The position numbers were made by a program, and so were the translations under genes. From positions 1-30,432 of IMG/VR virus record IMGVR_UViG_3300035698_000774: a stretch of 30,432 bases of DNA; one strand, 5' to 3'. Positions 1 to 30,432 of the stretch are shown here, one piece after another. The stretch is from a virus. The notes beneath the pieces were generated by a model. The model was not told where the DNA came from. It did no database searches and was given only the letters and a program-made list of their open reading frames with translations. Positions within the stretch are counted from its first letter, which is position 1; each line of letters opens with the position of its first letter.

Positions 1-92
1 AGTATTCTTTTGGCTGCTATTAGCTGTGTCTTTTCACAATAGTCCGTAAAGTAGTGGTCTAATATCTCTACTATTGATTCTAATCTGGACAT
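1..92 (-). CDS. Partial small protein, N-terminus only (runs off the left edge)
   Basis: An ATG at 92 is preceded by a good ribosome binding site (AAGGAG, 9 bases upstream). The reading frame stays open to the window edge and gives about 30 residues beginning MSRLESIVEILDHYF. The peptide looks helical and acidic to neutral. It follows the 132-314 gene in the same direction with a gap of about 40 bases, so it is probably the next member of the same small-gene operon. No family is recognised and the C-terminus is not in the window. Confidence 0.6.
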   Translation of the reverse strand, partial: MSRLESIVEILDHYFTDYCEKTQLIAAKRI

Positions 93-131
93 ACCGCGAA
101 CTCCTTAAAATATTTTATATTTGCCGCTTCT

Positions 132-314
132 CTAGTCATTGGCTTCAAAAGGGTTGTTAGTGAATGTGTGCGTATAAGCAACGTCTGTTTTTGTATACAC
201 CGCTTTAATTAACACCCAGAACAACTTAAATGTTGGCGTTACATTAATTGTCACAATGTACTCAAAGTCGCTGCCTCTGAATTTCTCGTCTGCTAGAATT
301 ACGTTATCCATCAT
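132..314 (-). CDS. Hypothetical small protein (60 aa)
   Basis: A 60-residue protein starting MMDNVILADEK, with a GGAGAGTGA ribosome binding site ahead of two consecutive ATG codons, so the start could be either one. It overlaps the 3' end of the 311-580 gene by 4 bases (ATGA type), which suggests translational coupling. The middle (roughly residues 18-40) is rich in beta-branched and aromatic residues but is too polar for a clear membrane helix. No family is recognised. It belongs to the left-end block of tiny early-like genes. Confidence 0.6.
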   Translation of the reverse strand: MMDNVILADEKFRGSDFEYIVTINVTPTFKLFWVLIKAVYTKTDVAYTHTFTNNPFEAND

Positions 315-580
315 TCACTCTCCAATGCTTTTGCCAATTCTGCACACCAGCCTTTGCCCATTCTGCTATCTATTTGTAAAACTGATATTGATCTTTGTCT
401 GATATCATAATCAGCCGGACTATCTGCCGTTGTTTCGCCATCATCCAATGCTTTTAGTTGTTCCCATAATTCCTTCGCATGGCTGATCATATTAAAAGGA
501 TGCTCAGCATTTCCTGCGTTGTATGCGTCAAATAATTTAGTGTCTATTATCTTAATCGCTTGCTCATCACGTGTCATCAT
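311..580 (-). CDS. Hypothetical protein (89 aa)
   Basis: An 89-residue protein, probably all-helical, beginning MMTRDEQAIKIIDTK. The SD sequence AAGGAG lies upstream of two tandem ATGs. It overlaps the end of the 567-842 gene by 14 bases and the start of the 132-314 gene by 4 bases, so the three form one tight operon. I see no recognisable motif; there is one cysteine near the C-terminus (GKGWCAELAK). Function unknown. Confidence 0.6.
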   Translation of the reverse strand: MMTRDEQAIKIIDTKLFDAYNAGNAEHPFNMISHAKELWEQLKALDDGETTADSPADYDIRQRSISVLQIDSRMGKGWCAELAKALESE

Positions 581-842
581 GCACTCCTTGCGTAACCTTG
601 GCCTCTATAACAAATCTAAGTCCAATATGTTGACCATACTCTATAAGTTCTTGCAGAGTATCTCTATGTCCAAAATACCCCCAGCCTAAGCCAGTTTTCA
701 CAAGATATCCATCAGGTTCAAGTACTACCATTCCTTTAAGTCTACCTTTATCATCAATAACAAACATAGGTTTAAACTTAGCGGTACTATCCTTAAAGTA
801 AATTTCCTTCTGCTCTGTCTTCTTTAATATTAAAGTTTTCAT
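567..842 (-). CDS. Hypothetical protein (91 aa), first gene after a candidate promoter and leader
   Basis: A 91-residue protein beginning MKTLILKKTEQK, with a GAGAGGTG ribosome binding site just upstream. The first third is lysine-rich with alternating hydrophobic residues (beta-like), followed by a Gly/Tyr-rich turn (GLGWGYFGHRD) and a helix. It is the first gene downstream of a leader of about 165 bases that starts at the candidate phage promoter at 1007-1027, so it may be expressed more strongly than its neighbours. No family recognised. Confidence 0.6.
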   Translation of the reverse strand: MKTLILKKTEQKEIYFKDSTAKFKPMFVIDDKGRLKGMVVLEPDGYLVKTGLGWGYFGHRDTLQELIEYGQHIGLRFVIEAKVTQGVHDDT

Positions 843-1006
843 TATGTAACACCTCTCTTTAGTTAAACTTAAGGTACCCTAATGATGCCCTAAGGTTAAC
901 CTCGGGTTACCCTAAGGTTATCTTTATTGTTCTTCTTCCTTTCTTTCCCTATCCTAGACTCTCTTCTTTCAGTCTTCTCTCTAGGTTATCTTAAGGGGAG
1001 TTCCTC
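843..1006 (-). promoter_or_regulatory. Purine-rich 5' leader with an imperfect stem-loop
   Basis: No gene is seen between 843 and 1026. Read on the minus strand, roughly 920-985 is a mostly A/G tract. Closer to the 842 start codon, CCTAAGGTTAACC (889-901) and GGTTACCCTAAGG (905-917) can pair at 11 of 13 positions around a 3-base loop. The same two arms also contain a direct repeat, CCTAAGGTTA, at 889 and 911 (22-base offset). This fits the leader of a transcript starting at the upstream candidate promoter. It has no U-run, so it is not an obvious terminator. Confidence 0.4.
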
Positions 1007-1027
1007 CTAGTATACGCCCTAGCTCAT
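1004..1027 (-). promoter_or_regulatory. Candidate phage RNA polymerase promoter, copy 1
   Basis: The 21 bases at 1007-1027 match 28495-28515 at 20 of 21 positions. On the minus strand the shared core reads ATGAGCTA, then G or T, then GGCGTATACTAG, followed by purines (GAGGAA here). Both copies cover the stop codon of the gene before them and are followed by a non-coding leader. A TATACT hexamer is present but I find no -35 hexamer at 16-18 bases, so a host sigma-70 promoter is less likely than a single-subunit phage polymerase site. The ACTAG-purine end is loosely like the initiation region of T7/SP6 promoters. Confidence 0.55.
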
Positions 1028-1188
1028 TATGGCCCTAGATCGACCTCTGTGTCCATTACGTGATATACCTTGAATTCACCCTTTCCAAAGTTCTTATCGG
1101 TTATATTCTGTACTTCTTCTAGATTAAAATATTCAAAACAAAAGAAGGTATTATCACCATCTTTAGACATTACCCTTACCATCAACAT
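1027..1188 (-). CDS. Hypothetical small protein (53 aa)
   Basis: I read an ORF from the ATG at 1188 to TAA at 1027-1029, starting MLMVRVMSKDGDNTFFCF. The ribosome binding site AAAGGAGAAG is one of the best in this block. It overlaps the 3' end of the basic 41-residue gene (1163-1288) by 26 bases in another frame. The strong SD and well-formed acidic-aromatic composition argue that both frames are used. No family recognised. Its stop codon lies inside the candidate promoter at 1007-1027. Confidence 0.6.
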   Translation of the reverse strand: MLMVRVMSKDGDNTFFCFEYFNLEEVQNITDKNFGKGEFKVYHVMDTEVDLGP

Positions 1189-1288
1189 TATGCTTCTCCT
1201 TTCTCTTATATTTAGTCTTAACCTTCTCTGTCTTAGGTCTATGGAAGTGCTCCATAAAGTGCTTAACAGGATTCTTACGCTTATTCAT
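1163..1288 (-). CDS. Highly basic small peptide (41 aa)
   Basis: The ORF starts at the ATG at 1288, six bases before the upstream gene's stop codon, and starts MNKRKNPVKHFMEHF. About a third of its 41 residues are Lys or Arg, concentrated in residues 1-7 and 19-33, with several His. Such a peptide would be expected to bind nucleic acid or an acidic partner, but that is inference from composition only. Translation is probably coupled to the zinc-ribbon-like gene before it (8-base overlap). Confidence 0.5.
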   Translation of the reverse strand: MNKRKNPVKHFMEHFHRPKTEKVKTKYKRKEKHNVDGKGNV

Positions 1289-1454
1289 TACGGTACCTTG
1301 TAGTTTCCTTAGTGAAGTATTCAGTCAAGTTAGCATGACAATCAGGACAACAATAGTTAGAATCATCAGGCCCAAAGATAGTAGGTTCAGCTTGACAAGG
1401 ATCGTAATCGTCATCTTTTAGGTCATGGCAGACATTACAGTAGTACATGCTCAT
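1281..1454 (-). CDS. Small zinc-ribbon-like protein (57 aa)
   Basis: The ATG at 1454 overlaps the upstream stop as ATGA. The 57-residue product has a CxxC pair near the N-terminus (YYCNVCHDLKDD), a single Cys at residue 20 and a second CxxC-type pair (NYCCPDCHAN, around residues 35-40). This spacing fits a treble-clef or zinc-ribbon metal site. Between the pairs the chain is strongly acidic. Phage proteins of this type are often small host-directed factors, but no specific family is recognised. Confidence 0.6.
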   Translation of the reverse strand: MSMYYCNVCHDLKDDDYDPCQAEPTIFGPDDSNYCCPDCHANLTEYFTKETTRYRNE

Positions 1455-1621
1455 TGTATGTTCTCCCTAAGATTCCTAAGGGATTCCTTAAGGGAATTAC
1501 GGCTCTCTGTATATTTGTAAAAGGTATAGAAGTGCACCTCTTTAGACTCTACAAGTTCATCTGCTAATATGTCCATAGCTAGCTCTATTTGTTCTAATTG
1601 TTCTATTATTGATTGTTTCAT
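1451..1621 (-). CDS. Small helical protein (56 aa)
   Basis: The ATG at 1621 overlaps the stop of the 1618-1788 gene (ATGA), and this gene's own stop overlaps the next start in the same way. The product starts MKQSIIEQLEQIELAMDILA and has hydrophobic residues at heptad-like spacing over residues 4-30, so a short coiled coil is likely. The C-terminal part is Arg/Glu-rich. Function unknown. Confidence 0.55.
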   Translation of the reverse strand: MKQSIIEQLEQIELAMDILADELVESKEVHFYTFYKYTESRNSLKESLRNLRENIQ

Positions 1622-1788
1622 TTCTCGATACTCCCTTCTAATTGTCTGATTCGCTTATAGGCAGCCTGTAGATCCACATTGGCACCCCTAAGTGCCCTTC
1701 TAGCCTTTATTAGATCACGAGTAGCTGTCATGTATAGGTTGCGGTAGTATGTTGACATAGCAGCATCTTGTTTAGGTTCAAATTTCAT
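1618..1788 (-). CDS. Small basic helical protein (56 aa)
   Basis: The ATG at 1788 lies just inside the 3' end of the 1778-2287 gene. The 56-residue product starts MKFEPKQDAAMSTYYRNLYM and is rich in Arg and Lys from residue 24 on (RDLIKARRALRG). It is predicted helical throughout. It is translationally linked to genes on both sides by short overlaps. No family recognised. Confidence 0.55.
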   Translation of the reverse strand: MKFEPKQDAAMSTYYRNLYMTATRDLIKARRALRGANVDLQAAYKRIRQLEGSIEK

Positions 1789-2287
1789 ATTCGTTTAACT
1801 CCCATATTCTAGTTACTCGGTGGTTTCTAGTCATAGTCCAGTCAATTACTCTACCCTTATAAAATCCTGCTACGTGATTCTTGAACTCTAGCATGAATAT
1901 TCTATTATTGGGTAACCAATTAGGTGCTGACTTTGCAGTAACTCCACTACCCTTTCGATACTTGATGTTAGCTAGTAGACTATCCATTGGGTGCATATTC
2001 CACCCTAACAGTTTTGCAGCATGGACTATACAGGGCATAGAAGAGCCTGTACGAGGCTTTCGACCTAGTGCCGCCAGCTGGGTATGACATTCTGTGTAAG
2101 TCTTGCCTGTGGTCACTACAAGAGCTTTGACGCTACAGTCACGATCTTCATTATGTAAGTTCGAAGTCATCTTAAGTGCTTGCCAATCGGTACGACAATC
2201 ACCAAACATGGTGTCTTTGTCAGTATTACTCACATAGTTCTTTATGGCTTCCATTCTAGGTGGGAACATGTTTTTGTTATTACTCAT
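1778..2287 (-). CDS. Probable papain-fold (C39-like) cysteine peptidase-type phage protein
   Basis: A 169-residue protein with an SD-like AAAGGGGTG ahead of the start. The pattern is that of a compact papain-fold domain: an N-terminal helix with a Cys in RDCSVKALVVTTGKTY (C51), and a C-terminal His and acidic residue in NHVAGFYKGRVIDW (H138, D149). These would form a Cys-His-Asp arrangement. This D-C-S-V-[KR]-A plus H-x-[AV]...-D-W layout is familiar from small phage proteins of unknown role, which I know only from general recollection. Activity, if any, and substrate are unknown; proteolysis, deubiquitin-like or transglutaminase-like chemistry are all possible. It sits in the early-like block, which would suit a host-modifying function. 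Confidence 0.5.
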   Translation of the reverse strand: MSNNKNMFPPRMEAIKNYVSNTDKDTMFGDCRTDWQALKMTSNLHNEDRDCSVKALVVTTGKTYTECHTQLAALGRKPRTGSSMPCIVHAAKLLGWNMHPMDSLLANIKYRKGSGVTAKSAPNWLPNNRIFMLEFKNHVAGFYKGRVIDWTMTRNHRVTRIWELNEYEI

Positions 2288-2290
2288 TTA

Positions 2291-2338
2291 TCACCCCTTT
2301 AAATTTGCATCTGGTGTGTTGTTAACTGTAATCGTCAT
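2291..2338 (-). CDS. Possible micropeptide (15 aa)
   Basis: ATG at 2338 with a CAGGAGCTAG ribosome binding site gives MTITVNNTPDANLKG. It overlaps the end of the 2322-2399 ORF and ends 3 bases before the start of the 1778-2287 gene. The good SD and tight packing support translation, perhaps only as a coupling device that carries ribosomes to the next start. Too short to judge further. Confidence 0.3.
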   Translation of the reverse strand: MTITVNNTPDANLKG

Positions 2339-2399
2339 ATTCTAGCTCCTGATAATAGTTCAAATAGTAATCATCTAGTAATAAATTCAAATATTCCAT
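2322..2399 (-). CDS. Possible small acidic, tyrosine-rich peptide (25 aa)
   Basis: ATG at 2399 preceded by GGAGAG. The 25 residues, beginning MEYLNLLLDDYYLNYYQELE, are unusually rich in Tyr (6) and acidic residues (7). It lies just downstream of the 12-bp stem-loop at 2422-2458. Its good SD and packed position support it, but conservation would be needed to be sure. Confidence 0.35.
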   Translation of the reverse strand: MEYLNLLLDDYYLNYYQELEYDDYS

Positions 2400-2421
2400 A
2401 TATTCTCTCCGTTAGTATTGG

Positions 2422-2458
2422 TTAGAATACCCCTGAGGCGAACTGAGAGGCATTCTAA
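2422..2458 (-). promoter_or_regulatory. Strong stem-loop between early genes, possible RNase III processing site
   Basis: TTAGAATACCCC (2422-2433) pairs with GAGGCATTCTAA (2447-2458) in 12 uninterrupted positions, two of them G-U in the minus-strand RNA, around a 13-base loop. There is no U-run after it on the minus strand, so it does not look like an intrinsic terminator. It fills the short gap between two early-like genes. T7 early mRNA is cut by RNase III at hairpins placed like this. The processing role is inference. Confidence 0.45.
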
Positions 2459-2486
2459 GCGATATTAATGATTAACTGCTATGATG

Positions 2487-2765
2487 CTATAGGTTTGCTT
2501 TGTTCTCTTGATCTACGCCATATAAGAAGGTTTTAGCTTCTAGTAAATTAGAGAACTCACGAGCTATATGAGGCTTACCTATTGCCCTTACTATCTCGTC
2601 ATCTATTATAACATTCCAGCGGTGGTGCCTGTTGGCCGAAATGTAGAAGGGATCCACAAGGCTATGCTCAGGATTACCACTCCATATTAATCCTTTTTTA
2701 ACTAGTCGCTCGTTTTTCCAATGACCTGTATTTGCTATACATAATGACATGAACGGGTTTTTCAT
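2487..2765 (-). CDS. Hypothetical protein (92 aa)
   Basis: A 92-residue protein starting MKNPFMSLCIANTGHW, with an AGGAG ribosome binding site located inside the small membrane-peptide gene upstream; the two overlap as ATGA. The chain has a His/Arg/Trp cluster (ANRHHRWNVIIDDEIVRAIG) and a C-terminal Glu/Lys-rich helix. No family recognised. Confidence 0.6.
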   Translation of the reverse strand: MKNPFMSLCIANTGHWKNERLVKKGLIWSGNPEHSLVDPFYISANRHHRWNVIIDDEIVRAIGKPHIAREFSNLLEAKTFLYGVDQENKANL

Positions 2766-2860
2766 AGTACTATATCTCCTATTATTAAAACTGCAAGTAT
2801 TGCGGTAATTAGTGCCACCATTGAGAATAGTGGAAACTTTGTATCATCAAATCTTTTCAT
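2762..2860 (-). CDS. Single-helix membrane peptide (32 aa)
   Basis: ATG at 2860 with an AAGGAGAG ribosome binding site. After a charged start (MKRFDDTK), residues 10-31 form one continuous hydrophobic helix (FPLFSMVALITAILAVLIIG), so this is an inner-membrane peptide. It overlaps its neighbours on both sides by 1-4 bases. Host-directed or lysis-timing roles are possible for such early peptides; nothing in the sequence decides it. Confidence 0.6.
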   Translation of the reverse strand: MKRFDDTKFPLFSMVALITAILAVLIIGDIVL

Positions 2861-3063
2861 TATGTTTGCTCTCCTTCTATTATTTCGAATCTTGACAAAT
2901 GGCATGAAGCAATCTTATGTCCTTCTGAATCATAGGCAGTAGCATATGGAGCTCCCCCAAATGTACCATCTGAAATTTCAATATCATAGATTGTACCAGC
3001 TTCTAATATATACTCATACCCCCCACGCTGTTGCACGTTAAATTTAGCTTTTACTGTATTCAT
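2860..3063 (-). CDS. Small beta-rich protein (67 aa)
   Basis: A 67-residue protein starting MNTVKAKFNVQQRGGYEYI. Alternating hydrophobic residues, Gly-rich turns and the phrase GTIYDIEISDGTFGGAPYA suggest a small beta-barrel such as an SH3-like fold. Its start overlaps the stop of the GP88-family gene (ATGA). Function unknown. Confidence 0.6.
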   Translation of the reverse strand: MNTVKAKFNVQQRGGYEYILEAGTIYDIEISDGTFGGAPYATAYDSEGHKIASCHLSRFEIIEGEQT

Positions 3064-3713
3064 GCGACACTCCTTTCTAGTTTAATTCTTATTACTTTAT
3101 GCATGCTCAGACCATGTGCTGGATAGGCAATAACCTTGACATCCTTAGACCAACATGCTCGACACGTTCCGCACTTGCCATTATTGTTATAAGCTTGGCA
3201 AAGTGTTTGACCAACAGCTAATTCAGCCGGACTTGGTACGATTGTGCTAGTGGTTTTACCTGCAATTTCAATACCTTCGACGCTATCACTTGACAATCTA
3301 ACAACGACATTTGGTAGCTTCTCCATTAGCTTAATTATAGTTCTAAACTTGGCGAACTTATGCATCCTTGTGGGTAGCCAGTGGTTACAATGAGGTGTTC
3401 TAGTCATTACATCTAACATTTTACGAGCTAGCTTGATTGTATACATATCACCGCTATCAAACCATCTAAAATAGCGATCATTATCTAATTCAGCTACCAT
3501 TTCATCAACCCACTCGTTACGCTTCCAGTCGGTTTGATTATGGATTCTAGGTGCTTTCACATTAGGAAACCGGTAGTTCCCCGTGGTTGCATAACAGCCC
3601 TTACAAGCGTCTACAAGCTCTCCATCGGCCCCTTTTGAAGCAGGGCATGTGTCTATAGCTTGTAATGACCACGACCTACATGGCATCTTACTTGCTTTGC
3701 TTAATTTAATCAT
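3060..3713 (-). CDS. GP88-family cysteine-rich phage protein
   Basis: A 217-residue protein with an AGGAG ribosome binding site. It has two cysteine groups: C12, C23, C37 and C40 in the N-terminal part, ending in the phrase ACKGCYATTGNY, and C172, C181, C184 and C187 in GKCGTCRACW near the C-terminus. Between them is RWFDSGDM (83-90). This layout matches what I know as the 'gene product 88' family (PF17338), found widely in phages and mobile elements with no proven function. The cysteines could hold an iron-sulfur cluster or zinc. It resembles the N-terminal region of DUF5131 (Gp37/Gp68) radical-SAM-like proteins, but that link is tentative. Neighbours are small uncharacterised genes. Confidence 0.75.
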   Translation of the reverse strand: MIKLSKASKMPCRSWSLQAIDTCPASKGADGELVDACKGCYATTGNYRFPNVKAPRIHNQTDWKRNEWVDEMVAELDNDRYFRWFDSGDMYTIKLARKMLDVMTRTPHCNHWLPTRMHKFAKFRTIIKLMEKLPNVVVRLSSDSVEGIEIAGKTTSTIVPSPAELAVGQTLCQAYNNNGKCGTCRACWSKDVKVIAYPAHGLSMHKVIRIKLERSVA

Positions 3714-3769
3714 TTTGTGTACTCCTATTAATACTAATTAGCTACCTATTTCTAAGTAACTAAGTGTTA

Positions 3770-3973
3770 TTAACTGATTACTTCATCTTCTTTTACAGTA
3801 ATCCACCTTTGCGATTGATAGCAGAATCCCGTGTACATTGTAGGGCTAGTATCATCATCAAATGCACCTCTTATTTGGTATGATTCTAGTAATTCGGTGC
3901 TTGCAACTGTTGATATTTCTCGCTTTATAGCTTGCCTTACTAGTGCGATTAAGACTTCACGAGGGTTTTTCAT
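3770..3973 (-). CDS. Hypothetical protein (67 aa)
   Basis: Starts MKNPREVLIALVRQAIK with AGGAG upstream; its ATG overlaps the preceding stop by 4 bases. The N-terminal half is an amphipathic basic helix. The C-terminal half is mixed and contains Tyr/Trp/Phe (MYTGFCYQSQRW). Its MKNP start recalls the 2487-2765 gene, but the rest is not alike. No family recognised. Confidence 0.6.
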   Translation of the reverse strand: MKNPREVLIALVRQAIKREISTVASTELLESYQIRGAFDDDTSPTMYTGFCYQSQRWITVKEDEVIS

Positions 3974-4131
3974 TTGATTGCTTCTCCTATTGTTTGTCTT
4001 GTTTCGAATGATAACTTGCCTGTAATTGGATCACGTACTTGTGCTGGTAAGCTTGTATATTTTGGCCCATTACTAGTGCCATATATCATGCTGTTTTGAT
4101 TCTTTTCAGCTCTGTTTTTATAGTTATCCAT
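3970..4131 (-). CDS. Small hydrophilic protein (53 aa), start moved to a coupled ATG
   Basis: The open frame reaches back to an ATG at 4188, but that start has no ribosome binding site and would overlap a better candidate in another frame. The ATG at 4131 shares a base with the stop codon of the 4131-4220 membrane peptide (TAATG), which points to coupled translation. From there the 53 residues start MDNYKNRAEKNQN and are hydrophilic throughout, with the phrase QVRDPITGKLSFE. No family recognised. Confidence 0.55.
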   Translation of the reverse strand: MDNYKNRAEKNQNSMIYGTSNGPKYTSLPAQVRDPITGKLSFETRQTIGEAIK

Positions 4132-4220
4132 TATATTAAGTATCCAATTATAGTTATTAACGATGTACTTAATATGCTTGCCGCCCATATCATTAAGCCG
4201 AACTTCATATTGTTTGACAT
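4131..4220 (-). CDS. Single-helix membrane peptide (29 aa)
   Basis: ATG at 4220 with an AGGGGAAC ribosome binding site gives 29 residues starting MSNNMKFGLMIWAA, of which residues 7-29 are a hydrophobic helix. The stop overlaps the next start as TAATG. It is the second of three tiny membrane peptides in this block. Confidence 0.5.
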   Translation of the reverse strand: MSNNMKFGLMIWAASILSTSLITIIGYLI

Positions 4221-4229
4221 GTTGTTCCC

Positions 4230-4325
4230 CTAGTTATAGTAAAAATACAATTGAGCTACGTAAAGTGCCGTATGAATTAAACCACCGGCAGTCAATGCTA
4301 TTGTAACTGCTTGAATAATAAACAT
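4230..4325 (-). CDS. Single-helix membrane peptide (31 aa), first gene of the left block
   Basis: ATG at 4325, preceded by CAGGAGCAC. The 31 residues start MFIIQAVTIALTAGG and are nearly all hydrophobic until the C-terminal YFYYN. It is the first gene after the 1-kb gene-free region, in the position of T7 gene 0.3, so it would be among the first phage genes expressed. No family recognised. Confidence 0.5.
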   Translation of the reverse strand: MFIIQAVTIALTAGGLIHTALYVAQLYFYYN

Positions 4326-4670
4326 TTAGTGCTCCTGATTTGCTAATTGAATGATACTTAGCAAGCACCATTTAGCTAGCAAACTAGCTAGAGGTTTAGC
4401 TTACAATCTAGTATACTACTGACACGCTGTATCTGTGTTCATGTTCGTGCTATGATTGTTTGACTAAACTTTTAGAACTTGGTGGCTGGCTATTAGTCCG
4501 ACTCTATCGGTAGCTCACTTCACTTCAAGTGCAACCCCTTTATTTGATTTTGCAGTAAGGTTAAAAAATCTGCATGTTCTATCGGCTTTATAGCGTAGCT
4601 AACTTGCCTCTGGTTACCGGCTTGTTGTTGCCGTGTTTCCATGGTGCCCATTCTACCAACCTAGGAAATT
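4326..4670. promoter_or_regulatory. Gene-free upstream region of the early-like block
   Basis: No supported gene in either strand. On the minus strand, CTAGTATAC at 4408-4416 repeats the core of the candidate phage promoter but not its flanks. A perfect 7-bp stem, TAGCTAG-CAAA-CTAGCTA (4373-4390), follows it in the leader of the 4325 gene. A TTGCAC hexamer near 4535 (minus strand) might be a host -35 element, but no matching -10 is clear. By position, host-type early promoters would be expected here. I found no tRNA. Confidence 0.35.
4373..4390 (-). promoter_or_regulatory. Perfect 7-bp stem-loop in the leader of the first early-like gene
   Basis: TAGCTAG (4373-4379) and CTAGCTA (4384-4390) form a perfect stem around a 4-base loop. 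It lies about 50 bases upstream of the ATG at 4325 and just downstream of the partial promoter core at 4408-4416. It may protect the 5' end of a leader transcript. There is no U-run. Confidence 0.35.
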
Positions 4671-4925
4671 AAATATATATACCCCCAATGGGATATCCCG
4701 ATGGACGGTAGTATTGCCTCGAAAGATATAGAACGCCCACGCGATCCTTATACGTGCCCACGCGATAACAATCACGCGTAGCAAGAACCATGCCAGAAAG
4801 AAAAAACAGAGACATGCAAGACTCGTGCCAAGGTTGTAGTCTTAACCGCATGTGTACCCGATGGACAACCGCATGTGCACGGTACTCAATACACCCCACC
4901 ACAGACCCATGCAAGATCCATGCCA
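4671..4925. repeat. Short direct repeats flanking the DnaA-box array
   Basis: This stretch holds several pairs of short direct repeats: GCCCACGCGAT at 4735 and 4756 (21-base offset, about two helical turns), AACCGCATGTG at 4844 and 4867, and a longer imperfect pair beginning CATGCAAGA at 4813 and 4909. An AT-only run, ATTAAATATATATA, sits at its left edge near 4669-4682. Composition changes sharply here towards more G+C than the neighbouring genes. No protein-coding signal is convincing. Confidence 0.5.
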
Positions 4926-4932
4926 ACCCCAG

Positions 4933-5074
4933 TTACCCACAGGTTACCCACAGGTTATCCACAGGCTCCCCCAAAGGTTACCCACAGGTTACCCACAGGT
5001 TATCCACAGGTTACCCATAGGTTATCCACAGGCTCCCCCATGGTTATCCACAGGTTACCCACAGGTTACCCATA
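4933..5074 (+). repeat. Tandem array of 11 DnaA-box-like 9-mers with 11-bp period
   Basis: Eleven 9-mers in the same orientation, mostly joined by GG. Exact TTATCCACA occurs at 4955, 5000, 5022 and 5044. TTACCCACA (one change) occurs at 4933, 4944, 4978, 4989 and 5055. TTACCCATA (two changes) occurs at 5011 and 5066. Spacing is 11 bases within three runs of 3, 5 and 3 boxes. The runs are split by two related C-rich spacers, CTCCCCCAAAGG (4966-4977) and CTCCCCCATGG (5033-5043). TTATCCACA is the strongest E. coli DnaA site (box R1/R4 of oriC). The period is close to one helical turn, so all boxes would face nearly the same side. Possible roles are a replication origin, DnaA titration, or a terminal repeat used in concatemer processing, as at T7 ends. 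Confidence 0.85.
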
Positions 5075-5217
5075 GTGTACAACAGGTGGACACTATGTGT
5101 ACAACAGGTGGACAGCATGTGGACAACCCATGGACAACCCTAGGTGTACATGCCTGTACAATAGAGAGTATAGTGGCCTTGTAGCATGTACGTACCATGT
5201 ACAGAAATAGTTGTACA
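5075..5217. repeat. Cluster of TGTACA palindromes and GTGTACAACAGGTGGACA direct repeats
   Basis: TGTACA, a 6-base palindrome, occurs six times: 5076, 5098, 5145, 5155, 5198 and 5212, plus a TGTACG at 5187. An 18-base direct repeat begins at 5075 and again at 5097 (22-base offset, two turns of the array period). TGTGGACAA at 5118 is one change from a DnaA box on the other strand. The cluster continues directly from the DnaA-box array, so the two may form one site. Confidence 0.6.
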
Positions 5218-5324
5218 GGAGATGTATGGGGGAAGTCTTACTTTTTATATAATTAATTAGGTACACGAACTTTTGCTGTATTTTTAGAGCTTACCATTCA
5301 TCTAGCCGGATCCCCAGATTCTAT
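5218..5324. other. AT-rich gap after the late genes
   Basis: No gene seen. An AT-only stretch, TATATAATTAATTA, lies near 5246-5259, about 170 bases from the nearest DnaA-type box. It could serve as an unwinding element if the array is an origin. On the minus strand it could also hold a weak -10-like box, but no -35 is clear. Confidence 0.3.
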
Positions 5325-5564
5325 TTAGAATAATCTTTCGACATCCAATAACATACCCTTGGGGATCCTAAGGTAGTCCTGATGTCCTTCACCAGTATGT
5401 GTGCAGTCCCTTGCCACAACCAAGTGATCCTCCGTATAGTCCACAAAGAACCCTACGGTCTCCTGTGGGCAGATAGGCCATAAGGCAACCTCACGGTCAT
5501 CTGTCTGGCATGCATCGTTCCACAGGACATACAGGATCTTATGGTGCATGTGACAGTAGATCAT
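5325..5564 (-). CDS. Hypothetical protein (79 aa), last gene of the late block
   Basis: A 79-residue frame starting MIYCHMHHKILYVLWND and overlapping the upstream gene by 26 bases. No ribosome binding site is clear at this ATG; starts at the downstream ATGs are possible. The chain has a mixed alpha/beta look with VGFFVDYTEDHLVVARD in the middle. No family recognised. It is the last gene before the repeat-rich region. Confidence 0.45.
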   Translation of the reverse strand: MIYCHMHHKILYVLWNDACQTDDREVALWPICPQETVGFFVDYTEDHLVVARDCTHTGEGHQDYLRIPKGMLLDVERLF

Positions 5565-5805
5565 ATGCTAGGTCGGGGGACGAAGCACCTGAAAGTGTCA
5601 CACGTACATCTGTATTAAAGCCTGTACTTACTAGTTTATCTACAGCCGCAGTAAAGCTACCATTAGCAATACTACGTACAGCTGCATCTTTGTTTCTATA
5701 TTCAAGTTGAATTGTTCCACCCCCAAAGTCTCCTGAGAGGTGAAGGTGGAATGGGCCTTTAGCAGGCACCCAATCAGAACTACCATTTGCTACTAAGTTT
5801 GCCAT
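5539..5805 (-). CDS. Small beta-rich probable virion protein (88 aa)
   Basis: An 88-residue protein with an AGGAAA ribosome binding site, starting MANLVANGSSDWVPAKG. The order is a Trp/Pro-containing lead, FHLHLSGDFGGGTIQLEYR, then a helix and DVRVTLSGASSPDLAYDL. It reads like a small beta-sandwich of the kind seen in phage structural operons, and I recall similar unannotated phage proteins. It directly follows the repeat adhesin, so it may be part of the same appendage. Confidence 0.55.
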   Translation of the reverse strand: MANLVANGSSDWVPAKGPFHLHLSGDFGGGTIQLEYRNKDAAVRSIANGSFTAAVDKLVSTGFNTDVRVTLSGASSPDLAYDLLSHAP

Positions 5806-5812
5806 AGGTTTC

Positions 5813-8050
5813 CTATAAGGTTAAGTCTTCTATTCCGTCTTTAATAAGATCAGATACAAGATCAGTTATATAGGCTTTCTCACCTAAGTTAGCTACGTTA
5901 CCGTTAGCAGTAATTGTTACATTGTCTATAGTGAGACTTACAGTACCCACAACAGGCCCAGTAGGAACAAATGCTCCTGTACCACTTGATGTGATATCAG
6001 ATAAAGTATTAGCTACAGATCCGTTGAAGTCTTGTCCACCAGCACCAGACATGGTAAAGTCATCCAAGGTTACCCCTAGGAAGCCATCGGTGGCATAAGA
6101 GCCTGTGGCTGATCCTGTGGTGTCTCCTAGGGTTATCCCGAGGGAGCCTATGGTTATGACCTCACCAGATGAGCTTAGAGACACGCTGTCTAAGGTTAAC
6201 CCAAGTGTACCACTGTACCCATGAAGTCCTGTTATAGAGGATGTGACAGAGTCCAAAGTTACAGATACACTGCCAGTAACACCAGATCCAAAGGATCCAG
6301 TACCAGACATGGTAGTATCTTCTATTGTTAGCGACACAGTACCTTCTGTCAGAAGGCTGCCTGTAATGTCACTTGTAACATCATCTAGAGTTGTGTTACC
6401 AGATCCGACTGCTGCCATGACTCCTGTTATTGAGCTAGTGACATCATCGGCTGTTATAGAGATAGTACCGTTGGTTTTGTATGTTGCAGTGATAGAACTT
6501 GTATAGTCGTCCAAGGTTAACCCTAGGGATCCACTATACTCATGTACAGCTGTTATGCTACTTGTCATAGCATCTAATGTAATAGAGACTGTACCAGTAA
6601 CCACTGGGCCTGTGTACGTGGCTGTGATAGCCGATGTAACATTGTCCAAGGTTTCACTTACGGTTCCCGTAGGGGAACTGACAGCCTTCTGTAAGGCCAG
6701 CACAAATGTACCCCAGTTAGTATTACCACCAGCCCCGTTAAGAGTTATTGTTCCAGCCTGTGCAGCTGCGGTTGTCTGTAGTGCTTGACCGAAGCCACCA
6801 GCACTTGATGCCGCACCCGATCCATCTACACCGTTGTCATTATCCATGACTTCAGTTAAAGGACTTGGGAAGGTATTAATTACACCAACACCATTACCAC
6901 CATCTTCCTGACCCATGAAGGCCACAACCATACAGTTATCTTCTGTAGGAGTTAATGAGGTAAGTACAGCAGAGGTATCCGATCCACCTGTGTTTGAGTT
7001 AGAGGAGTCTATAGCACTTACATTTCTATATACGACTAAGCAGCCCCAAGCTCTCTCACTCGCAGAAGTAGTAAAGGTGTAACTTGCAGGTTCACTTGAG
7101 GCAACCCTGTAGGACAACCTGTTAGAACTTGAACCAGCAGTATTGTGATTCTGTAAAGCAGTAAAGCCAGTTAGTAAGTTACATCTATCTGCACCATCAG
7201 AACTATGGAAGGCAATAATATAATCACCATCAACAGTACCCGCAGGTACATTAATGACCATGCTAGTTGTATTGTTCTGACTGTTAGCGTTCTCACCTAT
7301 ACGTACAATGTCTGGGTTAGGTGGAGCAGTATGTGTTGCCGTAATAGCACTTGTAACATTGTCCAAAGTAACATCAAGACCTTCAGGTGATGAGCTACTA
7401 AGTACAAAGGATATCTGAGCCATACTGTCTGAGTCATCAGCACTGGCTACAGCAGTTACAGTTCCACCAGTGAAGTTATCAGCAGTGGACATTAATGCTT
7501 CAAAACTATTTGAGTACTGTTCATCAGTCTCAGTAGTTCCTGTCCAACCTATCGAACCAATGCCACCACCGTTATCAAAACCAATGACAGCTGATATAGT
7601 TGCATCATCGGCATCTACAGATCCCATAGCACAGCTTGTATCTACATTGACGCCCCCATTACTATCAGTTACTACATTAGTGAACATTACCGCTTGGTCA
7701 CCTACACCTGAATAACTAGTTGCTTCTATTACATGAGAACTGAAACCATTAACGGCATCAGTAGTTACTAGGTTAGTTCCACTTGCAGCAGCAATGCCTG
7801 CATCATTGATAGCAAATGCAGAAAGTCGCACCTTACCACCAGCACCCGCAGGTGACTCGATGGCATCTACTTCAGTCATTGTTTGACCACCATAAGTCAT
7901 GGTAGGAGCAAAGGTTCCAGTATCGTTATACTCACCAGCAAAGGCGACAAGCACCCGATCAGTACCAGCACTAACTGTCTTGCTAAAACTAAATTCAGAA
8001 GAACCCGATGGGCCTGAACTTGTATCAGCGTCTAATACTGCTACTGCCAT
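5813..8050 (-). CDS. Large repeat-containing adhesin or fiber-like virion protein (745 aa)
   Basis: A 745-residue protein with a GAGG ribosome binding site. Residues 1-225 and 245-455 look like two related beta-sandwich domains, each with phrases of the type RVLVAFAGEYND or DYIIAFHSSDGAD and a later cysteine-containing segment. A short repeat, consensus GTVSLTLDDVTSSITG, occurs once at about 225-240 between the domains. It then occurs about 12 more times from residue 461 to about 730. The last 15-20 residues are a different, acidic tail. There is no signal peptide. The layout suggests an elongated stalk with two binding domains. Its location among small structural-looking genes after the terminase suggests a second receptor-binding or decorating protein beside the tail fiber at 12735-14237. 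This is inference from composition and context. Confidence 0.6.
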   Translation of the reverse strand: MAVAVLDADTSSGPSGSSEFSFSKTVSAGTDRVLVAFAGEYNDTGTFAPTMTYGGQTMTEVDAIESPAGAGGKVRLSAFAINDAGIAAASGTNLVTTDAVNGFSSHVIEATSYSGVGDQAVMFTNVVTDSNGGVNVDTSCAMGSVDADDATISAVIGFDNGGGIGSIGWTGTTETDEQYSNSFEALMSTADNFTGGTVTAVASADDSDSMAQISFVLSSSSPEGLDVTLDNVTSAITATHTAPPNPDIVRIGENANSQNNTTSMVINVPAGTVDGDYIIAFHSSDGADRCNLLTGFTALQNHNTAGSSSNRLSYRVASSEPASYTFTTSASERAWGCLVVYRNVSAIDSSNSNTGGSDTSAVLTSLTPTEDNCMVVAFMGQEDGGNGVGVINTFPSPLTEVMDNDNGVDGSGAASSAGGFGQALQTTAAAQAGTITLNGAGGNTNWGTFVLALQKAVSSPTGTVSETLDNVTSAITATYTGPVVTGTVSITLDAMTSSITAVHEYSGSLGLTLDDYTSSITATYKTNGTISITADDVTSSITGVMAAVGSGNTTLDDVTSDITGSLLTEGTVSLTIEDTTMSGTGSFGSGVTGSVSVTLDSVTSSITGLHGYSGTLGLTLDSVSLSSSGEVITIGSLGITLGDTTGSATGSYATDGFLGVTLDDFTMSGAGGQDFNGSVANTLSDITSSGTGAFVPTGPVVGTVSLTIDNVTITANGNVANLGEKAYITDLVSDLIKDGIEDLTL
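5860..6670 (-). repeat. Tandem protein repeats in the adhesin gene (about 12 units)
   Basis: Codons for residues about 461-730 of the 745-residue protein encode degenerate units of 16-28 residues around [ST]-[IV]-TLD-x-[VMYF]-TSS-[IA]-T-[AG]. Well-kept units include GTVSITLDAMTSSITAVH, GSLGLTLDDYTSSITATY and GSVSVTLDSVTSSITGLH. Diverged ones include GTVSLTIEDTTMSGTGSF. Repeat number could change by recombination or slippage. Confidence 0.65.
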
Positions 8051-8053
8051 TTG

Positions 8054-8524
8054 CTAATCCTCGATAGTTGCTTTAAGTGTATCCATAAGTAAAGCTAAAG
8101 GCTCTACAGCTGCCGCAGTTGCACGAGCATAAGTTACTACACCCTCATTAGAGATGTTCTCTACATATTGGATGTTAGTAGGTAGGTTTAGAATAAGCCA
8201 CCCTCGAACGTTAATTAAGGCTGTCCTAGTTGATACATGATCAGCTACAACCTCCCTAGTAGGATCTGTAAGCTCATTACGTATGTAAGCCTCGAGTCCT
8301 GATAAGGTGTTGGCCTTGTTTAAGTACTCTAAGTTTTGGGTAGCATAAGTTATCCACTGTGCAGCTCGCATGTATTCCAAGCCAGCTAGTTCAGTAGACG
8401 TACCATTACGCATTGTGTCAGCCCAAGCAGTAGTCCAGTTATAGAGATTGTTCATGACAGTCTCATAACCTTTATAGTAAGAACCAAGAGCAACCCTAGA
8501 ACTTCCTGATCTAGGGGAAGCCAT
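8054..8524 (-). CDS. Helical probable virion protein (156 aa)
   Basis: A 156-residue protein starting MASPRSGSSRVALGSYYKG, mostly helical with several Trp and Tyr. Its ATG shares a base with the stop codon of the gene before it (TAATG), so translation is coupled. It lies between two beta-rich proteins. It might be an assembly partner, a chaperone or a minor structural component of the adhesin. No family recognised. Confidence 0.55.
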   Translation of the reverse strand: MASPRSGSSRVALGSYYKGYETVMNNLYNWTTAWADTMRNGTSTELAGLEYMRAAQWITYATQNLEYLNKANTLSGLEAYIRNELTDPTREVVADHVSTRTALINVRGWLILNLPTNIQYVENISNEGVVTYARATAAAVEPLALLMDTLKATIED

Positions 8525-8922
8525 TACGCGTTACCAGCCGTTAGAGCAAAGGCACTAATAGATACTGTTCCACCAGATGAGATAGATACTGTATTCAAGT
8601 TCAAGTCTGAACTAGAAGCAGCAACGTTACCATCAAATACATGAGAAGCAGCAGAGTCAACCACACGAAACCATGAGGCTGTACCTGTGGCATTAGCAGA
8701 TGAGTCATCCGTAATAGCATTAGCTGTCATCAATCCACTTGCAGCAGCAGGGAATGAGGTTGCACTGAATGTTAGTTCAGCTAATAGAGTTGTTGCAGCA
8801 CCACCTGTAGCAGGTCGAGTACCAGAATAGATACGTATAAAGCCAGCTGAACCTGCATCAATTAATGCAATGATCTCATCCAACATGTTATTACGTAAGG
8901 TTACATTAAATCCTAATGCCAT
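8524..8922 (-). CDS. Beta-rich probable minor structural protein (132 aa)
   Basis: A 132-residue protein with an AGGAAC ribosome binding site, starting MALGFNVTLRNNMLDEIIALID. After a short helix comes GFIRIYSGTRPATGGAATTLLAELTFSATSF and then Ser/Ala/Thr-rich beta strands. I recall similar proteins in tail or appendage gene clusters of many phages, with no assigned role. Coupled to the following 156-residue gene. Confidence 0.6.
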   Translation of the reverse strand: MALGFNVTLRNNMLDEIIALIDAGSAGFIRIYSGTRPATGGAATTLLAELTFSATSFPAAASGLMTANAITDDSSANATGTASWFRVVDSAASHVFDGNVAASSSDLNLNTVSISSGGTVSISAFALTAGNA

Positions 8923-8925
8923 GGG

Positions 8926-9198
8926 TTAGTTCCTTGTGAATCGTTGTAAGTATTTATCACGTTGCTTACATGCTTCAGCTTTGGCTAATGCACCTGTACT
9001 ACGTGTTCCAGTTCTAATTTCTTTTACTTCACTAGTCTTATAATCTATTAGACGTAGCTCGTAAGCAAATTGATCCCCAGTAGGGATTATCTGTATCTCA
9101 GGGTAGACCGTATGTGTCACCTTATTATATACTGCATCTGTAATCTGAGGTTCAGATAAAACAGATACTTTCTTTTCTCTCTTTAAAAAATCAAACAT
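8926..9198 (-). CDS. Hypothetical protein (90 aa)
   Basis: A 90-residue basic protein starting MFDFLKREKKVSVLSEP, with an AGGAC ribosome binding site. The centre is beta-like (FAYELRLIDYKTSEVKEIR) and the end is a Lys/Arg-rich helix. No family recognised. It follows the UUCG-capped hairpin at 9222-9239. Confidence 0.55.
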   Translation of the reverse strand: MFDFLKREKKVSVLSEPQITDAVYNKVTHTVYPEIQIIPTGDQFAYELRLIDYKTSEVKEIRTGTRSTGALAKAEACKQRDKYLQRFTRN

Positions 9199-9221
9199 AG
9201 TTGTGTCCTAGTTAGAACTAA

Positions 9222-9239
9222 GGGGAACCGAAGTCCCCC
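9222..9239 (-). terminator. UUCG-capped hairpin, weak terminator or RNA stabiliser
   Basis: In the minus-strand RNA, GGGGGAC and GUUCCCC (one G-U pair) close on a UUCG tetraloop, a very stable loop type. Outer AACU and AGUU arms can extend the stem after a 2-base mismatch. The bases after it (TTAGTTCTAAC) are only moderately U-rich, so termination would be partial. It lies in the 56-base gap between the 9255-9590 and 8926-9198 genes. Confidence 0.5.
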
Positions 9240-9254
9240 AGAGTTTATTATGGC

Positions 9255-9590
9255 TTAGTTATCACCAATACCATTTGCACGAATCCAGCCAATAGTAGCA
9301 TTGACGTAGTAGTAAATTGCTACCTCATTAGCTACAGCCAAAACGTCATCAGCAGCAGCACCGTGATACTTATCACCGGATGTATCCACTGTGATGTTTG
9401 CAACAGCGGCATTACCTACAGAGTCAACGACTCCGAATCGAGCACCAGCTTGTGGGTCGGGACAGGTAACTGTAACTGCACCAGTCGTACCAGTATCAAC
9501 CATATATACATAACCACTTTCGGCAGTGAAAGCTACAGTTTGTTCTACGCCTTCAGCACCAAGTGCCATGTCAAATCCAAATATTTGCAT
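9255..9590 (-). CDS. Small beta-rich probable virion surface protein (111 aa)
   Basis: A 111-residue protein starting MQIFGFDMALGAEGVEQ, with an AGGATAA ribosome binding site. It is rich in Val, Ala, Thr and Gly, with GYVYMVDTGTTGAVTVTCPDPQAGARFGVVD and a C-terminal AIYYYVNATIGWIRANG. The C-terminal pattern (strand, then W-x-R-x-N-G) is common in phage appendage and decoration-type proteins. Exact place in the virion unknown. Confidence 0.55.
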   Translation of the reverse strand: MQIFGFDMALGAEGVEQTVAFTAESGYVYMVDTGTTGAVTVTCPDPQAGARFGVVDSVGNAAVANITVDTSGDKYHGAAADDVLAVANEVAIYYYVNATIGWIRANGIGDN

Positions 9591-9602
9591 TTATTTATCC
9601 TG

Positions 9603-9722
9603 TTAAATTATTTGTGAGGGGGAGGTAATGAATACGACTGCAAACAAGATAGCAAAGCCAATCAATATAGACTTCTTCTTGTTAGCTTTAACATATTCTG
9701 TTAGTGCTACAATCTTTTCCAT
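9603..9722 (-). CDS. Single-helix membrane peptide (39 aa)
   Basis: ATG at 9722 with AAGGATA upstream. The 39 residues begin with a basic segment (MEKIVALTEYVKANKKKS) followed by a hydrophobic helix, residues 18-33, and a short tail. The Lys-rich stretch before the helix predicts an N-in orientation. It lies just after the terminase genes, where T7-like phages often keep lysis genes, so a lysis-related role is possible but unproven. Confidence 0.55.
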   Translation of the reverse strand: MEKIVALTEYVKANKKKSILIGFAILFAVVFITSPSQII

Positions 9723-9745
9723 TGTATATCCTTAAGTTTATTTAA

Positions 9746-9895
9746 TTAAATATCTTTGAGCATTTGTTCACGCTTCTTTTGGGCTTTCATGGCCTTGCTC
9801 AGAGCACCATCCCCTTTAAGTAGAAGTTGAGCACCATCTTTACGGGCCTCCTTCTTCTTATTCTTCTTTCCTTTCAATCCGTCAAACATTCCCAT
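9746..9895 (-). CDS. Small lysine-rich protein following the terminase (49 aa)
   Basis: The ATG at 9895 overlaps the stop of the large terminase as TAATG. The 49 residues start MGMFDGLKGKKNKKKEARKDG; about a third are Lys or Arg. The N-terminal MGMFDGLKG looks like a short hydrophobic anchor. A DNA-binding packaging accessory is one possibility; no family is recognised. Confidence 0.55.
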   Translation of the reverse strand: MGMFDGLKGKKNKKKEARKDGAQLLLKGDGALSKAMKAQKKREQMLKDI

Positions 9896-11577
9896 TACAT
9901 ATGTCCTCTTGTGTTTAGTAAATTAGGGGCGGTAGATGTGTGACCAAACTCAGCCATCATCTCATCCAATTCTTTCTGAACCCACTCTTCACGCTTGCGA
10001 TCCAAGTTGTCCTGTGGGGTAATACCCATGTCTTCGATAAAGAAGGCAACAGCACCAGCCACAGCTTCTAATCTATCATCATGTAGTAAAGCATCCTTTT
10101 GATTCATTATTCGAGTCATCTGATAGAACAGTTGATAGTTCTTATCGTGATTCTTCAAGTCATTCTCAATTAGAGACTTATCTACTACAAGTAGGTGACG
10201 CATCATTACAGGCTCAAGTATATCAATGATCCTCTTCTCTTTCATGGTAGAGTTCCATGGAGCATCTTCAACACTGCAATTATGTATAGGAGTCATGATA
10301 GGTCTCAATAACTTGAGGTACATACCATCACCAAAGTTAGGCTCTACAATAACTCTGTTAACCTTAAATGCCTTAGCAGTATAAGATAACTTAGCTAACG
10401 TAGCGTCATCATAGCCTCCCTCTAGACCTCCAGCTGCTATTAAGAATAGTAGTGATCCTAGTTTCTTAACAATCGCATAACCCACTTCATCAGAACCACG
10501 GCCAGCGGGATCAATGTACATAATAGTGGTGTCATAGTTACTCCACTCTTTAGAGGTCATTGCAGGTTTAAGCCACTTGTCACCCATGAATCCACAGTTC
10601 CCAAGTTCTAACACTTGTTCATCTGCTGATCCCCAAGCAACATTTATAGGTGCCTGATCTACATTGATATCCATCACTATCAAGTCTTTCAACTTAAGGG
10701 GATATCGTTCCGCGTCAGATAGTGAGGTATCCAACATGAACTGAAGAGCAAAACCTGCTTTACCATAGGAAGCCTCACGTTCTAGTAAGTCTTCGTGGGT
10801 GAATCTACGGGGATCCACCGCTGCACCCGCTTCTAAGTCGAGTGTAGCATAGAAAGGAGCTAGCTTTCCAGCATAGTTTATCATCTTCTGTGTTTCAGGC
10901 ATTCTGGAAGGCCATATACGGAAAGTATATCCCCTCTCAGGTAGTTCATTGTACACAGACATCTCTGACTGTGGAGTACCTAGGTATACAATATCTGTAT
11001 GTCCTTCTGGTACAATAATAGCATCATACTCTCTTACACGTTCAAGTAGTCTTTCTCGTTGTAATTGTGTAAGCGAGTTGTTAGGTGTTTCAACATCATC
11101 CGATACGATGCGAGTCGCTCGACTTCCTGTAATTTGACCTGTGATTCCTGCTGATTTAACCGATGGAGACTGAGATACGCTAGCACCGCCCACATCAAAA
11201 GAAATATTACTATCACGGCGACCTGCCTCCGGTTTTAAATGTTTAAGTATAGGAACAGTTTCAATTAACTGCTTAACGAAAATACTAAAGGCATCTGCCC
11301 TGTCTTTACTTGCAGATGTTACTAATATCTTTTCATTGACTGGATCTTTATACAACCACCAGACAACTAATGCTCCAGTAAGGAAGGACTTGCCTACACC
11401 ACGGTAAGCTAATACTCCCCTACGGGATGGGCCTGTAGCTAGAAACTCGGCTATGTCATACTGAACTGGTGTAGGATCTGGAAGTCTTAAATGCATCCAT
11501 ATAAAATACACGAAGTTTCTGAAGTCATCCTTAAGGTGAATCTCTAGCTCTCTATTGTTCATATTGGCCCTTGGCAT
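9895..11577 (-). CDS. terL: Terminase large subunit (packaging ATPase and nuclease), T7 gp19-like
   Basis: At 560 residues it is close to T7 gp19 (586). The ATPase domain has a Walker A motif AYRGVGKS (57-64), a Walker B segment RIVSDDVE (156-163) and a following TPQSE coupling-type motif near 201. The C-terminal nuclease domain shows MYIDPAGRGSDE (D356), IVEPNFGDG (E412, D417) and LLHDDRLEAVAGAV near 505-518, the expected acidic residues of the RNase H-like fold. It drives DNA into the procapsid through the portal and cuts the concatemer. It overlaps the preceding small gene by 19 bases and directly follows the small subunit region, as in T7. Confidence 0.95.
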   Translation of the reverse strand: MPRANMNNRELEIHLKDDFRNFVYFIWMHLRLPDPTPVQYDIAEFLATGPSRRGVLAYRGVGKSFLTGALVVWWLYKDPVNEKILVTSASKDRADAFSIFVKQLIETVPILKHLKPEAGRRDSNISFDVGGASVSQSPSVKSAGITGQITGSRATRIVSDDVETPNNSLTQLQRERLLERVREYDAIIVPEGHTDIVYLGTPQSEMSVYNELPERGYTFRIWPSRMPETQKMINYAGKLAPFYATLDLEAGAAVDPRRFTHEDLLEREASYGKAGFALQFMLDTSLSDAERYPLKLKDLIVMDINVDQAPINVAWGSADEQVLELGNCGFMGDKWLKPAMTSKEWSNYDTTIMYIDPAGRGSDEVGYAIVKKLGSLLFLIAAGGLEGGYDDATLAKLSYTAKAFKVNRVIVEPNFGDGMYLKLLRPIMTPIHNCSVEDAPWNSTMKEKRIIDILEPVMMRHLLVVDKSLIENDLKNHDKNYQLFYQMTRIMNQKDALLHDDRLEAVAGAVAFFIEDMGITPQDNLDRKREEWVQKELDEMMAEFGHTSTAPNLLNTRGHM

Positions 11578-11771
11578 TTGACTAGGTTAATTTTAACAAC
11601 TTTCTCTTTTAAACTAACAGTGTACTGTTGAGGCTGTCCAATCTTAACTGGCTTATAACACATATGAATCAGCACATAGTCTGGATTAATCTTGTGTACT
11701 ATGCATTGAGTAGTGTCCACACCTGAACTGAAGCACATGTTAACGAGCATAGTTGCTGTTAGGCTATCCAT
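11559..11771 (-). CDS. Hypothetical protein between the terminase subunits (70 aa)
   Basis: A 70-residue protein starting MDSLTATMLVNMCFSSG. Its ATG lies within the last codons of the small terminase and its end overlaps the large terminase start, so it is tightly packed and probably coupled. In T7 this position is held by the spanin genes 18.5 and 18.7. Here I see neither a clear membrane anchor with a long coiled coil nor a lipobox, so I do not call it a spanin. Four cysteines and beta-like strands are seen. Confidence 0.55.
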   Translation of the reverse strand: MDSLTATMLVNMCFSSGVDTTQCIVHKINPDYVLIHMCYKPVKIGQPQQYTVSLKEKVVKINLVKCQGPI

Positions 11772-11997
11772 TATTCATGAAGGGTAGATGACCTACCTCT
11801 TCCACTAACTCATCTAAAGAATTTGCTGATGTAGGTAGTGCTTCTATATGGTTATCCTTAAGGAACTTAATTGCATTAGACAGGGCCTTAAGTTGTATCT
11901 CTGGCTCTGCATCCTTTAAAAGGATCATGAGTTGTTTACATACAAATTCATGTAATGCATTAAGTTGATTCTCTGTGGCTGTTGGAGCTTTAGCCAT
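11764..11997 (-). CDS. terS: Terminase small subunit, T7 gp18-like
   Basis: I take the ATG at 11997, which has an AGGAGG ribosome binding site and overlaps the preceding stop (TAATG), instead of the longer frame to 12069 that has no such support. This gives 77 residues starting MAKAPTATENQLNALHEF. The body is helical with IQLKALSNAIKFLKDNHIEA, a pattern I associate with gp18-type small subunits of marine T7-like phages. T7 gp18 is 89 residues. It recognises concatemer DNA and passes it to the large subunit. Position just before the large subunit supports the call. Confidence 0.75.
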   Translation of the reverse strand: MAKAPTATENQLNALHEFVCKQLMILLKDAEPEIQLKALSNAIKFLKDNHIEALPTSANSLDELVEEVGHLPFMNNG

Positions 11998-12194
11998 TAT
12001 ACTCCTCCTACTAGTTGAGTTACAAGCGGGGCGAGCAGTGATCCTGCTACACCCACCATGATCAACCAAAGTTTTAGATTTATACCATCGATACGTTTAT
12101 AGAGGTCTGCATTAATTCCTGCTTGTGCAGCAAACATCTTATCATCTTCTTTCATGTGCATTTGTAATATTGCTTTGTTGATCTGTTCTTCCAT
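11997..12194 (-). CDS. Small protein with a C-terminal membrane helix, possible holin or XhlA-like
   Basis: 65 residues: a polar helical N-terminal half (MEEQINKAILQMHMKEDD to about residue 40) and one hydrophobic helix LKLWLIMVGVAGSLLAPLV (about 41-60). It lies between the fiber genes and the small terminase, the place of the T7 class II holin gp17.5. The shape also resembles XhlA-type hemolysin accessory proteins. A second candidate holin is found at 29915-30343. The role is inferred from position only. Confidence 0.5.
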   Translation of the reverse strand: MEEQINKAILQMHMKEDDKMFAAQAGINADLYKRIDGINLKLWLIMVGVAGSLLAPLVTQLVGGV

Positions 12195-12195
12195 G

Positions 12196-12738
12196 TTAGT
12201 TTATTCCGTAAAGTTCAATAGTTCCAGAAGCAATGTTGCCACCTGACATTAAAAATTGCAATGATAGTTGTGCTGATGCTGCTGTTACAAAACCCCCACC
12301 AACTATATACTGAAATGCTGTTGTGGGGCCGGAAAACTCCATTGCCCATCTAAACTTAGTTATATGAGTCGCTGAAGCAGGGTTTATAATACGAATCCTA
12401 AACGTCATTTGTTCAACAGCCGCGTTACCGTTTGATGTTACTTGTCCGTGTATACTAATTTGATTCTGGGCTTGATTTCCATCACCTCGTCCAGCATCAT
12501 CTATATCGGCAGTTGCACCTCTTTCTATACGGTGTTCGTAGTTGCCTGCTGATGCTGGATATGTAGAACCATCACCAAGACGTACATACAATTTAGTGTT
12601 ATCTGTAGCCGGTAATACAGCAATACCTACAGCTTCATACTCCTTATAATCTGTTGAGAACACATCATCAAAGTCGATGGATGCTGAAGCACTTGCTTCT
12701 TGTCTAGAGAGTAAATCTCCCCGTGCTGTGCGTATCAT
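12196..12738 (-). CDS. Probable tail fiber-associated or receptor-binding protein (180 aa)
   Basis: A 180-residue beta-rich protein starting MIRTARGDLLSRQEASASAS. Its start overlaps the tail fiber stop (ATGA) and has GGAG upstream. The C-terminal end, LSLQFLMSGGNIASGTIELYGI, is a pattern I recognise from jelly-roll proteins that follow or form the tips of tail fibers in many marine phages. It probably forms part of the distal receptor-binding apparatus. Residues 60-110 (IERGATADIDDAGRGDGNQA) look like a loop exposed at the tip. Confidence 0.65.
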   Translation of the reverse strand: MIRTARGDLLSRQEASASASIDFDDVFSTDYKEYEAVGIAVLPATDNTKLYVRLGDGSTYPASAGNYEHRIERGATADIDDAGRGDGNQAQNQISIHGQVTSNGNAAVEQMTFRIRIINPASATHITKFRWAMEFSGPTTAFQYIVGGGFVTAASAQLSLQFLMSGGNIASGTIELYGIN

Positions 12739-14237
12739 GCTTTAATCTCCGTTATAGTTATAGATGAGTAGAATGTACCACCATATAACCTTCCTGTGTT
12801 AGATCCGTTAAAGGTTGTTGTACCTGCATTAGTGTTACCTGCACGTATTTTAAAAGTAGTAGCACTGACCGTCCCTGAAGTCATCCAGAAAGTATAAGAT
12901 ACTTGCGTAGTTGAGTGTGCGGCAGAGTTACGACCACCGGCCCCAGTACATATAGCCCCGACTGTATCATCCTGAAACAACGCAGCTATCATTAAGTTTG
13001 AAGCTACGCTTGTAGCACAGTTGACTACAACGTCTATCTTTAATATACTTGTTGATAATTTTGGCGTAATAGCTAATGACATATACTCATCACCTTCATC
13101 ATTCTGAGGGACGGTATCGTCAAATGGCATTACTGTTGTTCCCGTAGCTACTGCACTATCTTGCACATTAACTACTTGTATAGCCATACCATCTGCTACT
13201 TTAGTATAATCTACAGCATCGTTAGCTATCTTTGCAGTAGCTACAGTACCGTCTGCTGGCGTACCAATATCTAACTCTCCACCATAGGTGTATATGTCGA
13301 TATTGTCTGTACCAGCCTGTGGGGCTGTCCCAAAGGTAACTGTAGTTGTCGTGCGAGACCAATCAGTCTGTACGATACCACCTACGAATACTAACATCTG
13401 ACTGTCAGTAGCAGGAGCAGCAGCTAATACAAATGTAGTATCTGATCCATCACCACTGAATGTATCTAAGGCGATGTTAACTGAACCAGAAGTTCCCCAT
13501 GAAGGCAACGCGTCGGCCCCACCGGAAATTAAGACATTCCCTGAGACACCTTGGCTTGTTATTAATTCATATCCATCGTCAGCAGTATTCTGAACAACCA
13601 CTGCACCGTACTTACTAGCAACAGGTGTAGGAGTATCAGAAGAAGCAACAGCAGAAACGAAAGTACTACCGTTGTATACTCTGAATATGGATGTAGATGT
13701 ATTGTAATAGAAATCACCAGTGGTTAAAGCACCACCATCAAGATCTGTTGTAGGGTTAGAAGCAGCAGCTCCTAGGTATGTGTTAAAGAGTCCTGCTGTT
13801 TCTACCCAGTTCTTTGTTGCAGCATCCTGTGCATTCACTGGATCCAATACATCTTTAAGTACTTTAGACTCACCATCCCATTTATTATCAGTGTCAAGTC
13901 CTAGTTTATCTTGGTTGTTATCTGAAGACTCTTCAGCAATATACAATGACTGAAGGTTTGCTGTATCTAATGCAGCCTCAGTTAGAATTGTACTATCCTG
14001 AAAGTCTACCAAGGCTCCCGTTGGGGTAACCCGTTGGATAATTATAGCTTCCCCAGTAGTTACATTAGATACAAAGCTAACAGTAACAGATGTAGGAAGA
14101 GTGTAATCAGTAGTTACTACCTGAAGTACACCCTCAACATATACTGCTACATGTGACTCATCTAAGTACGGGAAGGTGATTGAGAATGGCCCCGTTGTGC
14201 CTGAACCAGTGTATTCGTCTTTGGCATTAAAGGCCAT
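12735..14237 (-). CDS. Tail fiber protein with T7 gp17-type N-terminal anchor
   Basis: 500 residues. Residues 1-110 carry the T7 tail fiber N-terminal domain signature: MAFNAKDEYTGSGTTGPFS, FPYLDESHVAVYVEGV, DYTLPTSVTVSF and IIIQRVTP, then LVDFQDSTILTEAALDTANLQSLYIAEE. This domain attaches the fiber to the tail tube and nozzle. The middle has glycine-rich spacer segments and a further fiber-type module, GDGSDTTFVLAAAPATDSQMLVFVGGIVQ, at about 265-293. The C-terminal 130 residues are a beta domain ending YSSITITEIKA, probably the receptor-binding tip. No chaperone or depolymerase motif seen. Confidence 0.9.
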   Translation of the reverse strand: MAFNAKDEYTGSGTTGPFSITFPYLDESHVAVYVEGVLQVVTTDYTLPTSVTVSFVSNVTTGEAIIIQRVTPTGALVDFQDSTILTEAALDTANLQSLYIAEESSDNNQDKLGLDTDNKWDGESKVLKDVLDPVNAQDAATKNWVETAGLFNTYLGAAASNPTTDLDGGALTTGDFYYNTSTSIFRVYNGSTFVSAVASSDTPTPVASKYGAVVVQNTADDGYELITSQGVSGNVLISGGADALPSWGTSGSVNIALDTFSGDGSDTTFVLAAAPATDSQMLVFVGGIVQTDWSRTTTTVTFGTAPQAGTDNIDIYTYGGELDIGTPADGTVATAKIANDAVDYTKVADGMAIQVVNVQDSAVATGTTVMPFDDTVPQNDEGDEYMSLAITPKLSTSILKIDVVVNCATSVASNLMIAALFQDDTVGAICTGAGGRNSAAHSTTQVSYTFWMTSGTVSATTFKIRAGNTNAGTTTFNGSNTGRLYGGTFYSSITITEIKA

Positions 14238-14251
14238 ATTGTTTCCTTATG

Positions 14252-17200
14252 TTATTTATCAGTACCGTCTAGATCGGCTATGTAATCTGAAGTCCAATCA
14301 AGACCGTGTTTAAGTCCGAACACTCTATACAGAGGTACGTTCTTTTTAAAAGCATCTACGTCTGATCGACGTATCTCTTCACCACCCATATACTTCATAC
14401 CTGTGTTAAGCATACGAAATACATTGTTAGCTGTAGCAGCTGATGGGTTAGACATTAGTCCACCTACACTTAATCCTGAACCAGTATTCAATCCAGTATT
14501 ACGAGTACCTTTAAATACAGAAGGCATTCTAGCAGATTGAGCAGCAGTATCTACTGCCCATGGAACCATTGATGCTTGCCCTGTTCTAGCAAATGTTGCA
14601 GCAATAATCTTATCCATAGATAGTCTATTCTTTCTTTCCTGTCTGTCTTCTTTAGAGTCAGAAGGATAGAGTGCAGCTTGTTGTGCAGTGTATGCAAGAC
14701 CAGCAATTGCCATAGCGAAACCGAAGGATAAACCGTTGGCAGCCGTAGGATTGTGTAATGACCGTAGAGTTTGTTTACCTAAGGCAACCATAGAGAAACT
14801 ACGGAACTGAACCAAGGTCTTCAACATAGGACTCTCTACTGTTTCCAGTATAAGGTTACCTATATCATTCTCTTGAATCATTCTACGGTTAATTCTATGC
14901 ATTGCAAATCTAAAGGCTCCACCAGCTTCAGCATCCCAGTTATCAAAGTTGAGTTGAGCAATGTTCTTACCCTTAAACGCTCCTTCTTTATACGTGACAT
15001 GCTTCTTCATTTGAGTAAATATCTTCTTAGATATACCCTCGTCAACACCTAACGTCTTAAGGAACCTAACATCTTTGGGAGCAAGTTCAGTCTTATTAGC
15101 GAGACCAAGCATGTGATGAGCCATAGCTCCCACACCCCATCGTTGCATACCAGCATTGATATGAGCCATACCAGACGCAACAGAAGCTACTCTGTTTATC
15201 TGATTGACACCTGTTTCAAACTTACTAGCACCATCACTAATACCCATATCATCAGGTCTAGTATGTACAGGGTTAATCAAATGATCAGTACCCATACCTA
15301 AGATAGACTCCATCTCCCGAAAGAAGGGATCTGATAAGTCACCTGTCTGTGCATTCCTCCACATCTTGTTTAACTGTGGGGAAGCCTTAAGGGTGTTTTC
15401 GATACCAGCAGTACCCATGATATTAGCAAACTCAGGCATCTGAGCTACACCAAACTGACCACTCATGGTGGCAAAGTTGATACCTCTAAGGTTTCTAGAG
15501 ATAGCCGATATGTCCCCATTAGGATTGAACTCCAATGAGTGGCCTGTACTGTTCTTAATGATAGCTTCAAACTTGTGCCATGTCTTATCTATTTGACGCT
15601 GTGTTTTACCAGCAACTAATCCATCTTGTTGTAACGCTAGTTTAAACTTCTGGACATCAGCAGGGGAGCTAATACGAGCAACAGAGGACAATGCTGCCCA
15701 TCCTGATGTTCTACGGTTGTATGATTCAAACAAATGTTCTGCATCATTATTCCATATCTCGTGTAGGCTTACCTTTCTAGTACGTCCGTTCATATCTTTA
15801 ACATCCATGCTGAAGGTTTCATCTAAATCAAACCGTTGCTTCAAGGTCTTTATGCGATCCTTGTCACTGGTATCTTTAGCTGCCTTACCTAATCCATCTT
15901 GTATTGCTTCTATAATTTCTGTTCGTTCAGCTCTTGTTAAATTCTGACTCTTAAGTATATCTTCCAATACCTCTACGTCATCACCATCAACATCTAAACC
16001 ATTCTGCATCCGAGGAGCAATACGATGTTGTTGTTGGTTCAATGAATCTAAGTAGCCTCTTGCTAACTTCTGGATGTAAACATCATTGGTTAATCCAGTG
16101 CTCTGTTTAAATGAAGCACCTACCATTGATACAAGGTTATCATAGCCTATCTCATCCTTAAGCTTACCAAACTTCTCCCAGTCAACTTCTCTGGTCATAA
16201 AGTTAGGATTCTCTGGGATGTCTTCAGCACCTCTAACACCAGAGTCTTTAAGTAATTGTAGTCTCTTAGCATGTCCTTCTTGGAATGCCTTACCTACTTG
16301 TTTTACATCAGGAGAGTAATCTCCATCTACTTTCTGTACACCACGTACAAATAAACCAACCTCTTCATTGAAGGCTACTCTGGATTTATTAAGGAATCTA
16401 TCCTTCATGGTGAAGTTGTTCTCTTTTAACCACCGATCATAAGCACCGTCATAGACTTTATAGAAAGCCTGACCTGTAGTTCTCCACTCAAGGTTCTGAG
16501 TTTCACTTACAGTTGCTCGCATTACTCCATCTTTATTAAGACGACCTACGCCATCCTCTGCAAAGATATTAGCAAAGCCTCGAGCTAAGGAACTAGCATC
16601 ATTCTTTAAACGACCTATAAGGTCTAACCTAAGTCCACCAAAGGCAGCACGATCATCTGCATCAGATACTAAATCGTAAAGGAAGTCATCATCAAACTCT
16701 CCTTTAACTAAGGCTTTCTCCGCACCACCTGAAACAGCAGCAGCACCAGCAGAGCCTTCAAAGTTTGTATCCATAGCAAGGTTAGCTTGTTCTATTTCAA
16801 CTTCATCAATAACTTTACCTGCATCTAGCTGAAGACCAGCAAGGATCTTCTGGCCTTTAGGAGATAAAGTTGCACCAGCTTGTTCCATGTTACGGAGTGT
16901 GTGTGCTAGAACCATATCATCTACGAACTTAGTAGTACGTGCTCTACCCACTACCGCACCAATTCCAGTACCTAATAACATTCCACCACCAAAGGCCATA
17001 ACTAAGTTACTGGCCCCACGGGTAGCATCGGTCTGTTGAACGAATGCTTCAGCTGCAAGGTTTTCTCCACCAGCTACTAGTCCAGTACGCATAGCTCTAT
17101 TGAACATATTCATTCTGTGTCCAGTAAGAGCTACCTTAAGAACCTTACCACCAATTATAGCAGCAGTAACAGGAGCAAGAAGTATAGATGAAGCAGCAAG

Positions 17201-17611
17201 TATAGGATCAGTGCCATCGGCTAATAATCTCATACCGAGACCCTTCATCCCATTAGCAGACAAGGTTTCCTCAGCAGCTACATCATCTTTTATCTTAGAG
17301 CCTAGGTAATCTAAATGCTCCTGAGATACAGCATTAGCCATCCCTGACATGTACTCAGGAGCTATACCGTTCCTAAAAGAATAATCTTCTAGGTCAGGGC
17401 CAGATAAAGTGAAGTTAGGATCAGCTTCAAACTCTGAATCTTTAACCATATCCAAGATAGCAGGGACTACATGATCTTGTTGTACAGATGCATCAAATAG
17501 CTCCCTAGCAGTTCTTTCATGCTTCTCAGTATATGCATTCTGAGCTTCAACCTCTTGCGAGCGTCTTTCATTTAATGATAACTGCTGAGGTCTTACTTCG
17601 TCAAATGGCAT
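14252..17611 (-). CDS. Internal virion protein, T7 gp16-like, without a visible transglycosylase domain
   Basis: 1119 residues (T7 gp16 is 1318), with an AAGGAAC ribosome binding site. Position as the last and largest internal core gene before the tail fiber matches gp16, which is ejected with the DNA and forms part of the channel into the cell. Hydrophobic, glycine-rich segments at about 137-165 and 200-225 could span the membrane. The C-terminal MLKTLVQFRSFSMVALGKQTLR recalls gp16-type C-terminal parts. T7 gp16 starts with a soluble lytic transglycosylase domain; I see no catalytic Glu motif of that family here, so wall opening may rely on another protein. Confidence 0.75.
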   Translation of the reverse strand: MPFDEVRPQQLSLNERRSQEVEAQNAYTEKHERTARELFDASVQQDHVVPAILDMVKDSEFEADPNFTLSGPDLEDYSFRNGIAPEYMSGMANAVSQEHLDYLGSKIKDDVAAEETLSANGMKGLGMRLLADGTDPILAASSILLAPVTAAIIGGKVLKVALTGHRMNMFNRAMRTGLVAGGENLAAEAFVQQTDATRGASNLVMAFGGGMLLGTGIGAVVGRARTTKFVDDMVLAHTLRNMEQAGATLSPKGQKILAGLQLDAGKVIDEVEIEQANLAMDTNFEGSAGAAAVSGGAEKALVKGEFDDDFLYDLVSDADDRAAFGGLRLDLIGRLKNDASSLARGFANIFAEDGVGRLNKDGVMRATVSETQNLEWRTTGQAFYKVYDGAYDRWLKENNFTMKDRFLNKSRVAFNEEVGLFVRGVQKVDGDYSPDVKQVGKAFQEGHAKRLQLLKDSGVRGAEDIPENPNFMTREVDWEKFGKLKDEIGYDNLVSMVGASFKQSTGLTNDVYIQKLARGYLDSLNQQQHRIAPRMQNGLDVDGDDVEVLEDILKSQNLTRAERTEIIEAIQDGLGKAAKDTSDKDRIKTLKQRFDLDETFSMDVKDMNGRTRKVSLHEIWNNDAEHLFESYNRRTSGWAALSSVARISSPADVQKFKLALQQDGLVAGKTQRQIDKTWHKFEAIIKNSTGHSLEFNPNGDISAISRNLRGINFATMSGQFGVAQMPEFANIMGTAGIENTLKASPQLNKMWRNAQTGDLSDPFFREMESILGMGTDHLINPVHTRPDDMGISDGASKFETGVNQINRVASVASGMAHINAGMQRWGVGAMAHHMLGLANKTELAPKDVRFLKTLGVDEGISKKIFTQMKKHVTYKEGAFKGKNIAQLNFDNWDAEAGGAFRFAMHRINRRMIQENDIGNLILETVESPMLKTLVQFRSFSMVALGKQTLRSLHNPTAANGLSFGFAMAIAGLAYTAQQAALYPSDSKEDRQERKNRLSMDKIIAATFARTGQASMVPWAVDTAAQSARMPSVFKGTRNTGLNTGSGLSVGGLMSNPSAATANNVFRMLNTGMKYMGGEEIRRSDVDAFKKNVPLYRVFGLKHGLDWTSDYIADLDGTDK

Positions 17612-17622
17612 ACTGTTCCTTT

Positions 17623-19764
17623 TTATTTCTCTTTGATTCGCTGAATGTTAGCTTCAGTTGTAGCCTTCTGATCCTTAGGGGGAACAAATGGTTCTACTAA
17701 TGGTGAACGATTGTTACCTCGAGATCCCTCTTGTATCCGCTTAAGCATTCTATCAGTGTTTTCTTTAGCTGTTAGGATACGCTGTCTACTTCGGATGTTT
17801 CTCTCTAAGGTAATTGCTTCAGCTTCTTCAGTTCTAGTAGCAACTCTATCTTCTTCAGCTAACGCATGTAGGCTAAAGTTAGTTACAGGTGTATATGGAT
17901 ACTCAGGTTTAAATAAGTTTACTCGAGTAGGATCATTAGGATCCACTGTCATTGTAAAGTCCTTAAACCCATCAGCTTCCCGTACTTCCGGTAAGTTAAC
18001 AACAGAGTTATTATTTACTGATCTCTCAGCATCAAGTAACTCAGACCATCTCTCACTTTTAAAGAATCTGTTTAAAGAGTCCTCCATGTTAACACCTTGG
18101 GGAACCGCTGATACAGGTAATGGACTAGTATGGACTATAGATGTAATTAACTTAACATGTGCAGCAGCCTGTTGAGCTGCCTCTTGTGTATCGGTTATAC
18201 CCGACATAGTAAGTAGGTGAGCCATTCTCTGAGTATTATCTCTAATAGTTCTAGAGGCTCCACCTAAATCTTCATCCTGAAGGACTTCTACCACCTGTGC
18301 ATTAAGTTCTTTAACAACTTTAGTAGTCATGATATCTGAGATATCTCTACCAGCCCACTCTTGTAAATATGCATTGGCAGCTTCATGATCAAGCTGGAGG
18401 AACTTAGTTGCAAAGTTGTATGATTCAAACTCTGCTACTCTATCTTGATCCATCTCCGAACGCATGTACCTACTGGCTACAGGATCGTTATTAATATCAT
18501 TAAAAGCTTGGTTAGCTTTCTTATACTCATCTTCGTTATTTATACTAGCATTATTAAGACCACGTAAGGTCTCCCTAGGCATAGTCCCACCGTCAACAAT
18601 TATACGAGAAATCTCCTGATTAGAAGGTTGCTCATTATCAAGTATCTTAGTTTGAACTTCCCAAATATCTTTCTTAGAAAGGAGGTGCATATCTCCTGCC
18701 ATATAATGTTGTATTCTATTATTAGCAGCTTCATTCTTTTCAAATGATTTCTGTTGCTGACTTAATAGTTTAGTCATCATAGGGGCACTAAGCTGTCCTG
18801 ATGCAAACTGTTGAAACATCTGAATAGCTGGAAGGCGTTGACCATTAAAGATCATTCCAGAATATAAGACATCATTCTGTCTCATTATTTTCTTGTTCTC
18901 AGCATCGATACCTGTTTGAATACCAGACTCAATACCAGCAATAGCATCAACCGCTTGATCCCTATACTTAGGGATGTTCAGTAGGGGGCCATTAGGTGTC
19001 TCTACAAACTGTAGGGCAGATAGAAGTTCAGGTCTCCCAGACGCTTCTGCTTGTCGTTGTACAGACATGTATAGTTCATCAGCTGCTTCTACATTAGTTA
19101 GTCCAGCAGCAGTGTACTCAATAAACTTAGCATTAAATATTCCAGCTACTTGCTCTGGAGTTTCAGACTTATCAATACGAGCTGTGAAGTCTGTATTAAT
19201 ATTCTGTAGCTTGTTAGCTTGAGTTGTATCTATGTTGTGACTTGCGTAAGCACTAAGTAAACCACGAGTTCCCTTCTGGAATATATCGTTAGCATTAATG
19301 TTATATAGTTGGTCTTCAGATCCCTGCATGCTCTTAGCGTGTTCAGCTTCAAGTCCTGCTTGCATCTGTTCTAGAGTCCAACCGTTGTTCTTATTCTCTT
19401 CTACATATGCCGTAGCATTAGCTAATGAGTCGTGTCCAGCCACAGCACCAGCAGACGCCGAGTACTGATCAGCATAATCCTTCGAGCGATTATCTTGCCG
19501 CACTCCTTTCTGGGAGTCCTCCACAGCATCACGTATATCTTGTTCCTTGCGAGCATCGTCTTGAATCTTACGTTGCTTAATCTGTGCATCATCTAAAGCT
19601 CCTAAGCCTTGTACAATACCTCTAGCTTGATTAGGAAGGTTACCCACAAATCCAGTATTGACAGGAGAAGTAGCGACAATTAGCTTCTCTGCTCTTTCAG
19701 CAGCCGCTATCTGTACTGGCTTAGTGCCACGTTTATGCTGCTGCTTTGTGCGTTCTGGTATCAT
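17623..19764 (-). CDS. Internal virion protein, T7 gp15-like
   Basis: 713 residues (T7 gp15 is 747), mainly helical and polar, rich in Gln, Asn, Asp and Ala, with no membrane segment. The N-terminus (MIPERTKQQHKRGTKPVQIA) is basic. Its place between the gp14-like and gp16-like genes and its size identify it as the gp15 counterpart, part of the ejected core that bridges the periplasm. Identification rests on order and size more than on motifs. Confidence 0.7.
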   Translation of the reverse strand: MIPERTKQQHKRGTKPVQIAAAERAEKLIVATSPVNTGFVGNLPNQARGIVQGLGALDDAQIKQRKIQDDARKEQDIRDAVEDSQKGVRQDNRSKDYADQYSASAGAVAGHDSLANATAYVEENKNNGWTLEQMQAGLEAEHAKSMQGSEDQLYNINANDIFQKGTRGLLSAYASHNIDTTQANKLQNINTDFTARIDKSETPEQVAGIFNAKFIEYTAAGLTNVEAADELYMSVQRQAEASGRPELLSALQFVETPNGPLLNIPKYRDQAVDAIAGIESGIQTGIDAENKKIMRQNDVLYSGMIFNGQRLPAIQMFQQFASGQLSAPMMTKLLSQQQKSFEKNEAANNRIQHYMAGDMHLLSKKDIWEVQTKILDNEQPSNQEISRIIVDGGTMPRETLRGLNNASINNEDEYKKANQAFNDINNDPVASRYMRSEMDQDRVAEFESYNFATKFLQLDHEAANAYLQEWAGRDISDIMTTKVVKELNAQVVEVLQDEDLGGASRTIRDNTQRMAHLLTMSGITDTQEAAQQAAAHVKLITSIVHTSPLPVSAVPQGVNMEDSLNRFFKSERWSELLDAERSVNNNSVVNLPEVREADGFKDFTMTVDPNDPTRVNLFKPEYPYTPVTNFSLHALAEEDRVATRTEEAEAITLERNIRSRQRILTAKENTDRMLKRIQEGSRGNNRSPLVEPFVPPKDQKATTEANIQRIKEK

Positions 19765-19771
19765 AATGTTC

Positions 19772-20296
19772 CTAGAGGTCTAGTGGGTCGTTTGAGCTGT
19801 TGCTGAATCCTTGTGTCTTCTTCTTACCACCAGTTGTAGGAGCACTAGGGTTATTAGCTACAGCACCAGCTATTTGTAAACCCGTACCAAGTAATGACGG
19901 ACGCGATATCTTTAAGGCATCTGTGGTTGAACGATGATGTGCACCAGCTTGTTGCCGATTAGCATTCTTAGTTCTATTACTTGCATTGGTTTCTATTCGA
20001 GTTATATCTGTACCTGATTGGAAACTAATATCTCTATCCAGTCTTCCGGTACCTGTTAATCCAGACTCACCTTGTTGAGTCCTTAGGACACCACGTTCAA
20101 TCTGGGCCTGCCGTACTCTATCTGATATCTCAGTCTGTGCGGTAGCTTTAATCTCTTTACGTTGGGCATCGAAGGCATCAGCTTGCAAACCATACCCTGC
20201 TTGTATTTGTTTATCAGCAGATTTAGCAGCAGCACTTTGTCCAATAAAACTAAAGGCTGCTCCTGCGATAGGTACGATCATTGCTGGATTACACAT
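19772..20296 (-). CDS. Internal virion protein, T7 gp14-like
   Basis: 174 residues (T7 gp14 is 196). The N-terminus, MCNPAMIVPIAGAAFSFIGQSAAAKSADKQ, has the small hydrophobic Ala/Gly segment typical of gp14-like proteins, which form the pore in the outer membrane. It is followed by a long Gln/Arg/Ala helix with RQQAGAHHRSTTDALK and a second hydrophobic segment near the end (LLGTGLQIAGAVANN). It overlaps the end of the gp13-like gene by 8 bases. Confidence 0.8.
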   Translation of the reverse strand: MCNPAMIVPIAGAAFSFIGQSAAAKSADKQIQAGYGLQADAFDAQRKEIKATAQTEISDRVRQAQIERGVLRTQQGESGLTGTGRLDRDISFQSGTDITRIETNASNRTKNANRQQAGAHHRSTTDALKISRPSLLGTGLQIAGAVANNPSAPTTGGKKKTQGFSNSSNDPLDL

Positions 20297-20750
20297 TTCT
20301 TTTATTCCTGTAGAAAACCACGAATGGTTCTCCTTTAATTAATTGAACATGCTTCGTGAAAGTAAAGCCACAAAACTTGAGCCACTTTATAGCCATCTTG
20401 TTCTCTGTATGAACCATGTTCATTAGAGTAAGGTAATCTTTCTGCATCTCATTCACAGCATTACGGGACTGTCTTAAGAACTCTCGTCGAGCTAAGTCTA
20501 ATCCCGCAGTACGTAACATCCATGCAATACCTGTATTGAACATATCTTCATAGGCTGTTACACCATACATCATTACAGGTTCGCCATCTATTAGAACTAC
20601 TTTGTTCCAATCAGCAGTAGCTAAGTCAGTTATAAAATCATCCTTAGTGTCGTATCCTATATCACACTCTATCTTATCTAGTGGTACTAGGTTATCGTAG
20701 ATATGTGAGGCATACTCATCTGTTAAGGGTTCTATTGTATAACTATACAC
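20289..20750 (-). CDS. gp13-like internal virion or assembly protein (GNAT-like, DUF2833 type), GTG start
   Basis: The open frame reaches an ATG at 20780, but that lies inside the tail tubular B gene. The GTG at 20750 has AGGAG 5 bases upstream and overlaps the tail tubular B stop, so I take it as the start: 153 residues beginning (M)YSYTIEPLTDEYASHIYDN. The order fits a GNAT-like fold of the DUF2833 type: an N-terminal helix, KVVLIDGEPVMMYGVTA strand pair, helix, YLTLMNMVHTENKMAIKWLKFCGFTF, then a last strand pair. T7 gp13, the internal virion protein A needed for assembly, occupies the same slot. Acetyltransferase activity is not implied. Confidence 0.75.
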   Translation of the reverse strand: MYSYTIEPLTDEYASHIYDNLVPLDKIECDIGYDTKDDFITDLATADWNKVVLIDGEPVMMYGVTAYEDMFNTGIAWMLRTAGLDLARREFLRQSRNAVNEMQKDYLTLMNMVHTENKMAIKWLKFCGFTFTKHVQLIKGEPFVVFYRNKRNV

Positions 20751-22791
20751 GCTTGCTCCTAATGACGTACTCCCCCTCAAAATCAGCAGCCATAAGCTGT
20801 GAAGGTAGGTAAGAGTCGTTGATTATTTTTATTGTAACACCAGTTGACTGAGCTAGTATCGGTAATTCGAATGTACCTGTGTCCTCTACAATATCACCAA
20901 TGATATTAGTGGACTCTCCTAAGAGCTTGGCACTCATTACATACGTAAACATCTCTCGTGCTTCTGGGGTAATCTCTACTTTAAAGAAACCTGCATTAAC
21001 ATATCTAAGTCTAAGCATACGTAACATGAAGACACCATTAAGTATAGCACCTTTATCGTTACCTCGAGCCTCTCTAACAAACTGTTCTGATAGAGTGTAC
21101 TCTAAGCTGTAGTTCCGTCCAACATACGCTGGATCAGCACTGAGATTCCCTTGGGCTGTCAATGTGGTAGTTGTTGCTTTAGTAGTGGTAATTGTTTCAC
21201 CAGCTCGAGTAGTCCATGCTTCATCTAGGATGACACTGAAGTCACCAGCATCGACATATGGAAGTGTCCATGTAGTTAAGCCAGTACCAGATGCATATAC
21301 GCCAGTTAGTTTTGTACGTCTGTCGAGATGGACAACAACGCCTAAATCGGCTTCAGAAGCATCTCCTGTAAGTTGCATCTTCTCTAGGTATACACCATCA
21401 CCGGATCTCTGTATAATTACATATACAATATCCTCAATGATATCTACGTTAAGTATCTCATCGGTAGCATCGAACTGCCACTTCGACCATGAGCTTTGTA
21501 CCTTTTGATCACCAGACCAGAAGTACTTATAAACATACATTATGTTCGGTGTCTGATTAGACAGGGCAAACAAGATGTCCTCGTTAGTACTTGCGGCTAA
21601 CTTGAAGGTGTCTTGGGGGATGTATGTCGGTACATGTGAAGTAATGTTTGCTGCATCATTCGTCGTAGTGTTTGGTTCAACGAAGTATTCTCTGATTTGT
21701 GTATTGCTTCCTCTAGGTACTGCGAAATAGATGTTCTGTCCTGCTCCGACAGGGCTTGCTGCTTCAGAGTTCTCGAACTCAGTTGCAACGTCGAGTCTGA
21801 CAGTCTTAGGAGTAAGTGTTCCTGACGCTCCGAGGACGAATTGTGTTTGATCTGAGAATAGAAGTAATGATTCATTAAATGCCACCGCATGTTTAAGTAT
21901 CGCAACCTTTGTATGGCTAGCTGCTACATCAATAGGATCATCATCAGTAACCGCAGTTACCGTAGACGGGAAGAAATTAAAGAAGTCACCTGATCGAGAC
22001 ATAACAATGTTCTCACCAGATAACATACCTAATCTATTTCTATAAAAGAATATATCATTAATAGTTCCAGCATCAAATGAAGGGAATGGAGCTGAGTCAG
22101 CATCACCCACTAATTGATCATCCCAAGTAGCTTCGGCAAATATAAAAGATGAACCTGTGTAACTAAGGATGTGTGGCATTGTACTAGCATCTAATGTATC
22201 TGTAACACTAGGGCCTATAACTTCAGTCCATACAGCAGTAGAACTATTGTACTGAACATAGTAATCATCAAAGTTATTACTTGCTTGTCCAATTATTTTA
22301 TACTTAACGCCATTACTAGGGGTAACTGGGAGGTCAGCAAATTCCTGAACGGAACCTGTCAGTGTAGCAGAGGAAGTTGTACCGTCATCTGTGACTATAA
22401 TAGTCTTGTTAACTATAAATGTATAGTCAGCAATAGTGACAGCAGCAAAGTTTGATTGTGGGTCAGCTGCATTTAAGTATAGCTTACCATCGGGGAACGT
22501 AATACTTACAGTGGATCCATCGGATAGATCATAAACCTCTAAGTCATCATCAATGATAACCACAAGGAACCTTTCGGTTGTATCTCTATTGATCGTATGA
22601 AGGTGAGCACTGGCTACATCACCAGATCTTATTTGATCTATGTGCTGAGTAGGAGGTCTCTTATATAATCCATCAGCAATAGTAGCTAGACCATTGATCT
22701 GTTCTTCTGCTTGGGTTACATTACGGAGTGCAGCAGGTTGTTGACTGACACCATTCCAGTGCGAAGGGATACTATAGGAGACTAAGGCCAT
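20743..22791 (-). CDS. Tail tubular protein B (nozzle), T7 gp12-like
   Basis: 682 residues (T7 gp12 is 794). The N-terminus MALVSYSIPSHWNGVSQQPAALR is the familiar start of this family, with NGVSQQP highly typical. It is followed by GLYKRPPTQHI and RFLVVIIDDDLEVYDL, and a central FYRNRLGMLSGENIVMSRSGDFFNFFP with NRLG and S-x-S-x-x-x-F-F-N-F-F, also characteristic. It forms the nozzle at the tail tip to which fibers attach. Its ATG overlaps the tail tubular A stop (TAATG), implying coupled synthesis. Confidence 0.93.
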   Translation of the reverse strand: MALVSYSIPSHWNGVSQQPAALRNVTQAEEQINGLATIADGLYKRPPTQHIDQIRSGDVASAHLHTINRDTTERFLVVIIDDDLEVYDLSDGSTVSITFPDGKLYLNAADPQSNFAAVTIADYTFIVNKTIIVTDDGTTSSATLTGSVQEFADLPVTPSNGVKYKIIGQASNNFDDYYVQYNSSTAVWTEVIGPSVTDTLDASTMPHILSYTGSSFIFAEATWDDQLVGDADSAPFPSFDAGTINDIFFYRNRLGMLSGENIVMSRSGDFFNFFPSTVTAVTDDDPIDVAASHTKVAILKHAVAFNESLLLFSDQTQFVLGASGTLTPKTVRLDVATEFENSEAASPVGAGQNIYFAVPRGSNTQIREYFVEPNTTTNDAANITSHVPTYIPQDTFKLAASTNEDILFALSNQTPNIMYVYKYFWSGDQKVQSSWSKWQFDATDEILNVDIIEDIVYVIIQRSGDGVYLEKMQLTGDASEADLGVVVHLDRRTKLTGVYASGTGLTTWTLPYVDAGDFSVILDEAWTTRAGETITTTKATTTTLTAQGNLSADPAYVGRNYSLEYTLSEQFVREARGNDKGAILNGVFMLRMLRLRYVNAGFFKVEITPEAREMFTYVMSAKLLGESTNIIGDIVEDTGTFELPILAQSTGVTIKIINDSYLPSQLMAADFEGEYVIRSKRV

Positions 22792-23381
22792 TATATATAC
22801 CTGTTAATTATTTGATATGTATCTATTGAATGGAGAATGTTTACATCAGCGTTATCTAAGTCAGCTTGCATAGCCATAGTTAGTGCATCAACTTCATCAT
22901 CTTGTGTGAATGTAGCTAATGTCTCTGATCCAAGTATTCGTTCTTGAAATAATCTAGCTGACTTAATAGTGATGTAGTTACGTACATGCTCGGGTAACTT
23001 ATCAAAGTCGAAGGCTAGTATAATTTTAAATGTATATTCAGATGATGTGATTACATCTGTTCTTGCTTTCTTATCATACATCCTACCATCACGGTATACA
23101 AAATCAACGCTTGCATTGTGGCAACGCATTTGATCTACACGCATAGTATTTGTAGGAGGTACAAGGTATCCACTAGCATTAGGTGTTAATGGATAATCAT
23201 ATTCTGTATTGAAGTGCCACTCTTTTAACTGTATTCGACGAGTAATCTCATTAATCGTAGCTACTGCAAAGTTGGCATGTCCGAGTCCTGAACCAATTAA
23301 GGTTGATACCGGAGCTTGACCTATCGTAGCAAGTAGTACGTTTACAGCTTGTAGCTTGGTACTTTGGACTGGATCTGACAT
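22791..23381 (-). CDS. Tail tubular protein A (gatekeeper), T7 gp11-like
   Basis: 196 residues, equal to T7 gp11. The family phrases are seen: QAVNVLLATIGQAPVSTL near residue 10, EWHFNTEYDYPL around 74-85, DFVYRDGRMYDK near 115 and KIILAFDFDKLPEHVRNYITIKSARLFQERILGS at about 125-160. It forms the ring below the portal that retains DNA and joins the nozzle. It is the first gene after the capsid terminator, so its level is set by read-through or another promoter. Confidence 0.93.
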   Translation of the reverse strand: MSDPVQSTKLQAVNVLLATIGQAPVSTLIGSGLGHANFAVATINEITRRIQLKEWHFNTEYDYPLTPNASGYLVPPTNTMRVDQMRCHNASVDFVYRDGRMYDKKARTDVITSSEYTFKIILAFDFDKLPEHVRNYITIKSARLFQERILGSETLATFTQDDEVDALTMAMQADLDNADVNILHSIDTYQIINRYI

Positions 23382-23398
23382 AAAGGATTCCTAAAAGT

Positions 23399-23436
23399 TA
23401 AAAAAGGGAAACCAACATTTAATAGTTGGCTTCCCC
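23399..23436 (-). terminator. Intrinsic terminator after the major capsid gene
   Basis: In the minus-strand RNA, GGGAAGCCAAC and GUUGGUUUCCC form an 11-bp stem (one G-U pair) around an 8-base loop, followed directly by UUUUUUAA. It begins about 10 bases after the capsid stop codon at 23447. The location is the same as the T7 terminator T-phi after gene 10, where partial termination gives high capsid and lower tail protein mRNA. Confidence 0.88.
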
Positions 23437-23446
23437 TAGGGTTTGC

Positions 23447-24373
23447 TTAAGAGCTAATCATCTCAACAGCAGACTCAGGACGGAGGATACCGTGACCTAG
23501 AGCATACTTAGATACAATTAAAGTACCTAATCTACGAGGATCATAGTCAGCACGAACACTTAAGTCCATAAGCTTGACTGTACCCATAGTAGTTGTATGG
23601 AAGATTAAACCTTGTGTGTTTGCAAACGTACCTCGATAAGCCGCAGGGCCATCAGTTACGTTAGCAGAAGGTAGGTGTGGAGATTTAACAATGTTAATTC
23701 CAGCAACCTTAAGAACTGTACCTTCAGCATACACGCCATTTCCGCCCCAGTCACGGTTAATTACATCAGTAGTCTGAGCTACTAAGTAATACTGTGCAGG
23801 TCGTAAGATAGCATGACGGTTCATTTCAGGAATATACTTGTTATCAAGTTGTTCAGCACCGGCAAAGATACCAGCAGCAATAGTTGAACCAGTTGTGGCA
23901 TAGCCAGCATTGGTTAATTGTGCTCCACCGTTACCACCAGTTACAGTAGCAGTAGATTGAGCAGCTAATAGAGCTACTTGCATTGAGTTTGTATCAAACT
24001 TACGAGCTAGGGCTTGGCCTGTCTCGCTAGTATATACTGATCGTGCGTCCCAGTGATTCATAGCTTGTTCAATATCAGCTAGGAATACATCAGCAATCAA
24101 AGGATCATCAATAGAGATGACTCGCTCAGAAGCAGGAGATGCTTGACCTACAATCTCGGCACCAACTGAATGGTAGCTAGATTGAACCTGCCATGTAGCA
24201 GGGAATTGTGCAGACTTACCAGAAGAAATCTGACGCATCTGTTGGAGGTCTTTCATGACATTGTACTCTTCAAAATTAGTAAGTACTTCGCCACCATAGA
24301 CTTTTAGAAAGTTCGCTTTAGTATCACCAGCCGCGTTATCTTGGCCGGATCTAAAGACTGTTGCATTAGACAT
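23447..24373 (-). CDS. Major capsid protein, T7 gp10-like
   Basis: 308 residues (T7 gp10A is 345), HK97-type fold expected. The start MSNATVFRSGQDNAAGD has AAGGAC upstream. Family-typical parts are LKVYGGEVLTNFEEYN near 25-39, a middle DVFLADIEQAMNHWDARSVYTSETGQALA (about 95-123), DVINRDWGGNGVYAEGTVLKVAGINIVKSPHLP at 205-237 and a C-terminal SVRADYDPRRLGTLIVSKYALGHGILRPE. No frameshift signal for a longer minor form is obvious, and the stop is quickly followed by the terminator. Confidence 0.94.
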   Translation of the reverse strand: MSNATVFRSGQDNAAGDTKANFLKVYGGEVLTNFEEYNVMKDLQQMRQISSGKSAQFPATWQVQSSYHSVGAEIVGQASPASERVISIDDPLIADVFLADIEQAMNHWDARSVYTSETGQALARKFDTNSMQVALLAAQSTATVTGGNGGAQLTNAGYATTGSTIAAGIFAGAEQLDNKYIPEMNRHAILRPAQYYLVAQTTDVINRDWGGNGVYAEGTVLKVAGINIVKSPHLPSANVTDGPAAYRGTFANTQGLIFHTTTMGTVKLMDLSVRADYDPRRLGTLIVSKYALGHGILRPESAVEMISS

Positions 24374-24613
24374 TAGTTGTCCTTATTTAGAGTTAAAGTA
24401 GAATACAAGAATGTATTCATGGGCTTCAACCGTATTACTTGTCACAAAGTTATCCAGTGGTATTCTGGGCTTTAGATTGTAACAGGGTATTGAATTAGTT
24501 CTAGCTTGATTATACAGGGCTAGAGCCTGTGGATTCCTTGTCGGAAATTAGGGTGGGAACGCCACGGAGAGAGGGCCATATTGTTCCCGAACTAGTAGGA
24601 GCACCACTAGAAA
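24374..24613 (-). promoter_or_regulatory. 240-base intergenic leader of the capsid gene, with stem-loops
   Basis: This is the longest gap in the structural block and has no gene. A perfect 7-bp hairpin, GAATACA-AGAA-TGTATTC, lies at 24401-24418 just upstream of the capsid ribosome binding site. A larger stem formed by GGGAAC and GTTCCC (about 24555-24588) and a CTAGT/ACTAG stem (24592-24610) follow the scaffold stop. T7 has its strongest promoter and an RNase III site in this gap. I do not find the 21-bp promoter motif here. A TATAAT lies near 24510 (minus strand) without a clear -35. Confidence 0.45.
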
Positions 24614-25420
24614 TTATAAATTAGACGCTGCTGTCTTTCTCTCTACGTCTTTACGATACGCTTCATCTTTCTGATAACGCGGATCACTCATTGCTGCGGT
24701 AACCTCTGCCCAAGATCTGTAACCTTGACCAGTAGATGGATCACCTCCTCCATGTATAATGTCAGCGGTCTTACCATTGGCATCAACGTACTGTTGATTC
24801 AAGGCAGTCACACCTAGTTTAACAGCTTCTATATCAGAAGAATTTAAGTTCTTATTTAGAGCTTCACGTTGTGCGGCTGAAAGGTTAGCACTTGCCCATT
24901 GAATCTGGGACATGTAATTCTCTTTACCACCAACAATTGAAAAGGCTTCCTGTTGGAATCCTGCTACTCTGGCTTGCTGACCAGCAATGTAATTGTCAAC
25001 AAACTCCCTATTGAATCCTTTCTCTTCTTCGATCTTTGCATACGAAGCATCTGAAAGTTTACCATCTGTTTCCCACTCCTGAGAAAGGGAATCCATAAAG
25101 TCGTCCCCAGATTGTTCAGGGACACCAAGGCCATCATCACTTGTCTCATCAGTCTCATCTGGAGTATCATCAGTGGGTGTGGCTTTATTCTTTTCAAGCT
25201 CTGCATAGGATGCTGCCATAGCATCTACATTAGTCGTACCCTTCTCTGCATCCCAGAATTTCTCTGGAATATTATCAGGACGAGTAATTACAGATGCATC
25301 AATAGCTGGCTCTTTACCATCTACCTTATCTATCATCGCTTGTTCATGTACGGCATTAGCTGCATCAGCAGCAGCAGGATCTTCCGTACTTAAGTTTACT
25401 TCATTTGCATCAGCCATCAT
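24614..25420 (-). CDS. Scaffolding (capsid assembly) protein, T7 gp9-like
   Basis: 268 residues (T7 gp9 is 307), very acidic and disordered-looking in the N-terminal half (NEVNLSTEDPAAADAANA; DDTPDETDETSDDG), then helical. The phrase RPDNIPEKFWDAEKGTTNVDAMAASYAELEK at about 46-76 is the familiar part of podovirus scaffolds. The C-terminal part has GGDPSTGQGYRSWAEVTAAMSDPRYQKDEAYRKDVERK, also typical. It directs capsid assembly around the portal and leaves before packaging. Two tandem ATGs follow AGGAGAG; either may start it. Confidence 0.9.
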   Translation of the reverse strand: MMADANEVNLSTEDPAAADAANAVHEQAMIDKVDGKEPAIDASVITRPDNIPEKFWDAEKGTTNVDAMAASYAELEKNKATPTDDTPDETDETSDDGLGVPEQSGDDFMDSLSQEWETDGKLSDASYAKIEEEKGFNREFVDNYIAGQQARVAGFQQEAFSIVGGKENYMSQIQWASANLSAAQREALNKNLNSSDIEAVKLGVTALNQQYVDANGKTADIIHGGGDPSTGQGYRSWAEVTAAMSDPRYQKDEAYRKDVERKTAASNL

Positions 25421-25426
25421 TCTCTC

Positions 25427-25705
25427 CTAAAAGTTAGTAACTTTAGTTGTGAGTGTGACCTTCTTACCATCAATAGTGACGATCTGTTTAGACTCTGTTA
25501 CAACAGGTTCTCGAATAGCCTGAGGTAGGCCAAACTTTACAGTCATCTTTTCTATTTGATCGGTGATGGCGGCAGCGTCTTCAACACGGTTTGCTTCCAT
25601 AAGTGCAGCAACTTGTGCTTGCAACTCAGCAATGATAACCACTTGACTCTGATCCATAACCTTCTCTTGGTTATCATCTTGTGTAACAGGTACGGCCTTA
25701 GCCAT
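25427..25705 (-). CDS. Small coiled-coil protein between portal and scaffold (92 aa)
   Basis: 92 residues with a GGAGCAT ribosome binding site. A helical segment with coiled-coil character lies at about residues 23-55 (VVIIAELQAQVAALMEANRVEDAAAITDQIEKM). After it comes a beta-like tail, SKQIVTIDGKKVTLTTKVTNF. It sits between portal and scaffold, where T7 has no gene of this kind. A role in procapsid assembly is inferred from location only. Confidence 0.65.
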   Translation of the reverse strand: MAKAVPVTQDDNQEKVMDQSQVVIIAELQAQVAALMEANRVEDAAAITDQIEKMTVKFGLPQAIREPVVTESKQIVTIDGKKVTLTTKVTNF

Positions 25706-25707
25706 AT

Positions 25708-27261
25708 TTATGCTCCTTGTTGTGGTGGTTGACCTTGTTGTCCTCCACCTTGTTGCTGCTGAATTGCAGCTTGTAATAATTGTTTGACTACTTCAGGGCC
25801 AACCTCTTGAATCATTGCTTGAAGTTGTGCATCCTGAGTTGCAGCACTAGCTTCCTCATTACTTATTAATAGACCTGAGGTATCTAGGTTAACAGCAGCA
25901 CCAATACGTTTAGAGATTTCATCTACATCAAATCGAGGTAGTAGTTGTTCTAACAATGGTGGTGGTATTAATTGGAAGTATGCTTGTAGTTTCTGTAAGT
26001 CAGCATTACGTCCAAGAGCTTGTAGCCCAGTTAATATTTGAACATCAACAGTATCAGCTGGTAGTGAGGGTAGTTTTCCACTCTTCTCCAGATCTTTAGA
26101 TACTAGTTTAACTAGTGGTAATTGGAAATCTTCCGATAGTTGACTAAAGATTCCACCTAGGGTGTCATCAATGTCTTCTGCTACTCGTCTGATTTCTTCA
26201 GCAGTCACACGTTCAGCATCACGTTGTACAGCTTGTTGCATTAAGAATGCGAACTGTAATCTTTGAGCTATTTCCTGTGCTGTTTCTTGGGCTACTCTAA
26301 AGTCTGCAAACTTCTCAAGTTGTAGTACGGATACATCATCTGCATTGCCGGAGACTACACTACCGTTAGCTTTCTCTAGTTCCCTTACGGATGTACTTCC
26401 ACCTTGTCTAACAAAGTATATAATCTTTGCAGCCGCAGCAGAGCCTTCAACCAACGCACGAGATAATTCCTCATGTGATTTAAGGTCGCCGTAATATTCT
26501 TCAACATGTCCACGAGCATAGTCTTCACCGTCAACCCAGTTCCACCCTAAGATAAGGTATGGTAGATTCTCTTCAGTGTGTAGACCTTCGTTCTGACCTG
26601 TAAGTCTTTCATTGATTTCTTGGAAGACTCTATACTTACCAGAAGGCTCACGCACTATGGTAGTATACATATCTATATCATCGTCTTGCTTCTTACCACT
26701 ACCTACAATATCTACTGCCTCTTGGACATCTTTAGATAGTGCACTGACTGTAGTAGTTTCTTTTATAATTACTTCTAAGAGCTTGTGATCGGGTGTGAAG
26801 TGTTGGACGTATTGATTAAGGTAGAACACTCTAAATCTTTTTTTCTGTCCTTGATAGCCCAGTATGACGTTACCACCAACAATAAGATGACGCAGACCGT
26901 CAACCAACGGGACACGGATTCCAGTGACGTTGATTGCTCGGCTAATGCTTCGTTCGATTTTTGCCAGTGCTTCATCTACTCCACCTTTCTTGCCACCAGT
27001 AAGTTCAGCTTCAACGAACTCATCAATGGTATATCTGAAGAAAGGATCACCAGCAGGCATTAGTATTAATGCTAGCTTGGCAGCTAATGTGTTTACACCT
27101 CGTGCACCAATACCTTGATAAGGTGTAGGTAACACAGACTCTTGTGAATGACCATCAGGAACTATCAAAGAGGGAATTGTTAGTTCTGATGCTGCTCGTG
27201 CTCGACGTAAGGCTGGCTCACGCTTGGCAGCGAGTTTATCGTACCTCTTTTTTGCTGACAT
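25708..27261 (-). CDS. Portal (head-tail connector) protein, T7 gp8-like
   Basis: 517 residues (T7 gp8 is 536). The start MSAKKRYDKLAAKREPALRRA is typical, followed by the N-terminal SLIVPDGHSQESVLPTPYQGIGARGVNTLAAKLALILMPAGDPFFR (about 31-77), and the middle GLHTEENLPYLILGWNWVDGEDYARGHVEEYYGDLKSHEELSRA. ERVTAEEIRRVAEDIDDTLGGIFSQLSEDFQLPLV (about 360-393) is the conserved crown-side helix region. The end is Gln/Gly-rich (QQQQGGGQQGQPPQQG). A dodecameric ring at the unique vertex is expected. The ATG overlaps the previous stop (TAATG). Confidence 0.95.
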   Translation of the reverse strand: MSAKKRYDKLAAKREPALRRARAASELTIPSLIVPDGHSQESVLPTPYQGIGARGVNTLAAKLALILMPAGDPFFRYTIDEFVEAELTGGKKGGVDEALAKIERSISRAINVTGIRVPLVDGLRHLIVGGNVILGYQGQKKRFRVFYLNQYVQHFTPDHKLLEVIIKETTTVSALSKDVQEAVDIVGSGKKQDDDIDMYTTIVREPSGKYRVFQEINERLTGQNEGLHTEENLPYLILGWNWVDGEDYARGHVEEYYGDLKSHEELSRALVEGSAAAAKIIYFVRQGGSTSVRELEKANGSVVSGNADDVSVLQLEKFADFRVAQETAQEIAQRLQFAFLMQQAVQRDAERVTAEEIRRVAEDIDDTLGGIFSQLSEDFQLPLVKLVSKDLEKSGKLPSLPADTVDVQILTGLQALGRNADLQKLQAYFQLIPPPLLEQLLPRFDVDEISKRIGAAVNLDTSGLLISNEEASAATQDAQLQAMIQEVGPEVVKQLLQAAIQQQQGGGQQGQPPQQGA

Positions 27262-28031
27262 TATATTCCTAATCCTGCCCCACCTGTGCCTAAGCCAACC
27301 CCTCGGGAGTTACCTTTTGCTTTCAGACGAGAGCTTGAGTTTAATTTCTTTCTAGCGATGCCAGAAATATTAGTAGATTCTTGACGAGCGTTCTTATTTA
27401 ATTTGGCAGGATCCTTAGATCCGAAACCATTTAAAGCTCTGTTCTTATTCTTTGCAAACTTAAATCTTTCAGCATTGAAGTCATCAATGGCGGGTTGTAG
27501 TTGAGTGTTATTCTCATCTACTTCAGCATTATGCCTCTTAGTGAATGATTCAGCATCAAATTTTGTAGGATTCCCTGAGAACGGATTAGAGCTACTACCT
27601 CTTCTGTTCTGAAATTTCTTAGGGGTGATCTCGCGATCATTAACAAACACACCTTGTCGTGTAGTACCTGTACCACCAGAGAATGGGGCAACAGGGTTAG
27701 TAACGGTGCGTATTTCAGCAGCAGTCCTTAGGTAAGCATTAGGGTTAATCCTTGTTGCTCTACCACTCGGGCCTTGTATGCTATGTGCGATACGAGTACC
27801 ATTGGCTGTCGTATTAAAGTTAGTTTTAAATCCTTGCTTTCTAGCATTCCTTCCAGTATACTCTCCATCAGGAGAATCAAAGAAAGAAAATCCAGACTGA
27901 TCTTTAATGATCTTCTGTTTAGCAAAGGCTCGTCTAGTACTAGCACCAAAGGGAGTATTGTCTCTAACTATAGACTGTCTCTTAACTGCTGCATTTTTAG
28001 CGAGCAGCGACATGAATGGAGGTAGGGCCAT
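27261..28031 (-). CDS. Hypothetical basic protein upstream of the portal (256 aa)
   Basis: 256 residues, with AAGGATA upstream. It is strongly basic and rich in Asn, Arg, Gly, Phe and Ser, with low hydrophobicity and a glycine-rich end (RGVGLGTGGAGLGI). Such a chain is probably mostly disordered. It may bind DNA or fold on a partner. It follows two small genes and is translationally coupled to the portal, so a virion or assembly role is likely. No family recognised. Confidence 0.65.
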   Translation of the reverse strand: MALPPFMSLLAKNAAVKRQSIVRDNTPFGASTRRAFAKQKIIKDQSGFSFFDSPDGEYTGRNARKQGFKTNFNTTANGTRIAHSIQGPSGRATRINPNAYLRTAAEIRTVTNPVAPFSGGTGTTRQGVFVNDREITPKKFQNRRGSSSNPFSGNPTKFDAESFTKRHNAEVDENNTQLQPAIDDFNAERFKFAKNKNRALNGFGSKDPAKLNKNARQESTNISGIARKKLNSSSRLKAKGNSRGVGLGTGGAGLGI

Positions 28032-28034
28032 AGG

Positions 28035-28229
28035 TTATCCTTCTGGTATTGCGAGTCCAGTATTAGCACCAGATTGCAGGTCATCATCACGTTTCAGAGA
28101 GGCTCTGCCACGTTTCTTTTTAGATTGTCCAGCTTCTTCAAATACTGCTGGTTCTACCTCTTCTTCAATAGGAGGTGGCTCCGGTAAATCGGGAGCATCA
28201 GGTAGTCCTAATAGGCTTTTTCCACACAT
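28035..28229 (-). CDS. Small Pro/Glu-rich protein (64 aa), start corrected
   Basis: The frame is open back to 28304, but the part before 28229 overlaps a better gene in another frame. I take the ATG at 28229, immediately after that gene's stop, giving 64 residues starting MCGKSLLGLPDAPDLPEPPP. It has a short hydrophobic N-terminus with a Cys at residue 2, then an acidic Pro/Glu segment and a basic stretch SKKKRGRASLKRDDD. Similar short proteins precede the portal in many T7-like phages. Function unknown. Confidence 0.6.
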   Translation of the reverse strand: MCGKSLLGLPDAPDLPEPPPIEEEVEPAVFEEAGQSKKKRGRASLKRDDDLQSGANTGLAIPEG

Positions 28230-28230
28230 G

Positions 28231-28410
28231 TTATAAATTCTCAGGTTCGTCGGGATCGTCGATGCGAGCTTGAATATGCTTAACGACATGAGCACAACCG
28301 GCATTAAACCAGATCATTCTTTCATCGTCTTTGATATTCGGGCATCTATCAGGGAAGGACACTCGCAGCTGTTCAACTAATAGCTCGAATGTATGGGGTA
28401 AGGGTTGCAT
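28231..28410 (-). CDS. Hypothetical small protein (59 aa)
   Basis: ATG at 28410 with TGGAGCAC upstream, 59 residues starting MQPLPHTFELLVEQLRVSF. The chain is mostly helical, with CPNIKDDERMIWFNAGCAHVVKHIQ and an acidic end. It is the first gene downstream of the candidate phage promoter at 28495-28515, after a leader of about 85 bases. No family recognised. Confidence 0.6.
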   Translation of the reverse strand: MQPLPHTFELLVEQLRVSFPDRCPNIKDDERMIWFNAGCAHVVKHIQARIDDPDEPENL

Positions 28411-28494
28411 AATGTGCTCCAGTGAATCCCCCCGTTGCAGGGGGTGTACGATAGGGTATAGTGTATCCTATGGGATAGAATAGCGTTCTCTCTT
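28411..28494 (-). promoter_or_regulatory. Leader with a GC-rich stem-loop
   Basis: Between the candidate promoter and the ATG at 28410. A C-run and a G-run (28428-28433 and 28440-28444) make a 5-bp all-GC stem with a 6-7-base loop about 20 bases from the start codon. TATCC and GGATA (28463-28476 region) form a second short stem. On the minus strand CACTATACCCTATCGTACA resembles the CACTATA core of T7-class promoters and a similar run near 5157-5177; this is weak. The GC stem may mask or stabilise the leader. Confidence 0.35.
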
Positions 28495-28515
28495 CTAGTA
28501 TACGCCATAGCTCAT
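28495..28515 (-). promoter_or_regulatory. Candidate phage RNA polymerase promoter, copy 2
   Basis: Minus strand ATGAGCTATGGCGTATACTAG followed by AAGAGAGAAC, differing from the copy at 1007-1027 at one of 21 positions. As in the first copy, it covers the stop codon of the preceding gene (TGA at 28512-28514). It would drive the portal-to-terminase block. The purine-rich +1 region and lack of a -35 hexamer argue for a phage-type polymerase. Confidence 0.55.
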
Positions 28516-28530
28516 AGAACTATTCTATGA
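28512..28530 (-). other. Perfect 8-bp hairpin next to the candidate promoter
   Basis: TCATAGAA (28512-28519) and TTCTATGA (28523-28530) are perfect inverted repeats around a 3-base loop. They cover the last codons of the 28512-28739 gene and overlap the upstream edge of the promoter motif. They could end or process the upstream transcript or bind a regulator. No U-run follows. Confidence 0.45.
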
Positions 28531-28739
28531 ACCTCATTAGGCCAAACAGTTTTATCGTAATCGGCCTTCTTATAGGCTGTCAAGTGAGTCCACCGCTTAG
28601 GGTATATGATATCCCCGAAGGTAAAATGAGTGGTCTTAACTTTGTAGGGTTCCCCTGTATAGTTTACTAATGCACTACGGGCAGTGCCCTTCAGGCTGGC
28701 TACTGCTATCATTACTATCGGCTCGTCTGTTTCCTTCAA
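28512..28739 (-). CDS. Hypothetical small protein (up to 75 aa), start uncertain
   Basis: The longest version begins at a TTG at 28739, with GGAGAG 7 bases upstream, inside the end of the DUF3310 gene (65-base overlap). The first ATG is at 28712 but has no close ribosome binding site. The sequence after it, MIAVASLKGTARSALVNYTGEPYK, is mixed alpha/beta. It is read in a different frame from the DUF3310 gene. No family recognised. Confidence 0.5.
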   Translation of the reverse strand: MKETDEPIVMIAVASLKGTARSALVNYTGEPYKVKTTHFTFGDIIYPKRWTHLTAYKKADYDKTVWPNEVHRIVL

Positions 28740-29187
28740 CTATCTCTCTCCTTTCTAGTTCAATATTTATACACTCAATAGCTTTATGTAGATCCTGTAT
28801 AGGTACACCCTTGCCATCACATCTCCATAAGTACTTGATTGCACTACCTATTGCCCAAGTGCTATGCATTATAATGTACTTACATTCAACACCAGATGGG
28901 TGAGATGTATAGTGTGCAGGGGACGTTACTGGATCTGTATATGTTAGTTTAGGCACGTAGCTTTCTCCTTGGTTGAGGGACGTAGGTCTATCTTTATATG
29001 GCTTAGATAACATTATTGGATCAGAACAACAATACTGTCCTAATTTGTTGCTACCACATTTAGGTCTCGTCCCTCTCTGCCAAACCATCTCACAGTTTGT
29101 ACAATAAACCAGACTTTTATCATCAATGCTGATTATATGACCAAATACTGTGCGTACCATTTTATCTACGGCGTTGGTGGGTTCCAT
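28675..29187 (-). CDS. DUF3310 (SaV-like) protein with zinc-ribbon-like N-terminus, T7 gp1.7-type
   Basis: 170 residues with an excellent ribosome binding site (AAGGAGGT). Residues about 88-146 carry the DUF3310 pattern: PAHYTSHPSGVECKYIIMHS, then AIKYLWRCDGKG and QDLHKAIECINIELERR. T7 gp1.7, a nucleotide (dTMP/dGMP) kinase, contains a region of this family. The N-terminal half has several Cys (C29, C32, C44, C53, C54) in a YCTNCEMVW ... RPKCGSNKLGQYCC layout like a zinc ribbon, not part of the usual short DUF3310 proteins. A role in nucleotide supply is inferred. Confidence 0.8.
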   Translation of the reverse strand: MEPTNAVDKMVRTVFGHIISIDDKSLVYCTNCEMVWQRGTRPKCGSNKLGQYCCSDPIMLSKPYKDRPTSLNQGESYVPKLTYTDPVTSPAHYTSHPSGVECKYIIMHSTWAIGSAIKYLWRCDGKGVPIQDLHKAIECINIELERREIVEGNRRADSNDSSSQPEGHCP

Positions 29188-29918
29188 AGGTTGACCTCCT
29201 TGGTCTCAAAGTTATACTCATCTCCCCTAAGGATCCTAGCTAATCTAAATTGTAACATGGCGTACTCGTAGGTGTGGCAGTGCTTGTAGAACTCACTCAA
29301 ACACTTATCGAACTTATCATACTCACTGTCTACAGTATCAAATACCTTTGTTATGGTACGCTCTCCTACACGATAGCAACCCTTATAGTTATCTATACGG
29401 TCACCTAGTAGAGCCTGAGAGTAGAACCATGCACTGCACATATCATCTGTGAACTCATGCATTACCTTCTTGTCCCAGTTATACACCTTGGTATGAATCT
29501 GTAATAGATCCTTGTCAATTGTACCAATAATAACCTCACCTTCTATCATGTCATTGGTTACCAATAGACCTAGTAGGTCATCAGCTTCCAGATTGTCTTC
29601 CTCAAAGGTTACATACTTCTCTGTTAGACGCTGCCTAAGCTCCGGTAAGAGGACAGGTTTGTCTCCTGTACGGTTTGCCTTGTAGGTATCTGTAAGATCC
29701 TTACGGAAGATGTTGTAGCCTGAGAAGACCATAGCTACTCTATCAGCCTTACACTCTAGACGTACTCTCTCAATGAATGCATCACAAGAATGTAAAGCCA
29801 TACCAATACTGCCTCCATAGACCTCACTCTGACCATCACCATCCCAATCAAGAGACTGTTGCTCATAGACTGTGAATCTATTAAGCAGTATGTCTGCATC
29901 GAATAGTAATGTGATCAC
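29166..29918 (-). CDS. 5'-3' exonuclease (FEN-like), T7 gp6-like
   Basis: 250 residues (T7 gp6 is about 300). The FEN-family order is clear: LLFDADILLNR (D7, D9), VFSGYNIFRKDLTDTYKANRTGDKP (R72, K80, R83), EEDNLEADDLLG (E111, D113, D114), IIGTIDKDLLQI (D135, D137) and the helix-turn segment LLGDRIDNYKGCYRVG (D173, D176). These residues bind two metal ions. It removes RNA primers and processes DNA ends in T7-like replication. Its ATG overlaps the holin stop by 4 bases. Confidence 0.92.
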   Translation of the reverse strand: MITLLFDADILLNRFTVYEQQSLDWDGDGQSEVYGGSIGMALHSCDAFIERVRLECKADRVAMVFSGYNIFRKDLTDTYKANRTGDKPVLLPELRQRLTEKYVTFEEDNLEADDLLGLLVTNDMIEGEVIIGTIDKDLLQIHTKVYNWDKKVMHEFTDDMCSAWFYSQALLGDRIDNYKGCYRVGERTITKVFDTVDSEYDKFDKCLSEFYKHCHTYEYAMLQFRLARILRGDEYNFETKEVNLWNPPTP

Positions 29919-30343
29919 TTCTGTCCCCAGTTAACTTTGTCTGCGATCTTCTCACCTGATCTACCTACTATATATCCCCCCACACCTATTTGCATAAGTG
30001 TAAACAATGAATCCGGCAGCTCTAGGATCACTAAGGGTAACCCTAGTGCTGAAGCGTAGGGAAGCAGTAAGTAATTGTTCACGATAATTGCTACTATTGA
30101 TAGCATTAAAACTGGTCTCCAATTTCTTTGTATCCATGATGCTCCTGTGGCTTCAGCTTTAATTACATCTGCTTGAGCTTGGATCTTATTAGTCTCGTAG
30201 TCTAGCAACTTAGCTGCAAGCTGAGACTGTAGTCCAAACATGTGTGCCTTTAGTTCTAACTTCTCCTCTTCCGAGGTATGCATCTCATCTATAAGTTTAG
30301 TTATAGGCTGCACCAGTGGTGCGAGGAATGTCATAAAACTCAT
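29915..30343 (-). CDS. 3TM holin of the gene-transfer-agent type
   Basis: 142 residues with an AGGAG ribosome binding site. It starts with a hydrophobic segment (FLAPLVQPITKLI), then has a long charged helix (residues 20-65) ending in QADVIKAEATGASWIQRNWRPVLML. It continues with one membrane helix at about 78-98 and another at about 112-128 (LMQIGVGGYIVGRSGEK). The EA-x-G-x-SW-x-QRNWRP and GVGGYIVGRS phrases are hallmarks of the 'holin of 3TMs, for gene-transfer release' family (PF11351). It makes holes in the inner membrane to release the endolysin. It is unusual here, between replication nucleases. Confidence 0.85.
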   Translation of the reverse strand: MSFMTFLAPLVQPITKLIDEMHTSEEEKLELKAHMFGLQSQLAAKLLDYETNKIQAQADVIKAEATGASWIQRNWRPVLMLSIVAIIVNNYLLLPYASALGLPLVILELPDSLFTLMQIGVGGYIVGRSGEKIADKVNWGQK

Positions 30344-30430
30344 TTAGTTCTCCTGTAAATAGGTTATTGCGTTCTTAAGTATTGCTGTGTCGTCTTTGAA
30401 TTTTCCTAAGCCAGTGTTACATTCGTTACA
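30344..30430 (-). CDS. Partial endonuclease VII-like Holliday junction resolvase, C-terminus only
   Basis: The last 28 residues, up to TAA at 30344-30346, read CNECNTGLGKFKDDTAILKNAITYLQEN. The C-x-x-CN-x-G-LG-x-F-x-DD-x-x-x-L-x-x-A-x-x-YL pattern is the known C-terminal end of the recombination endonuclease VII family (T4 gp49-like, HNH/His-Me finger fold with a zinc site). The upstream part lies beyond the window. In T7-like phages a branch-cleaving endonuclease (gp3) works with the gp6 exonuclease in host DNA breakdown and junction resolution. The two are neighbours here apart from the holin. Confidence 0.75.
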   Translation of the reverse strand, partial: CNECNTGLGKFKDDTAILKNAITYLQEN

Positions 30431-30432
30431 TA

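Follow-up and report, generated by a model that had tools for sequence, protein, structure and literature searches.

The question raised by this locus is what a short sequence, ATGAGCTANGGCGTATACTAG, might do when it stands twice on the minus (coding) strand of a single phage record. The window, i.e. the whole stretch of DNA that was analysed, comprises 30,432 bases and is the entire virus record; the copies lie at 1027-1007 (site A, ATGAGCTAGGGCGTATACTAG) and at 28515-28495 (site B, ATGAGCTATGGCGTATACTAG), and are identical at 20 of 21 bases. From their sequence and position we conclude that both are very probably T7-type promoters for a phage RNA polymerase (RNAP). The same reading had been offered by a first-pass annotation of this DNA, and gains support here from the motifs of related phages, which occupy the same places and align with the window sites on the +1 G. 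It is the combination of the repeat statistics, the placement, and the in-register likeness to relatives' promoters that leads us to this reading.

The match between the two sites, as first annotated, was reproduced by pattern search and by shuffling. Outside a tandem array at 4.9-5.1 kb, A and B form the only 20/21 direct-repeat pair in the window, and when the whole window was dinucleotide-shuffled 200 times, a direct repeat this good arose once, which puts the chance at about 0.005 for the repeat alone, before placement is considered. The annotation had called this chance tiny for 30 kb; it is low, yet not vanishing. Identity breaks sharply at both ends, and the flanks of A and B are unrelated (GCCATA and AGTTCT upstream, GAGGAA and AAGAGA downstream, respectively). 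More copies had been expected elsewhere, an expectation that failed within this record: a search of its full length with up to three mismatches returned only A and B (the same pattern was seen in 0 of 100 shuffles), and no looser matches, between 14 and 19 of 21, were present in the window. A shortened core (GTATACTAG) annotated at 4408-4416 was likewise rejected as a third copy, being at chance level: its exact sequence turned up in 77 of 300 one-strand shuffles, and the 12-bp core was matched as well as at 4408 in 189 of 300.

With regard to gene context, each site covers a stop codon and is oriented with transcription, as previously described, the minus strand carrying essentially every gene of the record. 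Site A (1007-1027, minus strand) overlaps the TAA (1029-1027) of a 53-aa open reading frame (ORF) read from the sequence (1027-1188, minus strand), with an additional TGA at 1026-1024, and site B (28495-28515, minus strand) contains the TGA (28514-28512) of a 75-aa ORF (28512-28739, minus strand). The first gene downstream of A is a 91-aa ORF without a family match (567-842, minus strand), followed by further small genes (at least three in all) and not directly by an RNAP gene; the first gene downstream of B is a 59-aa ORF (28231-28410, minus strand, read from the sequence) that stands ahead of the portal block. A chance repeat, or a functionless duplication of a short segment, would be in keeping with the one shuffled window in 200 that holds a repeat this good; we regard it as highly improbable, given that each copy covers a stop codon and is oriented with transcription, and that one of them sits in a slot where every one of the ten relatives with a clear family has a copy.

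The predicted transcripts would begin with leaders at 843-1006 (A) and 28411-28494 (B), both on the minus strand. Both had been annotated as structured, which holds only in part: leader A, which carries a palindromic CCTTAGGGTAACCCGAGGTTAACCTTAGG element (within 871-924), folds somewhat better than shuffled sequence (z about -2 for 878-1007; z -1.97, 5 of 200 shuffles), while leader B does not (z -0.47), despite a local CCCCCUG/CGGGGGG hairpin (CCCCCTG-CAA-CGGGGGG in DNA, 28444-28428) immediately ahead of the likely ribosome-binding site. Leader structure as a feature common to the two sites was accordingly rejected, B being at the shuffle level. These results also bear on the idea of an RNA-level element at gene ends, e.g. 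a processing site or terminator, which the location over stop codons and ahead of leaders with hairpins could suggest. No T run follows the motif, no Rfam match was obtained, and the folding of leader B is at or near chance level, so that we consider this reading close to negligible. As a separate observation, the palindromic CCTTAGGGTAACCCGAGGTTAACCTTAGG (minus strand, 867-938) groups with the 4.9-5.1 kb array in one repeat family.

The composition of the motif itself fits a promoter of the phage type. It ends in the AT-rich tetramer ACTA followed by a G, from which we infer +1 (G at 1007 for A and at 28495 for B, so that site A would span about -20 to +1), and the sequence continues into purines, GGAGGAA at A and GAAGAGAGAA at B, in agreement with the purine-rich start noted in the annotation. 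Written with a slash before the predicted start, the junctions read ACTA/GGAGGAA (A) and ACTA/GAAGAGAG (B). Host sigma-70 promoters would be a more conventional explanation, and a scan of the site A region did find a TGGACA-N18-CATAAT match (10/12) overlapping the upstream end of A. Matches of this quality are, however, at chance level in that region (24 found vs 18.6 expected), this one lies outside the 21-bp identity except for its last bases, and a host promoter has no need of 20 identical bases, which makes a sigma-70 origin extremely unlikely.

If the sites are phage-RNAP promoters, as we favor, the gene content of the record should be considered. Judged by its sequence, the source genome is an incomplete one of a T7-like (Autographiviridae-type) phage: the best matches of its proteins are in Autographiviridae, at ~45-56% identity, and it encodes a T7 gp6-type exonuclease as well as late genes for portal, scaffold, capsid, two tail tube proteins, internal virion protein, tail fibre and terminase large subunit. 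The T7 gp8-like portal (head-tail adaptor) gene (25708-27261, minus strand; phrog_449, E 1.6e-154) belongs to the late genes that would be driven from B. At the other end, beyond a noncoding stretch, the left 4.2 kb opens with small genes and a GP88 family gene, an early-block marker (3060-3713, minus strand; PF17338, E 3.5e-31). In the phages CRP-125 and CRP-113 a GP88 relative sits in the same place, right past the noncoding end region and ahead of the early genes leading to RNAP, and we therefore took 4188-1 to be the early block. The section from RNAP to DNA polymerase is absent from the incomplete record, and we would place it between the record's two ends. An RNAP gene, which the annotation had proposed to look for, was not found here: a Pfam RNA_pol search, whose search set was without a positive control, was negative, and the RNAP protein of Mesorhizobium phage Lo5R7ANS gave only a 76-aa, 13-bit match, taken as spurious, where the same query finds relatives at E < 1e-100. 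Close relatives of the window were detected neither by DNA nor by a single-protein IMG/VR scan using the portal, and the two Manatee Spring records whose GP88 genes come closest were rejected as relatives, being not T7-like.

Two other features of the record deserve mention in their own right. The tandem array (4920-5100) lies in a ~1.1-kb region between late and early genes that has no convincing genes of its own. It consists of ~15 head-to-tail copies of the 11-bp unit GGTTAYCCACA, several of them containing the E. coli DnaA box TTATCCACA, and may represent the genome end or terminal repeat, or else a region of replication. After the terminase, a 745-aa ORF (5813-8050) with internal repeats (VTSSITA-like units) and no Pfam match probably encodes a surface protein of the virion, and lies outside the T7 gene order usually seen.

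The relatives offer a guide to what the motif should look like and where it should stand. Prediction of promoters from such repeats, as in PHIRE, is common practice (e.g. PMC3080317), and when 15 related phages were searched blindly for repeated 20-mers, the top family of LUZ100, whose eight phage promoters were annotated from ONT-cappable-seq and are thus experimentally mapped (OP329100; PMC10134795), comprised seven of them, missing phi5, which is without the full motif. One lineage-specific family of ~20 bp each was recovered from RHEph01, RHEph21, CRP-113, CRP-125, CRP-227, CRP-804, BB8, YIMV22061 and Lo5R7ANS, with copies recurring right next to the RNAP gene (on one side or the other), downstream of lysozyme and of terminase, and ahead of the portal block. 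The pre-portal copy is present in 10 of the 10 relatives with a clear family (LUZ100 and the nine others). Its +1, taken as the motif's final G, falls 12-17 nt past the preceding stop in CRP-113, CRP-125, CRP-227, CRP-804, Lo5R7ANS and YIMV22061. In BB8 it coincides with the stop, in RHEph01 and RHEph21 the distance is 41-42 nt, and in LUZ100 it falls inside the preceding gene. Site B is in this slot, equivalent to that of LUZ100 phi6, with its predicted +1 17 nt past the stop codon. The simple repeat search gave no clean pre-portal motif in HTVC019P, ctgrD200, Pasto, CRP-403 and ProddE, and the window has no motif copy after terminase, though most relatives have one. A second repeated motif (CTATCCACCAGCGCATA-like) was also seen, mostly at gene ends, with six copies in LUZ100 (376-34511) and four in RHEph01 (553-24672), possibly terminators or processing sites.

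Anchored on the +1 G, the window sites (TAGGGCGTATACTA/GGAGG for A, TATGGCGTATACTA/GAAGA for B) align with the promoter motifs of Lo5R7ANS (TAGGGCCTCTACTA/GCACT), CRP-227 (TAGGTTGCACCTTA/GAGGA), BB8 (GAGGTTGCACAATA/GGATA) and LUZ100 phi6 (TACCACACAGTCTT/GGAGG). The closest is that of Lo5R7ANS, TAGGGCCTCTACTAG, itself only predicted, with 14 of 19 letters in common (empirical p about 0.003-0.005), a likeness equalled by 9 of 3000 random 22-mers from the window and 14 of 3000 shuffled motifs. Since the 45.7 kb of Lo5R7ANS hold only three clear copies, two in this fragment are not too few. Searches of IMG/VR and GTDB genomes returned no exact copy of the window motif, and none in a comparable setting in other sequences of these collections; ahead of the portal in 73 IMG/VR relatives the best match was 14 of 17 informative letters at one locus, which is not convincing. 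Two contigs matching a 17-letter sub-pattern were judged to be chance, the first match lying inside a long open frame for a putative tail tape-measure protein and the second having 2 mismatches in a 66-kb record.

A conserved slot could also serve a phage DNA-binding protein, e.g. a MarR-type repressor, with the motif as its operator and not the promoter itself. Genes for MarR and integrase are found in the early block of many relatives, such a repressor has been proposed for temperate T7-like relatives, with sites flanking the RNAP promoter (PMC10134795), and an inverted repeat, TCATAGAA-TAG-TTCTATGA, overlaps B on its upstream side. The motif itself is not an inverted repeat, though, that of B is absent at A, no MarR gene was seen in the fragment, and the placement and the +1-register match to promoters are specific; we judge an operator very unlikely. 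The inverted repeat (28511-28532, immediately upstream of and overlapping B) is recorded here as an observation. Also improbable, if somewhat less so, is a composite arrangement in which a phage regulator would bind the same sites that the phage RNAP uses as promoters. With very few promoters, such a sparse circuit would put the late block and a portion of its own early block under the polymerase, whose promoter specificity would be orthogonal to that of every T7-type polymerase described.

As promoters, then, the sites combine a sequence in the ~17-23 bp range, repeated on the transcribed strand (two copies, 20/21, minus), a gene-junction position conserved among relatives (site B, the pre-portal slot, ten relatives), and a predicted start at a G with purines just after ACTA, aligned with relatives. 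Each would be read by the phage's own single-subunit RNAP, which would recognize about -20 to -5, melt the helix at ACTA (-4 to -1) and initiate at the motif-final G (1007 or 28495), proceeding leftward into the purine-rich leaders. From site B it would express the late genes (portal, scaffold, capsid, tail, terminase). Starts at site A would occur within the early block, ahead of the missing RNAP/replication section, so that the polymerase is proposed to transcribe as far as its own gene, perhaps that gene too. The lineage has a promoter sequence of its own, a new version of a kind of signal that is well known and ordinary for such viruses; taken by itself, this window shows nothing unusual. 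Its wider interest is that an uncultured T7-like lineage gains a predicted promoter whose specificity is probably new, and that of slots (pre-portal, beside RNAP, after lysozyme, after terminase) that stay fixed across phages with diverged promoter sequences. Promoters, and hence RNAP specificity, should therefore be predictable for many environmental phages, and the fixed slots may yield orthogonal RNAP-promoter pairs for expression systems.

Compared with known systems, the window sites share a general shape with T7 promoters (TAATACGACTCACTATAGGGAGA), which are compact, have no -10/-35 elements, place an AT-rich melting region before a purine start, and stand at gene junctions; there is no clear sequence identity beyond this shape, and T7 has many more copies. 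The LUZ100 phi promoters are alike in being of the single-subunit RNAP type, ~17-20 bp long with a purine-rich start, and in having phi6 in the same pre-portal slot as B, and differ in sequence (AATTACCACACAG..TGGA), in their number (eight sites, some before capsid or after terminase), and in having been mapped experimentally. Nearest is the putative family of Lo5R7ANS (KM199771), for which experimental mapping was not found in the literature: its copies also stand after RNAP and after terminase, and its upstream half differs, whereas TAGGGCCTCTACTAG resembles the window's TA(G/T)GGCGTATACTAG, its copies are few (three), and the pre-portal one lies 16 nt past a stop codon, much as site B does.

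Follow-up and report, generated by a model that had tools for sequence, protein, structure and literature searches.

This locus raises the question of why a T7-like phage should carry a regular array of sequences that resemble binding sites of the host initiator DnaA. The window, i.e. the whole stretch of DNA analysed here, is a 30,432-bp virus record from IMG/VR, classed as linear. Its first-pass annotation had offered three explanations of the array: a DnaA-dependent origin, a DnaA sink, or a terminal tandem repeat in which the match to the DnaA box is secondary. Our results support this three-way interpretation in part: the terminal repeat is favoured and is the best supported of the three (by the place of the array, its phasing, the poly-C tracts and mapped DTRs), while a DnaA role is possible but less favoured.

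The assignment of the window to the T7-like phages was borne out by the identification of a terminase large subunit (TerL), head-tail adaptor, capsid, tail and internal virion protein. A small terminase subunit, a scaffold, a portal-type adaptor, an exonuclease and a holin-type lysis protein were also assigned, and all genes with an assigned function are T7-like and encoded on the minus strand. The TerL is approximately 48-56% identical to its relatives from Roseobacter, Pseudomonas (LUZ100), Bordetella and Limnohabitans phages. For the 745-aa protein encoded between the terminase and the array, tblastn and a family search returned a Maribacter phage protein as the sole match (40% identity over 210 aa, 28% of the length). 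The arrays lie within a 1.8-kb non-coding gap with the packaging side on the right and the early side (Gp88) on the left, i.e. between the terminase and the first early gene, which is the location of T7-like terminal repeats. The autographiviruses CRP-125 and CRP-113 exhibit the same order of terminase, long non-coding gap and Gp88-like gene, and from this shared gene order the contig appears to cross the genome terminus; synteny with Berlinvirus and Molineuxvirinae phages lends further support to a terminus in the gap. The window is a single contig, from which part of the genome is missing, and the putative DTR has presumably been collapsed to one copy in the assembly. Features of the locus are collected in Table 1.

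Table 1. Features of the array region and its genomic surroundings (positions in the window; a dot denotes no strand)
Feature	Position	Strand	Description or basis
Weaker 11-bp phased array, unit CCCTAAGGTTA	870..920	+	TRF-type repeat search
Gp88 (PF17338), early-side gene adjoining the array	3060..3713	-	Pfam
Non-coding gap, putative terminus region	3714..5538	.	ORFs, synteny
Main array	4933..5074	+	11 units TTAYCCAYA, 11-bp phase, runs of 3/5/3
C-rich spacer GGCTCCCCCAAAGG, poly-C tract	4964..4977	+	Sequence; cf. PMC5923468
C-rich spacer GGCTCCCCCATGG, poly-C tract	5031..5043	+	Sequence; cf. PMC5923468
Second array, six TTGTNCAC-type units, exact 11-bp phase	5074..5137	-	TRF 5070-5127, 5075-5138
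TTCCCCCATA tract, cf. the tract after the T7 DTR start	5226..5235	-	Sequence scan
AT-rich stretch, about 75% A+T	5236..5274, inside 5220-5279	.	Composition
745-aa protein between terminase and array	5813..8050	-	No PHROG or Pfam match
Terminase large subunit, T7 type	9895..11577	-	phrog_38, 1.9e-106

The main array was recovered as first reported: eleven 9-mers in one orientation and in three runs, all on the plus strand, with starts at 4933, 4944, 4955 / 4978, 4989, 5000, 5011, 5022 / 5044, 5055, 5066. They comprise four exact copies of TTATCCACA (4955, 5000, 5022, 5044), five of TTACCCACA (4933, 4944, 4978, 4989, 5055) and two of TTACCCATA (5011, 5066), flanked on both sides by GG, with the exception of AG before the first unit and GT after the last; on the gene (minus) strand the array reads TGTGGRTAACC. 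The reported 11-base repeat held as well, the step being 11 except for 23 across the first and 22 across the second of the two spacers, so that the register is shifted by one base at the first. The spacers are mutually related and both C-rich, and their poly-C tracts fit the picture of T7-like terminal repeats, within which 10-bp and 12-bp repeats and poly-C tracts have been described (PMC5923468). The 142 bp of the array contain 11 units; dinucleotide shuffling of the entire window gave at most 2 (200 shuffles) and shuffling of positions 4901-5200 at most 1 (500 shuffles), and the TRF score of the array is 187. No two perfect boxes are adjacent at 11 bp, and every 11-bp neighbour of a perfect box has C at position 4.

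Extending the earlier observation, we found that the main array is directly abutted by a second array in the opposite orientation (units TTGTACACT, GTGTCCACC, TTGTACACA, CTGTCCACC, TTGTCCACA and TTGTCCATG), in which position 5 varies (C/A) and position 4 is always T. This second array fits the degeneracy of DnaA sites, and to judge from its units part of the structure looks DnaA-like. The unit of the weaker array further away differs by two bases from the main unit, CCCACAGGTTA. On the gene strand, TTCCCCCATA precedes the arrays in the order that matches the relatives, so that a poly-C tract stands shortly before the array, as in T7-like terminal repeats. A weak (7/11) match to AAAAATCTGAG, the DTR-start motif discussed below, lies 42 nt before the CCCCC of this tract, and a search with up to 2 mismatches returned no match at the expected position in the window; by analogy with T7, the DTR is predicted to start near 5257 on the minus strand. 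The AT-rich region is located about 85 bp from the second array. By its unit the array does not belong to the class of the T7 heptamer repeats: CCTAAAG has no copy in the array region and one elsewhere in the window.

A blastn search with the region identified arrays of the same 9-mer in the Berlinvirus phages A7, P483 and NJ2, Eapunavirus phiEap-1 and Przondovirus 175002, as well as in the Molineuxvirinae FBKp16, PmP19 and Kp7 and in Vibrio phage BD5. Those examined adjoin early genes or sit between these and the terminase, and for the most part they run opposite to the genes; the window shares both the location and the strand relation with A7, P483, NJ2, FBKp16, PmP19, phiEap-1 and Kp7. In Shigella phage A7, for which a 177-bp DTR has been mapped by sequencing (1-177 and 39882-40058; PMC8427288), the TTATCCACA array at 22-147 lies inside the DTR. 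In the Berlinviruses L225-L228, with TerL 96-98% identical, the edges of the DTR are kept, with CTTATGG/CCTTATG-type repeats instead of the box-like units, and T7 carries CCTAAAG at the equivalent terminal place. Of the 135 terminase loci for which 700 bp or more of downstream sequence was available, only A7, P483 and one weak case contain three or more units within 200 bp. A TerL query from Molineuxvirinae against viral_contigs yielded nothing usable. Scans of viral_contigs with the pattern TTATCCACANNTTATCCACA were rejected as evidence on T7-like phages, since many unrelated phages matched; they served as control in the analysis of the substitution spectrum and pointed to the link with Gp88 described below.

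Analysis of the regions downstream of T7-like terminases reveals that phased repeats as such are common. Strong periodicity was detected in 40 of 154 regions, as opposed to a single one in the shuffled control, and in 34 of the 40 at lags of 10-13 or 20-26, while on the upstream side of the terminase lag 21 and further multiples of 3 predominate, as expected of coding sequence. A 9-mer is repeated at least three times within 300 bp in 45 of 96 distinct regions (none when shuffled), and it is almost always a different one between the 45; the TTATCCACA core is found in one of the 96. The window array conforms to this pattern of 11-12-bp phased repeats with a unit sequence that is free to differ. 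The phasing at 11-12 bp and the place are therefore widespread, and the unit is largely lineage-specific and replaceable. Non-conservation of the TTATCCACA core in relatives while another part of the unit is kept had been named beforehand as an outcome that would speak against DnaA, and this is largely what we found. We also found that AAAAATCTGAG occurs with at most 1 mismatch in 86 of the 154 loci (4 shuffled), that CCCCC follows within 70 nt in 80 of these 86 (median 42 nt) compared to 7% of random windows, and that the periods detectable after the motif are 11-12 bp or multiples thereof. T7-like phages (L142-L301; e.g. L242, L248, L228, L164) thus share a signature of AAAAATCTGAG, CCCCC about 42 nt further on and often an 11-12-bp array, which could predict genome ends in metagenomic contigs.

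The variation of the units can be compared with the rules of DnaA binding, whose consensus TTWTNCACA and relaxed form HHMTHCWVH both have T fixed at position 4 (PMC12371093). The main array contains four boxes that are perfect by the consensus TTWTNCACA, from which the box of the phage's own host may differ. C is present at position 4 in seven of the 11 units and position 5 is invariant; the main array exhibits neither the variation of oriC type, with T fixed at 4 and 5 free, nor adjacent consensus boxes 2-3 bp apart. The proposal that the one-base variants are lower-affinity DnaA sites is thus not supported: the T-to-C change at position 4 breaks both patterns, and such a C almost never occurs in phased arrays of DnaA boxes elsewhere, with 3 cases among 260 viral and 4 among 298 cellular anchors, found with a pattern that permits either base. 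The difference between 7/11 in the window and 4/298 in cellular arrays has a P-value of about 2e-9, with the reservation that the position-4 counts are not fully independent, as units duplicate and some of the phages are closely related. Arrays with C at position 4 form eight stretches in viral_contigs, none of them in a record that matches the T7-like TerL profile.

The same contrast emerges from the one-mismatch neighbours of TTATCCACA. Ten T7-like arrays, which were found by similarity to the window array and hence favour similar units, have 16 changes at position 4 (15 of them T-to-C) and none at position 5, while the corresponding numbers are 1 and 19 in the arrays of Gp88 phages, 5 and 28 in other phage or viral arrays, and 4 and 17 in cellular arrays (Fisher P-values from 6e-7 to 2e-9 for T7-like versus other spectra). 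Counted per phage, position 4 is changed in 7 of 10 T7-like phages versus 1 of 15 others (P-value 0.002) and position 5 in 0 of 10 versus 9 of 15 (P-value 0.003). With variation at position 4 and none at position 5, DnaA's rules appear to fit the other arrays and not the T7-like ones.

Taken together, these results lead us to regard the array as probably a set of terminal short repeats for genome-end formation, which has here taken a DnaA-box-like form. In a search of the open literature we found no published description of T7-like terminal repeats in DnaA-box form, nor any paper on DnaA boxes in such repeats, an absence that proves little. That terminal repeats take part in the formation of concatemers and in packaging has been established for T7 and T3 by work cited in PMC4925675 and PMC5923468. 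The short repeats would act as an assembly platform at the concatemer junction, where phasing by one helical turn would allow a protein to assemble cooperatively on one face of the DNA, and this assembly would help concatemer processing or cutting, duplication of the DTR and packaging. The candidate binder is most likely encoded by the phage, e.g. the small subunit of the terminase or another factor involved in end processing. Host DnaA could probably occupy the four perfect boxes; the variation of the units suggests that DnaA sequence rules do not maintain T7-like arrays, and DnaA binding would then be a side effect or a recruited extra. The DnaA likeness of the array may accordingly be either recruited or incidental. 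What counts against the terminal-repeat reading is that four units are perfect DnaA boxes and that TTATCCACA is found again in at least five T7-like groups, a pattern poorly explained by an incidental match alone.

Among the alternatives, the one that survives best, though we hold it to be unlikely, is that host DnaA polymerises on the phased boxes, opens the AT-rich stretch and aids the start of replication or the duplication of the ends. The four perfect boxes and their 2-bp head-to-tail spacing, which is preferred by E. coli DnaA (PMC11317965), would suit such loading, but the invariant T at position 4 is replaced in seven of the 11 units, and perfect boxes are never neighbours at 11-12 bp. 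The two opposed arrays beside an AT-rich stretch recall oriC, but position 5 is invariant in T7-like arrays; the same 9-mer is shared by several T7-like groups, but the boxes are missing from most T7-like phages, among them close relatives of A7. Loading is further favoured by the Gp88 podoviruses (see below), which have arrays of true DnaA degeneracy between the terminase and the early genes. Against it weighs the fact that T7 starts its replication with its own polymerase and primase-helicase. A DnaA-dependent function of the array is, in our judgement, doubtful, if conceivable.

It is improbable that the array is a sink, with an effect like that of datA, by which the many boxes carried on replicating phage DNA would titrate DnaA and shut off initiation in the host. 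The hallmarks of such a sink are DnaA boxes, an IHF site and DnaA-ATP hydrolysis. Chromosomal DnaA boxes do titrate DnaA in E. coli (PMC12371093), and an array within the DTR would occur in two copies per genome and be abundant late in infection. The window, however, holds only four consensus boxes, and a sink requires neither a fixed position at the genome end nor strict phasing. The position-4 spectrum is likewise contrary to titration, from which little would be gained because lytic T7-like phages degrade the host DNA.

We consider it very improbable that the array is a DNA-entry signal, at which a host protein bound to the first-entering end would hold or pace the entry, as at the injection stop signal of T5. 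Entry of T5 is characterized by the A1/A2 proteins and a two-step DNA transfer; among the genes assigned in the window, which covers part of the phage genome, there is no homolog of A1 or A2. Its injection stop signal consists of repeats, palindromes and DnaA boxes (PMC13250531), the T5-like Proteus phage Stubb (L595) carries TTATCCACA and TTACCCACA approximately 130-210 bp inside the end of its PhageTerm-predicted terminal repeat, and T5-type entry-linked genes are reported for some T7-like rhizobial podophages (PMC7844081 and PMC7862964); the array of A7, however, fills the middle of the DTR and marks no stop point. Finally, it is hardly credible that the array is an artefact of assembly or of tandem duplication, or that it belongs to a gene, since arrays are alike in independently sequenced isolates and the ends of A7 were sequenced directly, while the 110-aa plus-strand ORF that overlaps the main array was rejected as coding because the period of 11 bp shifts the frame and all assigned genes are on the minus strand.

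Scans for pairs of the 9-mer revealed podovirus contigs in which a homolog of Gp88 (61-71% identical to that of the window) follows a DnaA-box array. Of 65 loci selected solely for their Gp88 protein, 19 contain three or more TTWTNCACA boxes within 250 bp of upstream sequence, compared to none of 1300 shuffles, and the commonest repeated 9-mer upstream of Gp88 in the 65 loci is TTATCCACA. Arrays located 0.5-1.5 kb upstream of Gp88, on both strands, were observed in L592, L593, L582, L538, L567, L524 and L546, and also in L057. The podoviruses with Gp88-linked arrays are not T7-like by their terminase; L057 combines a different type of terminase with a T7-type primase-helicase, and its array separates a terminase block and an early block that diverge from each other. 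The Gp88 records that were searched gave no match to a T7-type RNA polymerase, in contrast to P483, which was used as the control and did match. Gp88 was rejected as a strict partner of the array, as 46 of the 65 loci, CRP-125 and MW202484 have no box cluster. To go by their degeneracy, the arrays of the Gp88 podoviruses look like real DnaA sites and could be candidate DnaA-dependent origins. As a tentative possibility, several podovirus groups have independently placed arrays for host DnaA at their genome ends, for opening, duplicating or processing them; if this is true, in Gp88 podoviruses that lack an RNA polymerase of their own it would be DnaA that opens the origin for a T7-type primase-helicase.

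Phased units were also observed in other contexts. Arthrobacter phage BillyTP (L594) contains TTATCCACA-GG-TTGTCCACG-GG-TTATCCACA in 11-bp phase, 37-79 from the right end of the record, and blastn matches in EvePickles and Tiff81 are also near record ends. The Pantoea plasmid pSOE2 (L412, 3417-3620) has two runs of seven perfect TTATCCACAGG with a period of 11 bp, and an unrelated virus (L600 and L602) has three TTACCCACAAC units between AT-rich, apparently inverted arms.

If the array is a terminal repeat, the terminal unit has in some T7-like lineages become a perfect DnaA box, and the array enables a test of whether a lytic phage with its own replisome recruits the host initiator at its genome ends. 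Change at position 5 as opposed to position 4 separates DnaA-selected arrays from look-alikes computationally, and the Gp88 podoviruses are the better place to seek DnaA-dependent phage origins.

Several known systems can be compared with the window array. The oriC arrays and "double DnaA boxes" of E. coli resemble it in having 9-mers of the same orientation 2-3 bp apart (PMC11317965), but in DnaA sites position 4 is constantly T and changes are tolerated at position 5, while the main array does the reverse. The Gp88 podoviruses that are not T7-like (L057, L592, L593) share with it the 11-bp phase, the interval between terminase and early genes, the Gp88 neighbour and a nearby C-rich motif; they differ by true DnaA degeneracy (TTATGCACA, TTATACACA, TTTTCCACA), arrays on both strands, a reversed orientation relative to Gp88, another terminase and the lack of a detected T7-type RNA polymerase. 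The injection stop signal of T5 likewise combines repeats and DnaA boxes close to a terminal repeat (PMC13250531), but it belongs to another phage family and entry system. The arrays of Molineuxvirinae (FBKp16 and Kp7 of Klebsiella, PmP19 of Proteus) and of BD5 are composed of TTATCCACA in the gap before the early genes and likewise run opposite to the genes, but they consist mostly of perfect boxes with wider spacing. The Berlinviruses A7, P483 and NJ2 have TTATCCACA/TTACCCACA units at 11-12 bp, opposite to the genes and in the interval between terminase and early genes; unlike the window, they have a looser spacing with interleaved CCTAAAG- or CCTAGAG-like elements, enterobacterial hosts, and no opposing TTGTNCAC array. 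Finally, the CCTAAAG heptamers of T7 and the 10/12-bp repeats of the Yersinia fPS phages are, like the window array, phased, located in or around the DTR and accompanied by poly-C (PMC5923468), while their units differ in sequence from those of the window, the T7 unit being unlike a DnaA box.
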